Origin: Alphaproteobacteria bacterium | GTDB taxonomy: Bacteria > Pseudomonadota > Alphaproteobacteria > Reyranellales > Reyranellaceae | Length of the DNA stretch: 64,000 nt | Assembly (NCBI GenBank): GCA_019635875.1 | Contig: JAHBYP010000002.1 | Coordinates: forward strand, 682,001 to 746,000 | Direction: 5' to 3' | In this document: positions 1 through 64,000 of the stretch, in pieces | Layout of the letters: each line of letters starts with the position of its first letter | How positions within the stretch are numbered: position 1 is the stretch's first letter | Position numbers and translations under genes: made by a program | The notes under the pieces: generated by a model | What the model saw: only the letters and a program-made list of their open reading frames with translations | Databases searched by the model: none | What the model was told of the DNA's origin: nothing

Positions 1-400
1 GGTACGGGCTCTTGGCCAGCACATAGGTCACCGAGTAGTAGCCCAGCGAGCCATCCTTGTTGCGCGCCGTCGTGAAGGGCTCGACCTTCACGCCGGTGAT
101 GAAGGCGCGCGAATAGGCGGCCGGACCGTAAAAGCCGATGTGGATGTTGCCGGCACGCTGGCCCTCGATCACGGCGGCATAGTCGTTGGCGATGCGCAGG
201 GTGACCTTGGTGCCGAGCTCCTTGGACAGGTACTCGATGAACGGTCCGAAGCGTTCGGTGACGCCCGAGGCGTTCTCGGCCGGCACGATCGCCATCACGA
301 GCTCGGGGTAGCTGCTTTTCCAGCTCTGGGCGAAGGCCGGCGCGGCGGCGAGCACGAAGGTGCCGGCGGCAAGGCCAAGCAGATGGCGGCGGTCGAACAT
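1..400 (-). CDS. phnD: Phosphonate ABC transporter substrate-binding protein PhnD (partial, N-terminal part)
   Basis: Periplasmic binding protein of a phosphate/phosphite/phosphonate importer. Translation from the ATG at 400 gives a signal peptide beginning MFDRRHLLGLAAGTFVLAAA and ending in an AFAQ cleavage site, followed by the family-typical YPELVMAIVPAENASGV and later IHIGFYGPAAYSRA, which matches the PhnD ligand-binding lobe. The frame stays open to the left edge, so about 133 codons are visible and the C-terminal half lies outside the window. It starts 32 bp after the phnC stop and is probably co-transcribed. Which ligand (phosphonate, phosphite or phosphate) cannot be told from this fragment. 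Confidence 0.88.
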   Translation of the reverse strand, partial: MFDRRHLLGLAAGTFVLAAAPAFAQSWKSSYPELVMAIVPAENASGVTERFGPFIEYLSKELGTKVTLRIANDYAAVIEGQRAGNIHIGFYGPAAYSRAFITGVKVEPFTTARNKDGSLGYYSVTYVLAKSPY

Positions 401-432
401 GTCAGGTCTCCAGCAGGGGGTACGAAGACACC

Positions 433-1233
433 TCAGGCGGCGGCGACGGCGATGCCCTCGGGCATCGGCACGGGCGCGGGCGCGTCGATCACCTCGTCGG
501 CCTCCAGGCCGTAGAGGTCGCGCGCGATCGATTCGGTGAGCGCCGCCGGGACGTCGTCGAACACGACGCGGCCATGGGCGATGCCGACCAGCCGGTCGCA
601 GTACTCGCGCGCAAGGTCGAGCGAATGCAGGTTGCAGACAACCGAGATGCCGAAATGCCGGTTGATGCGCGCGAGCGCGTCCATCACCAGGCGCGTGTTG
701 CGCGGATCGAGCGAGGCCACCGGCTCGTCGGCGAGGATCAGGTCGGGCTCCTGCACCAGGGCGCGGGCGATGGCGACACGCTGCTGCTGGCCGCCCGACA
801 GCTGCTCGGCGCGCTGCGCGGCGATATTGGCGATGCCGAACTGCTCGAGCGCGGCGAGCGCCAGCGCCTTGTCCTCGTCGGACCACAGCTTGAGCACGGC
901 GCGCGCCGTCGAGACCTTGTTGAGCCGGCCCATCAGCACGTTGCTCAGCACGTCGAGCCGGCCGACCAGGTTGAACTGCTGGAAGATCATGGCCGAGCGG
1001 GCGCGCCAGGCACGCAGCTCGGCGCCCTTCAGCGCCGTGACGTCGAGCCCGTCGTGCACGATGCGCCCGGCGCTGGGCTCGACCAGCCGGTTGATCATGC
1101 GCAGGAGCGTCGACTTGCCGGCGCCGGAGCGGCCAATCACGCCGACGAAGCCGCCGTCGCCGAACTGAAGACTGATGTCATCGACCGCAAGCTTGGTGCC
1201 GAAGCGACGCGAAACACCTTCGAGCACGAGCAT
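433..1233 (-). CDS. phnC: Phosphonate ABC transporter ATP-binding protein PhnC
   Basis: Cytoplasmic ATPase energising phosphonate import, 266 aa, normal length for the family. Visible motifs: Walker [10 protein letters not shown] at residues 34-42, Q-loop near Q85, signature LSGGQ at 145-149, Walker B LILADEP with D169/E170, then the D-loop SLDP. A good Shine-Dalgarno (GGAGGT) lies just upstream of the ATG at 1233. Gene order phnC-phnD matches phnCDE operons; phnE would lie beyond the left edge. Within the ABC ATPases the N-terminal GVSRRFG and Q-loop [13 protein letters not shown] fit PhnC best. No regulator is visible beside it. Confidence 0.9.
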
Positions 1234-1318
1234 GCCTGACCTCCACGCCGATGTTGCGGGCGCGAAGGTTCTCTAGCCGTCGGATGTAAACGATTTATGA
1301 AAGCCTGTTGACAGAAGC

Positions 1319-1750
1319 TCAGGTGCGTCCACAGGGGCCCGAGCTGCGCTCCCAGCGCATCGACTGCAGACTCTGGCCGCTGATCTGGCTGACGATCAGG
1401 CCGCAGGAGGGCGGCTCGCTGGTCGGCTTGCCGGTGCCGTCGACGCGGACCAGCAGGGTGCGCACGGTGCAGGTGCCGGACGGCGGGCAGTTGTTCTTGC
1501 GCAGGGTCTGCTGGGCCAGCTCGCGGTAGACCGGGCTGCGCACATGGGCCGCCAGCACGCTCTGCACATCGCCCTCGCGGATCGGGCGGCGGAAGGCGGA
1601 CGACACGCCGTCGGCCACCGGATCGGCCGCTTCGTAGAAGCCCCCGCCGGCCGGGGCGCGGCCCGACGAGCCCATGTCGCCGCAGGCGGCCAGCGCCACG
1701 GCGGCGAGGGTGAGCGAGAGCGCAACGCGCGAGGGAAACGATGTGATCAT
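1319..1750 (-). CDS. Small hypothetical lipoprotein
   Basis: 143-aa protein of unknown function. It has a lipoprotein signal with lipobox LAAC (Cys23), so it should be lipidated and membrane-anchored. The mature part is Gly/Ser-rich at first, then a compact C-terminal domain with four cysteines (NNCPPSGTCTVR, PPSCGLIV, SSGPC), which suggests disulfides in the periplasm. It precedes phnC on the same strand with an 85-bp gap, so it may or may not be co-transcribed. No catalytic motif is recognised. Confidence 0.7.
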   Translation of the reverse strand: MITSFPSRVALSLTLAAVALAACGDMGSSGRAPAGGGFYEAADPVADGVSSAFRRPIREGDVQSVLAAHVRSPVYRELAQQTLRKNNCPPSGTCTVRTLLVRVDGTGKPTSEPPSCGLIVSQISGQSLQSMRWERSSGPCGRT

Positions 1751-1841
1751 GGCGCGACTCCGAGAGGGCGGGCCGGCATTCTTGCGGCGCCGGCGCTGTC
1801 TACCACATCGCCCGGGAAAACGGCGCGATCGTGGCCTTGAT

Positions 1842-1969
1842 CTTACCTTCCCCCGGAGGGGGAAGGTGTCGCGGAGCGACGGAAGGGGGATGCCTCAACG
1901 AAATCGGTGTTCGCCTTCGACATCTCCCTTCCGCCCTTCGGTCACTTTCCCCCGGAGGGGGAAGGCAAG
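1842..1969. repeat. Paired CCTTCCCCCGGAGGGGGAAGG intergenic repeat, inverted
   Basis: Two imperfect copies of a roughly 50-bp unit face each other at about 1842-1892 and 1921-1969. Each contains the self-complementary core CTTCCCCCGGAGGGGGAAG. The right copy is close to the reverse complement of the left and is separated from it by about 28 bp. It lies between the amtB stop and the lipoprotein start. Similar GGGGGAAGG units are commonly scattered between genes in alphaproteobacteria. It could fold as a large hairpin and act as an mRNA 3' end for amtB. Confidence 0.75.
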
Positions 1970-1974
1970 ACGCT

Positions 1975-3279
1975 TTACTCCACGCGCTCGCCGTGCAGAT
2001 GCAGGTCGAGGCCCTCGATCTCCTGCTCGTTGGTCACGCGCAGGCCGATCGTCGCCTTGACGACCATCAGGATCACCCAGGTCAGCGCGCCCGACCAGAC
2101 CAGGCAGACGACGATGCCCTTGAGCTGGGTCAGCACCTGCTTGCCGTTGCCGTCGAACCACAGGCCCTTGACCTCGGGCCCGGCGATGAAGCTGGCGGCG
2201 AAGACTCCGGCGCCGATGGTGCCGACGATGCCGCCGACGCCGTGCACGCCGAAGACGTCGAGCGAGTCGTCGTAGCCCAGCCGCTTCTTCAGCGCCGTCG
2301 AGGCGTAGAAGCACAGCACGCCGGCGACCAGCCCGATGATCAGCGCCGGGCCGACGCCGACATAGCCGGCAGCCGGCGTGATGCTGCCCAGCCCGGCCAC
2401 CGCGCCGGAGATGAAGCCCAGCACGCTGGGCTTGCCCATGGTCAGCCACTCCGCGAACATCCAGGCCAGCGCCGCGGTGGCGGCCGCGACATGGGTGACC
2501 AGCATGGCCATGCCGGCGCGGCCGTCGGCGGCCACGGCCGAGCCGCCGTTGAAGCCCATCCAGCCGACCCACAGCAGCGACACGCCGATCACCGCCAGCA
2601 CCAGGTTGTAGGGCGCCATGTTCTCCTGGCCGTAATTGCGGCGCGGGCCCAGCACAACCGCCGCCACCAGGGCGGCGATGCCGGCATTGATGTGCACGAC
2701 GATGCCGCCGGCGAAGTCGAGCACGCCGTCGCTCTGCAGGAAGCCGCCGCCCCACACCCAATGCGCCAGCGGCACGTAGACCACCAGCAGCCACAGCCCC
2801 ATGAACCACAGCATGGCGCTGAACTTCATGCGGTCGGCCACCGCGCCCAGCACCAGGGCCGGCGTGATGATGGCGAAGGTCATCTGGAAGAAGGCGAAGA
2901 CCGATTCGGGGATGGTCTTGGCGTTGGGATGGATCGCCTCGACCGTCAGCCCGCCCATCAGGAAGCGGTCGAGATCGCCGATCCAGTCGCCGCTGCCCGA
3001 GAACGCCAGCGAGTATCCGAGGATCACCCACAGCACGGTCGCCAGGCCGGCGGTCGCCAGGGTCTGCGCCGTGGTCGCCAGCACGTTCTTCTTGCGCACC
3101 ATGCCGGCGTAGAACAGCGCCAGGCCGGGCAGGCTCATCAGCAGCACGAAGGACGTGGCGACGATCATCCAGGCGGTGTCGCCGCTGTCGATCTTGGCCG
3201 GCGCCTGCTGGGCCAGCGCCGGGCTGGCGATCAGGCCGCCGACAGTCGCGACCACCAGGCCACGCGCGATTGCACCCAT
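1975..3279 (-). CDS. amtB: Ammonium transporter AmtB, copy 1
   Basis: Inner-membrane ammonium channel of the Amt/Mep/Rh family, 434 aa. A cleavable signal (SPALAQ near residue 24) is followed by DSGDTAWMIVATSFVLLMSL, which opens the first Amt helix, and later by GLALFYAGMVRKKN, VWGGGFL, the central DFAGGIVVHINAGIAAL and the C-terminal VHGVGGIVGTIGAG that carries a pore histidine. The ATG at 3279 is chosen because AAGGGGGGAACC stands directly before it. A longer open frame upstream only translates the repeat at 3313-3378. It pairs with the glnK gene 107 bp upstream. It is the more diverged copy next to the pair at 3987-5680. Confidence 0.93.
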   Translation of the reverse strand: MGAIARGLVVATVGGLIASPALAQQAPAKIDSGDTAWMIVATSFVLLMSLPGLALFYAGMVRKKNVLATTAQTLATAGLATVLWVILGYSLAFSGSGDWIGDLDRFLMGGLTVEAIHPNAKTIPESVFAFFQMTFAIITPALVLGAVADRMKFSAMLWFMGLWLLVVYVPLAHWVWGGGFLQSDGVLDFAGGIVVHINAGIAALVAAVVLGPRRNYGQENMAPYNLVLAVIGVSLLWVGWMGFNGGSAVAADGRAGMAMLVTHVAAATAALAWMFAEWLTMGKPSVLGFISGAVAGLGSITPAAGYVGVGPALIIGLVAGVLCFYASTALKKRLGYDDSLDVFGVHGVGGIVGTIGAGVFAASFIAGPEVKGLWFDGNGKQVLTQLKGIVVCLVWSGALTWVILMVVKATIGLRVTNEQEIEGLDLHLHGERVE

Positions 3280-3312
3280 GGTTCCCCCCTTTTGCTTCTT
3301 GATTGAATCGGC

Positions 3313-3378
3313 TGTCATCCCGAGCGCAGCGAGGGATCCTTCGCTGCCGCAAGATCCCTCGCTGGGCTCGGGATGACA
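3313..3378. repeat. Palindromic intergenic repeat, family A, copy 1
   Basis: Inverted repeat with 26-bp arms (3313-3338 and 3353-3378) around a short spacer; the arms begin TGTCATCCCGAGCGCAGCGA and differ at only a few positions. It lies between glnK and amtB inside a presumed operon, so transcripts of the pair must pass through a strong hairpin. Related copies are at 20015, 22654 and 30063, and a half copy is at 35271. Confidence 0.85.
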
Positions 3379-3386
3379 GAAGCTCC

Positions 3387-3827
<441 letters not shown>

Positions 3828-3862
3828 TCATGGGCATTCTGTGATCAATCCATAGGCAGACG

Positions 3863-3894
3863 AAAAAAGGCCCGATGCCGGAGCATCGGGCCTT
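3863..3894 (-). terminator. Rho-independent terminator after amtB copy 2
   Basis: On the minus strand a 12-bp perfect stem (AAGGCCCGATGC) with a 4-nt loop is followed by a run of six T. It lies about 90 bp downstream of the amtB stop at 3987 and separates the two glnK-amtB units, so copy 1 needs its own promoter or read-through. Confidence 0.85.
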
Positions 3895-3986
3895 CAGGTG
3901 CCGGCGGGTGTGCGAAGCCCGACGGCGGAGGGAACTTTCAGGCGGACGCGGAGGACCTGGTGGTCTTGGGCCGCGCCCGGCCGGGC

Positions 3987-5327
3987 TCAGTGCACGGTCT
4001 CGCCGTGCAGGTTGATGTCGAGGCCCTCGACCTCCTGCTCCTGGTTGACGCGCAGGCCGACGGTCACGTCGATGATCTTGAGGATCACGTAGGTGATGAC
4101 GGCGCACCAGACGACGGTGGCGACGATGCCCTCGAGCTGGACCAGAACCTGGCCGGGGTTGCCGTCGATCAGGCCGGGCTTGCCGCCGATCGCTTCGACG
4201 GCGAAGACGCCGGTGAGGATCGCGCCGACGATGCCGCCGACGCCGTGCACACCAAACGCATCGAGAGAATCGTCGTAGCCCAGCATCTTCTTGAGCGACG
4301 TCGCGCCCCAGAAGCAGACCACGCCGGCGACCAGGCCGATGATCAGCGCGCCGGTGGCGTTGACGAAGCCCGCCGCCGGGGTGATCGCCACCAGGCCGCC
4401 GATGGCACCGGAGATGATGCCGAGCACGCTGGGCTTTCCGCGCAGCGCCCATTCCGCGAACATCCAGCTGAGGCCCGCGGCGGCCGCGGCGATCTGCGTC
4501 ACGGCCATCGCCATGCCGGCGTTCGGATTGGCACCCACCGCCGAGCCGGCGTTGAAGCCGAACCAGCCGACCCACAGCAGCGAGGCGCCGACCACCGACA
4601 GCACGAGGTTGTGCGGCGCCATGTTGTCGGTGCCGTAGCCCTTGCGCTTGCCCAGCACGTAGGCGCAGACGAGGCCCGCGACACCGGCGTTGATGTGCAC
4701 CACGGTGCCGCCGGCGAAGTCGAGCACGCCGGCGCCGCCGAGGAAGCCGCCGCCCCACACCCAGTGCGCGATCGGCGAGTACACGAGAATCGACCACAGG
4801 CCGGTGAACCACAGCATGGCGCTGAACTTCATGCGCTCCGCATAGGCGCCGGCGATCAGCGCCGGGGTGATGATCGCGAAGGTCATCTGGAAGATCATGA
4901 AGACCGGCTCGGGAATGGTCGCCGCCAGCGAATGCGCCTTGTCGATCTCCATGCCCTTGAGGAAGAAGCGCGACAGGCTGCCGATGTAGGAACCTTCCCC
5001 GGTGAAGGCGAGGCTGAAGCCGACGATCATCCACAGCACGGAGATCAGGCAGCAGATGGCGAAGCTCTGCATCACCGTGGCCAGCACGTTCTTCCTGCGC
5101 ACCATGCCGCCGTAGAACAGCGCCAGGCCGGGGATGGTCATGAACAGGACCAGCGCCACCGAGGTCATCATCCAGGCGGTGTCGCCGGTATCGAGCTTCG
5201 CGGCTGCGGCCGCCGGCGGCGCGGCGGGCGGGGTGGCCGGCGCCTGGGCAAGGGCCGAGACGGTCCACGCGGCGGTCAGCGCCGCGCCACCAGCAGCCAG
5301 CGCCAGACCCTTCATGCGATGCTTCAT
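3987..5327 (-). CDS. amtB: Ammonium transporter AmtB, copy 2
   Basis: 446-aa Amt channel. After the signal peptide (SALAQA) there is an Ala/Pro-rich linker of about 20 residues, then DTGDTAWMMTSVALVLFMTI. Other Amt hallmarks are GLALFYGGMVRRKN, FAIITPALIAGAYAERMKFS, DFAGGTVVHINAGVAGL and DAFGVHGVGGIVGAI. The ATG at 5327 is preferred because GGAGGGGAAG precedes it with correct spacing. It begins 14 bp after its glnK and ends before a strong terminator. Expression is probably sigma-54/NtrC dependent through the promoter at 5766. It shares extensive sequence with copy 1 but has a different N-terminus. Confidence 0.94.
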   Translation of the reverse strand: MKHRMKGLALAAGGAALTAAWTVSALAQAPATPPAAPPAAAAAKLDTGDTAWMMTSVALVLFMTIPGLALFYGGMVRRKNVLATVMQSFAICCLISVLWMIVGFSLAFTGEGSYIGSLSRFFLKGMEIDKAHSLAATIPEPVFMIFQMTFAIITPALIAGAYAERMKFSAMLWFTGLWSILVYSPIAHWVWGGGFLGGAGVLDFAGGTVVHINAGVAGLVCAYVLGKRKGYGTDNMAPHNLVLSVVGASLLWVGWFGFNAGSAVGANPNAGMAMAVTQIAAAAAGLSWMFAEWALRGKPSVLGIISGAIGGLVAITPAAGFVNATGALIIGLVAGVVCFWGATSLKKMLGYDDSLDAFGVHGVGGIVGAILTGVFAVEAIGGKPGLIDGNPGQVLVQLEGIVATVVWCAVITYVILKIIDVTVGLRVNQEQEVEGLDINLHGETVH

Positions 5328-5341
5328 TGTCTTCCCCTCCA

Positions 5342-6055
<714 letters not shown>

Positions 6056-6117
6056 TTAGGCCCCCGAGTGAATCGGTGCACGCACGCTGCGCCGCACTCA
6101 GCGCACAGAGGGGAGAG

Positions 6118-6897
6118 ATGATGAATCGTATCTGGGCCGTTGCCGTCGCCACGGCGCTTTCGGTATCCGCGCCGGCCTTCGCCCAGGCCCCGGCCAAGAC
6201 GCCGACCGGACCGTTCGGCGGCGACATCACCGGCATCGTCACGGTCGCCAACGAGTACTCGTTCCGTGGCATCTCCCAGACCTCGCGCGACTTCGCGGTC
6301 CAGGGCGGCCTGACCTATGAGGTGCCGATCTTCAAGCCGATCTCGCTCTATGCCGGCGTGTGGGGCAGCAACCTGAACTTCGCCACCGACATCAACGAGC
6401 ACGTCGAGATCGACATCGTCGCCGGCGCCAAGGCCACGTTCTTCGACGACAAGCTGGTCATCGACCTCGGCTACATCGGCTACTTCTATCCGGGCATCAA
6501 CGCCGGGCTGCAGGCCAACTTCACCGAGTTCGCGCTCGGCGCGAGCTACGATTTCGGCTTCGCCAGCCTCGGCGCCAAGATCAACTTCTCGCCGAACTTC
6601 TTCTTCAACTCGGGCAACGCCTGGTACAAGGCGGTCTACGTCGCCGTGCCGCTGCCGTTCGAGATCCACAAGGACATCGCGGTCAAGCTGACCGCCTCGG
6701 TCGGTCACCAGTCGATCGAGCGCAATGCCAATTTCGGCTCGCCCGACTATTGGGACTTCACCGCCGGCGTCACTGTCACCGCCTTCACCCTCGACTTCAC
6801 CGCCCAGGTGATCGGCACCTCGCTGAGCCAGGCGGAATGCGCCAACACCCGGTTCTGCAAGGTGCGGCCGTACTTCTCGATCTCCAAGGCGTTCTGA
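6118..6897 (+). CDS. TorF family putative porin
   Basis: 259-aa outer-membrane beta-barrel protein of the Gcw_chp/TorF family (TIGR02001-like). A signal peptide ends SAPAFAQ; the mature protein starts with GDITGIVTVANEYSFRGISQ, the family hallmark, and alternates aromatic-rich beta strands (LSLYAGVWGSNLNF, YIGYFYPGINAG) up to the terminal phenylalanine in SISKAF, typical of outer-membrane proteins. AGAGGGGAGAG precedes two tandem ATGs at 6118 and 6121. It is divergent from glnK-amtB, with its own sigma-54 promoter and terminator. Role inferred: outer-membrane route for a nitrogenous or related solute. Confidence 0.88.
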   Translation: MMNRIWAVAVATALSVSAPAFAQAPAKTPTGPFGGDITGIVTVANEYSFRGISQTSRDFAVQGGLTYEVPIFKPISLYAGVWGSNLNFATDINEHVEIDIVAGAKATFFDDKLVIDLGYIGYFYPGINAGLQANFTEFALGASYDFGFASLGAKINFSPNFFFNSGNAWYKAVYVAVPLPFEIHKDIAVKLTASVGHQSIERNANFGSPDYWDFTAGVTVTAFTLDFTAQVIGTSLSQAECANTRFCKVRPYFSISKAF

Positions 6898-6926
6898 CCG
6901 AACCCTCCTTCGTCCCGCGAGCGTTC

Positions 6927-6953
6927 AAGAGCGGGCCTCGGCCCGCTCTTTTT
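6927..6953 (+). terminator. Rho-independent terminator after the porin gene
   Basis: Stem AAGAGCGGGC / GCCCGCTCTT with a CTCG loop, followed by TTT. It starts about 30 bp after the porin stop and makes the porin monocistronic. Confidence 0.85.
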
Positions 6954-6991
6954 CGTTTGCGCCGGCGCCGTCCAGGGTGCGAAGTCCGGCC

Positions 6992-8272
6992 ATGGACAAC
7001 GACAGCCGCCACGAGGTGATCGTCGTCGGCGCCGGCCTGATCGGCGCCACGCTGGGCATCGCCCTGGCCTCGGCCGGCGTGCGCGTGGCCATCATCGACC
7101 GGCTGGCGGTCGACACCATGACCGCCGGTCCCTTCGACGGGCGTACCACCGCCATCGCCTCGGCGGCGCGCCGCGCACTGGAAGCACTGGGTGTCTGGCC
7201 GATGCTCGCCGCCCATGCCGCGGCGATCGACGATATCCGCATCTCCGACGGCCGCCTCGAGCCGGGCGCGTCGGAAGCGCGCATCTCGCTGCTGCACCTG
7301 CATTTCGACCATCGCGAGCTGGCCGAGGGACGCGATCCGGCGCAGCCGATGGGCCACATCGTCGAGAACCGCTTCATCCGTCTGGCGCTGTTCAAGCGCC
7401 TGGCCGGGATGCCGTCGGCGACGCTCATCGCGCCGGCGGCCACGGCGACGATCACGCGCGACGACGCCGCCGCCGCGGTGAGCCTGACCGACGGGCGCGT
7501 GCTGCGCGCGCCGCTGCTGGTGTCGGCCGAGGGCAAGTTCGGTGCGCTGCGCGAGCAGGCCGGCATCGGCGCCCTGCAATGGCGCTACGAGCAGGCCGCC
7601 ATCGTCTGCGTCGCCGAGCACGAACAGCCGCACAAGGGCGTGGCGCACGAGAAGTTCCTGCCCGGCGGGCCCTTCGCCATCCTGCCGATGACCGACGATC
7701 CCGCGACCGGCGCGCATCGCTCGTCGATCGTCTGGAGCGAGCGCGTCGATCTCGTTCCCGCCCTGCTGAAGCTCGATGATGAATCCTTCGCGCGCGAGTT
7801 CGCGCAGCGCTTCGGCTCGCATCTCGGCGCCGTGCGCCCGGTCGGGCCGCGCTATCACTACCCGCTCTCGCTGATGCACGCCGAGCGCTACATCGCCCGG
7901 CGCCTGGCGCTGGTCGGTGACGCCGCACATGCCATCCACCCGATCGCCGGCCAGGGCTGGAACCTCGGCCTGCGCGACGTCGTCGCCCTGGCCGAGGTTG
8001 TCGTCGATGCCCGCCGCCTGGGCCTCGACATCGGCGGCGCCGCGACCCTGGAGGCCTATGAGCGCTGGCGCCGCGTCGACAACCTCGCGCTGGTCGCCGC
8101 CACCGACGCGCTCAACCGCCTGTTCTCCAACGACATTGCGCCGGTGCGCTTGGCGCGCGATCTCGGCCTCGCGGCCGTCAACCGCCTGCCGCCGCTGCGC
8201 CGCTTCTTCATGCGCCACGCCATGGGCGCGGTGGGCGACCAGCCGAGGCTGACGCGGGGCCTGCCGCTGTAG
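6992..8272 (+). CDS. UbiH/UbiF/VisC/COQ6 family FAD-dependent hydroxylase
   Basis: 426-aa flavoprotein monooxygenase, most likely hydroxylating a ubiquinone precursor ring. The N-terminal dinucleotide-binding motif is VIVVGAGLIGATLGIALASA, the mid-protein family segment is GRTTAIASAARRALEALGVW, and the second FAD motif is RLALVGDAAHAIHPIAGQGW near residue 310. The ATG at 6992 places the FAD motif at the usual distance from the N-terminus; an ATG at 6977 is possible. It stands alone between a terminator and an SRPBCC gene. The exact ring position (C5, C6 or C1) cannot be assigned by eye. Confidence 0.9.
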   Translation: MDNDSRHEVIVVGAGLIGATLGIALASAGVRVAIIDRLAVDTMTAGPFDGRTTAIASAARRALEALGVWPMLAAHAAAIDDIRISDGRLEPGASEARISLLHLHFDHRELAEGRDPAQPMGHIVENRFIRLALFKRLAGMPSATLIAPAATATITRDDAAAAVSLTDGRVLRAPLLVSAEGKFGALREQAGIGALQWRYEQAAIVCVAEHEQPHKGVAHEKFLPGGPFAILPMTDDPATGAHRSSIVWSERVDLVPALLKLDDESFAREFAQRFGSHLGAVRPVGPRYHYPLSLMHAERYIARRLALVGDAAHAIHPIAGQGWNLGLRDVVALAEVVVDARRLGLDIGGAATLEAYERWRRVDNLALVAATDALNRLFSNDIAPVRLARDLGLAAVNRLPPLRRFFMRHAMGAVGDQPRLTRGLPL

Positions 8273-8368
8273 AATTGCTGCTGCCTCTGCAACCTGCCCC
8301 ATCCTCGCCACATCCCGTTCCCACCTCCTTCCAGACCCCCGAGGTCGCCCAACGGAAGGAGCAGCCCC

Positions 8369-8791
8369 ATGGACAAGAACATCGCGTCAGCATCCGCCGT
8401 GATCTCGGCCACGCCGGCTGAAGTGTGGCACGCGCTGACCACCCCCGAGCTGGTCCGTGAATACATGTTCGGCGCCGAGGTCGAGACCGACTGGAAGAAG
8501 GGCAGCGAGATCCGCTTCAGCGGCGAGCACGACGGCCAGCGCTACGAGGACAAGGGCACGATCGAGACCATCGCGCCGCGCAAGTGCCTGGCCTTTACGC
8601 ACTGGAGCAGCATGTCGGGCGAGCCCGACGCGCCGGAGAACCATCACCGCGTCACCTACCAGCTCGAGCGCAGCGGCCGGCGCACCAAGATCACCGTGTC
8701 GGAGGAGAACGTGCCGACCGAGAAGCTCGAGGAGTGCAGCAACAACTGGGCGAAGGTGCTCGACGGGCTGAAAAAGCTGGTGGCGCATTGA
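8369..8791 (+). CDS. SRPBCC (AHSA1-like) domain protein
   Basis: 140-aa soluble protein with the START/Bet v1 fold of the AHSA1 branch. Recognised from SAVISATPAEVWHALTTPEL, the middle GTIETIAPRKCLAFTHWSSM and the C-terminal NNWAKVLDGLKKLV. Members bind hydrophobic ligands or act as Hsp90-activator homologues; the ligand here is unknown. A strong ribosome site GGAAGGAG precedes the ATG. It has no operon partner: 96 bp separate it from the UbiH-type gene and 70 bp from the cupin gene. Confidence 0.85.
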   Translation: MDKNIASASAVISATPAEVWHALTTPELVREYMFGAEVETDWKKGSEIRFSGEHDGQRYEDKGTIETIAPRKCLAFTHWSSMSGEPDAPENHHRVTYQLERSGRRTKITVSEENVPTEKLEECSNNWAKVLDGLKKLVAH

Positions 8792-8861
8792 GGGACAATA
8801 TTCCCGGCAGGGACATTCGAGGCATCGGCTAGGCTCGTCGCCGCTTTGCACGGAGGCGGCG

Positions 8862-9209
8862 ATGGGCGGTGCGGCGATGCGCGACGGCGCGCGGGCGACG
8901 GTGGCGGAAGCGCGCTCGAAATATCCGGCGACGGGCGGCCCGCGTCTGTCGGCCTTCCTGTTCGGCCATGGCTCGATGGAGCTGCGCTTCTACAAGCCGC
9001 CGCAGCCCGACCCGCAGACGCCGCACGACCAGGACGAGCTCTACGTCGTGCACGAAGGCACCGGCCGCTTCGTCTGCAACGACGGGCGCCACGAGTGCGC
9101 GCCGGGCGACGTGCTGTTCGCGCCGGCCGGCGCGGTGCACCGCTTCGAGGATTGCTCGCCCGAGTTCTGCGTCTGGGTGGTGTTCTACGGGCCCAAGGGC
9201 GGCGAGTAG
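8862..9209 (+). CDS. Cupin domain protein
   Basis: 115-aa single cupin. The metal-binding motif 1 is HDQDELYVVHEGTGRF and motif 2 is GDVLFAPAGAVHRFED, so a metal-dependent small-molecule enzyme or binding protein is expected. The start at 8862 follows GGAGG; a second ATG is at 8877. Its 3' end overlaps the convergent HpaB-type gene by 25 bp, which is unusual for functionally unrelated neighbours but not proof of a link. Substrate unknown. Confidence 0.82.
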   Translation: MGGAAMRDGARATVAEARSKYPATGGPRLSAFLFGHGSMELRFYKPPQPDPQTPHDQDELYVVHEGTGRFVCNDGRHECAPGDVLFAPAGAVHRFEDCSPEFCVWVVFYGPKGGE

Positions 9210-10648
9210 TCGAGATCCTCCAGCAGGAAGCGGTCGACCAGTCGGCTGGCCCGCGTGCGGTCGGCCTGGCCATGCGCCTGGGTGAGGCCGCGGCCGGCCG
9301 AGCCGAGATAGAAGCGCTCGTACTGCTCGTTGCGGCTGCCCAGCGCCGTGCCGGCGAAATCCCAGGCGAGACGGAACAGCCGGCTGCGCTGCTCGGCATC
9401 GATGCCGACGCCCGGCAGGTATTTGTCGATCAGCGGCCGCAGCGCCTTGTCGGCGAGCGCCGCACGCGAGGGCGTCGTCAGGAGGTTGTGCGCGCCCATC
9501 ATGCGGATGATCTCGTTGACGCGCGGGAACCAGGTCGGCAGCGCCGCGCGCAGGGCCGAAAGCGGGCGCAGGTCGCAGCACCACAGACCGTTGCCGTACT
9601 CGCGCGCGCCCTGCTCGGCGGCGAACACCGAGGCGCGCGCGAACTCCGCGTACATGAACAGCTCGCCCAGCAGCTGCTGGGTCTGCGGCTGGGCGGTGAC
9701 GTTGAGCGCCTCGGCCATGCGGTTGGCCAGCCCATAGGCGAACTCGAGCTTGGTCTGCGCCCGGATCATGGTCTGCTGCATGATGTTGGGCCACCAGCTC
9801 GTCTTCATCACCGAGTTGTAGACGGCGAGGTTGGCGTCGATGAACAGCCGCTCGCGCGGCACCTCGACGTCGTCGAAGATCACGAAGGCGTCCTGCTCGT
9901 CGAAGCGGCTGGACAGCGGATGCTCGAAGCGGTCGGTGGCGACCGACACCGGATCGCGGCAGATGAACTTCAGCCCCGGCGTGTCCATCGGAATGCAGAA
10001 GCTCAGCGCATGCTGGGGCGCGGCATCGGGCATCGGCCCGCCGGGATAGACCGCCAGCTCGTCGGCGAAGGGCGCCAAGGTGGCGAGCACGCGCGAGCCG
10101 CGCACCACGACGCCGTGCGCCGTCTCCTCGACCTTGTGCAGCTGCACCGGATCGAAGCCCACCGGGTACTTGCCCTTGGCCAGGTCGACATTGGCGTGGA
10201 CGATGGTGTGGGTGAGCGAGATGTCCTCGCGGCGCAGCTTCTTCTGGTAGCGCACCAGGTTCTCGGCGCCCTGCTCGTTGCCGTTGATCGCCCATTCGTC
10301 GCGCCGTCCGGCGAAGCCGGCGAAGGTGACGTTCATGTAGTCGGGCGTGCGGCCCATCAGGCCCATCGAGTACTCGGCGATGCGTTCCAGCCCGCGATGG
10401 CGCCGCTCGATGTCGGCGCGGCTGGCCGGGATCATGTGGCTGACGGCGATCGGCTCGCCGGTCTCGGGATCCGGCATCAGGCATTCATTCCCCGCGCGAT
10501 GCTGCAGGTCGAAGACCTCGGCGATGGCGCGCGCCGCGCCGGCCAGCGCCGGATGCTCGGCGATGGCGCCGACCCGGCCACCGCCCATCCACAGCTCGCG
10601 CTGATCGCGCAGGCCCGCGAGAAACTGACTGCCCGTGCGTGCCGCCAT
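9185..10648 (-). CDS. 4-hydroxyphenylacetate 3-hydroxylase (HpaB) family flavin monooxygenase
   Basis: 487-aa large oxygenase component using reduced FAD supplied by a separate reductase. Family features: RTPDYMNVTFAGFAG, the N-terminal domain with ENLVRYQKKLRREDISLTHT, the middle LATLAPFADELAVYPGG, and the helical C-terminal domain with MMGAHNLLTTPSRA. The start at 10648 follows GGGGAGGGG. The aromatic substrate is not assignable; HpaB, pyrrole-carboxylate and chlorophenol hydroxylases share this architecture. No hpaC-type reductase is adjacent. Control is probably by the divergent LysR gene 73 bp away. Confidence 0.88.
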   Translation of the reverse strand: MAARTGSQFLAGLRDQRELWMGGGRVGAIAEHPALAGAARAIAEVFDLQHRAGNECLMPDPETGEPIAVSHMIPASRADIERRHRGLERIAEYSMGLMGRTPDYMNVTFAGFAGRRDEWAINGNEQGAENLVRYQKKLRREDISLTHTIVHANVDLAKGKYPVGFDPVQLHKVEETAHGVVVRGSRVLATLAPFADELAVYPGGPMPDAAPQHALSFCIPMDTPGLKFICRDPVSVATDRFEHPLSSRFDEQDAFVIFDDVEVPRERLFIDANLAVYNSVMKTSWWPNIMQQTMIRAQTKLEFAYGLANRMAEALNVTAQPQTQQLLGELFMYAEFARASVFAAEQGAREYGNGLWCCDLRPLSALRAALPTWFPRVNEIIRMMGAHNLLTTPSRAALADKALRPLIDKYLPGVGIDAEQRSRLFRLAWDFAGTALGSRNEQYERFYLGSAGRGLTQAHGQADRTRASRLVDRFLLEDLDYSPPLGP

Positions 10649-10721
10649 GCGCCCCTCCCCGAGGCTTCGCTTGCCAGGACGGTAGCCACCGCGCGAGCAT
10701 GCCGAAACGGTCAATCGGGAC

Positions 10722-11687
10722 ATGAAACGCATAACGAGCGGTTATGGAACCACGGTGGGCGAGCGCGACCTCGCGGCGCGCCTGCGCCGGATGAATCTCG
10801 ACCTGCTGCCGGTGCTGCACGAGTTGCTGCGCACGCGCAGCGTCACGCGCACGGCGCGCGCCTTCAACATGACCCAGCCGGCGGTCAGCCGGGCGCTGCG
10901 CCAGCTGCGCGCCGCCTTCGACGACCAGCTGCTGGTCGCGCCCGGCCGCAACGCGCGGCTGAGCGATCGGGCGCAGGCGCTGGCCGGCCCGCTCGGTCGT
11001 ACGCTGGCCGAGCTCGACCTGCTGCTGAAGCCGGCCGGGCCCTTCGACCCGGCGAGCGAGGCGGTGCATCTCGTGATCAACACCGCCGACTACGTCATGC
11101 AGTTGCTGGCGCCGATCCTCTCGGAGATGTGCGCGCGCGAGGCGCCGCATGTCGTGCTGGAGTTCACCTGGATCTCGACGCGCCGCGCCGAGGACCTGGC
11201 GCAGGTCGATTTCATGATCGGCCCGCGCGCCTTCGGCGAGACCCTGGGCAAGCGGGTCGGCTCCCTGCCGCTGTGGCGCGACGAGATGGTGTGCATCGCC
11301 GCCGCCCGGAACCGCACGATCCCGGAACGGCTGACACCGGTCCAGTTCCAGGCCTCGCGCTATGTCGCCTTCCGGCGCGAGCTGCGCATGCCGCAGGAGA
11401 TGCGCACGCAACTGCAGCCGACCTCGCCGCTCGAGATCGCGCCGGTCTGCACCGCGCCCAACTTCCTGGTGCTGGGCGCCATCGTCGAGAAATCCGACTG
11501 CGTCGCGCTGGTGCCGCGCAAGGTGGCGCGCGAGCTGATGCGCGCCGCACGGCTGCGCATCGTCGAGATCGCCTATCCGCGCAAGCAGCTGTTCATCGAC
11601 GCCTACTGGAGCCCGGCGACGGACGGACGGCGCGGCCGCGCCTGGTTCCGCGGGCTTCTGACGCGCGCCGCCGCACGGCTGGCGTAA
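10722..11687 (+). CDS. LysR family transcriptional regulator
   Basis: Up to 321 aa. N-terminal winged helix: LLRTRSVTRTARAFNMTQPA then VSRALRQLR; the effector domain follows, with NodD-like features (VLEFTWISTRRAEDLAQVDFM). It is divergent from the HpaB-type gene and probably regulates it in response to an aromatic ligand. Start uncertain: the longest ATG is 10722, but the T-N11-A operator at 10730-10746 lies downstream of it. A GTG at 10755 or the ATG at 10791 (MNLDLLPVLHELL, the usual LysR beginning) may be the true start. None has a clear ribosome site. Confidence 0.88.
   Translation: MKRITSGYGTTVGERDLAARLRRMNLDLLPVLHELLRTRSVTRTARAFNMTQPAVSRALRQLRAAFDDQLLVAPGRNARLSDRAQALAGPLGRTLAELDLLLKPAGPFDPASEAVHLVINTADYVMQLLAPILSEMCAREAPHVVLEFTWISTRRAEDLAQVDFMIGPRAFGETLGKRVGSLPLWRDEMVCIAAARNRTIPERLTPVQFQASRYVAFRRELRMPQEMRTQLQPTSPLEIAPVCTAPNFLVLGAIVEKSDCVALVPRKVARELMRAARLRIVEIAYPRKQLFIDAYWSPATDGRRGRAWFRGLLTRAAARLA
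10730..10746. promoter_or_regulatory. Probable LysR operator (T-N11-A dyad)
   Basis: CATAAC-GAGCG-GTTATG, a perfect 6-bp inverted repeat that contains TAACGAGCGGTTA, the T-N11-A LysR box. It lies between the HpaB-type start (10648) and the conserved part of the LysR protein, the normal place for a divergent LysR control site. Confidence 0.6.
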
Positions 11688-11691
11688 CGCG

Positions 11692-13527
11692 TCAGAACGG
11701 GAAGAAGACCGGCAGCAGGATGCCGTAGACCGCCAGCATCAGCAGGGCCAGCGGCAGGCCGCCGCGGACGAAATCCGAGAAGCGGTAGCCGGCGGCGCTC
11801 ATCACCAGGACATTGGTCTGATAGGCCATCGGCGTGACGTAGCTGAAATTGGCGCCGAACAGGATCGCCAGCACCAGCGGCTCGGGCGCCACGCCGAGCT
11901 GATGGGCGACGCTGACGGCGATCGGCGTGCCGACCGCGGCGGCGGCGCTGTTGGAGACGAAGTTGCTGAACAGCGCCATGCCGGCCATCAGCGAGACCAG
12001 CACCACCCAGGGCGGTGCGCTGCGGGTCGCCGCCAGCAGCGCGCCGGCGAGGTAGTCGGTGGCACCCGTCGCCGTCAGCGCCGCGCCCAGAGCCAGGCTG
12101 GCGGCGATCAGCAGCACGATCTCGAGCGACAGCGCCGCGCCGACGTCGCGCCAGCGCAGGCAGCCGATCAGCAGCATGGCGAGCACGCCGCCCAGCGCCG
12201 AGACGGCGATGGGCACGATCCTGAACGCCGCCAGGCCGATGACCAGCGCCATGATGCCCATCGCCGGCAGCGCCAGGCGCGTTCGCGGCAAGTCGTAGCT
12301 GCGGTCGAGCAGCAGCAGGCCGGTCTGCGCGCGCAGCCGGCCGAGATCCTCGGCGAGGCCCTGCACCAGCAGGATGTCGCCGGGCCGCAGTCGGATCGCC
12401 GCGATGTCCTGGGTCGGTCCCAACGGGTCTTCCCCCGCGCGATGCAGGCCGATGGCGATGATCGAGTACGCCGAAGAGAAGCCCGACTCGCGCAGGGTGG
12501 TGCCGGCCAGCACCGAGCCATCGGTGACGACCAGCTCGGCGAAACGCTGCTCCGACGGTTGCAGTCCGTCCTCCGTCGCTTCGTCCTCGGGCGGGGCATC
12601 GACGTCGTGGAGCGCGAGGTCGAAGCGCTCGCCGAGCTCGTGCAGGTCGGGCGCCGTTCCGCGCACGTGCAGGCGATCGCCGACCTCGATCCTCAGGTCG
12701 GGAAGGCGCACCAGCTCGAGCCCCTCGCCGCGCACCACCCGCAGCACGCGCACGTCCGCGCCCGGACCATCGCGCAGCTCCGCCAGGGTGCGGCCGACGC
12801 CGGCGCCCTCGCGGACATAGAGAACGCCCTCGAATATCTGCGGAGGAGCGTCGCCGAAAGGCGAAGCGCGCTCGGGCAGCAGGCGCGGCAGCACGAGCCA
12901 CAGATAGAGCAGGCCGACGACGGCGGCGATTGCCGCGACATGGGTGAAGTCGAAGATCGCGAATCGGCGCACGCCCATGTCGGCGGCGATCGAGACGACC
13001 AGAAGGTTGGTCGAGGTGCCGATGGTCGTCGTCGTGCCGCCGACCAGCACGGCGTAGTTCATCGGCAGCAGCGTCCCGGACGGCGGCCGGCCGACGCGGC
13101 GCGACGCCTCGATCAGCACCGGCAGCATCAGGATCACGACCGGGGTGTCGTTGATCACCGCGCTGAGCCCCGCCGCGAGCAGCAGGACATAGAGCAGGGC
13201 GAGCCGCGGCTGCGCCTGCGCAGCACGAGCAAGCTGGCGCGACAGCGGCCTGAGCGCGCCGGTGACGACGAGGCCCCGGCCGAGGATCATCAGCCCGCAG
13301 ATCGCCACCAGCGCCTCGTGCCCGAAGCCAGACACCAGGTCGCCGACCGTCAGGGCGCGACCCTCGCGCGCGAAGGGAAACAGGCTGAACCCCGCCACGA
13401 GCGCGACCAGGACGCCGAGGCTCGTGGTCTGCAGCGGGATGCGTTCGCGGCTGTAGAAGACGAAGGCGATCAGTGCCACCGCCATGACCGCCGCGGCGTG
13501 GATGTTCGGCGGCAAGCCTTCGCCCAT
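11692..13527 (-). CDS. SLC13-type permease with two TrkA-C (RCK-C) domains
   Basis: 611-aa inner-membrane transporter of the CitMHS/DASS class. The N-terminal half-transporter carries the SAVINDTPVVILMLPVLIEA motif and GGTTTTIGTSTNLLVV; the C-terminal half mirrors it with FSNFVSNSAAAAVGTPIAVS. Between them, about residues 205-390, two regulatory domains follow the TrkA-C pattern (LRVVRGEGLELVRLPDLRIE, then LAGTTLRESGFSSAYSIIAI and GDILLVQG). This layout fits sodium-coupled sulfate or anion carriers. The start at 13527 follows GGGGGAAG. It is convergent with LysR (4 bp apart). Substrate unproven. Confidence 0.88.
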   Translation of the reverse strand: MGEGLPPNIHAAAVMAVALIAFVFYSRERIPLQTTSLGVLVALVAGFSLFPFAREGRALTVGDLVSGFGHEALVAICGLMILGRGLVVTGALRPLSRQLARAAQAQPRLALLYVLLLAAGLSAVINDTPVVILMLPVLIEASRRVGRPPSGTLLPMNYAVLVGGTTTTIGTSTNLLVVSIAADMGVRRFAIFDFTHVAAIAAVVGLLYLWLVLPRLLPERASPFGDAPPQIFEGVLYVREGAGVGRTLAELRDGPGADVRVLRVVRGEGLELVRLPDLRIEVGDRLHVRGTAPDLHELGERFDLALHDVDAPPEDEATEDGLQPSEQRFAELVVTDGSVLAGTTLRESGFSSAYSIIAIGLHRAGEDPLGPTQDIAAIRLRPGDILLVQGLAEDLGRLRAQTGLLLLDRSYDLPRTRLALPAMGIMALVIGLAAFRIVPIAVSALGGVLAMLLIGCLRWRDVGAALSLEIVLLIAASLALGAALTATGATDYLAGALLAATRSAPPWVVLVSLMAGMALFSNFVSNSAAAAVGTPIAVSVAHQLGVAPEPLVLAILFGANFSYVTPMAYQTNVLVMSAAGYRFSDFVRGGLPLALLMLAVYGILLPVFFPF

Positions 13528-13605
13528 TCTTCCCCCTGGGCCGCCCGGCTGGCGGCGCCGCAAGTCACAACGCGGATGCCCGGCCGGCGGTTTCCGGCTC
13601 TGTAC

Positions 13606-14085
13606 CTAAGCCGAGGCCCTGACGAACGACAGCGGCAGCTCGGTGGTCGACTTGATCTGCTCCATGGCGAACATCGAGGTGACGTCGCTGAGCTCGATCT
13701 TGGCGATCAGGCGCTTGTAGAACGAGTCGTAGGCGGCGATGTCGGGCAGGACCAGGCGCAGCAGGTAGTCGATGTCGCCGGCCATGCGGTAGCAGTCGAC
13801 AACCTCGGGGAAGCCGGTCACGGCGCGCGCGAAGTCCCGCAGCCAGCGCGCGTTGTGCTGCTGGGTGCGGATGGCGACGAAGACCGTGACGCCGGTGTTC
13901 AGCGCATCGCGGTCGAGCAGGGCGACGCGACGGCGAATGACGCCGGCCTCCTCCAGCTTCTGGATGCGCCGCCAGCACGGCGTGCTCGACAATCCGACCT
14001 GGGCCGAGATCTCGGCCAGCGGCAGGGTGGCGTCGCGCTGCAGGAGGTTGAGGATTTTGATGTCGAAGGCATCGAGGGAAATCAT
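13606..14085 (-). CDS. Lrp/AsnC family transcriptional regulator
   Basis: 159 aa. N-terminal helix-turn-helix (LDAFDIKILNLLQRDATLPL, ISAQVGLSSTPCWRRIQKLE) followed by the RAM/AsnC ligand domain (VTVFVAIRTQQHNARWL, AGDIDYLLRLVLPDIAAYDS). Lrp proteins form oligomers and sense amino acids. The start at 14085 gives the standard family N-terminus MISLDAFD; a longer frame exists but adds nothing recognisable. It is divergent from DUF6356; no adjacent amino acid enzyme reveals its target. Confidence 0.9.
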   Translation of the reverse strand: MISLDAFDIKILNLLQRDATLPLAEISAQVGLSSTPCWRRIQKLEEAGVIRRRVALLDRDALNTGVTVFVAIRTQQHNARWLRDFARAVTGFPEVVDCYRMAGDIDYLLRLVLPDIAAYDSFYKRLIAKIELSDVTSMFAMEQIKSTTELPLSFVRASA

Positions 14086-14185
14086 TTCTCGATCATAGGC
14101 CAATCGAGGAAAACTTTCCATGATCCGCGCCAGGACGCGCAAACTGCGCAAACCGATTTCTTCCGACGCCGGTATCCTGATCGCC

Positions 14186-14404
14186 ATGACACGTCTTGCC
14201 GCCCTCTTCAGCAGCCACCCCGCCTCGGTCGGCGAGACCTATGGCGAGCACCTCGCCACCGCCTCGGGCTTCGGCTTCCGCCTGATCGGCGCCGGGCTGG
14301 CCTGCCTGCTGCACGGCCTGCTGCCCTGGACCTTCACCTCGACCGGCAGCCGCGCCGTCCGCGAGCTGCACGAGCGCATGATCACCCATCGCCGTCGGCA
14401 ATAG
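14186..14404 (+). CDS. DUF6356 family small protein
   Basis: 72-aa protein of unknown function. It resembles the small alphaproteobacterial DUF6356 family: MTRLAALFSSHPASVGETYG, EHLATASGFGFRLIGAGLAC, then LLPWTFTSTGSRAVRELHER. One hydrophobic segment (about residues 30-48) may be membrane-associated. The ATG at 14186 fits the family start; an earlier in-frame ATG at 14120 would overlap the promoter of the divergent Lrp gene. Confidence 0.75.
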   Translation: MTRLAALFSSHPASVGETYGEHLATASGFGFRLIGAGLACLLHGLLPWTFTSTGSRAVRELHERMITHRRRQ

Positions 14405-14440
14405 CTTGCCTTCCAACGCAGGTGGTGGCCTGGATGGGCG

Positions 14441-14944
14441 CTATGGCGCGCTGAGCGCGAGCGGCGGCGGGTTCTTGAGCGTCTGGTAGATCACGCAGTA
14501 GCGCTCGGTGAGCTTGTAGAGCGTCGCCAGCTGCTCGGGCGTGGCGTCGGTGTCGAGATCGAAGCTCAGCCTGATGTCGCGGAAGCCGACCGGCGCGTCC
14601 TTGGCGACACCCAGCGTGCCGCGGAAGTCGAGATCGCCCTCGGCGCGCACCGTGCCCTTGCGGATGGGAATCGCGAGCGCCGTCGACACCGCCTTCAAGG
14701 TGACGCCGGCACAGGCGACCAGCGCCTCCAGCAGCATGTCGCCCGAGCAGGCCTGCAGGCCCGAGCCGCCGGTGGCGGGATGCAGCCCGGCCTCGACGAT
14801 GGCACGGCCGGTATCGACCCTGCAGGCCACGCCGTCGGACTCGAGATCGCCGGCGGCCTTCAGCGTGATCACCGCCGCCTGCGGCTCCTGCCGGTACCTG
14901 TCCTTCAGCGGCGCCTGGGTGGCGCGCAGCTCGTCGGCGTTCAT
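14441..14944 (-). CDS. OsmC family protein
   Basis: 167 aa, Ohr/OsmC fold, typically a thiol peroxidase or a related disulfide protein. One conserved cysteine stands in GLQACSGDMLLEALVACAGV (first Cys) and the second in the same segment (VACAGVTLKAVS), as in OsmC enzymes. The C-terminal TERYCVIYQTLKNPP is also family-typical. The start at 14944 follows AGGGAG. It is divergent from a YeeE/YedE transporter, a sulfur-related combination. Confidence 0.85.
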   Translation of the reverse strand: MNADELRATQAPLKDRYRQEPQAAVITLKAAGDLESDGVACRVDTGRAIVEAGLHPATGGSGLQACSGDMLLEALVACAGVTLKAVSTALAIPIRKGTVRAEGDLDFRGTLGVAKDAPVGFRDIRLSFDLDTDATPEQLATLYKLTERYCVIYQTLKNPPPLALSAP

Positions 14945-15001
14945 CGGCAACTCCCTGACCTGATGCGGTGGTGAGCCTACCCCGGCGGCGGCGCATCGGC
15001 T

Positions 15002-16075
15002 ATGCCAGCGGCCATGGGCGATCTCGACCCCCGCGCCTTGGCGCTGCTGCTCGGCCTCGTCATCGGCGTCGCCTTCGGCGCCGTGGCGCGCTGGTCGGGC
15101 TTCTGCGTGCGCGGCGCGGTCGAGGACGCGTTGAGCAGGCCCGACGCGCCGCGCCTGCGCGGCTATCTCGTGGCCGCGATCGTCGCGCTGATCGGCGTCG
15201 AGGCGCTGGCCGCCGCGGGTGCCGTCGACCTCGGCAAGACCATCTACCTGTCCGGCGCCGTGCCGTTGGGCGGCGCGGTGCTGGGCGGGTTGATGTTCGG
15301 ATCCGGCATGGTGCTGACCGGCGGTTGCGGCGCGCGGCTGCTGGTGCTGGCCGCCGGCGGCAATCTGCGCGCGCTCGTGGCCCTGCTGGTGATGGGCCTG
15401 GTGTCCTACGCCACCTTGCGCGGCATCCTGGCGCCACCGCGCCAGAGCTTCGGCGCCGCCACCGGCGTGGCGCTCGCGACCGCCGACCAGAGCCTGCCGA
15501 CGATCCTCGCGCGCCTCACCGGCCTCTCCGCCACGATCGCACGCTGGCTGATGGTGGCGTTGCTGGCGGTACCGGCGCTGCTCTTCGTGCTGCGCCGGCG
15601 CGTCGAAGCCAGGCATCTCGTCGGCGGCGCGCTGATCGGCCTGCTGGTGCCGGCCGGCTTCGCCGCCACCGGCATCGTCGGCGCCGACGAGTTCCAGCCC
15701 ATGAACCTCGAGAGCATCACCGTCACCGGCCCGTGGGCGCAGACCATCATCTACCTGCTGACCTATACCGGCGCCGCGCTGGAATTCGGCATCGTCTGGG
15801 CGCTGGGCATCCCCGTCGGCGCCGCGCTGGTGGCACTGGCGCGCGGCGAGATGAAGCTCGAGGGCTTCGACGGCGCCGCCGCCACCGGCCGCTACATCTC
15901 GGGCGGCGTGCTGATGGGCATCGGCGGCGTGCTGGCGCTGGGCTGCACCATCGGCCAGGGGCTGAGCGGCGTGTCGACCCTGTCGCTGGGCTCGCTGCTG
16001 GCCTTCGCCTCGATCTTCGCCGGTGCCGCGGCGACGATGAAATGGCGTGCGCGCCGTGTTGCGGCCGCGCGATAA
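15002..16075 (+). CDS. YeeE/YedE family sulfur-compound transporter
   Basis: 357-aa inner-membrane protein with about nine to ten hydrophobic segments. It contains the conserved cysteine motifs of the TsuA/YeeE family: GARWSGFC-like VARWSGFCVRGAVEDAL, GMVLTGGCGARLLVLAAGGN and GVLALGCTIGQGLSGVSTLS. In TsuA these cysteines relay thiosulfate across the membrane, so import of a reduced sulfur compound is likely (family knowledge). A start at 15002 or at the second ATG (15014) is possible. The usual downstream TusA-like gene is absent; the divergent OsmC protein may serve as partner. Confidence 0.86.
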   Translation: MPAAMGDLDPRALALLLGLVIGVAFGAVARWSGFCVRGAVEDALSRPDAPRLRGYLVAAIVALIGVEALAAAGAVDLGKTIYLSGAVPLGGAVLGGLMFGSGMVLTGGCGARLLVLAAGGNLRALVALLVMGLVSYATLRGILAPPRQSFGAATGVALATADQSLPTILARLTGLSATIARWLMVALLAVPALLFVLRRRVEARHLVGGALIGLLVPAGFAATGIVGADEFQPMNLESITVTGPWAQTIIYLLTYTGAALEFGIVWALGIPVGAALVALARGEMKLEGFDGAAATGRYISGGVLMGIGGVLALGCTIGQGLSGVSTLSLGSLLAFASIFAGAAATMKWRARRVAAAR

Positions 16076-16102
16076 TCGCCGCCCCTCTCGCCGGAGCCTT
16101 CG

Positions 16103-17092
16103 ATGTCCGATCCGCTGCTCGTCTCGCCGGTGCCCGGCATCGCGCTCAAGCGCGCCGAGGCCAACAAGATCCGGATGCGCTACGCCGAGGCCGGCACCGG
16201 CCCGATGGTCCTGCTGTGCCATGGCTGGCCCGAGAGCTGGTACTCCTGGCGCCATCAGATCCTGGCGCTGGCCAAGGCCGGCTACCGCGTGGTGGCCCCT
16301 GATATGCGCGGCTACGGCGGCACCGAGGCGCCGGAAGCCATCGAGCACTACACGCTGTTCCACATGGTCGGCGACATGGTCCAGCTGCTCAAGGCGCTGG
16401 GCGAGGAGAAAGCCGTCGTCATCGGCCATGACTGGGGCGCGCCGGTGGCCTGGCACTGCGCCCTGCTGCGGCCCGACCTGTTCCGCGGCGTGGTCGGCAT
16501 GAGCGTGCCGTGGTCGCCGCCCAGCCACCACAACTTCCTGAGCTCGCTGCTCAAGCGCGGCATCAAGACGTTCTACATCCAGTACTTCCAGAAGCCCGGC
16601 GTGGCCGAGGCCGAGCTGCAGAAGAACGCGCGCAACAGCCTGCGCCGCATCTACTACACCGCCGGCGGCGAGATGCAGGAACCGGGCAAGGGCTTCGCCA
16701 TCCTGCCGCCGGGCGGCGGGCTGCTCGACAACACGGTCGATCCGCAGACCCTGCCGCCATGGCTGAGCGAGGCGGACCTCGACTACTACACCGCCGAGTT
16801 CACCCGCGCCGGCTTCCGCGGCGGGCTGAACTGGTATCGCAACCTGACGCGCACCTGGCTGCTCGCCGGCCCGTGGCGCGGCCAGCCGATCACCATCCCG
16901 GCGCTGTTCATCGCCGGCAGCCGCGACGGCGTGCTGCGCTTCCCCGCCGCCCAGGCGCAGATGGACGCCTTCCCGCAGACGCTGCCCAAGCTGCGCGGCA
17001 AGCACATCCTCGACGGCGCCGGCCACTGGGTGCAGCAGGAGCGCGCCGAGGCGGTCAACGGGCTGCTGGTGGAGTTCCTCAAGGGCCTGTAG
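16103..17092 (+). CDS. Alpha/beta hydrolase, epoxide hydrolase type
   Basis: 329-aa cytoplasmic hydrolase. Oxyanion motif HGWPESWYSWR (residues 40-50), nucleophile D110 in GHDWGAPVAW, an acidic residue in IAGSRDGVLRF and the catalytic His in LDGAGHWVQQE. An Asp nucleophile with HGWP is characteristic of epoxide hydrolases and of haloalkane/fluoroacetate dehalogenases. Cap-domain tyrosines (IYYTAGGE, LDYYTAEFTRAG) favour epoxide hydrolase. It starts 27 bp after the YeeE stop and may be co-transcribed with it. Confidence 0.88.
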   Translation: MSDPLLVSPVPGIALKRAEANKIRMRYAEAGTGPMVLLCHGWPESWYSWRHQILALAKAGYRVVAPDMRGYGGTEAPEAIEHYTLFHMVGDMVQLLKALGEEKAVVIGHDWGAPVAWHCALLRPDLFRGVVGMSVPWSPPSHHNFLSSLLKRGIKTFYIQYFQKPGVAEAELQKNARNSLRRIYYTAGGEMQEPGKGFAILPPGGGLLDNTVDPQTLPPWLSEADLDYYTAEFTRAGFRGGLNWYRNLTRTWLLAGPWRGQPITIPALFIAGSRDGVLRFPAAQAQMDAFPQTLPKLRGKHILDGAGHWVQQERAEAVNGLLVEFLKGL

Positions 17093-17173
17093 CGGGCGCC
17101 GCGCCCGCGCGATACGCTTGCCCTGCAACCCATGATGGTTGTCCGACGCCATCACGGGACGGGGGATCGGGCG

Positions 17174-19834
17174 ATGCCGTCATTCGATCGCGCACTGGCC
17201 GGGCTCGTTCGTCGTGCGCTGGCGATCGTGTCGCTGGCCCTCGTCGCGGCGTGCAGCGACTACGACGTGACGACGGCGGATCGCGTGCTGAGCCTGCGCG
17301 ATCGCGACCTGACTGCCGCCGGCCCGTTGCGCGCGGTGCTCCGTTCCACCATCGACGAGAGGATCGCGGCGCTGAGCCTGCCGCTGGCCGCGCCGGGCGA
17401 TCATCGGCTGTGCGGCGGCGAGCTCGGCAACAGCCGCCTGCGCCGCGGCAATCGCGAGCCGATCCGCAGCTCGGCGGAGGCCTTCACCGACAGCCGCTTC
17501 TTCCTGACCTTCGCCGGCACGCCCGGCGGCACCTTGGAGCGCCAGCTCTTCCAGGCCTCGGCGCGCCACGATTTCTGCTACGGCCACGGCGCCGGCACGT
17601 CGGGCCGCACGCGCCAGGACTGCGACCTCGACATGTTCGCCGACATCAACCGGCTGTGCCGGGCCAGCGCCGAGGCCACGCGCGGCGCTGTCAACGTCAC
17701 GGACGACGACAATCACTACGACGTCTCGATCCGGTCCTGCCGCTCGCGCGGCTTCTGGATGAAGGCGGCGGTCGACGTGTTCGGCGACACCTTCTACGGC
17801 GACAATTTCCTCAATCACTGCGAGAGCGACGCCGGCGCCCAGCCGCCGCGCGACCTGGTGATCGCCGGCCGCTTCGTCTCGGCCGGCCAGCAATTGCTCG
17901 AGGTGCGCGCGCTCACCGATCTCGCCCGGCTCGAGCTGGTGATCCACGAGCGCGACGGCGCGGGCGGCTGGCGGGCAGCGCCGCCGATGACGCTCGACCT
18001 CTCGACGATCGCCGTGGTCGAAGGCGAGACCGGCGATCCGCTGGCCTATGACGAGAGCCGCTTCAACCCGCGCTACATCGAGCGCGCGCGGGCCTGCGCC
18101 GACAATCTCGGCCGGCCCTACCGGGTCACCGATCTGCTGCGCTCGGTCCACTTCCTGTCGTACGCGCCTGTCGTCGCCGACATCGACGGCTCGGGCCGCG
18201 ACTGGCTGGTGCTGGTCGCCGTCGACGTTCGCCGCCCGCCCGGCGCGACGACCGACGATCCGTGCGGCTGGGGTCCGATCTTCCTGCCGATCGGCTTCGA
18301 TCGCGACGCCGGCGGGACGATCGTGCCGCGCGCCACCATCGCCCTGCGGCCGGCCGGCCCGAACACGCGGCCGGGCGGCATCAAGTACCGCTTCGGCAGC
18401 AACATCGACCGCTTCGAGCATCGCCTGCACTCGGCGCACGGCCTGCTGCCGGTCGACCGCACGGCGGCCGGAATCTGCGCCGCCGGGGCGCAGATCGTGG
18501 CGCCGTTCATCGGCACCGACAGCTACAACTTCCAGCAGATCCAGGTCCGCGTGTACGAGTTCTGCGTCGAGGGCCGGCGCATCGTGCGCATGCGCTCGCA
18601 CGACTGGAAGGCGGCCGACGAGCCCGAGGCGGCCAAGCGGTTCTGGGGGACGCCCGACGGCGGTGATTTCGCGCACGAGCTCTACAAGCGCTTCCAGCAT
18701 CCGCCGCGCATGTTGAGCGTCGGCGCCGGGCAGCCGGCGCTGCAGTTCTACTTCCGCAGCAAGTGCGACGGGCCCCGCGGCTATTGCTCGCATCGGCCGG
18801 ACAGCGACCTGTTCGATCTCGACAACATGCTGGTCCAGCGCTTGCTGCCGGCGCGTCGCGACAGGCGCCGCGCCGAGCGCCTGGCACCGGACATCCGCAC
18901 GACGCTCGACTGGCACTTGTTCGAGGGCTGGCCGGTGCACCACCAGGCCTGCCTCGATTCGCGAACCAGGGTCACCGGCCAGGCGCACAAGTTCGGCTGC
19001 CATCGCGGCTGGGATCGCACCGGCTATCCGGCCGCGATCGTCGCCGATGGCGCACCGCGCCGGCCGCGCGACACGACCCTGCTGGCAATCCACCTGACCA
19101 ATTGCCGGCTGGGCGAGGCGCACATGGACAGCCGCGGCCTGTGCCGCGAAAGGGTCCCGGCAGCGCCGCAGGCCGACACCGCGCCGGGCGATGGCCATCA
19201 CGAGCGCCTGCGGCTGTCGGTGATCGACACGACGCTCGACTCGAGCCCCGGCCCGCGCCTGTTCGACATCGACTCCCCGCGCCTGCGCAGCGGCGAGGAG
19301 CACGCCGCGCCGCGCCTGGCGGGCAGCTGGCGCATCCATCCGCCGATCGCGATGTCGTTCGGCCGGGACGGCGCCGGGCTGGTCATGCTGCGGCCCAGCG
19401 ATCCCCTCGACCTGCGCGACCACTCGCCGCTGTCGATCGAGCCCGGCCGGCAGTTCCAGCGCGACTCGGCCACGGCGCAGGCGAGGCCGCGCGTGCTGCG
19501 CCTGCTGGTGATCGCCAATCCCCGGCCGGCATCCGACAGCACGCCATGGACGGCGCGCGAATATGTCTGCGCGCTGCCGCCGGAACTGGCCGGCCGGCGC
19601 TGGCCGCTCAGGGCCGCGCCGGTGCTGCGCGCCGAGCGGGACGCCGGCGCGGCGAGTCTTGCGATCGTGGCCCGGCCGCTCCTGGCCGGCGGCGGGCCGG
19701 CCATCGTGGTCAACGAGATCGACTTCGCGGGGGCGATCCCGACCCGCAGCGCGCTCGATGGCTGGACCGGCCCCTGCGCGGCGGCCGCGGAGCAGGACTG
19801 GGAGGTCAGGCCGGTGCTGGGCAATGCCCGCTGA
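17174..19834 (+). CDS. Large lipoprotein with phospholipase A2-like active site
   Basis: 886 aa. A signal peptide with lipobox LVAAC (Cys27) predicts surface or periplasmic anchoring. Residues 131-136 read RHDFCY, followed by GHGAGT, then DCDLDMFADINRLC at 149-162. The His-Asp pair (H132/D133) and the later Cys-Asp are the catalytic pattern of secreted phospholipases A2. The remaining 700 residues are unassigned; APVVADIDGSGRDWLVLVAV resembles an FG-GAP-type repeat, and many cysteines suggest disulfides. ATG 17174 is chosen because it leads directly into the signal peptide. The motif is clear, but lipase activity is inference. Confidence 0.75.
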   Translation: MPSFDRALAGLVRRALAIVSLALVAACSDYDVTTADRVLSLRDRDLTAAGPLRAVLRSTIDERIAALSLPLAAPGDHRLCGGELGNSRLRRGNREPIRSSAEAFTDSRFFLTFAGTPGGTLERQLFQASARHDFCYGHGAGTSGRTRQDCDLDMFADINRLCRASAEATRGAVNVTDDDNHYDVSIRSCRSRGFWMKAAVDVFGDTFYGDNFLNHCESDAGAQPPRDLVIAGRFVSAGQQLLEVRALTDLARLELVIHERDGAGGWRAAPPMTLDLSTIAVVEGETGDPLAYDESRFNPRYIERARACADNLGRPYRVTDLLRSVHFLSYAPVVADIDGSGRDWLVLVAVDVRRPPGATTDDPCGWGPIFLPIGFDRDAGGTIVPRATIALRPAGPNTRPGGIKYRFGSNIDRFEHRLHSAHGLLPVDRTAAGICAAGAQIVAPFIGTDSYNFQQIQVRVYEFCVEGRRIVRMRSHDWKAADEPEAAKRFWGTPDGGDFAHELYKRFQHPPRMLSVGAGQPALQFYFRSKCDGPRGYCSHRPDSDLFDLDNMLVQRLLPARRDRRRAERLAPDIRTTLDWHLFEGWPVHHQACLDSRTRVTGQAHKFGCHRGWDRTGYPAAIVADGAPRRPRDTTLLAIHLTNCRLGEAHMDSRGLCRERVPAAPQADTAPGDGHHERLRLSVIDTTLDSSPGPRLFDIDSPRLRSGEEHAAPRLAGSWRIHPPIAMSFGRDGAGLVMLRPSDPLDLRDHSPLSIEPGRQFQRDSATAQARPRVLRLLVIANPRPASDSTPWTAREYVCALPPELAGRRWPLRAAPVLRAERDAGAASLAIVARPLLAGGGPAIVVNEIDFAGAIPTRSALDGWTGPCAAAAEQDWEVRPVLGNAR

Positions 19835-19876
19835 TTGTGCCAAGCTCGCCGCCTCGGGCTTCCAGCGGAGATGCAC

Positions 19877-19993
19877 ATGTTGCGCAACGCGCTGATTCTC
19901 GTCCTCACCGTCCTGGCGCTCGGCGCCGCCCTGCCGGCATCGGCGGGCGAATGCTCCAATCCGCCGCCGCCGGTCTCGAAGCCCAACGCCTGA
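19877..19993 (+). CDS. Tiny secreted peptide, hypothetical
   Basis: 38-aa open frame. MLRNALILVLTVLALGAALP then ASAGECSNPPPPVSKPNA: nearly all signal peptide with an ASA cleavage site, leaving a mature peptide of about 15 residues with one Cys and a proline run. GGAG lies 8 bp before the ATG at 19877 (another ATG is at 19871). It lies 42 bp after the PLA2-like gene on the same strand. It could be a real small secreted protein or a leader. No homologue is known to me. Confidence 0.5.
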   Translation: MLRNALILVLTVLALGAALPASAGECSNPPPPVSKPNA

Positions 19994-20014
19994 GGCGCGG
20001 GCGGGTCGATCGTC

Positions 20015-20080
20015 TGACATCCCGAGCGCAGCGAGGGATCCAGGCGGCTTTCCTGGATCCCTCGCTGCGCTCGGGATGAC
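20015..20080. repeat. Palindromic intergenic repeat, family A, copy 2
   Basis: Inverted repeat whose arms contain CCCGAGCGCAGCGAGGGATC and its reverse complement, around a short spacer (GCGGCTTT). It lies between the convergent tiny secreted gene and msrB, where it could act as a bidirectional mRNA end. Confidence 0.85.
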
Positions 20081-20096
20081 GGGGAGGCGCGTCGCT

Positions 20097-20519
20097 TCAG
20101 CCGTCCTTCCTGGCGAATTTCAGCGACACGCCGTTCATGCAGTAGCGCTGGCCGGTCGGCTTGGGGCCGTCGGGAAAGACGTGGCCGAGATGGCCGCCGC
20201 ATTTGGCGCAATGCACCTCGGTGCGGGTCATGAAGAAGCTGCGGTCGGTGGTGGTGCCGACGGCGCCGTCCTTGGCGTCGTAGAAGCTCGGCCAGCCGGT
20301 GCCGCTATTGAACTTCGTCTCGGAATCGAACAGCTCGTTTCCGCAGCCGGCGCAGTAATACGTGCCGGCGCCGTACTCCTTGTCGAGCGGGCTGGTGCCG
20401 GCGCGCTCGGTGGCGTGCTTGCGCAGCACCGCGAACTGATCGCCGCTGAGCTGCTGTCGCCACTCCGCCTCGCTCTTCTCCACCGGGTAGGTGCCCGCCG
20501 GCGCGGTCTTGGTCGCCAT
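20097..20519 (-). CDS. msrB: Peptide-methionine (R)-S-oxide reductase MsrB
   Basis: 140-aa enzyme reducing methionine-R-sulfoxide in proteins. The zinc site cysteines are C56/C59 (YYCAGCG) and C104/C107 (HCAKCGGHLGHVF). The catalytic cysteine is C127 in QRYCMNGVSLKF. Full family length with no signal peptide, so cytosolic repair is expected. The start at 20519 gives the usual short N-terminal lead before the MsrB domain. It is divergent from the KamA-type gene. Confidence 0.95.
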   Translation of the reverse strand: MATKTAPAGTYPVEKSEAEWRQQLSGDQFAVLRKHATERAGTSPLDKEYGAGTYYCAGCGNELFDSETKFNSGTGWPSFYDAKDGAVGTTTDRSFFMTRTEVHCAKCGGHLGHVFPDGPKPTGQRYCMNGVSLKFARKDG

Positions 20520-20626
20520 TCCAGGTCTCCTGTCTGTGCGCCTCCCAACATGGCCTCTCGCGCGCCCGCTGCAAAGGGGCGGGACGGGTTGACCGCGTTC
20601 ACGATTCGGCGTTTATCCGCGGCCGC

Positions 20627-21700
20627 ATGTCCGTCCCGGCCAAGACCGCCCGTTCCCTCGACGAGCTCGTCGCCCTCGGCGCCCTGCCGCGCGCGCGGGC
20701 CGACGATCCGGCGCTGCGAGCCGTGAGCGAGCGCTACGCCGTTGCCGTCTCGCCGGCCGTGCTGGCCAGCATGCGCAGCCCCGATCCGGCGGCGGATCCC
20801 GTGGCGCGGCAGTACATCCCGACCGCCGAGGAAGGCATCGTCGCGCCCGAGGAGCTGGGCGATCCGATCGGCGATCACGCCTTTTCGCCGGTCAAGGGCA
20901 TCGTCCATCGCTACCCCGACCGGGTGCTGCTGAAGGCCCTGCACGCCTGCCCGGTCTATTGCCGGTTCTGCTTCCGCCGCGAGCAGGTCGGGCCGGGCGG
21001 CGAGGCGCTCGACGGTGCCGAGCTCACCCAGGCGCTCGACTACGTCCGCGACCATCCCGAGATCTGGGAGGTCATCCTCACCGGCGGCGATCCGCTGATG
21101 CTCGCACCGCGCCGGCTGGCCGAGATCGTCGCCGCGCTCGACGCCATTGCCCATGTCGGCGTGATCCGCCTGCACAGCCGCGTGCCCGTGGCCGATCCGG
21201 CGCGCGTCACGGCCGAACTGGTGGCGGCGCTGCGCGCCGAGCGCGCCGCCATCTACGTTGCTATCCATTGCAATCATGCCAACGAGGTGACGCAGGATGC
21301 CCGCGCGGCGCTGCGCCTGATGTCCGACGCCGGCATCCCGCTGCTGTCGCAGACGGTGCTGCTGCGCGGCGTCAACGACGATGCCGCGACGCTCGAGGCG
21401 CTGTTCCGCGCCCTGGTGCAGGCCCGGGTCAAGCCCTACTACCTGCACCATCCCGACCTGGCGCGCGGCACCGGCCATTTCCGGCTGTCGATCGCCGAAG
21501 GCCAGGCGCTGATGCGCGCGCTGCGCGGCCGCGTCTCGGGCCTGTGCCAGCCGACCTATGTGCTCGACATCCCCGGCGGCCACGGCAAGGTGCCGGTCGG
21601 CCCGTGCTATGTCGACCTGCCGCCCGACGGCGCCGCGCGGGTGCGCGATCCCCGGGGCGACACGCATCTCTATCCGCCGCCGGCCGAGGAGCCCGCATGA
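20627..21700 (+). CDS. KamA/EpmB-type lysine 2,3-aminomutase family radical SAM protein
   Basis: 357-aa radical SAM, PLP-dependent enzyme. The [4Fe-4S] motif is C108-x3-C112-x2-C115 (CPVYCRFCFRR). Also visible are VILTGGDPLML, the sheet segment LHSRVPVADPARV, and the C-terminal PTYVLDIPGGHGKVPVG that holds the PLP-binding lysine region. The compact size fits EpmB, which makes beta-lysine for modification of elongation factor P, rather than the longer catabolic KamA. No epmA or efp gene is adjacent, so the role is inferred. It overlaps the next gene by ATGA. Confidence 0.88.
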   Translation: MSVPAKTARSLDELVALGALPRARADDPALRAVSERYAVAVSPAVLASMRSPDPAADPVARQYIPTAEEGIVAPEELGDPIGDHAFSPVKGIVHRYPDRVLLKALHACPVYCRFCFRREQVGPGGEALDGAELTQALDYVRDHPEIWEVILTGGDPLMLAPRRLAEIVAALDAIAHVGVIRLHSRVPVADPARVTAELVAALRAERAAIYVAIHCNHANEVTQDARAALRLMSDAGIPLLSQTVLLRGVNDDAATLEALFRALVQARVKPYYLHHPDLARGTGHFRLSIAEGQALMRALRGRVSGLCQPTYVLDIPGGHGKVPVGPCYVDLPPDGAARVRDPRGDTHLYPPPAEEPA

Positions 21701-22641
21701 ACGATCCGTCGCGCGCCGATATCGAGGCGGCGCTTGCCCGCGAGCCCAACAACATCGCCATCGTCGCGCGGCTGGCGCTGGTCTGCCTGCGCGGCGGCGA
21801 CGTCGCGGCCGCCGCGCCGCTGTTCGAGCGCATCATCGGCCAGCGCACCAACGATGTCGGCGCGCGCATCAACCTCGCGGGCTGCCTGATGCGGCTGGGC
21901 CGCGCCGCCGACGCGCTGCCGCATATCGCGCTCGCCGCAGGCCTGGTGCCGACCGACGCCACGATCCGCTTCAACCACGCCCATGTGCTGCGCGCCGCCG
22001 GACAGCGCGACGCCGCGCGCGGCGAGGTCGAGGAAGCCCTGCGTATCGATCCGCGGCTGCTGGTGGCCCTATCGCTGCGCGCCGAGCTGGCCGCGGCCGA
22101 GGGCGACGACATCACCGCGCTGGGCGACCTCGACACGGCGCTGACGCTCAAGCCCAACGACGCGGCCCTGCGCGCGCGGCGCGCCGCCATCCGCCTGCGC
22201 CGCGGCGACTGGCTCAACGGCCTGGCCGAGTACGAGGCGCGGCTGGAGATCGCCAGCGCCAAACCCTACGCACCGTCGCTGCCGCGCTGGCAGGGCGAGC
22301 AGCCCGCCGCCGGCCAGCTCGTGCTGGTCTACGCCGAGCAGGACGATGGCGCGGCGGGCGCCGCGATCGACGATCTCAGGATCGTCGCGCGCCATGTCGC
22401 GGCGCTGACCGATCTGGGCGTCGGCGTGGCGCTGCAGGCGCCGGCATCGGTCCATGCCGAATTGCTGGCGCTGTCGCCGGCGACGGCGCTGATCGAGCGC
22501 GGGCCTCTCTCCAACGACCTCGCCGCCGCGGTGCCGGCGCGCAGCCTGCCCTTCGCGCTCTCGCTGCGCGACGACGCCTTCACGCCGTCGATCGAAGCCC
22601 TGATCGGCGCCATCGCCCGCGACCTGTTCACGGGGCGGTAG
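21697..22641 (+). CDS. Tetratricopeptide repeat protein
   Basis: 314-aa protein. About four to five TPR units occupy residues 5-190 (for example DVGARINLAGCLMRLGRAAD, DATIRFNHAHVLRAAGQRDA, NDAALRARRAAIRLRRGDWL). The C-terminal part resembles the region after TPRs in glycosyltransferase-41-like fusions (LPRWQGEQPAAGQLVLVYAE) but is truncated, with no obvious catalytic domain. It starts on the stop of the KamA-type gene (ATGA), so translation is coupled. Its role may be a scaffold; function unknown. Confidence 0.82.
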   Translation: MNDPSRADIEAALAREPNNIAIVARLALVCLRGGDVAAAAPLFERIIGQRTNDVGARINLAGCLMRLGRAADALPHIALAAGLVPTDATIRFNHAHVLRAAGQRDAARGEVEEALRIDPRLLVALSLRAELAAAEGDDITALGDLDTALTLKPNDAALRARRAAIRLRRGDWLNGLAEYEARLEIASAKPYAPSLPRWQGEQPAAGQLVLVYAEQDDGAAGAAIDDLRIVARHVAALTDLGVGVALQAPASVHAELLALSPATALIERGPLSNDLAAAVPARSLPFALSLRDDAFTPSIEALIGAIARDLFTGR

Positions 22642-23164
22642 TTCGCGTCAGGCCGTCATCCGATCGGAGCGTGGGATCCAGCCCGGGCCCTGGATCCCTC
22701 GCTGCGCTCGGGATGACAGTTGGTCCTGATCGATCGGGCTCCGCTTCGGGCGGCGCGTGAGTCGGCGCTGTCTCGGCATTGCTATGGATTTCCATGGTCC
22801 GCGCAGGCGCCTCGCCGGCACAGGGCATGTCGCCATGGGCCGAGGGGTAGCGGCGCCTGGCGTTCTTGCCGACACGCTGAAGCTGACCCCAGTCGACGAC
22901 GGCGACGTACTCCACGCCGTCGACCTCGTAGATCCGCACCAGCCCCTGCGTCGCCAGCTCGTCGATCATGGTCCGCACGGCGTCGTTGTCGATCGCGTCG
23001 CCGGGAAACACCTGCATGCGGATGGTGCGGGGCCGAAGCGGCTGCACGCCGAAATCGTCGGCGAAGTTCCACAGGCCGATGAACAGAAGTCGGGTCATCG
23101 GCGCACAGTCGATGACGGCCTCCCAGGTCCAGAAATCAGAGGGGATCTTGCGGTCGCGGGCCAT
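22628..23164 (-). CDS. Hypothetical protein with phage-replication-like winged helix
   Basis: 178 aa. The N-terminal half (KIPSDFWTWEAVIDCAPMTR, FIGLWNFADDFGVQPLRPRT, then RIYEVDGVEYVAVVDWGQLQ) resembles the DnaD/replication-initiator-like proteins found in phages and genomic islands. The last about 30 residues (VIPSAARDPGPGLDPTLRSD) are simply translated from the family A repeat at 22654-22718, so the C-terminus appears to have been replaced by the repeat. It overlaps the convergent TPR gene by 14 bp. The start at 23164 is the conserved MARDRKIPSDFW; a longer frame is possible. It is a likely remnant of a mobile element; no other phage gene is nearby. Confidence 0.6.
   Translation of the reverse strand: MARDRKIPSDFWTWEAVIDCAPMTRLLFIGLWNFADDFGVQPLRPRTIRMQVFPGDAIDNDAVRTMIDELATQGLVRIYEVDGVEYVAVVDWGQLQRVGKNARRRYPSAHGDMPCAGEAPARTMEIHSNAETAPTHAPPEAEPDRSGPTVIPSAARDPGPGLDPTLRSDDGLTRTTAP
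22654..22718. repeat. Palindromic repeat, family A, copy 3 (one decayed arm)
   Basis: The right arm GGATCCCTCGCTGCGCTCGG is intact; the left arm (GTCATCCGATCGGAGCGTGG) has diverged. It lies just after the TPR stop and inside the 3' end of the convergent hypothetical gene, whose last codons it supplies. Confidence 0.8.
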
Positions 23165-23372
23165 CGGCGTGCTCCAGTTCGAGTGACTGGTCCCGGTGTA
23201 CCGCCATAAAGCGCGCGCTCCTATCTGAACCCCTACGGTTGTCGGATTCGCATGTTTGATGGCCGCCAATGCTGCACTATTTCCACCCCTACGGCGGTCG
23301 TGAACCGCCTCCATGCAGCCTCACCGGTGGACAATCTCCGCTTGCTTGCGAGGCCGGGTTGCGCCGGACGCC

Positions 23373-24230
23373 TCACGCGTCTTCGCCAGATCCGTTCAGG
23401 AAGAGACTGACCCACCGCGAGACAAGCTCCGGCTGGTCGTCGTGAACGTAGTGACCGGCATCGGGAACGTCGCGCCACTGGACCCTCGGGTTCCGCCTGC
23501 CTATCGCCTCGGCAGTGTCCGGCTTCAGATAGTCCGATCGTTGGCCGCGCAGGAGAAGCGTCGGTGACCTGATCGCCTCGACATGCGGCCACAGATCCAC
23601 GTCGCGCGACGGATCGCCGTTGAGACGCGCTTCGGCGATGCCGGCATGGTCGTACTGCCACGTCCACGACCCGTCGTCGCGCTGCCGCAGCATGTTGCGA
23701 AGTCGTTCCTGGCGGGCCGATTCCGTCACGCTCGGCCTGAGCTTGCGCATGAACTCGGCAGCCGCCTGCCAGCTTTCGAACGAGGTCGGGGTAGACAGAA
23801 ACTCATGACGAATCCGGGCCGACCCCGCGCTGTCGCGCGATGCGCCCGGGCCGGCATCCTCGATTACAAGCCGCCGGACGCGCTCGGGATTGGCGGCCGC
23901 GTAGACGTAGGCAGCGATACCGCCCATCGAATGGCCCAGCAGATCGAAGCGCGTCAGCTCCAACTGCCGAGCGACGGCTTCCAGGTCGCGAACATACATG
24001 TCGTTGTAGTATTCGCGGGCGGGATCCCAGTCGCTCCCGCCACGCCCGCGCTGATCGTAGGCGATCGTGCGGAAGCCGGGTGCCAGCGACGCCGCCAATG
24101 TCGAGAATGTCTCGGCATAGCCCCTGATGCCATGCAGCATCACGACCGGCGGTGCGCTCCGGGGGCCCCATTCGATGACCCTGAGCGCCAGTCCGGTGCT
24201 GCCCCTGGCCGTGTAGCTGCGCCGCTCCAT
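23373..24230 (-). CDS. Alpha/beta hydrolase
   Basis: 285-aa soluble hydrolase. Oxyanion HGIRGYAETF near residue 33, nucleophile S101 in LLGHSMGGIAAYV, and catalytic His in PDAGHYVHDDQPELV close to the C-terminus. A serine nucleophile separates it from the Asp-type protein at 16103. The substrate may be an ester, lactone or amide. It starts 3 bp after the stop of the amino acid synthesis family gene, so the two are co-translated in one operon with the Asp-box protein. Confidence 0.87.
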   Translation of the reverse strand: MERRSYTARGSTGLALRVIEWGPRSAPPVVMLHGIRGYAETFSTLAASLAPGFRTIAYDQRGRGGSDWDPAREYYNDMYVRDLEAVARQLELTRFDLLGHSMGGIAAYVYAAANPERVRRLVIEDAGPGASRDSAGSARIRHEFLSTPTSFESWQAAAEFMRKLRPSVTESARQERLRNMLRQRDDGSWTWQYDHAGIAEARLNGDPSRDVDLWPHVEAIRSPTLLLRGQRSDYLKPDTAEAIGRRNPRVQWRDVPDAGHYVHDDQPELVSRWVSLFLNGSGEDA

Positions 24231-24233
24231 CGC

Positions 24234-24815
24234 TCAGCCGGGCTCCGCACGAGGACCGCCAAGACGGGCGTGCAAACGCCCGCGCGTGGCGAAGGCGAAG
24301 GCAATCACGATCTCGTCCGCGTTGGGAGCATCGGTGAACATGACGCTCACGGTGTCGTAGTGCGAGCGCATGTACAGCTCGTCCTTGTGGGCGAGCGGAA
24401 TGTCGATGGCGGTGCCGGGCGAGCCGCGCTTGCCGGTGGAGGGAATCCACGCCGCGCCACCGCCGATCGCATGGCGCACCGGATCGGCGAACACGGTGGT
24501 GAGCAGGGCATTGCCGTGCTCGTATTCGCCGGCCGCGCCGACGACGCACGCCTTGCCGTAGCTCGCGACTCGGGCGTTGCCGATGACGTCCTTCAACCGG
24601 TTGCCGAACTCCTGACCCAGCGCCCCGGATGCGCGAACCGCGCCGCTCAGGTCCTCGACGAATCGGCCCGAGAACGCGTTGTGGATCGCGGCGCCGATCA
24701 CGATCTTGCGCACCGGTTCGCCGTCGGCGAGCACACCGCTCTCGTTGGCGAGCGTGTCCTCGATCTGCAGGTACCATTTGCGGACGTGGAATTCGCCGAG
24801 GTTCTTCGCCTTCAT
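24234..24815 (-). CDS. Amino acid synthesis family protein (PF06684-like)
   Basis: 193 aa. Recognised as the family historically named amino acid synthesis: VRKWYLQIEDTLANESGVLA, VRKIVIGAAIHNAFSGRFVE, VASYGKACVVGAAGEYEHGN and IPSTGKRGSPGTAIDIPLAH. The biochemical function of the family is, to my knowledge, not settled; the invariant Lys, Glu and Ser suggest an enzyme. ATG 24815 is the family start. It lies between the alpha/beta hydrolase and the Asp-box protein, with small gaps on both sides. Confidence 0.82.
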   Translation of the reverse strand: MKAKNLGEFHVRKWYLQIEDTLANESGVLADGEPVRKIVIGAAIHNAFSGRFVEDLSGAVRASGALGQEFGNRLKDVIGNARVASYGKACVVGAAGEYEHGNALLTTVFADPVRHAIGGGAAWIPSTGKRGSPGTAIDIPLAHKDELYMRSHYDTVSVMFTDAPNADEIVIAFAFATRGRLHARLGGPRAEPG

Positions 24816-24822
24816 TCTGCGG

Positions 24823-25854
24823 TCAGGCGATCGATTGCGGGTGGGCACGGACCGGTGCCTCGAACGGCGTCCAGGCGACCGCGGTGATCTCCGGAAAGGA
24901 CCGCCACTCCCTGGACCAGCTGGCCCCGCCGTCGACCGAGCGGAACAGGTCGCCGTACTTCGTGCCGGCAAACAGCAGTCCCGGATCGTCGTCATGCGCG
25001 CCGAACGTCCAGAAGGTGGAGTTGGGTTGCGCGTGCAGGAGCGCCGGCGTCCAGCTGACGCCGCGATCCAGCGAGCGATAAAGCCGGCTGCGGGTTCCCG
25101 GCGTGCCATCGCCGACCGCCAGAACCACGGCGTCGGTGGTCGGCACGTGCTGGACGGCGCGCGTGTAGTACATGCCGTCGAAGCGGCTCTTCGATGGAAC
25201 GCCGCTCCATGTCACGCCGCCGTCGGTGCTGGTGAAGACCGAGTTGACCGTCAGCACGAAGGCCGTCCGCGGCCGACCCTTGGCGGGCGGCAGCACGGCG
25301 ATGTGGTGAATGTCGGAATTGTTGATCGCGCCATCCCGGTCGATCCGCGTCCAGGTGACGCCGCGATCGAGGCTGCGCCACGCGCCGCCCTCCTCGACGC
25401 CGAACCAGACCTGGGCGCTGTCCACGGGATCGACGCAGATCGTGAGAATGCGCGGTCGATTGACGCCGTTGCAGAACTCCGGGATGTCCGGCGACAGACG
25501 CTCCCAGCTATTGCCGCCATCGACCGAACGGAACATCGCCGCACGCTGTGGTGCGCCGGTTCCTGCGTAGATGAAGGACGGGTCGACCGGGTCGATCGCA
25601 ATCGACCACACCGCCATGCCGTTCATCGGCGAGTCGATCCGCGAGAAGTGCGCGCCGCCATCCATGCTCACGCACAACCCGGCATCCGCACCGGCGAGAA
25701 TCCGCGCCGGGTCGGCGGGGTGAACCGCCAGGCTGCGCACGACGCCGTCAAACTCGATGGCCTCCTTCAGCCCAAGCCGGTGCCACGTCGCGCCGTCATC
25801 GACGCTGCGCAGGATTCCCTGGCTGGCCGTCCCGACCAGAATTGTGCCCCGCAT
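24823..25854 (-). CDS. Asp-box (BNR/sortilin-like) beta-propeller protein
   Basis: 343 aa. At least seven Asp-box turns of the S-x-D-x-G-x-T-W type are visible: SVDDGATW, SMDGGAHF, SVDGGNSW, SLDRGVTW, STDGGVTW, SLDRGVSW and SVDGGASW, spaced 40-60 residues apart. This predicts a sialidase/VPS10-like beta-propeller. There is no signal peptide and no sialidase Arg triad, so hydrolysis of sialic acid is unlikely. ATG 25854 follows GGGAGAA. It is first gene of the leftward operon, facing the TctC gene across the operator at 25905. Confidence 0.8.
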   Translation of the reverse strand: MRGTILVGTASQGILRSVDDGATWHRLGLKEAIEFDGVVRSLAVHPADPARILAGADAGLCVSMDGGAHFSRIDSPMNGMAVWSIAIDPVDPSFIYAGTGAPQRAAMFRSVDGGNSWERLSPDIPEFCNGVNRPRILTICVDPVDSAQVWFGVEEGGAWRSLDRGVTWTRIDRDGAINNSDIHHIAVLPPAKGRPRTAFVLTVNSVFTSTDGGVTWSGVPSKSRFDGMYYTRAVQHVPTTDAVVLAVGDGTPGTRSRLYRSLDRGVSWTPALLHAQPNSTFWTFGAHDDDPGLLFAGTKYGDLFRSVDGGASWSREWRSFPEITAVAWTPFEAPVRAHPQSIA

Positions 25855-25904
25855 AGCCGTTCTCCCAAAGCCGCCACCAACACCGTACTTGCCCTACGGA
25901 ACGG

Positions 25905-25933
25905 CTACAATCAACAATGTTGTAGTACTACAA
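25905..25933. promoter_or_regulatory. Nested palindromic operator in divergent promoter region
   Basis: Two interlocking dyads: CTACAA (25905-25910) pairs with TTGTAG (25920-25925), and TTGTAGTACTACAA (25920-25933) is a perfect 14-bp palindrome. A further half-site TAGTACAA follows at 25955-25962. The surrounding sequence is much more AT-rich than the rest of the window. The dyads resemble GntR/FCD operators (GT-N-AC type), and the regulator encoded at 28335 is the obvious candidate to bind them. Confidence 0.65.
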
Positions 25934-25995
25934 TTGACTACGATGCCAGTTCTATAGTACAAACGATGGGATCGACCCCACAAGGGCCATCCATC

Positions 25996-26955
25996 ATGCC
26001 AATCCTCCGCGCGCTGGCAGTCCTGCTCGCACTGGCCCTATCGGCGCCGGCGCTGGCAGCGCCCTATCCCGACAGGCCGGTGACGATCGTCATACCCTTC
26101 GAGGCGGGCGGCTCGACCGACGTCTCGGCGCGCGTCGTCGCCAAGGCGCTTTCCGACGTCCTGCGCCAGCCCGTCGTGGTGCTGAATCAGCCGGGGGCGG
26201 GCGGCCGCATCGGCACACGCCGCGTCGCCTCGGCGGAGCCGGATGGCTACACCCTGCTGTGGGGCAGCGGCAGCACCCTCGCGGTCGCGCCGATCCTCTA
26301 TCCGGGCCAGGACTACCTGAGATCGCTCGTGCCGGTCAGCGTGGGCGCGCTGCAGCCCTTCATCTTCGTGACCTCGCCGGCGACCGGCGCCAGGTCGATC
26401 GAAGAGCTCGTCGCCCTGGCGCGGCGCAAGCCCGACGCGCTGAACTTCGCGTCGGCCGGTGCCGGCTCGAGCAATCACCTGCTCGGCGAAATCTTCATGT
26501 CGGCGACCACGACCAGGTTCGTGCACGTTCCCTACAAGGGCGCGACCTCGGCGCGCGACGCCGTGATCAGGGGCGACGCACAGCTGATGAACGAGGTGCT
26601 GGCGCCGCTGCTGGCGCAAGTCAGGACAGGGCAGCTGGTGCCGCTGCTGATCACCAGCGCGACGCGCGATCCAGGGCAGCCCGACGTTCCGACGACCGCC
26701 GAGGCGGGCCTAGCCGATCTGGCCATCACCGGCTTCTTCGGCCTCATGGCGCCACCCGGCACGCCAACGGACGTCGTGGCCACGCTGAACGCCGCGATGA
26801 GGAAGGCATTGGCCTCGGACGCGCTGCGCAAGTCGTTCGACGCCATGAGCTTCGAGGTCGGCAGCGGTTCCGCCGAGGACCTCGCCGCCATCATCGCGCG
26901 CGGCCGCGCGCGCTACGGCCGCATCGTCCTCGAGCGCGGCATCCGCGTCGACTGA
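25996..26955 (+). CDS. Tripartite tricarboxylate transporter substrate-binding protein (TctC/Bug), copy 1
   Basis: 319-aa periplasmic binding protein. After a signal peptide (SAPALAAP) comes YPDRPVTIVIPFEAGGSTDV, followed by QPGAGGRIGTRRVASAEPDG and HVPYKGATSARDAVIRGDAQ, all Bug/TctC hallmarks. ATG 25996 is chosen for a normal signal peptide; an ATG at 25966 is also possible. No TctA or TctB membrane genes are present, so it would have to work with a transporter elsewhere or as a sensor. First gene of the rightward operon with two GSTs, a GntR regulator and a second TctC. Confidence 0.9.
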   Translation: MPILRALAVLLALALSAPALAAPYPDRPVTIVIPFEAGGSTDVSARVVAKALSDVLRQPVVVLNQPGAGGRIGTRRVASAEPDGYTLLWGSGSTLAVAPILYPGQDYLRSLVPVSVGALQPFIFVTSPATGARSIEELVALARRKPDALNFASAGAGSSNHLLGEIFMSATTTRFVHVPYKGATSARDAVIRGDAQLMNEVLAPLLAQVRTGQLVPLLITSATRDPGQPDVPTTAEAGLADLAITGFFGLMAPPGTPTDVVATLNAAMRKALASDALRKSFDAMSFEVGSGSAEDLAAIIARGRARYGRIVLERGIRVD

Positions 26956-26964
26956 GGCCGGACG

Positions 26965-27573
26965 ATGAAGCTCTACCTCACCCCGCATGCCTGTTCGCTC
27001 GCCGTCGACATCGTCGCGCGCGAGCTCGGCATCGCGCTCGACCTCGAATGGGTCGACGTGCGCGCCAAGCGGCTGCGCGACGGCGCCGACTACTTCGCCG
27101 TCAATCCGAAGGGGCAGGTTCCTGTCCTGGAGCTGCCCGACGGCCAGCGGCTCACCGAAGGGCCCGTCATCGTCCAGTATCTCGCCGATCTGCGTCCCGG
27201 CAGCGGTCTGCTGGCGGCCGCGACGAGCATGGAGCGCTATCGCGTCCTCGAGTGGCTGAACTTCATCGGTTCGGAGCTGCACAAGGGCTTCACGCCGCTT
27301 TTTCGTCCGACCACGCCCGCCGAATACCGGTCGATCGCGCGGCAGAACCTCGAAGGCCGTCTGAAATGGCTCAACGAGCAACTGTCCGATCGGCAGTTCC
27401 TGACCGGCCCGACGTTCACTGTCGCGGACGCCTACTGCTACACGATCGTCATGTGGACCAGGCTGCACGACATCGACCTCGCGCAGTGGCCCAACGTCGA
27501 AGCGTATGTCGCGCGCATCGCCGCACGTCCGAGCGTCAAGGCCGCCGAGCAGGCGGAGCGCGAAGCAGCTTGA
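26965..27573 (+). CDS. Glutathione S-transferase, copy 1
   Basis: 202 aa, beta-class-like GST. Cys10 (MKLYLTPHAC) is the usual beta-class active cysteine. The N-terminal thioredoxin domain includes NPKGQVPVLELPDGQRLTEG with the cis-proline, and the C-terminal all-helical domain carries FLTGPTFTVADAYCYTIVMW. It starts 9 bp after TctC. Its likely role is glutathione conjugation or ring opening of the compound handled by this locus. Confidence 0.9.
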   Translation: MKLYLTPHACSLAVDIVARELGIALDLEWVDVRAKRLRDGADYFAVNPKGQVPVLELPDGQRLTEGPVIVQYLADLRPGSGLLAAATSMERYRVLEWLNFIGSELHKGFTPLFRPTTPAEYRSIARQNLEGRLKWLNEQLSDRQFLTGPTFTVADAYCYTIVMWTRLHDIDLAQWPNVEAYVARIAARPSVKAAEQAEREAA

Positions 27574-27596
27574 GACGGTCGCGGGGGAATGGTCGC

Positions 27597-28271
27597 ATGA
27601 AGCTCTACCACGAAGTCCGCGGCTGCTCGCTCGCTGTCGACATCGTCGCGCGCGAGCTCGGGATCCCGCTCGAGCTGGTCTGGGTCGACGTGCCGCGCAA
27701 GAAGCTGCCCGACGGCTCTGACTACTACAGGATCAATCCGAAGGGCCAGGTGCCCACCCTGGAACTGCCCGATGGCCAGCACCTCAGCGAAGGCGCTGTC
27801 ATCATGCAGTACCTCGCCGATCAGTGCCCCGGCAGCGACTTGATCGCGCCGGCCGGCACGCTCGAGCGCTATCGCATCATGGAATGGATGAGCTTCATCG
27901 CATCGGACCTCCACAAGGGTGCGTTCATGCCGCTCATCAAGAAGGCGACGCCGGCGAACTATCGCCCCATCGCGCGACAGCTGGTGCTGAATCGCCTGCA
28001 GTGGCTCAACGAGCATCTGGCCGATCGCGATTACCTGACCGGCTCGACATTCACCATCGCCGACGCCCATTGCTACACGATCGCGATGTGGACCGCGTAC
28101 CAGGGAATCGACGTCTCGTCCTGGCCGCATCTGCAGGCCTACCTCGCGCGCATCGGCGCGCGCCCGAGCGTGATCGCCGCGAAGGAGGCCGAGCGCCGCG
28201 AAGCCGAGGCGGCGGCGCTGCGCCCGTCCGGCGCTGTCGGCTCGCCGGTCACGCCGGCCGCTACCGTATGA
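27597..28271 (+). CDS. Glutathione S-transferase, copy 2
   Basis: 224 aa, a tandem paralogue of the preceding GST: MKLYHEVRGC (Cys10), NPKGQVPTLELPDGQHLSEG and YLTGSTFTIADAHCYTIAMW align almost without gaps. It carries an extra C-terminal tail of about 20 residues, rich in Ala and Pro. ATG 27597 lies 23 bp after copy 1. Divergence in the helical domain suggests a different substrate or a heterodimer. Confidence 0.9.
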   Translation: MKLYHEVRGCSLAVDIVARELGIPLELVWVDVPRKKLPDGSDYYRINPKGQVPTLELPDGQHLSEGAVIMQYLADQCPGSDLIAPAGTLERYRIMEWMSFIASDLHKGAFMPLIKKATPANYRPIARQLVLNRLQWLNEHLADRDYLTGSTFTIADAHCYTIAMWTAYQGIDVSSWPHLQAYLARIGARPSVIAAKEAERREAEAAALRPSGAVGSPVTPAATV

Positions 28272-28334
28272 TCCGACCGTCCTTCGAATCCACAGGCGCA
28301 TCGTCGCCGCAACTCCGGCTGGTGGGCTGACACG

Positions 28335-28994
28335 ATGAACAACGTCGAGACGGCGACTCCCCTGCGCAAGCAGGCCGAAGAAAGCCTGCGCAAAGCCATT
28401 CTCTCCGGGCGCTACGACGCCGGCGAGCGGCTCAAGGAGCGGCAGCTGATGGAAAGCCTCGGCGTCAGCCGAACGCTCCTGAGGGAGGCGCTGCGCCAGA
28501 TCGAGGCCGAAGGCCTGGTCACCCTCGTGCCCAACCGTGGCCCTGTCGTCTCGGTGCTGTCGTACGAGGACGCCGAGGAGATCTACGAGGTGCGCGGCAT
28601 CCTCGAATCGCAGGCCTGCATCGGCTTCGTGCTGCGCGCCTCGAGCAGCCACGTGCGCAGGCTGGAGGCCGTCTTCGCCCGGCTCCAGGCCGCCGCCGAA
28701 GCCGGCGATGTCAACGCGACCCTGGAGCTCAGCGGCGAGTTCTACGACGTCATCCTCGAAGGCAGCGGCAACAAGATCCTGAGCTCGATGCTGAAGCTGC
28801 TTCACAACCGCATCGTGCTGCTTCGGCGGACCTCGATGTCGGAAGCCGGCCGATTGCCTGAAACGCTCGACGAGCTCACCCAGATGTTCAACGCGCTGCG
28901 CAGCCGAGACGAGTCGGCCGCCAGCAAGGCCTCGATCCATCACGTCCGCCAGGCGTCGCGTGCGGCCCTGCGCGTCATGCGCAAGGGCCAGTGA
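28335..28994 (+). CDS. GntR family regulator, FCD (FadR) subgroup
   Basis: 219 aa. The N-terminal winged helix (EESLRKAILSGRYDAGERLK, LMESLGVSRTLLREALRQIE) is followed by an all-alpha FCD ligand domain (EIYEVRGILESQACIGFVLR, HNRIVLLRRTSMSEAGRLPE). It lies inside the operon it probably controls, 63 bp after GST copy 2. The effector is probably a carboxylate metabolite of the pathway. The palindromes at 25905-25933 are the best candidate binding sites. Confidence 0.92.
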   Translation: MNNVETATPLRKQAEESLRKAILSGRYDAGERLKERQLMESLGVSRTLLREALRQIEAEGLVTLVPNRGPVVSVLSYEDAEEIYEVRGILESQACIGFVLRASSSHVRRLEAVFARLQAAAEAGDVNATLELSGEFYDVILEGSGNKILSSMLKLLHNRIVLLRRTSMSEAGRLPETLDELTQMFNALRSRDESAASKASIHHVRQASRAALRVMRKGQ

Positions 28995-29015
28995 CACACC
29001 GGGCGCGACCACGAC

Positions 29016-29993
29016 ATGGAGACTCCCTTGAAGATCGTGCGACTCATCCTGGCCGGCCTGCTGGTGGCGGCCACATCGGCGGCGCAAGCGCAGCCGGCCT
29101 ATCCCTCCAGGCCCGTCACGCTTGTCGCGGCCTTCGCGCCGGGCGGCGGCACCGACACCGCCGCGCGTCTCATCGCCAAGGAACTCGCCGCCGAGCTTGG
29201 GCAACCCGTCGTGGTCGACAATCGCGCGGGGGCCGGCGGGGCCATCGGCGCCACATCGGTGGCCCGCGCCGCCGCCGACGGCCACACGCTGCTGCTGGGC
29301 ACCGGCTCGGAGCTGGTGGTGCTGCCGGCGGTCAAGGCGAAGCCGCCCTACGACACGCTGAAGGAGTTCGTGCCGGTCGCAAGGATCGGCACCGTTTCGC
29401 TGATGCTGGTGGCGCATCCGTCGGTGCCGGCGAGCACGGTGCAGGAACTGATCGCACTCGCTCGCGCCCGTCCCGGGGAGCTGACCTACGCATCCTTCGG
29501 CATCGGCTCGACCAACCATCTCATCGGCGAGTTCTTCACCGGAAGGACCGGCACGAACCTGCTGCACGTGCCGTACAAGGGCAGCGCGGCGGCGGCTACG
29601 GATCTGGTCTCCGGACAGGTCAAGCTGGCGTTCGATACGCTGAGCGTGGCGATGCCATTGGTGCGCAGCGGAAGGCTGAAGGCTCTGGCGGTCCTGTCTC
29701 CGGTGCGCTCGGCACTCGCGCCCGAGCTGCCGACGATGACCGAGAGCGGCGTGGCGTTGGCCACCGAGGGCTGGATGGGCGTGCTGGCGCCCCGCGACAC
29801 GCCCAACGCGATCGTCGAGCGGCTCAACCGGGCGATCAACAAGGTGCTGGCCATGCGGGCCGTGCGTGACGCCTTCGACGGACGCGGCGTAACGGTGGCG
29901 ACCGGCACGCCGGATCAGTTCGCCGACTTCGTCAAGGGCGAAGTCAAGCAGTGGACCGCCGTCGTGAAGGCCTCCGGCGTTCAGGTCGATTGA
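29016..29993 (+). CDS. Tripartite tricarboxylate transporter substrate-binding protein (TctC/Bug), copy 2
   Basis: 325 aa. Signal peptide ending SAAQAQ; mature start YPSRPVTLVAAFAPGGGTDT, then NRAGAGGAIGATSVARAAAD and HVPYKGSAAAATDLVSGQVK. It is only moderately similar to copy 1 at 25996, so it is not a recent duplication. It follows the GntR gene by 21 bp and closes the operon. No TctAB permease is linked. Confidence 0.92.
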   Translation: METPLKIVRLILAGLLVAATSAAQAQPAYPSRPVTLVAAFAPGGGTDTAARLIAKELAAELGQPVVVDNRAGAGGAIGATSVARAAADGHTLLLGTGSELVVLPAVKAKPPYDTLKEFVPVARIGTVSLMLVAHPSVPASTVQELIALARARPGELTYASFGIGSTNHLIGEFFTGRTGTNLLHVPYKGSAAAATDLVSGQVKLAFDTLSVAMPLVRSGRLKALAVLSPVRSALAPELPTMTESGVALATEGWMGVLAPRDTPNAIVERLNRAINKVLAMRAVRDAFDGRGVTVATGTPDQFADFVKGEVKQWTAVVKASGVQVD

Positions 29994-30062
29994 TCGGTCA
30001 CCTGACCTGCCGTTTGACCCGCGGCGCTCAAGAGCGGCGCGCGGTCGATCGAACGCCACGAC

Positions 30063-30127
30063 TGTCATCCCGAGCGCAGCGAGGGATCCAGGGCAGACCT
30101 GGATTCCTCGCTGCGCTCGGAATGACA
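30063..30127. repeat. Palindromic intergenic repeat, family A, copy 4
   Basis: Arms of about 30 bp (30063-30092 and 30098-30127) starting TGTCATCCCGAGCGCAGCGA, with two mismatches between them. It lies between the convergent tctC copy 2 and folD genes. Confidence 0.85.
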
Positions 30128-30158
30128 GGGTCGCTCCGATGTTCGGTATGCCGGCGCG

Positions 30159-31061
30159 CTAATACAGCTTCGCCGGCGCCAGCCCGGCGCTTCGGCGGGC
30201 AGCCTGCAGGGTGTTGTGCAGCAGGCAGGCCACGGTCATCGGCCCAACGCCGCCGGGCACAGGCGTGATGGCGCGCGCCACGTCGCGGGCGGCGGCGAAG
30301 TCGACATCGCCGATCAGCCTCGACTTGCCGTCGGGCTGGGCCACGCGGTTGATGCCGACATCGATCACCGTCGCCCCCGGCTTGATCCAGTCGCCCTTCA
30401 CCATGCGCGCGCGGCCGACGGCGGCGACGACGATGTCGGCGTGCCGGCAGGCCGCCGCCAGGTCGCGGGTGCGCGAATGCGCCATGGTCACGGTGCAGTC
30501 CTCGCGCAGCAGCAATTGCGCCACCGGCTTGCCGACCAGCACCGAGCGGCCGATCACCAGGGCGTCGGCGCCGGAGAGCGCGCCCAGCGAGTCCTTGAGC
30601 AGCATCAGGCAGCCCAGCGGCGTGCACGACACCGGGAAATCGAGCGGCTCGCCGGCGCCGACCTGCGACAGGCGGCCGGCGTTCATCGGATGCAGGCCGT
30701 CGACGTCCTTGTCGGGGTCGATGGCGCGGATCACCTCGGCGGTAGAGATGTGCCTGGGCAGCGGCAGCTGCACCAGGATGCCGTGCACCAGGGGATCGGC
30801 GTTGAGCGTCGCCACCACTTCCAGAAGCTCGGCCTGCGTCGTGGCCGCGGGCAGACGATGCTCGAAGCTCGCCATGCCGACCTCGAGACTCTGCTTGCCC
30901 TTGCTGCGGACATAGACCTGGCTGGCCGGATCCTCGCCGACCAGCACCACGGCGAGTCCCGGCGTCACGCCCGCGGTGGATTGCAGCTGGGCGACCGCGC
31001 CGGCGACGCGGCTGCGCAAACCCGCGGCATAGGCCTTGCCGTCGATCAGGCTGGCTGTCAT
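30159..31061 (-). CDS. folD: Bifunctional methylenetetrahydrofolate dehydrogenase/cyclohydrolase FolD
   Basis: 300-aa cytosolic one-carbon enzyme interconverting 5,10-methylene-, methenyl- and 10-formyl-THF with NADP. Family signatures: [16 protein letters not shown] with the catalytic Lys, [42 protein letters not shown] for the nucleotide site, and the C-terminal [19 protein letters not shown] 31061 overlaps the DUF167 stop (ATGA). The yggT-DUF167-folD order is common in alphaproteobacteria. Confidence 0.96.
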
Positions 31062-31372
31062 GGCGGGCTCTCCCTCCAGGTTTCGAGCGTCGCGCCCAAC
31101 GCCGCAGGGTCGCCCGCGACATGGATGGTCTTGCGCCGGGCGGCGGCGCCCTGGGTGACGCTGATGGCGGATCGGGCGACATCGAGTGCCCGGGCGAGCA
31201 GCGCGATCACTGCGGCATTGGCCTTGCCGTCCTCCGGCGCGGCGGTGACGGAGATCGACAGCGCCTCGCCGTCGCGATCGGGCACCAGGCCGTCGATGCC
31301 GACGCGCCGGGCCTGCGGGCGCACCTTCAGGCGCAGGCGCACGCCGTCCCGGGTCGCGGTCCAGAAGCTCAC
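31058..31372 (-). CDS. DUF167 (YggU-type) family protein
   Basis: 104 aa. [40 protein letters not shown] and [20 protein letters not shown] are the conserved blocks of DUF167. Molecular function unknown. The GTG at 31372 overlaps the YggT stop by GTGA, and the gene ends on the folD ATG, so all three are translationally coupled. Confidence 0.88.
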
Positions 31373-31674
31373 AGCAGCGAAGGGGTTTGTCCGTACGAGA
31401 GGGGAATCAGGATGGAACGGCGGACGAAGTAGATGATCAGGATCAGCACCAGCGGCGCCAGATCGATGCCGCCGAAATTCGGCAGGAAGCGGCGGATCGG
31501 CCGCAGGAGCGGCTCGGTGAGCCGCAGCATGAACTGCCAGATCATGCCGACGACCTGGTTGCGCGGGTTCAGCACGTTGAACGCCAGCAGCCAGCTCATG
31601 ACGGCCTGGATGATCAGCAGCCACATGAACAGGTTGAACACAATGTCGATGACGGCCGCCAGCGACGAGATCAC
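31369..31674 (-). CDS. yggT: YggT family membrane protein
   Basis: 101-aa inner-membrane protein with two hydrophobic segments (about residues 8-30 and 72-92). The family motif [20 protein letters not shown] and [20 protein letters not shown] are present. It is linked to osmotic stress tolerance and membrane assembly in other bacteria. GTG start at 31674, with a perfect AAGGAGG ribosome site. Confidence 0.9.
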
Positions 31675-31747
31675 GGCATCCTCCTTGTCGGGGGCGCACG
31701 CATAGCGGAGCGGGAGCGCGACGGCAAGGCGACGCGGCTGCGCGGCA

Positions 31748-32422
31748 TCAGGCGCGTGCCAGGGAAAGCGTAACGGCGCCGAAGCGCAACTCCCGCGAGT
31801 TGCTGATCTCGCGGATGCCGTTGACCGGCAGCAGGGGCGCGCCATCGATCCAGGTGCCGCCCGAGGTGCCGAGATCCTCGAGGCCCAGCCGGCCCGGCAG
31901 CAGATGCAGGCGGGCGTGCGGCGCACCGACCGAGCTGTCGATGATCGTCAGGTCGGCTGGTGCCGCCGGCGCGCCCACGGTCAGGATCGGGCGGCTCTCG
32001 TCGAAGGCAAAGCCCAGCGGTGTGCCGTTGGGCAGGGCGCCGGACAGGATCCAGCCGGTGGCGGCAGGCGGCGGCAGTTGCTGCTGCGGCGGCGGCAGGG
32101 CCTGCGGCGTGCCCGGCCCGGGCGGCAGCGGCGGCAAGCCCTGCGGCGGCAGCGGGCCGGGCGGCTGGTAGGCGACGCGCGGCGCGCCCGCGCCGTCGCG
32201 CGGCCACTGGATGAAGGCGAAGACCCAGAGCAGGATGATCCAGATGATCCAGCCGATGCCGGGGATGATGCCGGCGACGTTGAACAGGCCGAGATAGCCG
32301 GGAAATCCGGCCTTCACCATGATCCGCCACGACATCCAGGTGGTCAGGCCGAGGAAGATCAGCGGCACGACGACGGTGAACAGCTGACCGGCGAGCAGCG
32401 CGCCGAGGCCCGCGGCTTCCAT
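31748..32422 (-). CDS. Membrane-anchored FHA domain protein
   Basis: 224 aa. Two N-terminal membrane segments (about 10-30 and 45-70), a proline-rich linker (about 78-118), then a C-terminal FHA fold. Phosphothreonine-binding residues fit DSSVGAPHARLHLLPGRLGL and DLGTSGGTWIDGAPL (core Ser, His and Gly positions of FHA domains). The FHA domain is probably cytosolic. It starts on the stop of the small paralogous membrane gene (TGATG). No Ser/Thr kinase is in the window. Confidence 0.82.
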   Translation of the reverse strand: MEAAGLGALLAGQLFTVVVPLIFLGLTTWMSWRIMVKAGFPGYLGLFNVAGIIPGIGWIIWIILLWVFAFIQWPRDGAGAPRVAYQPPGPLPPQGLPPLPPGPGTPQALPPPQQQLPPPAATGWILSGALPNGTPLGFAFDESRPILTVGAPAAPADLTIIDSSVGAPHARLHLLPGRLGLEDLGTSGGTWIDGAPLLPVNGIREISNSRELRFGAVTLSLARA

Positions 32423-32685
32423 CAGCGTGTCCCCGTCTGCGGCTTCGGCGGCGCGGCCTCGCCGGCGGGCCAGGTGCCGAAGGCGAGGATGGCGAAGACG
32501 ATCACCGTGCCGACGCCCGGGATCAGGTGCAGCAGCGACATCGCGCCGGAGTAGCCGGCGCGGTTGCAGATGCGCCAGGTCGGGATGATCAGCGCCAGCA
32601 CCATGATCACGAGGTACATGATCACGCCGAGGATCACGACGATCATGCCGGCACCGAGGATCCAGGCGGCGGTCTTGTCATCCAT
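32422..32685 (-). CDS. Small membrane protein, paralogue of the FHA protein N-terminus
   Basis: 87 aa. Two membrane segments and the cytosol-facing ICNRAGYSGAMSLLHLIPGV, which resembles MVKAGFPGYLGLFNVAGIIP in the adjacent FHA protein. The tail AAPPKPQTGTR is short and Pro-rich. It overlaps the FHA gene by one base. The two may form a membrane complex, one subunit with and one without an FHA domain. Confidence 0.72.
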   Translation of the reverse strand: MDDKTAAWILGAGMIVVILGVIMYLVIMVLALIIPTWRICNRAGYSGAMSLLHLIPGVGTVIVFAILAFGTWPAGEAAPPKPQTGTR

Positions 32686-32703
32686 GGCATCGGCCCTCCG
32701 GCG

Positions 32704-33084
32704 TCAGGCGAGGCAGACGACCTCGATCTCGACCCGCGCGTCGCGCGGCAGGCGCGCCACCTGCACCGTGCTGCGCGCCGGCGCCGGGTCGGCGAAGTAG
32801 GTCTGGTAGACGCCGTTCATGGCCGTGAAGTCGTTCATGTCGGCGAGGAACACCGTCGTCTTCACAGCCCGGGCGAGATCGCTGCCGGCGGCCTTGAGCA
32901 CCGCCTGCAGGTTCTTCAGCACCTGGTGCGTCTGCGCCTCGATCGTATCGCCGGCGAACTGCCCGGTCTTCGGATCGATCGGAATCTGGCCCGAGCAATA
33001 GATGAAGCCGCCGGCGGCGATCGCCTGCGAATAGGGGCCCAGCGCGGCGGGGGCGGCGTCGGACTGGATCTTCTGCTTGCTCAT
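32704..33084 (-). CDS. ridA: RidA family deaminase (YjgF/UK114)
   Basis: 126-aa trimeric enzyme hydrolysing reactive enamine/imine intermediates. Conserved residues: the catalytic R104 in PAPARSTVQVARLPRDA, the Tyr/Ser near GPYSQAI, YCSGQIPIDPKTG and VEIEVVCLA. The start at 33084 gives the standard length; the longer frame runs over the divergent tRNA. It is 18 bp before the small membrane gene on the same strand. Confidence 0.93.
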   Translation of the reverse strand: MSKQKIQSDAAPAALGPYSQAIAAGGFIYCSGQIPIDPKTGQFAGDTIEAQTHQVLKNLQAVLKAAGSDLARAVKTTVFLADMNDFTAMNGVYQTYFADPAPARSTVQVARLPRDARVEIEVVCLA

Positions 33085-33240
33085 GGGGCTCTCCGGAGGC
33101 TCGTGGCGGCCACCCTCGCACGGCCCCGCGCGGGCCGGCAAGTTGCCGCCCAAAGCCCTGTCCCATGGGCGTTTTTCCGCCCGAAAGGCCGCCTTGACTT
33201 CGCCGGGTGCCGTCACCATTATCCGCGCCGTTTTCGGGAC

Positions 33241-33316
33241 GGGGCTGTAGCTCAGATGGGAGAGCGCCTCGTTCGCAATGAGGAGGTCAGGGGTTCGATC
33301 CCCCTCAGCTCCACCA
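33241..33316 (+). tRNA. tRNA-Ala (anticodon CGC)
   Basis: A 76-nt cloverleaf: acceptor GGGGCTG pairs with CAGCTCC (one G-U), D arm GCTC/GAGC, anticodon stem CCTCG/TGAGG with loop TTCGCAA (anticodon CGC at 33274-33276), T arm AGGGG-TTCGATC-CCCCT, discriminator A and an encoded CCA. It reads the GCG codon, which is frequent in this high-GC genome. Confidence 0.95.
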
Positions 33317-33406
33317 ACCCGCCCCGAAACCATCCCGACCGTCACTCAGCCAGGCAAATCGCCGCGAGCGTGGACGACTGAACCGGCGGCTGGCAGGCTG
33401 CCGCCC

Positions 33407-34546
33407 ATGCCGCGAACCATCGAGCGTATTGCGCTGCCCTCGCCGTCGCCGGGCACGGAGCGCCATATCGTCGTCCACCGCTTCGGCCGCAGGGACGCGC
33501 GCCCGCGCGTCTGGCTGCAGGCGGCGATCCATGCCGACGAGCTGCCCGGCCCGCTGGTGCTGCACCACCTGATGCCGCTTCTGGTCCAGGCCGACCGAGA
33601 GGGGCTGATCCCCGGCGAGATCATGGTCGCGCCGCTCGCCAATCCGGTAGGCCTGAGCCAAGTGGTGGGCAGCGTGCTACAGGGCCGCTACGCGCTCGAC
33701 GGCTCGGGCAACTTCAACCGCGGCTTCGTCGACCTGCGCGATGCGCTCGAGGCGGCGATGGCCGGCAAGCTCGGCGACGAGCCGGCCGCCAACGTCGCCG
33801 CGATCCGCGCCGCGATCGAGACGCTCCTGGCCGGGCAGAAGGCCGACGACGAAAGCGCCATCCTCAAGCTCACCCTGCATCGCCTCGCCGCCACCGCCGA
33901 CATCGCGCTCGACCTGCATTGCGACGACCAGGCGGGACTGCACATCTATTGCGGCCCGCGCCAGGCCGCCGCCTTCGCCGATCTCGCCGCGCGTCTGGGC
34001 GCCGTCGCCCTGCTCACCGCGGAGGATTCCGGCGACACGCCGTTCGACGAGGCGCTGACGCGGCCGTGGTGGCGGCTGATGCAGCGCCATCAGGACAAGC
34101 CGATCCCGGCCGAGGCGATGATCTCCTGCACTGTCGAGCTGCGCGGCCGCGGCGATATCGACGACGCGATGGCGCGGCGCGATGCGCAGGGCATCTTCGA
34201 CTGGCTGTGCGCGCGCGGCGCCGTCTCCGGCGAGGCGCCGCCGGCGCCTGCGTCCTGCCCGGCGACGCCGCTCGACGGCGTCGGCCCGGTGCGCACGCCG
34301 CATGCCGGGCTGTGGGTGCCCTGCGTCGAGCCCGGCACGCGCGTGGCGGCCGGTGACGTCGTGGGCCATCTCGTCGATCCGATGCTGCCGGCCGATGCCG
34401 GCCGCTTGGCGCTGAAGGCACCGGTGGCCGGCATCATGTTCGCGCGCATGCGGCCCGATCTCGCCAAGGCGGGCGATCGCGTCGCCAAGATCGCCAGCCC
34501 CGAATCGATTCCCGACCGGCGCGGCAAGCTGCTGGGCGACCGCTGA
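33407..34546 (+). CDS. Succinylglutamate desuccinylase/aspartoacylase family zinc enzyme
   Basis: 379 aa. The zinc ligands are recognised as H42 and E45 (AAIHADELPGP) and H171 (IALDLHCDD). A C-terminal beta-barrel-like domain (GLWVPCVEPGTRVAAGDVVG, LALKAPVAGIMFARM) fits the AstE/aspartoacylase group. Its likely activity is removal of an acyl group from an amino-acid conjugate; substrate unknown. ATG 33407 starts the family-typical region; the tRNA lies upstream, so it is unlinked to ridA. Confidence 0.87.
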   Translation: MPRTIERIALPSPSPGTERHIVVHRFGRRDARPRVWLQAAIHADELPGPLVLHHLMPLLVQADREGLIPGEIMVAPLANPVGLSQVVGSVLQGRYALDGSGNFNRGFVDLRDALEAAMAGKLGDEPAANVAAIRAAIETLLAGQKADDESAILKLTLHRLAATADIALDLHCDDQAGLHIYCGPRQAAAFADLAARLGAVALLTAEDSGDTPFDEALTRPWWRLMQRHQDKPIPAEAMISCTVELRGRGDIDDAMARRDAQGIFDWLCARGAVSGEAPPAPASCPATPLDGVGPVRTPHAGLWVPCVEPGTRVAAGDVVGHLVDPMLPADAGRLALKAPVAGIMFARMRPDLAKAGDRVAKIASPESIPDRRGKLLGDR

Positions 34547-34813
34547 TCAGCGGCGCTTGCGGATGTTCGCCGGCGCCGGCGGCCGTGCGTCGCGTCGTCC
34601 CTCGAGGTCCATCTCCTCCAACGCCGCCGACAGGGCCGGATCCTCGGTGCATTCCAGCCGCATCGGCGGCTTGATCCTGCGGCTCTCGGCAGCCAGCGCC
34701 GCCCTGCACTGCTCGTGGCTGAGCCCGTAGTCGACCGCGCGTGCCTGGCAATGGCTGCCATCCGGCTGCGGCGAGGCCGTGCAGATGATCAGCGACAGGA
34801 CCCAGGCGTTCAT
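34547..34813 (-). CDS. Hypothetical secreted cysteine-containing protein
   Basis: 88 aa. A hydrophobic start MNAWVLSLIICTASP is too short for certainty but may be a signal peptide. Cysteines at ICT, SHCQAR, EQCRAA and LECTED suggest disulfides. The C-terminus is rich in Arg and Pro. It ends on the base after the zinc-enzyme stop on the opposite strand. No family recognised. Confidence 0.6.
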   Translation of the reverse strand: MNAWVLSLIICTASPQPDGSHCQARAVDYGLSHEQCRAALAAESRRIKPPMRLECTEDPALSAALEEMDLEGRRDARPPAPANIRKRR

Positions 34814-35015
34814 TACGGATTGCCTCGAGGCGACTTGCCTCGATTCAAAACCGGTGGCTTGCCCGCCGGTTCCCGCGCGCAGCAGATTCACTGATCAATC
34901 GGACGAGTGCGCAGTAATGCGCGTCGCCGACATCGCTGGCCACAACATCTGTGCCGCTCAGAGCGCCGGGAACCATCGCCTGCGCTCACGCTTCTTGCCT
35001 TCGTGGAGGGATCGC

Positions 35016-35237
35016 ATGGCGCGGCGAATCTATTACGTGGTGAGCGACGGCGAGGACGACTGGGGCGTGCGGCTCGACGATGGCGCGGTCGAGGGTCATA
35101 CCGACCGCGACACCGCGCTGAGACTTGCCCGCGACGCGGCGGCGGCCGACGAGGCCATGGGACACGAGGCCCAGGTGCAGATGCAGACCGAGCTGGGCTT
35201 CGAGCTTCGCTGGCGCTATGGCCAGCCGATTCCGTAG
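35016..35237 (+). CDS. DUF2188-like small protein
   Basis: 73 aa. The sequence RIYYVVSDGEDDWGVRLDDG, then HTDRDTALRLARDAAAADEA and QMQTELGFELRWRYG, fits the DUF2188 pattern (a beta-hairpin with conserved W). Function unknown. The start at 35016 follows GGAGGG. It is freestanding, with about 200 bp before it that hold nothing I recognise. Confidence 0.72.
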   Translation: MARRIYYVVSDGEDDWGVRLDDGAVEGHTDRDTALRLARDAAAADEAMGHEAQVQMQTELGFELRWRYGQPIP

Positions 35238-35270
35238 AGGATCGAGCGGAAACCTGGAGGGCGCTCCCAG

Positions 35271-35294
35271 TCCCTCGCTGCGCTCGGGATGACA
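35271..35294. repeat. Half copy of family A repeat
   Basis: Only the right arm (CTCGCTGCGCTCGGGATGAC within it) remains between the DUF2188 stop and the binding-protein stop. The left arm is missing, so it can no longer fold as a hairpin. Confidence 0.75.
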
Positions 35295-35300
35295 GGCGCC

Positions 35301-36197
35301 TCAGTAGATCGCGAACGGCACGTATTTCTCGGCGAGTCGCCTGAGCGTGCCGTCGGCCGCCGCCTCGGCCAGCGCCTTGTTGAAGGCGTCGCGCAGCTTG
35401 GCGTCGTCCTTGCGAAAGCCGATGCCGACGCCGTCGCCCAGACTGCGCGTGTCCTTGACGTCCTGGCCGAAGAATTCGCAGCAGGCGCCCTCCGGCGTCT
35501 TCAGCCATCGCCACAGCGCCACCTTGTCGCCCAGCGCGGCGTCGAGCTTGCCGGCGGCCAGTTCGGCGCGCGCCTCGTCGGCGGTCGCGAACATCTTCAT
35601 GCGGATCGTCTTGCGGAAGGCGCGCTGCAGATAGTCGGCATAGACCGTGCCGCGCTGCACGCCCACCGTCTTGCCGCGCAGCAGCGCCGGCGCGCCGTCC
35701 GGCACCATGGAATTCCTGGGCATGACGAAGGCGCCCGGCACCAGCATGTAGCGCCGGCCGAAGGCGATCTGGCGGCGGCGCTCCGGCGTCATGTCCATCG
35801 ACGCCATGATCGCGTCGTAGCGCTTGTCGAGCAGGCCGGGGAGGATGTCGTCCCACGGCGCGGTGACGATCCGGCAGTCGATCCGGGCGCGCCGGCACAG
35901 CTCGGCGGCGAGATCGACCTCGAAGCCGGCGGGTCGGCCCTGGGCGTCAAGCATGTTGAAGGGCGGAAACCGGCCCTCCGTCACCACGGTGGCCTTCAGC
36001 GTCGGCGCCGCCGGCGGCTTCTGGCCGGGCTTGGCCTTGTGCGGCGGCGTGGCCGGCCTGGGCCTGGGCGGCGTGGTCGATTGCGCCGTCGTCGATCCCG
36101 GCTGCTGGGCGAGCACCGGCGGCGCGCATGGCGCCGGCAGTGCGATCGCCAGCGCCGTCGCGATCGCCAGGAGCTTCAGCCTTCCGCCGATCCGCAT
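35301..36197 (-). CDS. Extracellular solute-binding protein, family 3, copy 1
   Basis: 298 aa. A signal peptide is followed by a long Pro/Lys-rich linker (residues 30-65), then the SBP_bac_3 fold: GRFPPFNMLDAQGRPAGFEV, WDDILPGLLDKRYDAIMASM, SMDMTPERRRQIAFGRRYML and KTVGVQRGTVYADYLQRAF. A GACCEFFGQD motif is shared with its neighbour copy 2. Polar amino acid or a related ligand is expected, but no permease or ATPase is adjacent. It is the last gene of a run starting at timA. Confidence 0.87.
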   Translation of the reverse strand: MRIGGRLKLLAIATALAIALPAPCAPPVLAQQPGSTTAQSTTPPRPRPATPPHKAKPGQKPPAAPTLKATVVTEGRFPPFNMLDAQGRPAGFEVDLAAELCRRARIDCRIVTAPWDDILPGLLDKRYDAIMASMDMTPERRRQIAFGRRYMLVPGAFVMPRNSMVPDGAPALLRGKTVGVQRGTVYADYLQRAFRKTIRMKMFATADEARAELAAGKLDAALGDKVALWRWLKTPEGACCEFFGQDVKDTRSLGDGVGIGFRKDDAKLRDAFNKALAEAAADGTLRRLAEKYVPFAIY

Positions 36198-36206
36198 CGC
36201 CGCCGT

Positions 36207-37004
36207 TCAGAACAAGGGAAACGGCAGATGCCTGGCCGCCAGCTTCTGGACCGTGCCGTCGCCGCGCAGGCCGAGCATCGCCTTGTCGACCAGTTCCTTG
36301 AGCCTGATGTCGGAGCGCATCAGCACGGCGACGCCAGGGCCGCTCGCCTCAGCATCGCGGATATCGGGCCGGGCCGCCTCGCAGCAGGCGCCGCCTGGTC
36401 CGGCGAGCCAGGCCACGGTGTGGGCGCGATCGAGCAGCGCGCCGTCGACCTCCTGCGCGTTCAGGGCGGCCTTCACCTCCTCGGGCGTCTCGTACTCGAC
36501 CACGGTCGCGGCGCCGGCCTGCTTCAGCCACCGCCCCCAGCGGGTCGAGCGCTGCACCGCGATGCGCCGATCCTTCAGCCCGACGGGCGTTGCGTCGAGC
36601 TTCGTGCCCTTGCGGACGACGATCGACAGCGGCACGCGGCCATAGGGCGCGGCGAAGACGCCGCGTTCGGCGGGCAGGCCACCGATCTCGATGCCGCCGG
36701 CGGCAAGATCGGCCTTGCCCGCCGCGAGCTCGGCACGCAGCTCGTCCCAGTCGATCGCCTCGATGATGCAGTCGGCCTTCATGCGCGCGCACAATGCCCG
36801 CACCAGCTCGATGTCGAAGCCGGCAAGACGACCCTCCGGGGTCCGCGCCGCGAACAGCGGCTCCGACAGATCGACGACGACGCGCAGCCGCATCGACTGC
36901 GGCAGCGGCGCGGCCGGCCCCGGCGGCGTCTGCGGCGACTTGACCTGCTGGGCGAGTGCGACGCTCGCGATGAGCACGAGCAGGGCGGCGATGATGGATC
37001 GCAT
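36207..37004 (-). CDS. Extracellular solute-binding protein, family 3, copy 2
   Basis: 265 aa. Signal peptide VALAQQ; then RLRVVVDLSEPLFAARTPEG, LAGFDIELVRALCARMKADC, WDELRAELAAGKADLAAGGI and the paired-Cys motif GGACCEAARPDIRD. Shorter than copy 1 because it lacks the Pro-rich linker. It starts 2 bp after the methyltransferase stop and is 9 bp before copy 1. The two are clear paralogues with a low level of identity, both without membrane partners. Confidence 0.87.
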   Translation of the reverse strand: MRSIIAALLVLIASVALAQQVKSPQTPPGPAAPLPQSMRLRVVVDLSEPLFAARTPEGRLAGFDIELVRALCARMKADCIIEAIDWDELRAELAAGKADLAAGGIEIGGLPAERGVFAAPYGRVPLSIVVRKGTKLDATPVGLKDRRIAVQRSTRWGRWLKQAGAATVVEYETPEEVKAALNAQEVDGALLDRAHTVAWLAGPGGACCEAARPDIRDAEASGPGVAVLMRSDIRLKELVDKAMLGLRGDGTVQKLAARHLPFPLF

Positions 37005-37006
37005 CG

Positions 37007-37723
37007 TCAGGGCTCCCGCCGGGCGACGACGTTGACGAACATGGTCGGCAGGTAGTCCCGCGACAGCGGGTAGCGCTGGCCGGCCTGGTTCGCCAGCATG
37101 GCCCGGTTGTCCTCATGGTCAAGCACGACCTGGAACAGCGCCTGCTCGACGGCGCCGATCGCCGGCGAGAGCTCGACCGCATCGCCGCGCATGACGCGGT
37201 AGGCGATGTCGAGACCGGCGGCGCCGCCGGTATAGAACAGCGAGAGAGGCCGCAGCGCGTCGAACAGCAGCATCACGCCGGCGAAGGACATGCGCCAGTA
37301 ATCGTCGGGTTCGGCATGATGGGCGCGCGCCCAGGCGACGCGCACGAAGAGGTGGCCACCGGGCGCCATGAGCTGCCGCAGCTGGCCGGCCAGGTGCCAG
37401 GGCGCCACGGCGTGCTCCAGCACACGGTCGCAGATCACCAGGTCGAACGCCGCCGCCTCGAGCGCGGTGAGATCGCCGCACACCACATCGACATTGGCGC
37501 CGGCGCAGCTGTCCACGCCGGTGAAGCGGGCGCGCTTGCCGAGCCTGTCCTCGACCAGGTGGCGCCAGTTGTGTGCGCCGCGCTCGGCCGGATGGGTGCG
37601 CGCGCCGACCTGGAGAACATGGGCCTTCCGCTTGCCGGTCGCCGCGGCGACGGCATCGAGCAGCGCGGCGATCTCGCGCGTGGCCGCGGTGCCGACGATC
37701 CTGAGCTGCTCGGGCGCGCCCAT
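37007..37723 (-). CDS. Class I SAM-dependent methyltransferase
   Basis: 238 aa. The SAM-binding loop is HVLQVGARTHPAERGAHNWR, the acidic residue follows in FTGVDSCAGANVDVV, and motif post-I is FDLVICDRVLEHAVAPWHLA, typical of Methyltransf_11-type proteins. The substrate is unknown. It is 13 bp after lutC and 2 bp before the binding protein, so it appears co-transcribed with the lactate operon. Confidence 0.85.
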   Translation of the reverse strand: MGAPEQLRIVGTAATREIAALLDAVAAATGKRKAHVLQVGARTHPAERGAHNWRHLVEDRLGKRARFTGVDSCAGANVDVVCGDLTALEAAAFDLVICDRVLEHAVAPWHLAGQLRQLMAPGGHLFVRVAWARAHHAEPDDYWRMSFAGVMLLFDALRPLSLFYTGGAAGLDIAYRVMRGDAVELSPAIGAVEQALFQVVLDHEDNRAMLANQAGQRYPLSRDYLPTMFVNVVARREP

Positions 37724-37736
37724 CGCGTGGCGCGCC

Positions 37737-38408
37737 TCAATCGCGCACGATCAGGATGTGCATGCGGCGCGGGCCATGCGCGCCCAGCTCGAGCTGCTGC
37801 TCGACGTCGGCAGTGCGCGACGGGCCGGTGACGGTGTTGACGGTGCGCGGCATGGCGCCCTCGCCGTAGCGCGCGCGCAGGCGGGCGAAGACCTCCTCGT
37901 AGGCACCGACGATGTCGTCCTCGCGCAGGATCACGACATGGGTCTCGGGCAGCAGGTTGAGCGAGGTCGGATGGTCCGGCCCAGAGGTGAAGATCAGCGT
38001 TCCGGTCTCGGCGACGCCGGCGAAGGCGCCGGTGATCGCCACGCGATCGGCGTCGCGCGGCAGGCCGCGGCGGATCTCCAGCATCGGCCGTTCGCTCCAG
38101 TCATAGCGGCCGAGCGCCGGATCAGGCGCCATCACCGCGGCGGCCGGCAGATTGTTGGTGGCGAGATAGCCGCCGACCGCTTCGGCCACCTCGGCCTCGG
38201 CAACGCGCGCGACCGTGGCGTGGACCGCCCTCGCGCCTTCTGCAAAAAGTTCGATCTGCTGCTCGCGCGGGACCTGCGAGCGCCGCGGCACGATGTTGAC
38301 GGGATGCTGCACCAGGCGGGCTTCGGCGGCTTCGCGCGCCGCGCCGGAAAGCTCGCCGCGGCGCAGGCCGCGACGGATCGCGCCCAGCATCTGCTCACGT
38401 GCGCTCAT
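37737..38408 (-). CDS. lutC: L-lactate utilization protein LutC
   Basis: 223 aa of the LUD domain family: TGAFAGVAETGTLIFTSGPD, HPTSLNLLPETHVVILREDD, VTGPSRTADVEQQLELGAHG and GPRRMHILIV are the conserved blocks. LutABC oxidises L-lactate to pyruvate (family knowledge). ATG 38408 overlaps the lutB stop (ATGA). Confidence 0.92.
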   Translation of the reverse strand: MSAREQMLGAIRRGLRRGELSGAAREAAEARLVQHPVNIVPRRSQVPREQQIELFAEGARAVHATVARVAEAEVAEAVGGYLATNNLPAAAVMAPDPALGRYDWSERPMLEIRRGLPRDADRVAITGAFAGVAETGTLIFTSGPDHPTSLNLLPETHVVILREDDIVGAYEEVFARLRARYGEGAMPRTVNTVTGPSRTADVEQQLELGAHGPRRMHILIVRD

Positions 38409-39832
38409 CGCACCGCTCCGCCCCGCGCCTTCCACTGCGCGTGGAAGGTGCCGCCGGTTTGTGGCGCCGGCATGTCGCGATGCTTCGTCCAGCCGCCCGC
38501 CAGCGGCAGCGCGTCGTAGCGACCCTGGGCGCGGCCGAACAGCGCCAGGGCACGGTTGGCGATGCCGGTGGCCACGCGATAGAGCCTCGGCCGTTTGGCC
38601 AAGAAAGCCCACAGGCCCAGAGCCTTGCGCACAGCGGGCGGCGTCAGGCGCCGCTCGAACTCGCGCTCGCGCCAGTGGCGCATCAGCCGGGGCAGCGGGA
38701 TGCGCACCGGGCAGACGCTCTCGCAGCGGCCGCAGAAGGTCGAGGCGTTGGGCAGGTCGCCGGCCTCCTCCAGGCCGAGCAGCTGCGGATCGAGCACCGC
38801 GCCAATCGGCCCGGGATAGACCCAGCCATAGGCGTGGCCGCCGATCGCGCCATAGACCGGGCAATGGTTCATGCAGGCGCCGCAGCGGATGCAGCGCAGC
38901 ATGTCCTGCATCTCGCCGCCCAGCACGCTGGAGCGCCCGTTGTCGAGCAGCACGACGTGGTAGGACCGTGGCCCGTCCGGATCGCCGTCGCGCCTGGGCC
39001 CGGTGTTGAACGTGGTGTAGCTAGACCATTCCTGTCCGGTGGCCGAACGCGCCAGCACGCGCAAGAGCGCCGCGGCGTCTTCCAGGGTCGGGATCACCTT
39101 CTCGATGCTGGCGATGACGATGTGCGTGTCGGGCAGCGTGTTCGACAGATCGGCGTTGCCCTCGTTGGTGACCAGCATGGAGCTGCCGGTCTCGGCGACC
39201 AGGAAATTGGCGCCGGTGATGCCGACATCGGCCTCCTGGAACTTGCGCCTGAGCACCTCGCGCGCCTCGGCGACGAGGTCGTTGCGCTCGGTCAGGCGGC
39301 GTGTGAAGCCCAGCTTGCCGTGATGCTCGTGGAAGGTGTCGGCGACCTGGTCCTTGGTCAGGTGCACCGCCGGCGCGATGATGTGGCTCGGCGGCTCCTG
39401 GCGCAGCTGGATGATGTACTCGCCCAGATCGGTCTCGATCGGCGCGATGCCGTGCGCCTCGAGATGCTCGTTGAGCCCGATCTCCTCGGCGATCATCGAC
39501 TTCGATTTCGCCACGGTGCGCGCGTTGGCCTGGCGGCAGAGGTCGAGCACGATGCGCCGCGCGTCCTCGGCCGTCGGCGCCCAGTGCACATGGCCGCCCA
39601 GCGCCAGCACCTTGCGCTCGAAGCGCTCGAGATAGAAATCCAGGTTGGCCAGCGCGTGGTTCTTGATGTCGCGCGCGCGATCGCGCAGCGCCTCGAACTC
39701 GGGCATGCGATCGACCGCGCCGCGGCGGCGCTCGACGAAGCCGACCTTCATGATCGACAGCGATTGCTGCAGGTTGGCGTCGCGCAGCGCCTCGCCGATA
39801 TTGTCCTTGAAGGCGTGCGCCGTCGATTTCAT
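38405..39832 (-). CDS. lutB: L-lactate utilization iron-sulfur protein LutB
   Basis: 475 aa. The N-terminal LUD-type domain is recognised by SMIAEEIGLNEHLEAHGIAP and GITGANFLVAETGSSMLVTN. Two [4Fe-4S] cysteine sets follow: CIRCGACMNHCPVYG and CGRCESVCPVRIPLP, about 70 residues apart. LutB is the electron-carrying subunit of the LutABC complex. ATG 39832 overlaps the lutA stop. The C-terminal GGTFHAQWKARGG is also family-typical. Confidence 0.94.
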   Translation of the reverse strand: MKSTAHAFKDNIGEALRDANLQQSLSIMKVGFVERRRGAVDRMPEFEALRDRARDIKNHALANLDFYLERFERKVLALGGHVHWAPTAEDARRIVLDLCRQANARTVAKSKSMIAEEIGLNEHLEAHGIAPIETDLGEYIIQLRQEPPSHIIAPAVHLTKDQVADTFHEHHGKLGFTRRLTERNDLVAEAREVLRRKFQEADVGITGANFLVAETGSSMLVTNEGNADLSNTLPDTHIVIASIEKVIPTLEDAAALLRVLARSATGQEWSSYTTFNTGPRRDGDPDGPRSYHVVLLDNGRSSVLGGEMQDMLRCIRCGACMNHCPVYGAIGGHAYGWVYPGPIGAVLDPQLLGLEEAGDLPNASTFCGRCESVCPVRIPLPRLMRHWREREFERRLTPPAVRKALGLWAFLAKRPRLYRVATGIANRALALFGRAQGRYDALPLAGGWTKHRDMPAPQTGGTFHAQWKARGGAVR

Positions 39833-40611
39833 GGCGCCGGCTCGCCGATCGCCGGCTCGTCGGCCATGCCGGCGATCACCTCGGCGACATGGCGCACCTT
39901 CACGGGGCGTCCCTCGCGCTGCAGCTTGCCGGCCATGTTCAGCAGGCAGCCCAGGTCGCCCGCGAGCAGCGTGTCGGCGCCGGTCGCCTCGATATCGGCG
40001 AGCTTGTCGTCGAGCATGGCGTTGGAGATGTCGGGATACTTCACGCAGAACGTGCCGCCGAAGCCGCAACAGATCTCGGCGCCCTTCATCTCGACCAGGG
40101 TCAATCCCTCGACGCCGGCGAGCAGCTTGCGCGGCTGCGCCTTGACGCCCAGCTCGCGCAGGCCCGAGCACGAATCGTGATAAGTCGCCGTCGCCTCGCA
40201 ACGCACCGCGGGGGGCGCGACGCCCAGCACGTCGACCAGGAAGGTGGTGAGCTCATGCGTCCGCGCCGCCAGCGCCTCGGCCCGCGCCTTCATCGCCGGA
40301 TCGTCGGCGAACAGCGCCGGATAGTGATGCGCGATCATGCCGCCGCACGAGCCCGATGGCGCCACGACGTGGTCGTAGCCCTCGAAGGCCTCGATCACGC
40401 GGCGCGCGATGTCGACGGCGTCGGCGCGGTCGCCGGAATTGTAGGCAGGCTGGCCGCAGCAGGTCTGCGCCTCGGGCACGACGACACGGCAGCCGGCGTC
40501 CTCCAACAGCCTTGCCGCGGCGAAGCCGACCGAGGGGCGGAACATGTCGACGAGGCAGGTGACGAACAGCGCGACGTCGAGGCCGGCGCCCGGTCGTTGC
40601 GGCTGGCGCAT
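39829..40611 (-). CDS. lutA: L-lactate utilization subunit LutA (CCG domain)
   Basis: 260 aa. Two CCG-type cysteine motifs that bind the heterodisulfide-reductase-like cluster: VPEAQTCCGQPAYNSGDRAD and MKGAEICCGFGGTFCVKYPD. Also VAPSGSCGGMIAHHYP and TYHDSCSGLRELGV. First of lutABC, starting 6 bp after the mltA stop, so it is read with the upstream murein gene. No lactate permease (lldP/lutP) or lutR regulator is linked. Confidence 0.93.
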   Translation of the reverse strand: MRQPQRPGAGLDVALFVTCLVDMFRPSVGFAAARLLEDAGCRVVVPEAQTCCGQPAYNSGDRADAVDIARRVIEAFEGYDHVVAPSGSCGGMIAHHYPALFADDPAMKARAEALAARTHELTTFLVDVLGVAPPAVRCEATATYHDSCSGLRELGVKAQPRKLLAGVEGLTLVEMKGAEICCGFGGTFCVKYPDISNAMLDDKLADIEATGADTLLAGDLGCLLNMAGKLQREGRPVKVRHVAEVIAGMADEPAIGEPAP

Positions 40612-40617
40612 CTGATT

Positions 40618-41787
40618 TCAGTTCTTCTTCGGCAGCAGCAGGAACATGCGGCCGCCGGCGTTGAAGCGGCCGGCGATCTGCCCGACGGCGTTGCCCGAGC
40701 CGAGATAGATGTCGCCGCGGCCGGCGCCCTTGATGTCGCCCCCGGTGTCCTGGGCCACCATCAGGCGGCGATAGGGCGTCGACGTGCCGCCGCGCGCCGG
40801 CGGGCGCAAGGTGTCGATCCAGACCGGGATGCCGTAGGGCATCACGGCAGCGTCGATGGCGAGGCTGCGGCCCGAGGTCAGCGTGACGCCCTGCGCGCCG
40901 ACCGGACCGGCGCCCCTGGTGTCCTTGAAGAACACATAACGCTCGTTGCGCCGCATGATGTCACGCGAGCGCTGCGGATTGGTCTGCAGCCATTTGCGGA
41001 TGCTCTGCGCGCTGACCTGATCCCTGGGGATAGCGCCCTCGTCGGCCAGCACCTTGCCGATCGCCGTGTAGGGCCGGTTGTTGGTGCCGTCGAAGCCCAG
41101 GCGAAGCGAGCCGCCCTCGGCCAGCAGGACGCGTCCGCCGCCCTGGATCTGCATCTCGAACAGGCTGATCGGATCCTCGACCCAGGCGATCTCAAGACCC
41201 TTGCCGCGCAGCCCGCCACTCTCGATCTCGGCGCGGGTCAGGTAGGCCCCGCCGGCCTGCAGATCGGGCGGCTTGCGGTAGACCGGAATCGTGAAGCGCC
41301 GCGACGGCGCCTTGCTGCCGCGCAGGAACGGCTCGTAGTAGGCCGTGTACTTGACCTCGACGCCCTGGCCGGTCACGGCGAAGGTCTGGAAGTTCTGCTC
41401 GAAGAACGCCCGCGCGCTGCGTGCGTCACGCGCCTGCCCGGCGCGATCGCAGACGCGCTTCCAGTCGGCGGCAGTGGTGCGCTGCTCACCGTTGTCGGCG
41501 GCGATGCGCGTCTCGCCGCCGGCGACCAGCCGCGGGCAGGAGCGCCGGAACGCAACGGCGGCGTCGGTGAGGATGTCGTCGCGCCAGCCCGGCAGCTCGG
41601 CGAAGGAGACGGCGGACAACGTCGGGCGCGTCGTGCGCTCGCTGCCGGGGCCGACGCCGGCGCATCCCGCCAGCGCGACCAGGCCGAAGACGCCGAACAC
41701 CCGACGTAGAGCTGCCAATGCCAATAGTGGTCTCCCGGACAGGGGTCGTCCCGGTTCGGACGATCGCGGGACCGCCGACGATTCCAC
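40618..41787 (-). CDS. mltA: Membrane-bound lytic transglycosylase MltA
   Basis: 389-aa lipoprotein that cleaves the glycan backbone of murein to 1,6-anhydro products. Lipobox LALAGC (Cys42 from the GTG start). MltA domain: VKYTAYYEPFLRGSKAPSRR, IAWVEDPISLFEMQIQGGGR, and the 3D domain IDTLRPPARGG with the catalytic aspartate in MVAQDTGGDIKGAGRGDIYL. The GTG at 41787 gives a long N-region; a shorter start may be real. It follows timA by 27 bp, a conserved alphaproteobacterial pair. Confidence 0.92.
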   Translation of the reverse strand: MESSAVPRSSEPGRPLSGRPLLALAALRRVFGVFGLVALAGCAGVGPGSERTTRPTLSAVSFAELPGWRDDILTDAAVAFRRSCPRLVAGGETRIAADNGEQRTTAADWKRVCDRAGQARDARSARAFFEQNFQTFAVTGQGVEVKYTAYYEPFLRGSKAPSRRFTIPVYRKPPDLQAGGAYLTRAEIESGGLRGKGLEIAWVEDPISLFEMQIQGGGRVLLAEGGSLRLGFDGTNNRPYTAIGKVLADEGAIPRDQVSAQSIRKWLQTNPQRSRDIMRRNERYVFFKDTRGAGPVGAQGVTLTSGRSLAIDAAVMPYGIPVWIDTLRPPARGGTSTPYRRLMVAQDTGGDIKGAGRGDIYLGSGNAVGQIAGRFNAGGRMFLLLPKKN

Positions 41788-41814
41788 GTCGCGGCGCCGG
41801 ATGGAACCCCGAAT

Positions 41815-42504
41815 TCAGCTTTCGCTGTCGGTGCCGACCAACAGCCAGTTCGGATTTTCGGACCGCGTGTCGCGCGCGAAGGTCCACACATCGGTCACGC
41901 GTTCGACCGTATTGGGATTGCCTTCGACCATCAGTCCGTCGGCGTCGCGCGTGACGTTGATCTGCTCGGTGGTGAACCGCATGGTCACATGCGCCACGCT
42001 GCCGCGCAGCTCGGCGCGCACCAGCTCGGTCGAATCGAAGCCGATCAGGCTGGTTTCGAGTACGCGCCCGTGCGCCTGGCGATCCTTCACCGCGGCCTCG
42101 AAGCTGGCATAGGTGGCGTCGTCAAGCAGCGGGCGCAGGCTCACGAGATCGCCCTTGGCGAAGGCACCGACGATCATCTCGAATGCCGCGCGCGCGCCGC
42201 CGGCGAAGCCCTGCGGGTCGAAACTGCGGTCGGCATCGCGGATGGCCTCGATGCCCGCACCGGCCGCAGCCGCGATGCGGACCTGGCCGGCCGAGCGCGA
42301 CGGCGGCAACGGATCGCTGGGCCGCGGCAACTGCACAACGTTTCCATTGTCGCGGCGCGCCTCCGGCGTCGGCGCCGGCGGCGCGAAGGGTTCCTGTGTC
42401 GGTGGCCGCTCGTTTCCGGTGCGGCGCCCGAGCACCGAACGCAGGCGCAATACCAGGAATATTGCGACCAGGGCGATCAGGATGATTTCAATATGGCTGC
42501 CCAT
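41815..42504 (-). CDS. timA: Tim44/TimA family adaptor protein
   Basis: 229 aa. One N-terminal membrane anchor (IEIILIALVAIFLVLRLRSV), a Pro-rich linker, and a Tim44-like domain with FEMIVGAFAKGDLVSLRPLL, VTMRFTTEQINVTRDADGLM and VTDVWTFARDTRSENPNWLL. TimA is linked to protein translocation or membrane assembly (family knowledge, from mitochondrial Tim44). It is first gene of a series running to 35301. The usual secB neighbour is not in the window. Confidence 0.9.
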   Translation of the reverse strand: MGSHIEIILIALVAIFLVLRLRSVLGRRTGNERPPTQEPFAPPAPTPEARRDNGNVVQLPRPSDPLPPSRSAGQVRIAAAAGAGIEAIRDADRSFDPQGFAGGARAAFEMIVGAFAKGDLVSLRPLLDDATYASFEAAVKDRQAHGRVLETSLIGFDSTELVRAELRGSVAHVTMRFTTEQINVTRDADGLMVEGNPNTVERVTDVWTFARDTRSENPNWLLVGTDSES

Positions 42505-42630
42505 GGAAGACCTCGCCGGCTGGGGCGCCCTGTGCCCGCCTTGGCCTCAACCTACATAAGCGGCGGCCCGCGAAAGGGCAAGGCGAGCGGCAGTCGGCCA
42601 AAATCGATGCTTGCCCCTCAATTTGGGCAA

Positions 42631-44034
42631 TCAGGCGGCAAGGATCACGAGGTCGAGAGGCGCGGTCACGCCGCTGACGCGGCGTCCGGCACGCCGCTCA
42701 TGCGGCGCTGGCGCGACATATCCTTGCGCCAGCCCGAGATCGTAGGTCGCCTGGTCGGTCAGCGCGCGCACGCCTTCCTCCTTGGTGTGCTTCTCCAGCT
42801 TGGCGGCGAGGTTCACCGCGTCGCCGATCACCGTGTACTCCAGCCGGTCGCCATCACCCACGGCGCCGAACACCACGCGGCCCGAGGCGATGGCCAGCCC
42901 GACGCGCACCGCCGGCTGACCGCCGGCCTCGCGCTCGGCGTTCCAGCCGGCGATCGCGGCCAGCACGGCATCGGCGGCCCGCAGCGCATCGGCGGCGTAG
43001 GCTTCGCGCGGCCCGGTCGCGCCGAATGAAGAGAGGATGCCGTCGCCGAGGAACTTGTCGATGCTGCCGCCGGCGGCGAGGATCACCGGACAGACACGGC
43101 CCTGATACTCCTGCAGGAGCCGCATCACCGCGTCGGGCGCCATCGTCGTCGACAGCCGGGTGAAGCCGCGCAGATCGGTGGTCAGGATGGCCACGTCGCG
43201 CAGCTCGCCCTCGCCCGGCGCGATCGCCATCTCGCTGCGCCGAATGCGCTCGGCCACCTCGGGCGCGAGAAAGCGCGACAGATCGAGCGCGGCGACCTGC
43301 TCGGTCGCGGCGCGGATCAGCAGCCGCCGGGCGCGCGCGATCGCCAGCGCCAGCACCAGGGTGACCACCACGATCGTCACGACTCGGTCGATCTCCGCGC
43401 CGTAAAGGATGAAGTCGGTGCGGACATACTCGACGTAGTCACGCGTGCGGCAGGGATGCGCCGCGCAGCCCGACGGCCGGCCGACGCCGTAGCCCCACAT
43501 CTCGGACGCACCCGCCGCGAACGCCACGAGGACCAGCCAGCCCACAACCGCCATGGCGCCCGCGAACAGCACGAAGCGCGCCTCGAAGCGCAGCGCGCGC
43601 AGCGCGATGAAGATGAAGACGTAGGCGAAGGTCGGCGCCTTGAGATAGAAGCCAGGCGGCTGGCCGTACTTGAGGTGAAAGCTCCAGATCACCGCCATCA
43701 GCAGCGCCATGTCGAGCACCACCGAGGCGTAGAGCATCCACGGCCGCAGCAGATGGCCCAGCGCCAGCCCCAGCCGGATCAGGGTAAGGGTGGCGTAGAT
43801 CGCAAGAATGCCATCGATCAGGTCGACACCCTTGATGATGTCGACATCCTGCAGGCTGCCCTGCGCCATCGGCGCGGCGTGGTAGAGCGCGGCGAAGAAC
43901 AGCGCCGCCAGCAATTGCGCGACGCTGACCAGGATCTCGCTGCGCTCCTGCTGCGCCTGGATGCGCGCGAGCACCCGCGCCGGAGGCGCGGGGGCGCCAC
44001 CGCCGTCGAACAGCCAGTTCAGCACCGCCCTCAT
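42631..44034 (-). CDS. Class III adenylate/guanylate cyclase with membrane domain
   Basis: 467 aa. An N-terminal region with about six hydrophobic segments (residues 35-225) precedes a C-terminal catalytic domain. Metal-binding Asp in ILTTDLRGFTRLSTTMAPDA, second Asp in SIDKFLGDGILSSFG (Lys and Asp), and the transition-state segment DRLEYTVIGDAVNLAAKLEK. The Lys before FLGDG fits adenylate rather than guanylate cyclase. A membrane-bound sensor making cAMP is likely. It is close to a metallo-hydrolase at 44940 that could be a phosphodiesterase, though a methyltransferase lies between. Confidence 0.9.
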   Translation of the reverse strand: MRAVLNWLFDGGGAPAPPARVLARIQAQQERSEILVSVAQLLAALFFAALYHAAPMAQGSLQDVDIIKGVDLIDGILAIYATLTLIRLGLALGHLLRPWMLYASVVLDMALLMAVIWSFHLKYGQPPGFYLKAPTFAYVFIFIALRALRFEARFVLFAGAMAVVGWLVLVAFAAGASEMWGYGVGRPSGCAAHPCRTRDYVEYVRTDFILYGAEIDRVVTIVVVTLVLALAIARARRLLIRAATEQVAALDLSRFLAPEVAERIRRSEMAIAPGEGELRDVAILTTDLRGFTRLSTTMAPDAVMRLLQEYQGRVCPVILAAGGSIDKFLGDGILSSFGATGPREAYAADALRAADAVLAAIAGWNAEREAGGQPAVRVGLAIASGRVVFGAVGDGDRLEYTVIGDAVNLAAKLEKHTKEEGVRALTDQATYDLGLAQGYVAPAPHERRAGRRVSGVTAPLDLVILAA

Positions 44035-44091
44035 CGTCCCAGTCTACGCGGTTCGTCCCGCAGGCGGCATCGCCTCGTCGATAGCCGCACG

Positions 44092-44940
44092 CTATCGCAG
44101 CTTGCGCAGCCACAGGCTGGTCGGCCGCCCCTGCGGATGGCGCGGCAATCGTGCGGCGACGCATTGGCCGACTCGCCCGGCCAGGCGCGTCGCCGCGTAG
44201 GGCGAGGAGAACAGCACTTCCCAGGCGCCCGACAGCAGCAGGGGGATCACGCCCTGCTGCTCGTTGTAATTCCGCCACGCCCACTCGGCCGGATAATCGT
44301 CCGGCAGCGTGATGTCGTGGATATGCACCAGCGTGCCCGCCGGCAGGACAGGCAGGACGCGGCCGAACAGCAGGTCGACGTCGCTGCCCGGCATCAGGAT
44401 GTGGCTGGAGTCGATGAACAGCAGGTCGCCGGCCTGGAGCTCGGCGAACACCGCCGGATCGGCATGGTGCACGGTGCGCGGCACCACCTCGACGCGCGGC
44501 AGCCGGGCGATGTCGGCGCGCGGCGACGGGTCGATCGCGACGATCGCGCCTTCCTCGAGCGCTGCGGCGAGGAAGCGCGTCGAGTGACCGGAGCCGATCT
44601 CGACAACGCGCCGAGGCCGGTGCCGGCGCACCAGGGCGTAGGCCGCACAGGCATCGAGCGTGGGAAACCACGCCTGATCGAAGCGCGGCGTCGGACCGGC
44701 CCAGCCCGGCGGCGGCTCGCGGCGCGCGATCGCCTCGAGGGCCAGCGCGGCGGCGTCGATCAGATCGAGCACCGCCTCGAACGCGGCGTGCCGCACGGCG
44801 AACAGCGCCTCGATCGCACCGTAGGGTGGCGAGCCGCCGGTCGGCGGCAAGGTCGCGGCATAGCGGTAGGGAATGAACCAGCCGCGTCGCCGAAGGCCCA
44901 GGAGAGTCGGCAATCCCAGTCGAAGGCGGCGCCAGAACAT
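44092..44940 (-). CDS. Class I SAM-dependent methyltransferase-like protein
   Basis: 282 aa. The SAM motif I is RRVVEIGSGHSTRFLAAALE, followed by IVAIDPSPRADIARLPRVEV and GDLLFIDSSHILMPGSDVDL, as in Methyltransf_24-type proteins. Most members act on small molecules or glycans; substrate unknown. It overlaps the MBL-fold gene stop by one base (TGATG), so the two are co-translated. Confidence 0.82.
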   Translation of the reverse strand: MFWRRLRLGLPTLLGLRRRGWFIPYRYAATLPPTGGSPPYGAIEALFAVRHAAFEAVLDLIDAAALALEAIARREPPPGWAGPTPRFDQAWFPTLDACAAYALVRRHRPRRVVEIGSGHSTRFLAAALEEGAIVAIDPSPRADIARLPRVEVVPRTVHHADPAVFAELQAGDLLFIDSSHILMPGSDVDLLFGRVLPVLPAGTLVHIHDITLPDDYPAEWAWRNYNEQQGVIPLLLSGAWEVLFSSPYAATRLAGRVGQCVAARLPRHPQGRPTSLWLRKLR

Positions 44941-45809
44941 CAGGGCGCCAGGGTCATGCCTTCGCGCGCCGCCACGATGCGCGGCAGGCCGGCGCGCGTC
45001 ATGCCCGGCCGCGCCGCCGCCGCCTCGGCGACGATGCGGTCCATGGTGTCGTCGTCGTGCGAGGGGTCGTGATGGAAGATGGCCAGCGTGGCGATATCGG
45101 CGGCGTCGGCGATGCGCATGCCCTCCTGCCAGGTCGAGTGGCCCCAGCCGACGTGTCGGGGATACTCCTCGTCGGTGTAGCTGCTGTCGTAGACCATGAT
45201 GTCGGCGCCGCGGCAGAGGTCGACGATGTTGGCGTCGCGTTCGCCGGGCCGGTGCTCGGTGTCGGTGATGTAGCAGATCGACTTGCCGGCATGCTCGATG
45301 CGATAGCCGGTGGCGCCGTTGGGATGGTTGAGCGGCACCGTGCGGATGGTCACGCCGGGCGCCGGCTTCAGCGTGTCGCCGCAGACGAAGTCGCGGAACT
45401 CGATCTCGGCGGCGAAGATGTCCATGGTGACGGGATAGAGCGGTGCGGCCATGGCGTGGCGCACCACCTGCTTCAGAGTGAGGTCGGGCGCGAGATGGCC
45501 CGCCGACAGGCGGACCTTGTGGCCCTTGCGCGCCAGCGGCGCGAAGAAGCTCAGGCCGGCGATGTGGTCGAAATGCGTGTGGGTGAAGAAGATCTCGGTT
45601 TCGGTCGTCCCGCCGGCGCCGCAGATCTGGTTGCCGAGCTTGCGGATGCCGGTGCCGGCATCGAAGACCAGGCGATGGCCGCCGGCCATGACCTCGAGGC
45701 ACGACGTGTTGCCGCCGTAGCGCATGTATTCCGGGCTGGCGCAGGCGATCGATCCACGAACGCCCCAGAACGTCACCGACAAATCCGACAAACCGCATCT
45801 CCCCGACAC
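44940..45809 (-). CDS. Metallo-beta-lactamase fold hydrolase
   Basis: 289 aa. Zinc-binding HTHFDHIAGL, later YITDTEHRPGERDANIVDLC and IFHHDPSHDDDTMDRIVAEA. The arrangement resembles the RNase Z/cyclic-nucleotide phosphodiesterase branch (VTFWGVRGSIACASPEYMRY is also seen in bacterial PDE-like proteins). Starts with GTG at 45809; a TTG further in, after GGGAGA, is an alternative. A link to the neighbouring cyclase is inference. Confidence 0.83.
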   Translation of the reverse strand: MSGRCGLSDLSVTFWGVRGSIACASPEYMRYGGNTSCLEVMAGGHRLVFDAGTGIRKLGNQICGAGGTTETEIFFTHTHFDHIAGLSFFAPLARKGHKVRLSAGHLAPDLTLKQVVRHAMAAPLYPVTMDIFAAEIEFRDFVCGDTLKPAPGVTIRTVPLNHPNGATGYRIEHAGKSICYITDTEHRPGERDANIVDLCRGADIMVYDSSYTDEEYPRHVGWGHSTWQEGMRIADAADIATLAIFHHDPSHDDDTMDRIVAEAAAARPGMTRAGLPRIVAAREGMTLAP

Positions 45810-46057
45810 CCCCGCGGGACACCACCACCGGTCCGCGCGATCGTCAATTCACTTCGAGTCCGCGGCGATGGCGTCGGGCGAGAGGCCGGCAAATGCCCCC
45901 TCGCAGCCGTGCGGGCCCTTTCTCCGCTCGGAACCGCGCCTTCAGCCGCGTTGCGGCAGCGGCCAACGCGGCGCATTATCCCGGGAAGGTTGGACGGCTG
46001 TCCGCCTTGCCGGCCGCCGCCATGCGGCCGCAATCGGTCGACAGTCTAGGGGGCAAG

Positions 46058-46426
46058 ATGCAACGCATAGCGACAGTTCAGGGCCAGCCCCCCGAGGCAT
46101 TGATGCGGACCGCCAAGTTCGGCATCGGCCACGTGGTCAAGCACCGCGTCTATCCGTTCCGCGGCGTGATCTTCGACGTCGATCCGGTGTTCGCCAATAC
46201 CGAGGAATGGCTGATGTCGATCCCGGAGGAAGTGCGTCCGAGGCGCGACCAGCCATTTTACCATCTGCTGGCGGAGAACGCGAAGACCACCTACGTCGCC
46301 TATGTCTCGGAGCAGAACCTGCTGCCGGACGGGAGCGGCAAGCCGGTAGGCCATCCGCAGATCGCCGAGCTGTTCTCCGGCTTCCACGGCTCGTTCTACG
46401 AACCGCGCCACATCAAGGCGCACTGA
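46058..46426 (+). CDS. hspQ: Heat shock protein HspQ
   Basis: 122 aa. KFGIGHVVKHRVYPFRGVIF, DVDPVFANTEEWLMSIPEEV and YHLLAENAKTTYVAYVSEQN are the HspQ core; the C-terminus keeps the LLPDGSGKPVGHPQI segment. HspQ is a Lon-specificity-enhancing and heat-induced protein (family knowledge). ATG 46058 follows AGGGGGCAAG. The 248 bp upstream hold no gene and may carry the promoter. Confidence 0.92.
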   Translation: MQRIATVQGQPPEALMRTAKFGIGHVVKHRVYPFRGVIFDVDPVFANTEEWLMSIPEEVRPRRDQPFYHLLAENAKTTYVAYVSEQNLLPDGSGKPVGHPQIAELFSGFHGSFYEPRHIKAH

Positions 46427-46534
46427 GGCGTCTCAAGTCCCGGGGTTTCAAGCCCGGGGGTCTCAAGCCGATGTGACTCGGGAACCGGCCCGGGCCGGTC
46501 CATCCTCCGCACCATGGGAGGGGATCGTCCAGCC

Positions 46535-47188
46535 ATGCCGTCACCGCCGCGCCGCCTGGCGCTCGCGCTCGCCTTCCTGCTTGCCGCCCTGAGCGCTGCA
46601 GCGGCGCAGGAGCACCCGGTGTTCAACACCAAAGTCGAGCCGCCGCAGGCGCCGGTCCTGCGCGACATGCTGCAGAAGGGCGGCTTCGTGATCTTTTTTC
46701 GCCACGCCGCGACGCCGGACTATCAGGAGCCCAGCCCGGTCGACTTCAGCTCCTGCGAGCGGCAGCGCAACCTCAACGGCGTGGGCCGTGCCCAGGCAGT
46801 GATGATCGGCGAGGCGTTCCGCGAGCTGGACGTCGCCGTCGCCGAGGTGCTGGCCAGCCCTTACTGCCGCTGCATGGACACCGCGCGTCTGGCCTTCGGT
46901 CGCGTCGCCCCCGACGAGGCGGTGCGCGGCGACAAGGACAAGCTGCCGACCCTGCAACGCCTGCTGTCGACGCCGCCGGCGCCGGGCACCAACCGCGTGC
47001 TGGTCGGGCATGGCGGGGCAGCCGGACTGCTGGGCGAGGAATTCCTGCGCGAGGGCGAGGCGATGATCGTGCGCCCCGACGGCGGGGACAAATTCACCAT
47101 GATCGCGCGAGTACGCGCGGAGAGCTGGGCGCAGTTCCTCGAGCGGCACCGCCAGCCGCCGCCCGGCACGCCACGCGCCGCCCAGTAG
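46535..47188 (+). CDS. Secreted histidine phosphatase family protein
   Basis: 217 aa. Signal peptide ending AAAAQE, so periplasmic. Catalytic RHG motif is RHAATPDYQ (FFRHAATPD), with a second conserved His in NRVLVGHGGAAGLLG; the acidic donor is not clear. The first-position Gly of RHG is replaced by Ala. CRCMDTARLAFG resembles the YCR-x-T segment of this superfamily. ATG 46535 is preferred over 46514. Confidence 0.8.
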   Translation: MPSPPRRLALALAFLLAALSAAAAQEHPVFNTKVEPPQAPVLRDMLQKGGFVIFFRHAATPDYQEPSPVDFSSCERQRNLNGVGRAQAVMIGEAFRELDVAVAEVLASPYCRCMDTARLAFGRVAPDEAVRGDKDKLPTLQRLLSTPPAPGTNRVLVGHGGAAGLLGEEFLREGEAMIVRPDGGDKFTMIARVRAESWAQFLERHRQPPPGTPRAAQ

Positions 47189-47258
47189 CCGCGCCGCGCT
47201 GGACAAGCATCAAGCTGCTCCGCATCTTGTGCATCGGGTGTGCGACGGAGCGACAAGA

Positions 47259-47942
47259 ATGACGGGGATGCGGGCGGCGATCATCGCCGCCGTGATCGTG
47301 GCCTGCGCCGGCGGCACAGCCCAGGCCAATATGCCACCGGAATGGCCCAAGGCGGCGAGCGCCGTTCTCGATGCCATCGAGAAGAGCACGCCGCTGGAGG
47401 GGCGGGCGCGCGCCAACAATCTCTACTGGCGGGGCTGGGGCATGGCGCGCAAATGGCGCCTGCTCAACAACGGCAATACCGAGATCACCTTCGCCGAGTT
47501 TCTCTCCTGGGTGCAGATCTGCCGAACGATCGGTTGTACGGGCGACACGGTGGGCGGCAAGCCCTACCGCAATGTCGCCGCCGAGGTGAAGGCCGAGAAG
47601 ATGCGCAACGGCGGACAGGATCCGGCCGTCGAGGTCGTCTATCGCTGGACCGAATCGATCGGCGCGCAGGCTGCCGGCGCCTCGGCCAAGGCGGCGAAGG
47701 CCAATGCCGAGCTCTGGGGCAGGAATCGCGGCGAGGTGGCCGGCGATTTCGCGACCTCCAACATCTTCGTCCTGGGCTGGCTCGTGGCCCAGCAGGAACC
47801 GTCGATCGAGGGCAAGGTCGATACCCTGGCGCGCTTCGGCCTGTTCGCGCATGGCCTGGGTTGGATCGGCGAGCGCTGCCTCGATATCGGCCGCATCGCC
47901 GCCGTGCTCGACGGCGAGCCCAGGGTCGAGGCCTGCAAGTAG
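47259..47942 (+). CDS. Hypothetical secreted protein
   Basis: 227 aa. Signal peptide (AAIIAAVIVACAGGTAQA) then a soluble domain: EITFAEFLSWVQICRTIGCT, GDTVGGKPYRNVAAEVKAEK, and a C-terminal FGLFAHGLGWIGERCLDIGR. Four cysteines may form disulfides. ATG 47259 follows GGAG. No family recognised and no operon partner. It is followed by the repeat-linked hairpin at 47953. Confidence 0.68.
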   Translation: MTGMRAAIIAAVIVACAGGTAQANMPPEWPKAASAVLDAIEKSTPLEGRARANNLYWRGWGMARKWRLLNNGNTEITFAEFLSWVQICRTIGCTGDTVGGKPYRNVAAEVKAEKMRNGGQDPAVEVVYRWTESIGAQAAGASAKAAKANAELWGRNRGEVAGDFATSNIFVLGWLVAQQEPSIEGKVDTLARFGLFAHGLGWIGERCLDIGRIAAVLDGEPRVEACK

Positions 47943-47952
47943 GCCGCACACC

Positions 47953-48079
47953 GTCGTCCTGAGCGTCAGCGAAGGACCTCGCGGTGGTCCTTCCAAACGC
48001 AAGCGGCGCCGGAGATCATCCGGCGCCGCGATTCTTTGGTCGTTCGACCGCGAGGTCCTTCGCTGACGCTCAGGACGAC
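47953..48079. repeat. Large palindromic repeat, family B, copy 1
   Basis: Perfect 33-bp inverted repeat (47953-47985 and 48047-48079; left arm begins GTCGTCCTGAGCGTCAGCGA), enclosing a second perfect hairpin of 11 bp (48003-48013 with 48019-48029, loop GATCA) followed by ATTCTTT. It lies between convergent genes and can serve as a bidirectional terminator. Family B differs from A by CCTGAGC-type arms and longer spacers. Confidence 0.88.
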
Positions 48080-48089
48080 AGCGAAGTCG

Positions 48090-49157
48090 TTACTGCGCCG
48101 CGATCTGCTCGGCGACGAAGCGCTTCTTGTCGAAATCGTCGGCGACCTTCAGATCGTTGGCGAGGATCGCCGTGGCGTCGATCTTGGCGTACTCCATGAC
48201 GTTCATGTCGTTGAGCGCCTTCTGCACCTTATCGCCCCACAGGCCGATGTCCTTGAGGATCGGCACGATGCGGGTGAACAGCCGCGTGCGGAAGGCCTGC
48301 ATGACGCCGGAGTTGTAGGCATACTCCATCAGCTTGTCGACCGGCAGGCCCGAGCGCATCCAGACCTCGCCCTGGTTGAAGCGGTCGCGCATGAAGTAGA
48401 GCGCCTCGACGCAGAACTCCTCGCGCTCGGCGCGCTCGGCCTCGGTGAGCTGCGGATAGAACTCGCGCAGCGCCAGCCGGCCGAAGGTGACGTGGCGCGC
48501 CTCGTCCTGCATGACATAGGCGTTGACCGCGCCGGCCAGGTTGTTCTTCGCCGTGTCGCGGATGCGCTGGAACGCGGCCAGCGCCAAGCCCTCGATCAGC
48601 ACCTGCATGCCGAGATAGGTGAAGTCCCAGCGCTTGTCGCTCAGCGTCTGCTCGAGCAGGTTCTTCAGCGACGGCGTGATCGGGTACGCCATCTTGAACT
48701 TCTCGTGGATCAGCCGCTTGTAGCTCTCGACGTGGCGCGCCTCGTCCATCACCTGCGTCGCGGCGTAGAACTTGGCGTTCATGTCGGGGACGGTGTTGAC
48801 GATCTTGGCGGTTGCGATCAGCGCGCCCTGCTCGCCGTGCATGAACTGGCAGATCGAGTGCGACTGCAGGTTCCAGCGCAGGTCGATCTTCTCCTTCTCG
48901 GTCATCTTGTCCCAGAAGGGCGAGCCGAAGATCGGGATGGTCTCGTCGGACATGCCCATCGGGTTGTCCTCGAACAGCTCCTGCGACCAGTCGAGACGGG
49001 TCGAGGCGTCCCACTGCTGCTGCTTGCCCTTCTCGTAGAGATTGAGCAGCTCGGCGCTGCCGTCCTCGTACTCCCAGGTGAAGTTCATCTCGGTCTTGCC
49101 GTCGAACTTCCACTCGGTGATGTCGACGGGCAGCTGGTAGAGGCGAGTGCTCGACAT
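48090..49157 (-). CDS. Diiron carboxylate (ferritin-like) oxygenase-like protein
   Basis: 355 aa. A symmetric four-helix diiron pattern: E109, E139-x2-H142 (MDEARHVESY) and E189, E219-x2-H222 (MQDEARHVTFG). This is the two-E-two-ExxH arrangement of ribonucleotide reductase R2-like, AurF and fatty-acid-desaturase-like diiron proteins. LRWNLQSHSICQFMHGEQGA begins the first helix pair. Substrate unknown. ATG 49157 gives MSSTRLYQLPVD. It is divergent from a [2Fe-2S] reductase 112 bp away, which may supply electrons. Confidence 0.85.
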   Translation of the reverse strand: MSSTRLYQLPVDITEWKFDGKTEMNFTWEYEDGSAELLNLYEKGKQQQWDASTRLDWSQELFEDNPMGMSDETIPIFGSPFWDKMTEKEKIDLRWNLQSHSICQFMHGEQGALIATAKIVNTVPDMNAKFYAATQVMDEARHVESYKRLIHEKFKMAYPITPSLKNLLEQTLSDKRWDFTYLGMQVLIEGLALAAFQRIRDTAKNNLAGAVNAYVMQDEARHVTFGRLALREFYPQLTEAERAEREEFCVEALYFMRDRFNQGEVWMRSGLPVDKLMEYAYNSGVMQAFRTRLFTRIVPILKDIGLWGDKVQKALNDMNVMEYAKIDATAILANDLKVADDFDKKRFVAEQIAAQ

Positions 49158-49269
49158 TTCCTGCTCCTGTTTCGTCAGGCCGCGAAATCTGACGCGCTGT
49201 TCATTTTTCTGGCGGGACGCTATCACACCAGGCTAGACGAGTCAGGGAAATTTCCGCAGGACAGCGTCC

Positions 49270-50292
49270 ATGCCGTACCATTCCCTCAAGATCGTCCAGA
49301 TCATCCAGGAAACGCCCGACGCGCGCTCCTTCGTCTTCGACGTGCCGCCCGATCTGGCCGAACGTTTCCGCTACAAGGCCGGCCAGTTCCTCACCTTCCG
49401 GGTGACCCACCCCGAAGGCGAGGTCGCGCGCTGCTATTCGCTCTCCAGCTCGCCCGAGATCGATGCGCGACCAAAGGTCACGGTCAAGCGGGTGGTCGGC
49501 GGCCGCGGCTCCAACTGGTTCAACGACGCGCTGGTCGAAGGCGCGACGATCGAGGCCATGCCGCCCGCCGGCCGTTTCCTGCTGGTCGACGGCGGCGCGC
49601 CGATCCTGCTGTTCGCCGGCGGCAGCGGCATCACGCCGGTGCTGTCGCTGATCAAGAGCGCGCTCAAGACAACGCAGCGCCGCGTGCGGCTGTTCTACGC
49701 CAACCGCGACCGGCCCTCGATCATCTTCCGCGCTGAGCTCGAGACGCTGGCCCTGGCGCATGCCGGCCGGCTGGAGGTGATCCATCATCTCGACGCCGAG
49801 CACGGCCTGACCAGCGCGGCCAAGATCGAGGCGGCGATGGCCGACGGCTTCGACGCCGGCGCCGCCTATCTCTGCGGGCCCGGGCCCTTCATGACCCTGG
49901 TCGAGGACACGCTGCTGAAGCGCGGCATGGCGCCCGAACGCGTCATCATCGAGCGCTTCGAGGCCTCGGCCAACGCCGCGGTGCCGATCCCCGACGACGA
50001 CGACAGGGTGGTGCCCGAGACCATCACCATCCGGCTGGAGGGCAAGACCCACACCGTGCCCTACCAGAAAGGGCAGACCATCCTGCAGGCGGCGCGCGCC
50101 GCCGGCCTGTCGCCCAACTCGGCCTGCGAGGAAGGCTTCTGCGCCTCGTGTGCGGCCAAGCGGGTGAAGGGCGAGATCATGCTCGCGGCCAACGACATCT
50201 ACACCCAGGAAGACCTCGACAACGGCTGGGTGCTGACCTGCCAGGGCCACGCCTTCGGCCGCGAGGTCGAGATCAACTACGACGTGGTGTGA
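49270..50292 (+). CDS. [2Fe-2S] ferredoxin reductase (PaaE/HmpX-like)
   Basis: 340 aa. The FAD site is recognised by CYSLSSSPEI (RCYS equivalent), NAD by LFAGGSGITPVLSLIKSALK and AYLCGPGPFMTL, and the C-terminal plant-type ferredoxin by C-x4-C-x2-C (SACEEGFCASCAAKR) with the last Cys in WVLTCQG. It is a one-protein electron chain from NAD(P)H to an oxygenase. ATG 49270. Divergent from the diiron protein, which is the likely partner. Confidence 0.92.
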   Translation: MPYHSLKIVQIIQETPDARSFVFDVPPDLAERFRYKAGQFLTFRVTHPEGEVARCYSLSSSPEIDARPKVTVKRVVGGRGSNWFNDALVEGATIEAMPPAGRFLLVDGGAPILLFAGGSGITPVLSLIKSALKTTQRRVRLFYANRDRPSIIFRAELETLALAHAGRLEVIHHLDAEHGLTSAAKIEAAMADGFDAGAAYLCGPGPFMTLVEDTLLKRGMAPERVIIERFEASANAAVPIPDDDDRVVPETITIRLEGKTHTVPYQKGQTILQAARAAGLSPNSACEEGFCASCAAKRVKGEIMLAANDIYTQEDLDNGWVLTCQGHAFGREVEINYDVV

Positions 50293-50304
50293 CGGGCGCA
50301 TCCC

Positions 50305-50405
50305 GTCATCCTGGGCGCAGCGAAGGATCTCGCGGCAGCGCGGCCACCGACCAACAGCGCGTCCGTACGCGCCACCGCCGGGTCCTTCGCTGCGCTCAGG
50401 ACGAC
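50305..50405. repeat. Palindromic repeat, family B, copy 2
   Basis: Imperfect inverted repeat with arms starting GTCATCCTGGGCGCAGCGAA and ending CTTCGCTGCGCTCAGGACGA. It lies between the reductase stop and the convergent CorC-type gene stop. The spacer differs entirely from copy 1. Confidence 0.82.
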
Positions 50406-50436
50406 AGCGGAACCTGCTTGCCGACCGCGGCGCCGA

Positions 50437-51714
50437 TCAGGGCGCCTTGCTCATCAGCACCTGGTCGATGCGACGGTTGTCCATGTCGACCACCTCGACT
50501 CGCCAGCCGTCGACGACCACCCAGTCGCTCACCACCGGCACCCGGCGCAGCTCGTGCAGCACCAGCCCGGCGACCGTGTGGTAGGGCCGCTCGGTCGGCA
50601 GGCGCATGCCCATAGTGTCGCGCAGCGTGTCGACCGGCAGTGCGCCGGCGACGAGGAACGAGCCGTCGTCGCGGCGCACGACCATGGGATCGTCCTCGGG
50701 CTCGCCCCCGGCGTGCTCGCCGCGAATCGCCTTCAGCGCGTCGGCGCGCGTGACGATGCCTTCGCAATGGCCGTACTCGTCGAGCACCAGGCCGAAGCCG
50801 TTGCCCGATTCGTAGAGGCGATCGAGCGCCTGCAGGGCGTTGAGCGTGTCGGGCAGCACCACCGGCTGCTTCAGCAGCTCGCGGATCGGCGTGTTGCGTC
50901 CGTCGAGGCGATCCTGCAGCAGGTGGCGCGCTCGCAGCGCGCCGACGACCTGGTCGGGATTGCCCTCGCAGGCCAGCAGCCAGGTGCGGTCGGAGGCACG
51001 GATCTCGGCGATGATCTCCTCGTCGGTCGAGCTGATGTCGATCCATTCGATGTCGGGCCGGGGCGTCATGATGGCGCGCACGCCGCGATCCGCCAGGCGC
51101 ATCACGCCGGAGATCATGCGCCGCTCGCCGGGCTTGACGATGCCGGCCGTCTCGGCCTCGGCCACCATGGCGCGGATCTCGTCCTCGGTGACGTGCTGCT
51201 CGTCGCCCTGCGACTTGCCGAAGAGCCGCAGCACCAGCGCCGAAGACTGGTTGAGCAGCATCACCGCCGGCGTGGCGATGCGCGAGAGCACCGACATCGG
51301 CCCGGCAATCACCACGGCGATGCGCTCGGGAGAGCGCAGCGCCAGCCGCTTGGGCACCAGCTCGCCCACCACCACCGAGAGATAGGTCACGGCGGCGACG
51401 ACGGCGCCAAAGCCCAGGGGATCGGCCCAGGCCCGCGGCACGCCGCGCACCGCCAGCATCTCGGTGAGCGCGGCACCCAGCGTGGCGCCGGAGAAGGCGC
51501 CGGCGAGGATGCCGACCAGGGTGATGCCGATCTGCACGGTCGACAGGAAACGGCCGGGATCCTGGGCCAGCGCCAGCGCCGTTCGCGCCCCGCGGCTGCC
51601 GCCATCGGCCAGCGCCTGCAGGCGGCCGCGCCGCGAGGAGATCACCGCCAGCTCGGAAAGCGCAAAGACCCCGTTCAGCGCGATCAGCGCAACGGTGATG
51701 AGAAGATCGACCAT
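50437..51714 (-). CDS. CNNM/CorC family hemolysin-like protein
   Basis: 425-aa inner-membrane protein. An N-terminal DUF21/CNNM transmembrane domain (MVDLLITVALIALNGVFALS, VVVGELVPKRLALRSPERIA), a pair of CBS domains with MTPRPDIEWIDISSTDEEII and LVLDEYGHCEGIVTRADAL, then the CorC_HlyC domain (DDGSFLVAGALPVDTLRDTM, PYHTVAGLVLHELRRVP). Mg2+ or Co2+ efflux is the family role. It lies downstream of the transporter operon with a 46-bp gap, and it may be separately transcribed. Confidence 0.9.
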   Translation of the reverse strand: MVDLLITVALIALNGVFALSELAVISSRRGRLQALADGGSRGARTALALAQDPGRFLSTVQIGITLVGILAGAFSGATLGAALTEMLAVRGVPRAWADPLGFGAVVAAVTYLSVVVGELVPKRLALRSPERIAVVIAGPMSVLSRIATPAVMLLNQSSALVLRLFGKSQGDEQHVTEDEIRAMVAEAETAGIVKPGERRMISGVMRLADRGVRAIMTPRPDIEWIDISSTDEEIIAEIRASDRTWLLACEGNPDQVVGALRARHLLQDRLDGRNTPIRELLKQPVVLPDTLNALQALDRLYESGNGFGLVLDEYGHCEGIVTRADALKAIRGEHAGGEPEDDPMVVRRDDGSFLVAGALPVDTLRDTMGMRLPTERPYHTVAGLVLHELRRVPVVSDWVVVDGWRVEVVDMDNRRIDQVLMSKAP

Positions 51715-51760
51715 GTCAGACCATAGTCAGGCATGCGCCGGTGACGCGATCAAGCCCGAC

Positions 51761-52927
51761 CTACTGGTAGGGGTCCGCCGCGTCGCGCAGGCCGTCGCCG
51801 AAGAACTGGAAGGCGAGGATCACCAGGATCACCGGCACCACCGGCAACATCAGCCACCAGTTCACCGCCACGACATTGATGTCGGTGGCGTCGTTGAGCA
51901 GCACGCCCCACGACACCAGCGGCGGCCGCAGGCCCAGGCCGAGGAAGGAAAGCGCCGTCTCGGCCAGGATCATCGAGGGGATGCTGAGCGTCGCCGAGGC
52001 GATCAGGTGGCTCATGAAGCTGGGCAGCAGGTGGCGGCCGATGATGCGCCTGGGGCTGGCGCCCATCAGCAGCGCCGCGGTGGCGAAATCCTCCTCGCGC
52101 AGGCTGAGCAGCTTGGAGCGCACGGCGCGCGCCAGGCCGGGCCAGTCGAGCAGTGCCAGGATGATGGTGATGCCGAAATAGACCAGCAGCGGCGACCAGG
52201 CGACCGGCAATGCCGCGCTGAGCGCCAGCCACAGCGGCAGATGCGGGAAGCTCTTGAGGATCTCGATGACACGCTGGACGACGTTGTCGATCCAGCCGCC
52301 GTAGTAGCCGGCGATGCCGCCGATCACCAGGCCGAGGATGAAGCTCATCGTCACGCCGAACAGGCCGACGGTCAACGAGATGCGCGCCGCGTAGACGACG
52401 CGGCTGAACATGTCGCGGCCGAGCCGGTCGGTGCCGAGCAGGAAGAACGTGCCACCCTCGGCAGGGCAGACGAAATGGAAGCGGCCGGGGATGAAGCCCC
52501 AAAGCTCGTATTCCTCGCCGAGGCAGAAGAAGCGCAGCTTCTCCACCTTGGTGGTGTCCGCGCTGTACACGCGCTGCAGCGTGTCGGGGTCGCGTTCCAT
52601 CTTGTAGCCGTAGACGAACGGCCCGATGAACCGGCCGTCGTGGAACAGATGGATGCCCTGCGGCGGTGCGAAGACGCTTTTGGTGTGGCGCGTCTGCAAG
52701 TCGTAGGGCGCGATAAGCTCGCTGATCAGTGTCGTGAGATACATGAACAGCAGGAAGAGGCCACAGACGACAGCCGGCTTGTGGCGGCGCAGACGCCACC
52801 ACATCAGCTGCCACTGGTTGGCCATGTAGAAGCGTTCCTGCTCCGCCGTCAGCTTGTCGGCGACGTAGGGATCCCACGGCTCCTTGGAAACGAAATGCGG
52901 CGACTTGGCAACGGGCGCGTCGGTCAT
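51761..52927 (-). CDS. Peptide/oligopeptide ABC transporter permease (YejE/OppC type)
   Basis: 388 aa. The first membrane segment (KPAVVCGLFLLFMYLTTLIS) is followed by a periplasmic domain of about 100 residues before GTDRLGRDMFSRVVYAARIS; this long insertion is typical of YejE rather than OppC. EAA loop: EEDFATAALLMGASPRRIIG and HLLPSFMSHLIASATLSIPS. The C-terminus reads FFGDGLRDAADPYQ. It is 11 bp after the partner permease and is last of the series from the right edge. Confidence 0.92.
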   Translation of the reverse strand: MTDAPVAKSPHFVSKEPWDPYVADKLTAEQERFYMANQWQLMWWRLRRHKPAVVCGLFLLFMYLTTLISELIAPYDLQTRHTKSVFAPPQGIHLFHDGRFIGPFVYGYKMERDPDTLQRVYSADTTKVEKLRFFCLGEEYELWGFIPGRFHFVCPAEGGTFFLLGTDRLGRDMFSRVVYAARISLTVGLFGVTMSFILGLVIGGIAGYYGGWIDNVVQRVIEILKSFPHLPLWLALSAALPVAWSPLLVYFGITIILALLDWPGLARAVRSKLLSLREEDFATAALLMGASPRRIIGRHLLPSFMSHLIASATLSIPSMILAETALSFLGLGLRPPLVSWGVLLNDATDINVVAVNWWLMLPVVPVILVILAFQFFGDGLRDAADPYQ

Positions 52928-52938
52928 GGCTGCCGGCC

Positions 52939-53937
52939 TCAGCGTGTCGCGCCGCCCTGCAGGCGGATGCGCGGATCGAGCGCGGCCAGCAGGAGGTCGG
53001 AGATCAGCGTGCCAATCACGGTCAGCACGGCGACGAAGAGCAGGAAGGTCGCGGCGAGGTTCACGTCCTGGCTCTTCAGCGCCTCCAGCAGCATCGGCCC
53101 GGTTGTGGGCAGCGACAGCACCACCGAGACGATCACCGAACCCGAGATCACCTCGGGCAGGATGGTGCCGATGTCGGCGATGAACGGGTTGAGCGCGTGG
53201 CGCAGCGGATACTTGATCAGCAGCTTCATCGGCGGCAGCCCCTTGGCGCGGCCGGTGACGACGTACTGCTTCTGCAGCTCATCGAGCAGGTTGGCGCGCA
53301 GGCGGCGGATCATGCCGGCAGTGCCGGCGGTGCCGATGACGATCACGGGAATCAGCAGATGCTCCAGGACCGAGCGGAACTTCGCCCAGCTCCACGGCTG
53401 ATCGAGATACTGCGGATCCATCAGGCCGCCGATCGAGACGCCGAAATAGACCTTGCCGACGTAGAGCAGCACGAGTGCCAGCAGGAAGTTCGGCGTCGCT
53501 AGGCCGATGAAGCCAATGAAGGAGGCCAGGTAGTCGCCCGGCCGATACTGGTGCGTGGCGGCATAGACGCCGATGACGAACGAGACGATCCAGATGAAGG
53601 CGATGGTCGCGCTTTCCATGATGATGGTCAGCAGCATGCGGTCGCCGATCAGCTTCGACACCGGTACCTGGTCCTGGCACGACAGGCCGAAATCCCACGA
53701 GAAGATGCCCTTCACCCAGTCGAGATATTGCACCCACACCGGCTGGTCGAGACCGTAAAGCTTGCGGATCTCCTCGGCCTTGCGCGTCGCGTTGGGATCG
53801 CCCCGCGCCATCAGCTCGTCGATGATCGTCGTGACGCAGTCGCCCGGCGGCAGGTTGATGATGAAGTAGACCAGCGCGCTGATGACCGCCAGCGTGGGAA
53901 TCATGATCAGGAAGCGCTTGACGATGTACGATAGCAT
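52939..53937 (-). CDS. Peptide/oligopeptide ABC transporter permease (YejB/OppB type)
   Basis: 332 aa. N-terminal LSYIVKRFLIMIPTLAVISA is the conserved OppB start; the periplasmic linker reads PPGDCVTTIIDELMARGDPN. EAA loop: AKGLPPMKLLIKYPLRHALN. About six membrane segments. It starts 3 bp after the small membrane gene. Together with the YejE-type permease it forms the channel of the importer. Confidence 0.92.
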   Translation of the reverse strand: MLSYIVKRFLIMIPTLAVISALVYFIINLPPGDCVTTIIDELMARGDPNATRKAEEIRKLYGLDQPVWVQYLDWVKGIFSWDFGLSCQDQVPVSKLIGDRMLLTIIMESATIAFIWIVSFVIGVYAATHQYRPGDYLASFIGFIGLATPNFLLALVLLYVGKVYFGVSIGGLMDPQYLDQPWSWAKFRSVLEHLLIPVIVIGTAGTAGMIRRLRANLLDELQKQYVVTGRAKGLPPMKLLIKYPLRHALNPFIADIGTILPEVISGSVIVSVVLSLPTTGPMLLEALKSQDVNLAATFLLFVAVLTVIGTLISDLLLAALDPRIRLQGGATR

Positions 53938-53940
53938 GTC

Positions 53941-54228
53941 TCAGCGCCCTTCCGACGCAGCCGAGCCGGGAGGCTCGAGCGCGGGCGGGGGCACCGCCGG
54001 ATGCGGGCCTGCGCGCCCCGAGCGCCAGTCGCGCAGCTCCTGCTCCGTCGCCGGCGCGTCGTCGGGCGCCGCGTGCATCCATTCGACGGCGAAGAACGCC
54101 ACGCCGATGCAGCCATAGAGCATCAGCACCGCGGCGACGAAGCGCACGTCCCAGCCGCGCGAACGGCGTCGCCGGTCGTGCTCGAGGCGGCGCATGTCAT
54201 GGACGGCGAAGCGCGACGTCATGCTCAT
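53941..54228 (-). CDS. Small single-pass membrane protein in the ABC operon
   Basis: 95 aa. A basic N-terminus (residues 1-28), one hydrophobic segment (FVAAVLMLYGCIGVAFFAVE), then a Pro/Ala-rich tail. No known family. ATG 54228 overlaps the binding-protein stop at 54225 (ATGA), so its translation is coupled. It may stabilise the permease or act as a docking subunit; this is inference. Confidence 0.68.
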   Translation of the reverse strand: MSMTSRFAVHDMRRLEHDRRRRSRGWDVRFVAAVLMLYGCIGVAFFAVEWMHAAPDDAPATEQELRDWRSGRAGPHPAVPPPALEPPGSAASEGR

Positions 54229-56264
54229 CGCCCGCCAGCCAGCCAGAACGAGTCGAGCCGGTAGACCCCGAAGTGCGAGCCGGGGATCCAATTGTAGATG
54301 CCCTTGTCCGGCACGTTGCGCAGCCGCGGACTCATCACCACCGGCTGCTGAACGCCCGTCACGATGCCGATGGTGAACACCAGATCGGCATGCAGCTGCA
54401 GCAGCTCGTGCCAGATCTTCTCCTGCTCCTTGGGATCGGTGGCTCTTTCCCACCTTGCCGCCAAGTCGTTCATGCGCTGGACGCTCGGCATGTCGACCGG
54501 TTCGCCCGACTTGCCGTAGGTGTCGCGGTACTGGCCCCAGGCCGAGCACCACCGTGTAGGCTGGGACAGGCAGGCGAACTCGGCAGGGTTGGACGTGGCG
54601 CTGGCAAGGCCATTCTCAAAGCCGTTGTCGACCGTCATCTGCGTCTCGCCGCTATAGAGCCGGGCGCGCAGATCGTGGCGATCGCGCGCACGCAGATGCA
54701 GCTTGATGCCGACCCGTTTCCAGGTGTCGGCGACCAGCTGCAGCACGTCGGCCTCCTCGGTAACTTGCCCGTCCATCTCCAGCAGGATGTTCAGCGGCCT
54801 GCCATCAGGCAAGATGCGGATGCCCTGCTCGTCACGCCTGCGGATGGTGCCGGTCCTGCCGTCGGGCAACTTGAGCTCGATCTTGTCGAGCAGCCGGTTG
54901 GCCTCCCTGATATCGAACTTGGCCCACTTGCTGGCATACTCGGGACGATAGAGCGGCGATTGCGGGCGCACCGTGTTCTGCGAGGGCTGTGCCAGGCCGA
55001 TGTAGAGCAGCTCGTTGATCTCGTCGCGATCGATCGCCATCGACAGCGCGCGGCGGAAATTGGGCTGCCGGAACAGCGCGCGATAGACCGGATCCTTGAC
55101 CGTAAGGCTGGGAAAGATGGCGATGTTGCTGCCCAACGCCGTGTCCCACAGCTTCACCTCGAAGCCGAACTGCTTCGCGCCCTTGCGCAGGAACGTGTAG
55201 TCCGCGAACTTGAGGTAGCGCGCCTGCAGGTCGCTTTCGCCGGAGCCGGCCTTGAGCGAGATCAGCTGGGCACTGGCGATGTTCAGCACGATGCGATCCA
55301 GATAGGGCAGCTGCGTGCCCTGGCCGTCGATGCGGTGATAGTACGGGTTGCGCTCGAAGACGAAGCGCTGCGACGGCGGCCGCGTCTTCATCACGAAAGA
55401 CTCGAGCGTCGGCAGGTCCGGGTTCTCGTTGCGGTACATGTCGTCAAGGCGGTTGTGCAGCGGCGCCCAGCCGCGCGGGCCGAAATCCTTGAGCGTCTTC
55501 TCGAGGAACGCCGGATCGGCGTACTTCTTGTGGAACTTCTTGAGGTAATGCGCCGGCCGGAAGATGAACAGCGGCGCCGGCCGGGCGAGCGATTCCAGGA
55601 AGCCGGGATTGGGTCGATGCCAAGTGTACTTGATCGTCGTGGCGTCGATGATCTCGATCTGCGGTGGCTTGCCGTCGACCATCATCTCGATCGACGGACC
55701 GACCGGCGACAGATCGGGATTGTTGGCGACGTCCTCCCAGTAGTAGCGGAAATCCTCCGTCGTGAACGGGTGGCCGTCGGACCATTTGTGCCCGGGCCGC
55801 AGCTTCAGGGTGAAGATGCGCCCTTCCTCGACGCTGACACTCTCGAGGATGTCGGGCTTGAGCTCGAACTTGTGGTTGAAGCCCACCAGCCGGCTGTAGC
55901 CGTAGACCACCATCATGCGCACGTCGCGCGGCGTGGCCATCAGCATGGTGATCTCGCCGCCCTGCTTGCCGGGGCCGTCCTTGCCGGCGAACTCGGTCAC
56001 GACCAGCGGCGCCTGCGGCAGGCGCTGCCCGACCGGCGGCATCTGTCCGGCCTTTACCCTGTCGGCGAACAGCGCGCTTTCCTTCGGCGCCGGCTGCGCC
56101 ATCGCGACGCCGGCGCAGAGGAAGCACGCCGCCAGCACAGCCCACACTGTCGTCCTGAGCGCAGCGAAGGACCTAGCGGTGGTGCGACCGAACACAGCGC
56201 CTCGACTGGACCGCGATATCGCGAGATCCTTCGCTGCGCTCAGGATGACGGAGGTGTTCATCAT
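54225..56264 (-). CDS. Peptide/oligopeptide ABC transporter substrate-binding protein (family 5)
   Basis: 679 aa, long for family 5, as in YejA. After the N-terminus come KPDILESVSVEEGRIFTLKL, the hallmark FTLKLRPGHKWSDGHPFTTE, then WGYWDTALGSN-like KLWDTALGSNIAIFPSLTVK and FRRALSMAIDRDEINELLYI. The start is ATGATG at 56264 after GGAGAGGG, overlapping the ATPase stop. Residues 5-40 (VILSAAKDLAISRSSRGAVF and onward) come from the repeat at 56149-56249; the signal-peptide core (TTVWAVLAACFLCAGVAMAQ) begins only after it. Confidence 0.9.
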   Translation of the reverse strand: MMNTSVILSAAKDLAISRSSRGAVFGRTTARSFAALRTTVWAVLAACFLCAGVAMAQPAPKESALFADRVKAGQMPPVGQRLPQAPLVVTEFAGKDGPGKQGGEITMLMATPRDVRMMVVYGYSRLVGFNHKFELKPDILESVSVEEGRIFTLKLRPGHKWSDGHPFTTEDFRYYWEDVANNPDLSPVGPSIEMMVDGKPPQIEIIDATTIKYTWHRPNPGFLESLARPAPLFIFRPAHYLKKFHKKYADPAFLEKTLKDFGPRGWAPLHNRLDDMYRNENPDLPTLESFVMKTRPPSQRFVFERNPYYHRIDGQGTQLPYLDRIVLNIASAQLISLKAGSGESDLQARYLKFADYTFLRKGAKQFGFEVKLWDTALGSNIAIFPSLTVKDPVYRALFRQPNFRRALSMAIDRDEINELLYIGLAQPSQNTVRPQSPLYRPEYASKWAKFDIREANRLLDKIELKLPDGRTGTIRRRDEQGIRILPDGRPLNILLEMDGQVTEEADVLQLVADTWKRVGIKLHLRARDRHDLRARLYSGETQMTVDNGFENGLASATSNPAEFACLSQPTRWCSAWGQYRDTYGKSGEPVDMPSVQRMNDLAARWERATDPKEQEKIWHELLQLHADLVFTIGIVTGVQQPVVMSPRLRNVPDKGIYNWIPGSHFGVYRLDSFWLAGGR
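56149..56249. repeat. Palindromic repeat, family B, copy 3, inside a signal-peptide coding region
   Basis: Inverted repeat with arms beginning GTCGTCCTGAGCGCAGCGAA and ending CCTTCGCTGCGCTCAGGATG. It lies five codons after the start of the binding-protein gene, and the reading frame passes through it without a stop. The peptide is VILSAAKDL..., the usual translation of this repeat. Confidence 0.88.
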
Positions 56265-58276
56265 GCCGCCCTCTCCGAGGGACGCCCGAGCAGGTCGGCG
56301 CCGGCGCGCACGAAGTGACCGTTGCCGAGATCGAGCCAATCCAGTGGTGCCGCATCGCTTTCGGTGAATGGCGCCGGCCATTCCGACGGAATCGATGCCT
56401 TGCCTTCCATCAGTGCGCCGAGGTCGAGGCGCTTGGCCGGATCCGGCTCGGGCACCGCCGCCAGCAGCGCCTTGGTATAGGGATGCACCGGATTGCGGAA
56501 CAGCTCGCCGCCCGGCGCCAGCTCGACCAGGCGCCCCGCGCACATCACGGCGATCCGGTCGGCGATGTAGTCGACCACCGCGAGATTGTGGCTGATGAAC
56601 ATGTAGGTCAGGCCCAGCCTGTCCTGCAGGTCCCTCAGCAGGTTCAGGATCTGCGCCTGGATCGACACGTCGAGCGCCGATACCGGCTCGTCGCAGATCA
56701 CCATGTCAGGCCTGAGCGCCAGCGAGCGCGCGATGCCGATGCGCTGGCGCTGGCCGCCGGAGAAGGAATGCGGGTAGCGGTTGAGGTGCCGGCGGTCGAG
56801 CCCGACCAGCTCCATCAGCTCGCCGACCATCTCGCGGCGATGTGCGTCGTCGCCCACCTGATGGATTACCAGCGGCTCGCTGATGATGTCGAATACCGTC
56901 ATGCGCGGATTGAGCGAGCCGAACGGGTCCTGGAAGATGAACTGCAGCTTGCGGCGGAACTTCACCAGCTCCGGGCCGCTCAGCGCCATGACGTCGACCT
57001 TGCGGCCGTGATCGTCGAAGACGATGCCGCCGCCCTTGGTGGACATGACCGGATCGGCGCTGATGGCGCGCATCAGGATCTTGCTGAGCGTAGTCTTGCC
57101 GCAGCCGCTCTCGCCCACCAGGCCCAGGCACTCGCCGCGCTGCACGTCGAAGCTGACGTCGTTGACGGCGTGCACGATGCGCGCCGGCCCGCGGCCGAGC
57201 ATCGTGTCGACGAAGCCCTCGGCCTTGCGGATGGCGTAGGTCTTGTGGATGTGGCGCACCGAGAGGATCGGCGCGGCGGGATCGAAGTCGTCGGTCTTCT
57301 CGACGGGCGCTTTCTCGGCGAGCAGGTGGCCCGTGGTGCTCTGGATCTCGCGGATCGGCACGAGGCGCTCGTCGTCGGCCATGCCGAAGCGCGGCACGGC
57401 GTGCAGCAGCGCCTTCAGGTAGGGGTGCTCGGCGTGGCGGAAGATGTCCTCGCTGACGCCGCTCTCGACCACCTTGCCGCGATACATCACCACGACCTCG
57501 TCGGCCATGTTGGCGACGACGCCGAGATCGTGGGTGATCATCAGCATCGCCATGCCGAGCTGTCCCTGCAGATCCTTCATCAGCTTGAGGATCTGTGCCT
57601 GGATGGTCACGTCGAGCGCCGTCGTCGGCTCGTCGGCGATCAGCAGCGCCGGGCGGCAGACCAGCGCCATGGCGATCATGGCGCGCTGGCGCAGGCCGCC
57701 GGAGAGCTCGAAGGGATAGGTGCGCAGCGCCCGCCTGGGGTCCGGGAAGCCGACCAGCTCCAGCATCTCGCGCGTGAGCTCGAGCGCCTCCCTGGTGCTC
57801 ATCTTGCCGCCCGAACGCGCCTGGACCTTCTCGGCGACCTCGCCGATCTGGTCGCCCAGCGTGTCGAGCTCGGAAAGCTGGCCGCCATGCAGCTTCACCG
57901 CCTCGCCGATCTGGTCGCCCACGGTGTGCAGGGCGGAGAGCGAGGTCATCGGCTCCTGGAAGATGATCGAGATGCGCCCGCCGCGGATCGTGCGCATCAG
58001 CGCGCCGTTGCGATCGAGCCGCGCGATGTCGATCGGCCGGGCGTCGGGAACGGCCGGGTCGGTGAACTCGATCGAGCCGCCGGCGATGGTCGCGACCTTG
58101 GGCAGCAGGCCCATGATCGCCTGGGCGCAGACCGACTTGCCCGACCCGGACTCGCCCACAAGCGCCACCGTGCCGCCCGGCTTGACCGAGAAAGACACGC
58201 CATCGGCCGCGCGCAGAATTCCGTCATGCACGCGAAAGTCGATCTTGAGGTCGCGAACTCGCAGCAGGTCGCTCAT
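56261..58276 (-). CDS. Fused double ATP-binding protein of peptide ABC transporter (YejF/DppDF type)
   Basis: 671 aa with two complete ATPase domains. First: Walker A GESGSGKS, signature [14 protein letters not shown], Walker [14 protein letters not shown]. Second, starting about residue 340: [36 protein letters not shown]. Each is followed by an oligopeptide-type C-terminal segment ([32 protein letters not shown]). In the first domain a 21-residue tandem duplication is visible (GDQIGE occurs twice, at 57838-57921). ATG 58276 overlaps the PH-like stop. It drives the permeases at 51761 and 52939. Confidence 0.93.
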
Positions 58277-58779
58277 GTCGCCCGGTCCGTCGCGGGGGTG
58301 TCGGGCAGGACGATGTTCAGCGCGGCGAAATTGGCCCTTGTGGTGTCGCTGAGCTCGGCGCCGTTCTCCTGCGCCGTGCGGCCGACGCGGCGGGCGATGT
58401 CGTCGAACCCCTCGAGAGCGGAATCGATGCGGATTGTGCCGCCGTGTCCGCTCAGGGTCATGTGCATCCAGCCGCCCTGACGATCCCGGCGTGTGGTGTA
58501 ATAGGACAGCTTCACGCGCTGGACTGCCTTCCATTCGATACGCCGCGGCAACGGGCCCACGGCGGCCATGCCCTGGTCGTCGACGACGATCTCCGTCGCC
58601 TGACGCAGGGCGGTACGCAAGCCGAAGACCACGAATAGCAGCCCGACCGCCGCCAGCCCCAGTGTCACGCTGTTGCTGTCGACGAAGACCGCCGGCGCCA
58701 GGCAGATCAAGGCGCCGGCGGCCGCCCGCGCATAGTCGCCGAACAGATCCTTCGTTCGATAGCGATACCGCCCTGTCAT
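58273..58779 (-). CDS. PH-like (bacterial Pleckstrin homology) membrane protein
   Basis: 168 aa. Two hydrophobic segments near residues 15-50 (AAAGALICLAPAVFVDSNSV, LGLAAVGLLFVVFGLRTALR), then a beta-rich domain (EIVVDDQGMAAVGPLPRRIE, VQRVKLSYYTTRRDRQGGW) resembling bPH domains of YdbS/YdbT type. Function unknown. ATG 58779 overlaps the deacetylase stop and its own stop overlaps the ATPase start, so translation is coupled on both sides. Confidence 0.72.
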   Translation of the reverse strand: MTGRYRYRTKDLFGDYARAAAGALICLAPAVFVDSNSVTLGLAAVGLLFVVFGLRTALRQATEIVVDDQGMAAVGPLPRRIEWKAVQRVKLSYYTTRRDRQGGWMHMTLSGHGGTIRIDSALEGFDDIARRVGRTAQENGAELSDTTRANFAALNIVLPDTPATDRAT

Positions 58780-59549
58780 GACAGCCCAAAGACCTCTTGC
58801 GGCGCGAGTATGCGGACCCCGGAGTGAGCGCGCAATCGTGCAATCAGCCGTTCGATGAACGCCCACACCGCCTCATCCTGCACGAGATGGTGCGTCAGCA
58901 AACCCGTCGTTTCCTCCCCGACAGCCGACTCAAACCCGCCCAGTCGCCGGATGGCAAGAGATCGTGTCAGGCTGGCGACGGCGGCCTGCTCGCCGACGAA
59001 GCCGCGGCCGCCACGCCAATCGACCGGATCGACATGGGTATTGACCTGGCACAGGCCGCGTACCGGCTCCATGCGCCTGCGCGGGCCGAATGTCGACAGG
59101 CCGCGCAGGCCGATCTCCGGCAGGATCGGCACCAAAGCAGGTGCGATCCGGTTCCACGGCGGCACCATCACCGGCAGCGCACGCGCACCGAAGAAGCGTT
59201 CGAGTGCCATCCAGCCGGTGCCGAGCTCGCCCAGCACGACCATTGCCGGCCGATGCGGACCGAGCTCCGTCTTCTTCTCGCCGGCGGCCGCATGGTTCTG
59301 GTGCGCATAGCCATGCTGCAGCACCGCCGTGCCGGCGGCGTCGGCGAGACGTGCCGACAACGCGGCGGTCGCGCGTTCGGGAATCACCGCGAGCGCCAGC
59401 CCGACGTCGTGGCGTGCCTGCAGGGCCAGCAGGCGGTCGAGCGCCGGCGTCGCGTCGCTCGCATCGTCGTCGCGCCACCACAGCGTGGCGACGCGTCCCA
59501 GATCGGACCAGCGCGCCAGCTCCTCGTCGAGCTCCCGCCAGGCGCTCAT
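58776..59549 (-). CDS. Polysaccharide deacetylase-like protein
   Basis: 257 aa. NodB-type metal motif WWRDDDASDATPALDRLLAL with two adjacent Asp, and the H-x3-H pair in LQHGYAHQNH. Also LARHDVGLALAVIPERATAA and MVPPWNRIAPALV. The fold fits the carbohydrate esterase 4 group, which removes N-acetyl groups from glycans. No signal peptide from ATG 59549, so the enzyme acts on a cytosolic or lipid-linked substrate. ATGA overlaps at both ends with its neighbours. Confidence 0.8.
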   Translation of the reverse strand: MSAWRELDEELARWSDLGRVATLWWRDDDASDATPALDRLLALQARHDVGLALAVIPERATAALSARLADAAGTAVLQHGYAHQNHAAAGEKKTELGPHRPAMVVLGELGTGWMALERFFGARALPVMVPPWNRIAPALVPILPEIGLRGLSTFGPRRRMEPVRGLCQVNTHVDPVDWRGGRGFVGEQAAVASLTRSLAIRRLGGFESAVGEETTGLLTHHLVQDEAVWAFIERLIARLRAHSGVRILAPQEVFGLS

Positions 59550-60709
59550 GGGCGCAACCATCCCTCGACCAGCTGCAGCGTCCGGGCGACGCCGTCGGCA
59601 TCGATGCGCGGAAACGACCGGATCGAGGGCCCCTCGAGCGCGCGGTCCACGCCCGCCGCCAGTGTCGCCGGCGAGAGCGTGTCCTCGGCCACGACCTGAA
59701 AGACACCGCGTTCGGCCAGCAGCTCGGCGCGCAAGGCCTGCTCGGTCTCCAGCCCGCCGGCATAGGGCGCGATCACCGCGCGGTCGGCCACGGACAGGGT
59801 TTCGATGACGGTGTTGTAGCCGCCCTGCGAGATCGACAGCACGCAGTTCGCCAGCATGGTGGTGAAATCGCCGCGCGCGCGCTCGACGACGATGCGCCCG
59901 GGGTCGAGACGCGCCGCGTGCGCGCGCAACCCCTCGAAGTCGGCGTCCGGCATGGCGTGGCCGCACAGGAAACGCCACGGCAGTTCGCGCACCCCGCTCA
60001 GCGCGCGCGCATCGAGCGCTGCGGCCATCAGTGGCGCGCCGACCGCGCCGCCGCCCGCCGAAACGATCACCTCTCCGCGCCCGACATCGCGGGCCTGCCC
60101 GCGCCCAGGCAAGCCGTCGATCACGTAGCCGGTGTGGTGCGTGCGATCGGCCAGGCGTGCGTGCTCGGAAAAGGTGCGCGAGAAGGGAATGAACGCCGGG
60201 TCGCCGTGCACCAGCACGTCGTCGAAATAGCGCCCGAACAGGTCGACCATCTCGGCGACGCGCTCGGGCTTGGGCGACTGCACCAGAATGTCGCGCACCG
60301 ACGAGACGATGCGCGGCGGCCGCGGCAGCGCCTTGGCGGCCTCGACCAGCGGCAGGAGCTCGAAGCGCAACTGACGGCGGCCGAAGGGAAACAGCTCGAT
60401 GAATAGAACATCCGGCCGATGGCGGCGCAGCGTGTCGACCAGCATCTCGGCGCGGCGCGCCTTGAACGCGTCGTCGATCACCGCACCGGCATCGTCGACC
60501 AGCACCTTGAACAGCTTGTCGGTGGCGCGCACCGGCGGCAGCTGCACCAGCCGCGCCCCGCCAATGTCGAGGCCCGGCACCGGCGCGCCGCCGGAGGTCA
60601 GCACCGTGTCGTGGCCGGCGGCGGCGAAGTGGCGCGAGAGCGTCGCGGCGCGCCGCAGGTGGCCGATGCCCAGCAGGTGCTGGACGTGGAACATCAGCCG
60701 GGCGCTCAT
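59546..60709 (-). CDS. MurG-like (GT28-type) glycosyltransferase
   Basis: 387 aa. N-terminal acceptor domain MFHVQHLLGIGHLRRAATLS, then a donor domain with GEVIVSAGGGAVGAPLMAAA, and ANCVLSISQGGYNTVIETLS, the nucleotide-sugar loop typical of the MurG/GT28 group; the C-terminus ends with SPATLAAGVDRALEGPSIRS. The acceptor and sugar are unknown; it is not MurG itself (no RGG-type membrane-binding patch in the usual place). ATG 60709 overlaps the phosphatase stop by ATGA. Confidence 0.87.
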   Translation of the reverse strand: MSARLMFHVQHLLGIGHLRRAATLSRHFAAAGHDTVLTSGGAPVPGLDIGGARLVQLPPVRATDKLFKVLVDDAGAVIDDAFKARRAEMLVDTLRRHRPDVLFIELFPFGRRQLRFELLPLVEAAKALPRPPRIVSSVRDILVQSPKPERVAEMVDLFGRYFDDVLVHGDPAFIPFSRTFSEHARLADRTHHTGYVIDGLPGRGQARDVGRGEVIVSAGGGAVGAPLMAAALDARALSGVRELPWRFLCGHAMPDADFEGLRAHAARLDPGRIVVERARGDFTTMLANCVLSISQGGYNTVIETLSVADRAVIAPYAGGLETEQALRAELLAERGVFQVVAEDTLSPATLAAGVDRALEGPSIRSFPRIDADGVARTLQLVEGWLRP

Positions 60710-61296
60710 GCCGCCCTCTCGCTCCCCAGCGGCGTGTTCAGACGGTCCACGGCCACCGCGCCGTCGCCTGCGACGGCGAAGACATGCAGGCAATTCCAGT
60801 CAAGCTTGACCGGTTGCCGGCTCTTCATGTCCCAGCCCGTCGCCATCGCCAGCACGACGCGGATCACGCCCTTGTGCGAGACGGCGACGACGTCGTCGCG
60901 CTGCGCCGCGAACCACGGCCGCAGCCGATCCATCACCTGGCGCGGCGATTCGCCGCCCGGCGGCGCCATGTCGAGACCGCGCGTCTCGGCATCGCGCATG
61001 CCCTGGGGCTCGCGCGCGCGCAGCTCGTCCAGGGTGCGTCCCTCCCACTCGCCATAGGCCATCTCGCGCAACGCCGGCTCGACCGCCAGCGAGGGCGGCG
61101 CGCCGAGCAGCACCGCCGTCTCGCGCGCGCGCGTCAACGGGCTGCAGGCCCAGCGCCAGTCCTGGTATGGAACGCGCCATGTCGCGACATGGGCGCGGCC
61201 GCGCGACGACAGCGGCACGTCGGTCATGCCCTGCAACCGGCCCTCATCGTTCCACGCCGTCGGGCCATGGCGCAGGAAGGCGATGCGCACGCTCAC
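60706..61296 (-). CDS. Histidine phosphatase (phosphoglycerate-mutase type)
   Basis: 196 aa. Catalytic RHG in RIAFLRHGPTAWNDEGRLQG, acidic donor in LREMAYGEWEGRTLDELRAR, and the second His in DDVVAVSHKGVIRVVLAMAT. No signal peptide. In this operon it may remove phosphate from a sugar-phosphate or lipid-linked intermediate, but that is inferred from context only. Overlaps both neighbours by ATGA. Confidence 0.88.
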   Translation of the reverse strand: MSVRIAFLRHGPTAWNDEGRLQGMTDVPLSSRGRAHVATWRVPYQDWRWACSPLTRARETAVLLGAPPSLAVEPALREMAYGEWEGRTLDELRAREPQGMRDAETRGLDMAPPGGESPRQVMDRLRPWFAAQRDDVVAVSHKGVIRVVLAMATGWDMKSRQPVKLDWNCLHVFAVAGDGAVAVDRLNTPLGSERAA

Positions 61297-62408
61297 GCCG
61301 CCGCCCCCGTCGCGCGGCGCGCCAGCATCGCCGCCAGCGCCGCTCCGATGCGCGCCTGGGCCGCCGGCAGATCATGATCGCGATCGACCCGCGCGCCTGC
61401 GCCGGCGGCGAGCGCCGCGCGGCGCGCCGGATCGACCAGCAGCGCGCGCACTGCATCGGCGAAGGCCTGCGCGTCGCCCAGGGCCGGCAGCAGACCCGAT
61501 TCGCCGTCGCCGATCACGGCGGGCACGCCGCGCGTGCGCCCAGCGACGACGGGCAAGCCCGCCGCCTGCGCCTCGAGCAGCGCGATGCCATAGGCTTCGT
61601 TGATCGCCGGCCAGACCAGCAGGTCGGCCGCGGCATAGATCGCGGGCAGCCCCGCGGCTTCAGCTGCGCCGTGGAGGACGACGCGATCTACCAGCGGCGC
61701 GAAGGCGGCCTCGACGTCGCCGCGCACCTCGCCATCGCCCACTATCATTAGCCGCCAGTCGAGATCGCGCACGCGCTGCAGCGCGTCGGCGAGCAGGCGA
61801 TAGGAGGCGAGCTTGTCACCCGGTCGCATCATGCCGACGGCGAGAAGCATCGGCACGCCATCGCGCGGAGGGCGGCGGACGGCGCGAAACGGCTCGACGT
61901 CGAGGAAGGGCGGTATCGTCGCCGCGGCGTCGGGCGTGCGCAGTAGCGGCGCGATCATCGGCGCGTCGTCAGGATTGAGCGTCAGCACGAGGTCGGCGGC
62001 GGCGATCGCCTCGCCCACCGCGCGATGGCCGACATCCCACGGCCCGCCGGCGCGCTTGGGCGCGTACGACGCCTCGGCAACGACATAGGGGATGTTCAGC
62101 GCCGCGCTCACGCCCGGGCCCAGCCAGTCGGGCCGCTTGTACCAGAGGTGATATGTGAACCACAGGTCGGGCCGCTGGCCGATCAGCTCGGGCAGGCGCG
62201 CCAGATGGCGGTCGCGGTCCTCGGCCAAGCGCCCGGGCTCGACAAGGCCGCGTCGGCCGGGCTGGTGGCGGTCGACGGCGATCACCTCGTGGCCCAGCCG
62301 GTGCAGGATGGCAGCCAGCGCCCGCGCCATCGAGCGGTCGCCGGAAGGCGTCGGATGGTCGAGCGGCTTGAGCGGCGTGTGGAACGCGATCCGCATGCGG
62401 GGGGACAT
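61293..62408 (-). CDS. Glycosyltransferase family 4 protein, copy 1
   Basis: 371 aa. N-terminal domain: MRIAFHTPLKPLDHPTPSGD; C-terminal GT-B donor site: VDRVVLHGAAEAAGLPAIYA, then VWPAINEAYGIALLEAQAAG, the conserved E-x7-E signature of GT4. ATG 62408 (or 62396) with no clear ribosome site; it starts 5 bp after the upstream stop, and its own stop overlaps the phosphatase ATG. Sugar unknown. Confidence 0.9.
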   Translation of the reverse strand: MSPRMRIAFHTPLKPLDHPTPSGDRSMARALAAILHRLGHEVIAVDRHQPGRRGLVEPGRLAEDRDRHLARLPELIGQRPDLWFTYHLWYKRPDWLGPGVSAALNIPYVVAEASYAPKRAGGPWDVGHRAVGEAIAAADLVLTLNPDDAPMIAPLLRTPDAAATIPPFLDVEPFRAVRRPPRDGVPMLLAVGMMRPGDKLASYRLLADALQRVRDLDWRLMIVGDGEVRGDVEAAFAPLVDRVVLHGAAEAAGLPAIYAAADLLVWPAINEAYGIALLEAQAAGLPVVAGRTRGVPAVIGDGESGLLPALGDAQAFADAVRALLVDPARRAALAAGAGARVDRDHDLPAAQARIGAALAAMLARRATGAAA

Positions 62409-62413
62409 AGCAT

Positions 62414-63655
62414 CTATCGACGCAGACGGGCGACCAGACGCTCGATGCCGGCCTCGAAGGAGAACCGCCGGAGCACCGTCTCGAAGCCGCCCTGGCCCAG
62501 TCGCGCGCGCAAGGCGGGATCACGGATCAGGCGCTCGATCGCCTGCGCCAGCGCCGCCGGATCGCGCGGTGGCACGAGCAACCCGCTCCTGCCGTCGTCG
62601 ATCAGCTCGGGAATTGCCGAGACGCGCGTGGCGACGCACGGCAGCGCCTGGCTCTGCGCCTCCATCAGCACATTCGGCAGGCCGTCGCGATCGCCGTCGC
62701 TGGCGATGCGGCTGGCCAGGACGAAGAGATCGGCATAGCCATAGGCATTGAAGACGAAGGGCTGTGCCTGCGCGCCATGCCAGGTGCAGCGATCGGCGAT
62801 ACCCAGGCGGCGCGCCTGCGCCTTCAGCTGCTCGCCAAGCGGGCCGCCCCCGATATGGCCGAAGCTCCAGTTGAGGCTCGCGGGCAGTCGCGCCAGGGCT
62901 TCGAGCAGATCGTCGAGTCCCTTCTTCTCGACGCGTCGCCCCACCGAGAGGATGGTCACGGGGTCGGCGGCGGCGCTGCCGTTGCGCGGTGGCCGCGGCG
63001 GCGGCGGCGGCGGCAGATGTGCCAGATCGAGGCCGTGGTAGACCAGCTGGACGCGATCCCTGGTCGGCGCCAGCGGCGCGAGATGGTCGCGACCCGTCGC
63101 GGTGCAGGTCACCAGCCACTGGCAATCGGCGAGCTTCTCGCGGATCTCCCAGGCCGGCGTGGTCCACACGTCCTTGGCGTGCGCGGAACCGCTCCATGGC
63201 AGGCCGCGGATCATCGCGGCGTAGCGCGTCACCGAGGCCGGCGTGTGCAGGAAGTGCACGTGCAGCGCCTTCACGCTGGCCGCCAGCTCGTGCGCCAGCA
63301 CCAGCGCCTGGCCCCAGCGGCGGCCGCGATTGGGCGTCCGATCCCGCCGCCAGTCGGCCAGCCATTGCCGAGACGCGGCGCGATAGCCCGGCAGGCGGCG
63401 TACCGCCCACCACGCCTTCAGCACGCGCAGAGGTTCCTGATGGAGGTATTCCGGCAGGTACAGCAGCCCGGCGCGGATGCGCCGATGGACCGGGTGCGTC
63501 TTGCTCTCGGTCGGATGGCGCAACGAGACGATCACGATATCGAGCCCGCGGTCCTCGAAGGCAGCGATCTCCTGGGCGATGAAGGTCTCCGACAGCCGCG
63601 GATAGCCTTTGACGACGATGGCCAGGGTGGGGCCGGGACCGGCCGGAGCGATCAC
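62414..63655 (-). CDS. Glycosyltransferase family 4 protein, copy 2
   Basis: 413 aa. KGYPRLSETFIAQEIAAFED is the acceptor-domain start found in colanic/exopolysaccharide transferases; the donor part has VTILSVGRRVEKKGLDDLLE and GLPNVLMEAQSQALPCVATR with the E-x7-E signature. It contains a proline-rich loop (LAHLPPPPPPRPPRNGS) that may be disordered. It starts with GTG at 63655, overlapping the upstream stop (GTGA). The relation to copy 1 is only by fold. Confidence 0.9.
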   Translation of the reverse strand: MIAPAGPGPTLAIVVKGYPRLSETFIAQEIAAFEDRGLDIVIVSLRHPTESKTHPVHRRIRAGLLYLPEYLHQEPLRVLKAWWAVRRLPGYRAASRQWLADWRRDRTPNRGRRWGQALVLAHELAASVKALHVHFLHTPASVTRYAAMIRGLPWSGSAHAKDVWTTPAWEIREKLADCQWLVTCTATGRDHLAPLAPTRDRVQLVYHGLDLAHLPPPPPPRPPRNGSAAADPVTILSVGRRVEKKGLDDLLEALARLPASLNWSFGHIGGGPLGEQLKAQARRLGIADRCTWHGAQAQPFVFNAYGYADLFVLASRIASDGDRDGLPNVLMEAQSQALPCVATRVSAIPELIDDGRSGLLVPPRDPAALAQAIERLIRDPALRARLGQGGFETVLRRFSFEAGIERLVARLRR

Positions 63656-64000
63656 GCCTGTCTACGCCGCCGCGCCGTGTCGGAGATCGCGGCATCGTCC
63701 TGCGGCAGCAGTACCGGCACCGGCCGCCACAGCGGACGCCTGACATGGCGCGCCACCAGCTTGCCGACATTGGGCAGCCCGTCGAGCAGGCCGGGGATCA
63801 CCACCTCCGACGGCAGGCCCTGCTGCGGCAACTGCCGCAGCGCCGTCGCCATCTTCGCCGGATCGCGCACGCCGTCGTCGGCCAGCATGTTGGCCAGGCC
63901 GAGCTGTCGCGCGCCCTGGGCGCGGATGAACTGCTCTCGCCGCGGCACGGTGCGCGGCACGATCAGCGCCTTCTTGTCGAAGGACAGGATCTCGCAGAAG
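63652..64000 (-). CDS. MurG-like glycosyltransferase (partial, C-terminal part)
   Basis: The frame enters from the right edge; 115 codons are visible. FCEILSFDKKALIVPRTVPR matches the substrate-binding loop of GT28-type enzymes, followed by EQFIRAQGARQLGLANMLAD. It resembles the C-terminal region of the gene at 59546 only in general architecture. An ATG or GTG at 63960 is not a real start. It begins the visible part of the operon, so the operon extends to the right. Confidence 0.8.
   Translation of the reverse strand, partial: FCEILSFDKKALIVPRTVPRREQFIRAQGARQLGLANMLADDGVRDPAKMATALRQLPQQGLPSEVVIPGLLDGLPNVGKLVARHVRRPLWRPVPVLLPQDDAAISDTARRRRQA

What the first reader, a model, noticed from the sequence alone, without database searches (positions are those of the whole stretch)
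17174..19834. Very large lipoprotein with a phospholipase A2 active-site motif
RHDFCYGHG and the DCDLDMF segment reproduce the His-Asp and Cys-Asp pattern of secreted PLA2 enzymes, but the protein is 886 aa and lipid-anchored, while known bacterial PLA2s are short secreted proteins. The 700-residue remainder is unassigned. This may be an undescribed architecture for envelope lipid attack or remodelling.
Basis: partly seen in the sequence, partly recalled or inferred. Interest (0 to 1): 0.6.

Follow-up and report, generated by a model that had tools for sequence, protein, structure and literature searches.

The report
Membrane-tethered PLA2 with propeller-like domain
This gene encodes a large lipoprotein whose first part is a phospholipase A2-type enzyme domain and whose long second part is probably a β-propeller; it is a divergent member of an unnamed, unannotated family of membrane-anchored enzymes scattered through soil and plant-associated Proteobacteria, and probably trims lipids in the bacterium's own envelope.

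Summary
The ORF at 17174-19834 encodes 886 aa with a lipobox (VAAC27), HDFCY at 132-136 and CD at 150-151. The PLA2 call is supported by homology, not only by motif. A same-genus relative (38-41% identity) and 41 more distant loci (Bradyrhizobium, Sinorhizobium, Methylobacterium, Hydrogenophaga, Pseudomonas and others) share the domain. A profile of it retrieves the two solved group XIV PLA2s first from the whole PDB (1faz E=5e-6; 4aup E=0.75), with His64/Asp65/Asp85 aligned to H132/D133/D151. Full-length members are 670-890 aa and membrane-tethered, by lipid or TM helix. In a confident model of a Hydrogenophaga member (pLDDT 79) the HD pair lies in a helix followed by the CD helix, and the rest is a β-propeller; the window protein's own model is poor (pLDDT 50) with the same layout. 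The domain is mixed: group XIV core, an extra HDxCY...CD cysteine pair, no group XIV Ca-loop Asp. No Pfam or NCBIfam model covers it above cut-off; Sinorhizobium copies are 'hypothetical protein'. No conserved neighbour or immunity gene was found. Most likely a periplasmic, membrane-tethered PLA2 for own-envelope lipid remodelling; activity is untested. New variant of a known kind.

The parts
17174..19834 (+). ORF of 886 aa: lipoprotein with N-terminal PLA2 domain and C-terminal beta-rich domain
   Evidence: full-length relative L002 in the same genus
17174..17251 (+). lipoprotein signal peptide (residues 1-26)
   Evidence: sequence; lipobox scan; helix 5-28 in model
17243..17254 (+). lipobox V24-A-A-C27 (lipidated Cys 27, Ser at +2)
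   Evidence: the relatives L002, L016, L017, L019 and L023 have lipoboxes too
17408..17473 (+). putative Ca-binding loop region: LCGGELGNSR (79-88) to S99-S100; GG invariant in the family; S99 replaces the family Cys
   Evidence: alignment A8
17408..17818 (+). PLA2 domain (residues about 79-215), group XIV-related
   Evidence: profile matches to 1faz/4aup; hhalign to the wider family P=7e-12
17567..17572 (+). catalytic His132 and metal-binding Asp133 (align with His64/Asp65 of S. violaceoruber PLA2)
   Evidence: invariant in 24/24; alignments
17624..17626 (+). Asp151, dyad partner (aligns with Asp85 of S. violaceoruber PLA2)
   Evidence: invariant in 24/24
17846..19831 (+). C-terminal beta-rich domain (residues 225-886), probable beta-propeller
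   Evidence: strands; VIA-align rows dominated by beta-propellers, best Z 9.2 on a low-confidence model; confident propeller in relative L019
18167..18220 (+). PVVADIDGSGRDWLVLVA: FG-GAP/VCBS-like blade signature (residues 332-349)
   Evidence: sequence; the colinear position in the family reads PPMVVRDEGKGEDWFVWW; no Pfam hit for this fragment

Best explanation
A Sec-exported lipoprotein, anchored by lipidated Cys27 with its body in the periplasm (or on the outer membrane's periplasmic face), carries a group XIV-related PLA2 domain (about residues 79-215) followed by a beta-propeller (about 225-886). His132, with Asp151 as dyad partner, activates a water that cleaves the sn-2 ester of a membrane glycerophospholipid; Asp133 and a glycine-rich loop hold Ca2+. 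Tethering keeps the enzyme at the bilayer, and the propeller restricts, regulates or recruits it. The cell uses it to turn over or remodel phospholipids of its own envelope. Shown here: ORF, lipobox, homology to PLA2, conservation of the three catalytic residues, conserved tethering. Inferred: activity, Ca2+ use, the role of the propeller, own-envelope substrate.
For: A three-row profile of the PLA2 region gives 1faz (S. violaceoruber PLA2) as best PDB match at E=4e-6 and 4aup (truffle PLA2) among the next. A 24-row profile gives 1faz 5e-6, then 4aup 0.75. The window/same-genus pair alone gives 1faz at 0.003 as best hit. H132, D133, C135, Y136, C150, D151 and C162 are invariant in 24/24. HD and CD lie on successive helices (100-123, 127-145) in the confident model of L019 (pLDDT 79, pTM 0.85). 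Tethering is conserved while the anchor type varies: 6 lipoproteins and 17 TM-anchored proteins, 3 switches on the tree although one is not excluded. The C-terminal part of L019 matches beta-propellers (best Z 10.8, 309 residues, rmsd 5.3). No conserved neighbours or immunity candidates across genera. The genome has no OMPLA (PF02253). Literature: TtaP, another distant group XIV relative with the same dyad and no disulfides, was shown to be an active PLA2 (PMC11525133).
Against: The group XIV side-chain Ca2+ ligand (Asp of DxC[ST]) is missing in all 24 rows, and the window pair also lacks the Cys pair that ties the loop (S99, S129), so activity could be altered or lost. The window protein's own model is poor (pLDDT 49.8). 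Homology of its C-terminal part to the family propeller is weak by sequence (hhalign P=0.043, 45 columns). No partner gene or regulation supports the physiological role.
Confidence: 0.55

Rival explanations
1. It has a PLA2 fold but not PLA2 activity: the Ca2+ loop has degenerated, and the tethered domain works as a binding or regulatory module, or hydrolyses another acyl ester.
For: The DxC[ST] Asp is absent in all 24 rows, and both loop cysteines are lost in the Reyranellaceae pair. A long branch (8.2) separates that pair from the rest.
Against: H132, D133, D151 and Y136 are strictly kept in 24/24 over very large divergence, which is unusual for a dead enzyme. Canonical sPLA2s bind Ca2+ with loop backbone carbonyls plus the HD Asp (established knowledge), and a glycine-rich loop is conserved here. 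TtaP lacks the disulfides and is active (PMC11525133).
Confidence: 0.25
2. It is a toxin or effector acting on other cells (polymorphic Tox-PLA2-like).
For: Group XIV-type PLA2 domains occur as toxin domains of polymorphic toxins (PMC3482391). Distribution is patchy (8 of 397 genomes of the order of G432, one marginal).
Against: The PLA2 domain is N-terminal, next to the membrane anchor, and not a C-terminal cassette. No toxin-trafficking domains were found in Pfam scans. There is no conserved neighbour or immunity gene. The TM-anchored members cannot be released without cleavage.
Confidence: 0.12
3. The motif is coincidental and the protein is not a PLA2 relative.
For: No Pfam or NCBIfam match of the single sequence; low identity to any solved PLA2.
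Confidence: 0.03

Closest known systems
Group XIV secreted PLA2 (S. violaceoruber PLA2, PDB 1faz/1lwb; truffle TbSP1, 4aup; Pfam PF09056)
   Same: Best profile match in the PDB. H64/D65/D85 align with H132/D133/D151; in relatives the Cys45-Cys61 positions are also present; C162/C189 lie where the group XIV enzyme has its C-terminal Cys pair (alignment).
   Different: 886 aa instead of about 120; tethered instead of secreted; Ca-loop Asp absent; extra Cys pair HDxCY...CD; window protein lacks the loop Cys pair; below the PF09056 cut-off.
Canonical secreted PLA2 (groups I/II; also PLA2G12, PF06951)
   Same: C-x-x-H-D-x-C-Y ... C-D spacing in the family; the C135/C150 pair sits where canonical Cys51-Cys98 sits, next to Asp99 (recalled numbering); glycine-rich loop before the helix; weak PF06951 hits, best E=0.075.
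   Different: No Pfam sPLA2 match for the window protein; no solved canonical sPLA2 retrieved by the profiles; most canonical disulfides absent.
TtaP / DUF1353 PLA2 (PMC11525133)
   Same: Another distant group XIV relative in Gram-negative bacteria keeping the His/Asp dyad and the Asp after His, shown active.
   Different: 125 aa, no anchor, no propeller; not tested as a sequence relative here.
Tox-PLA2 of polymorphic toxins (PMC3482391)
   Same: Group XIV-type PLA2 domain inside a long bacterial protein.
   Different: There the domain is a toxin cassette with the DxC[ST] and CxxHxxxYxN motifs; here it is N-terminal, tethered, and lacks the Asp and the Asn.
OMPLA / PldA (PF02253)
   Same: Possible functional analogue: phospholipase A of the Gram-negative envelope.
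   Different: Unrelated beta-barrel serine hydrolase; absent from this genome.

Membership tests
Group XIV secreted PLA2 | His-Asp dyad plus Asp after the His (H64, D85, D65) | tested here: met
   H132, D151, D133 aligned, 24/24 invariant
Group XIV secreted PLA2 | Ca2+ loop DxC[ST] with side-chain Asp | tested here: not met
   position holds L/I/V/M in all 24 rows; motif as given in PMC3482391
Group XIV secreted PLA2 | two conserved disulfides | tested here: inconclusive
   Cys at the four positions in most relatives; in the window protein S99 and S129 replace the first pair, and C162/C189 fit the second. Bond formation not testable.
Group XIV secreted PLA2 | Pfam PF09056 above cut-off | tested here: not met
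   window none; L002 14.7 bits against 29.4; own-genome search none
Group XIV secreted PLA2 | small secreted enzyme (about 120 residues) | tested here: not met
   886 aa with lipobox
PLA2-fold superfamily (works like a PLA2) | His-Asp in a helix followed by a helix with the second Asp | tested here: met
   confident model of relative L019; same layout at low confidence in the window protein; direct structural superposition on a PLA2 was not obtained
PLA2-fold superfamily (works like a PLA2) | sn-2 ester hydrolysis, Ca2+ dependence | not testable with these tools
   needs an assay
Bacterial lipoprotein | type II signal peptide with lipobox | tested here: met
   VAAC27 after a basic n-region and a hydrophobic stretch; lipidation itself not testable
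beta-propeller (FG-GAP/VCBS-like) | fold of the C-terminal domain | tested here: inconclusive
   clear in relative L019; low-confidence in the window protein; FG-GAP models match some relatives at E 0.0008-0.2, below cut-off
Polymorphic toxin (Tox-PLA2) | C-terminal toxin domain, trafficking domain, adjacent immunity gene | tested here: not met
   PLA2 domain N-terminal; no conserved neighbour; neighbours are alpha/beta hydrolase, MsrB, radical SAM aminomutase

The most novel reading that the evidence does not exclude
This is a new PLA2 group: membrane-tethered periplasmic PLA2 with a beta-propeller control domain, whose catalytic domain combines the group XIV core with the canonical HDxCY...CD disulfide and a glycine Ca2+ loop. 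It would link the group XIV and canonical sPLA2s and serve as an OMPLA-independent way to remodel envelope phospholipids in Alphaproteobacteria and others.
Probability: 0.35. Interest if true: 0.65.

Novelty: new variant of a known kind. Interest (0 to 1): 0.45.

Why it matters
Bacterial phospholipid turnover in the envelope is poorly understood outside enterobacteria, which use OMPLA. A scattered but unannotated family of tethered PLA2s in rhizobia and other Proteobacteria would give a concrete enzyme to test. Its mixed motif also bears on how the group XIV and canonical secreted PLA2s are related.

Tried and rejected
Chance motif: rejected (1 of 200,000 shuffles; homology). Antisense ORF 17180-20020 as the real gene: rejected (weaker conservation). 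Single-sequence searches of Pfam, NCBIfam, PHROGs, PADLOC and PDB: no hits. First genome-contig scan with the single sequence found nothing; the four-row profile found 42 loci. Genome neighbourhood: synteny only within single genera. Profile search of the window pair's C-terminal part against the PDB: nothing. Sequence comparison of the two C-terminal domains: weak only. FG-GAP test of the window's DxDGxG fragment: no Pfam hit. Promoter scan: nothing. Literature searches for a PLA2-propeller protein: none in the held library.

Full report
What is there. The ORF 17174-19834 (+) encodes 886 aa in what is most likely a Reyranellaceae genome (G000; the nearest relative, L051/G005, is a Reyranellaceae MAG of the same genus). 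It starts with a lipoprotein signal peptide ending VAAC27, followed by a region with LCGGELGNSR, RSSAEAF, SARHDFCYGHG and RQDCDLDMFADINRLC, then about 660 residues rich in predicted strands. The reading frame is real: 92% GC at third codon positions and conservation with the same-genus relative far above that of the antisense frame. The HDxCY...CD pattern arose once in 200,000 shuffles.

Relatives. One full-length relative exists among the 76 genomes searched in the order (L002, 41% by the search, 38-40% in the alignments). Class-wide searches then found a Zavarzinia protein and a Bradyrhizobium protein. A profile of these four scanned over 84,980 genomes gave 42 loci: many Bradyrhizobium, Sinorhizobium, Mesorhizobium, Methylobacterium, Methylopila, Belnapia, Burkholderiales, Hydrogenophaga, Sulfuritalea, Lamprocystis, Pseudomonas viridiflava. 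The family is patchy: 3 of 385 genomes in the class, 8 of 397 in the order of Bradyrhizobium, one of them marginal. Sinorhizobium plasmid copies are annotated 'hypothetical protein' or not at all. No Pfam or NCBIfam model covers the family above its cut-off.

PLA2 domain. In 24 diverse rows the invariant positions include GG, A-x3-H-D-x-C-Y, G, T, C-D and a later C. Against the whole PDB, the profile's best hits are the group XIV enzymes 1faz (5e-6) and 4aup (0.75); the window pair alone gives 1faz as best hit at 0.003. In these alignments His64, Asp65 and Asp85 of the Streptomyces enzyme meet H132, D133 and D151. The hhalign match between the window pair and the wider family is P=7e-12 for this domain.

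A mixed domain. Three features set it apart. First, the group XIV Ca2+ ligand Asp in DxC[ST] (motif: PMC3482391) is absent in all rows; a glycine-rich GGxGxGL stretch stands in its place in the wider family. Second, the family has an added pair, HDxCY and CD, which in canonical sPLA2 is the Cys51-Cys98 disulfide next to Asp99 (recalled from established numbering, not tested). Third, the loop Cys (CSLP) and the Cys before HD (QAC) are present in the other 22 rows but both are Ser in the two Reyranellaceae proteins (S99, S129), as expected if they form one disulfide that was lost once. TtaP, which also lacks the group XIV disulfides, is an active PLA2 (PMC11525133).

Tethering. Six of 23 members scored have a lipobox and 17 an N-terminal TM helix. 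The tree needs three switches, though one cannot be excluded. The conserved property is therefore tethering with the domain outside the cytoplasm, not the type of anchor. This inference rests on N-terminal charge and signal patterns, not on localisation data.

The large remainder. AlphaFold of the window protein was poor (pLDDT 49.8) but shows helices 117-143 (with H132/D133), 147-171 (with D151) and 186-207, then strands from 228 on; its second-look matches are dominated by beta-propellers, best Z 9.2 at rmsd 4.5 over 280 residues. For a relative with a better alignment (L019, Hydrogenophaga) pLDDT was 79 and pTM 0.85: helices 100-123 with H112/D113, 127-145 with D131, 151-168, then a beta-domain from 200 to 713, matched by propeller proteins, best Z 10.8. 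Foldseek itself gave weak E-values (best 1e-4), so no closer propeller family can be named. FG-GAP-type signatures (DxDGDG) occur near the C-terminus of several relatives, below the Pfam cut-offs, and once in the window protein (332-349). Sequence homology of the window's C-terminal part to the family's is only suggestive (P=0.043, colinear).

Context. Upstream on the same strand is an alpha/beta hydrolase (16103-17092); downstream are a 38-codon secreted peptide ORF and msrB on the other strand. The relatives have different neighbours, with conservation only inside single genera. No OMPLA is found in the genome.

Reading. Most likely this is a membrane-tethered periplasmic PLA2 that acts on the cell's own envelope phospholipids, with a propeller that positions or restrains it. 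PLA2 homology is well supported; activity is likely but not shown; the physiological role is inference. A dead or differently acting PLA2 fold is the main rival because the Ca2+ loop is altered. It should not be filed as a plain group XIV member: a defining loop residue, the Pfam cut-off and the small secreted form were tested and not met.

Noticed in passing
20021-20075 (also 3319-3372, 22692-22712, 30069-30121): Dispersed palindromic repeat CCCGAGCGCAGCGAGGGATCC with an inverted copy about 12 nt away; 455 copies in the 6.2 Mb genome with at most one mismatch, 0 in the reversed control. It creates spurious reading frames (..SRAQRGIQ..LDPSLRSG).
   Followed up: partly
19877-19993 (+): 38-codon ORF just downstream of the PLA2 gene encoding a signal-peptide-like sequence and a short Pro-rich tail (MLRNALILVLTVLALGAALPASAGECSNPPPPVSKPNA).
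   Followed up: no
24823-25854 (-): ORF with repeated Asp-box-like motifs (SVDDGATWHRL, SVDGGNSWERL, SLDRGVTWTRI); looks like a separate BNR-type beta-propeller, unrelated to the finding.
   Followed up: no
whole genome of the window (G000): No OMPLA/PldA (PF02253) gene found in the genome.
   Followed up: partly
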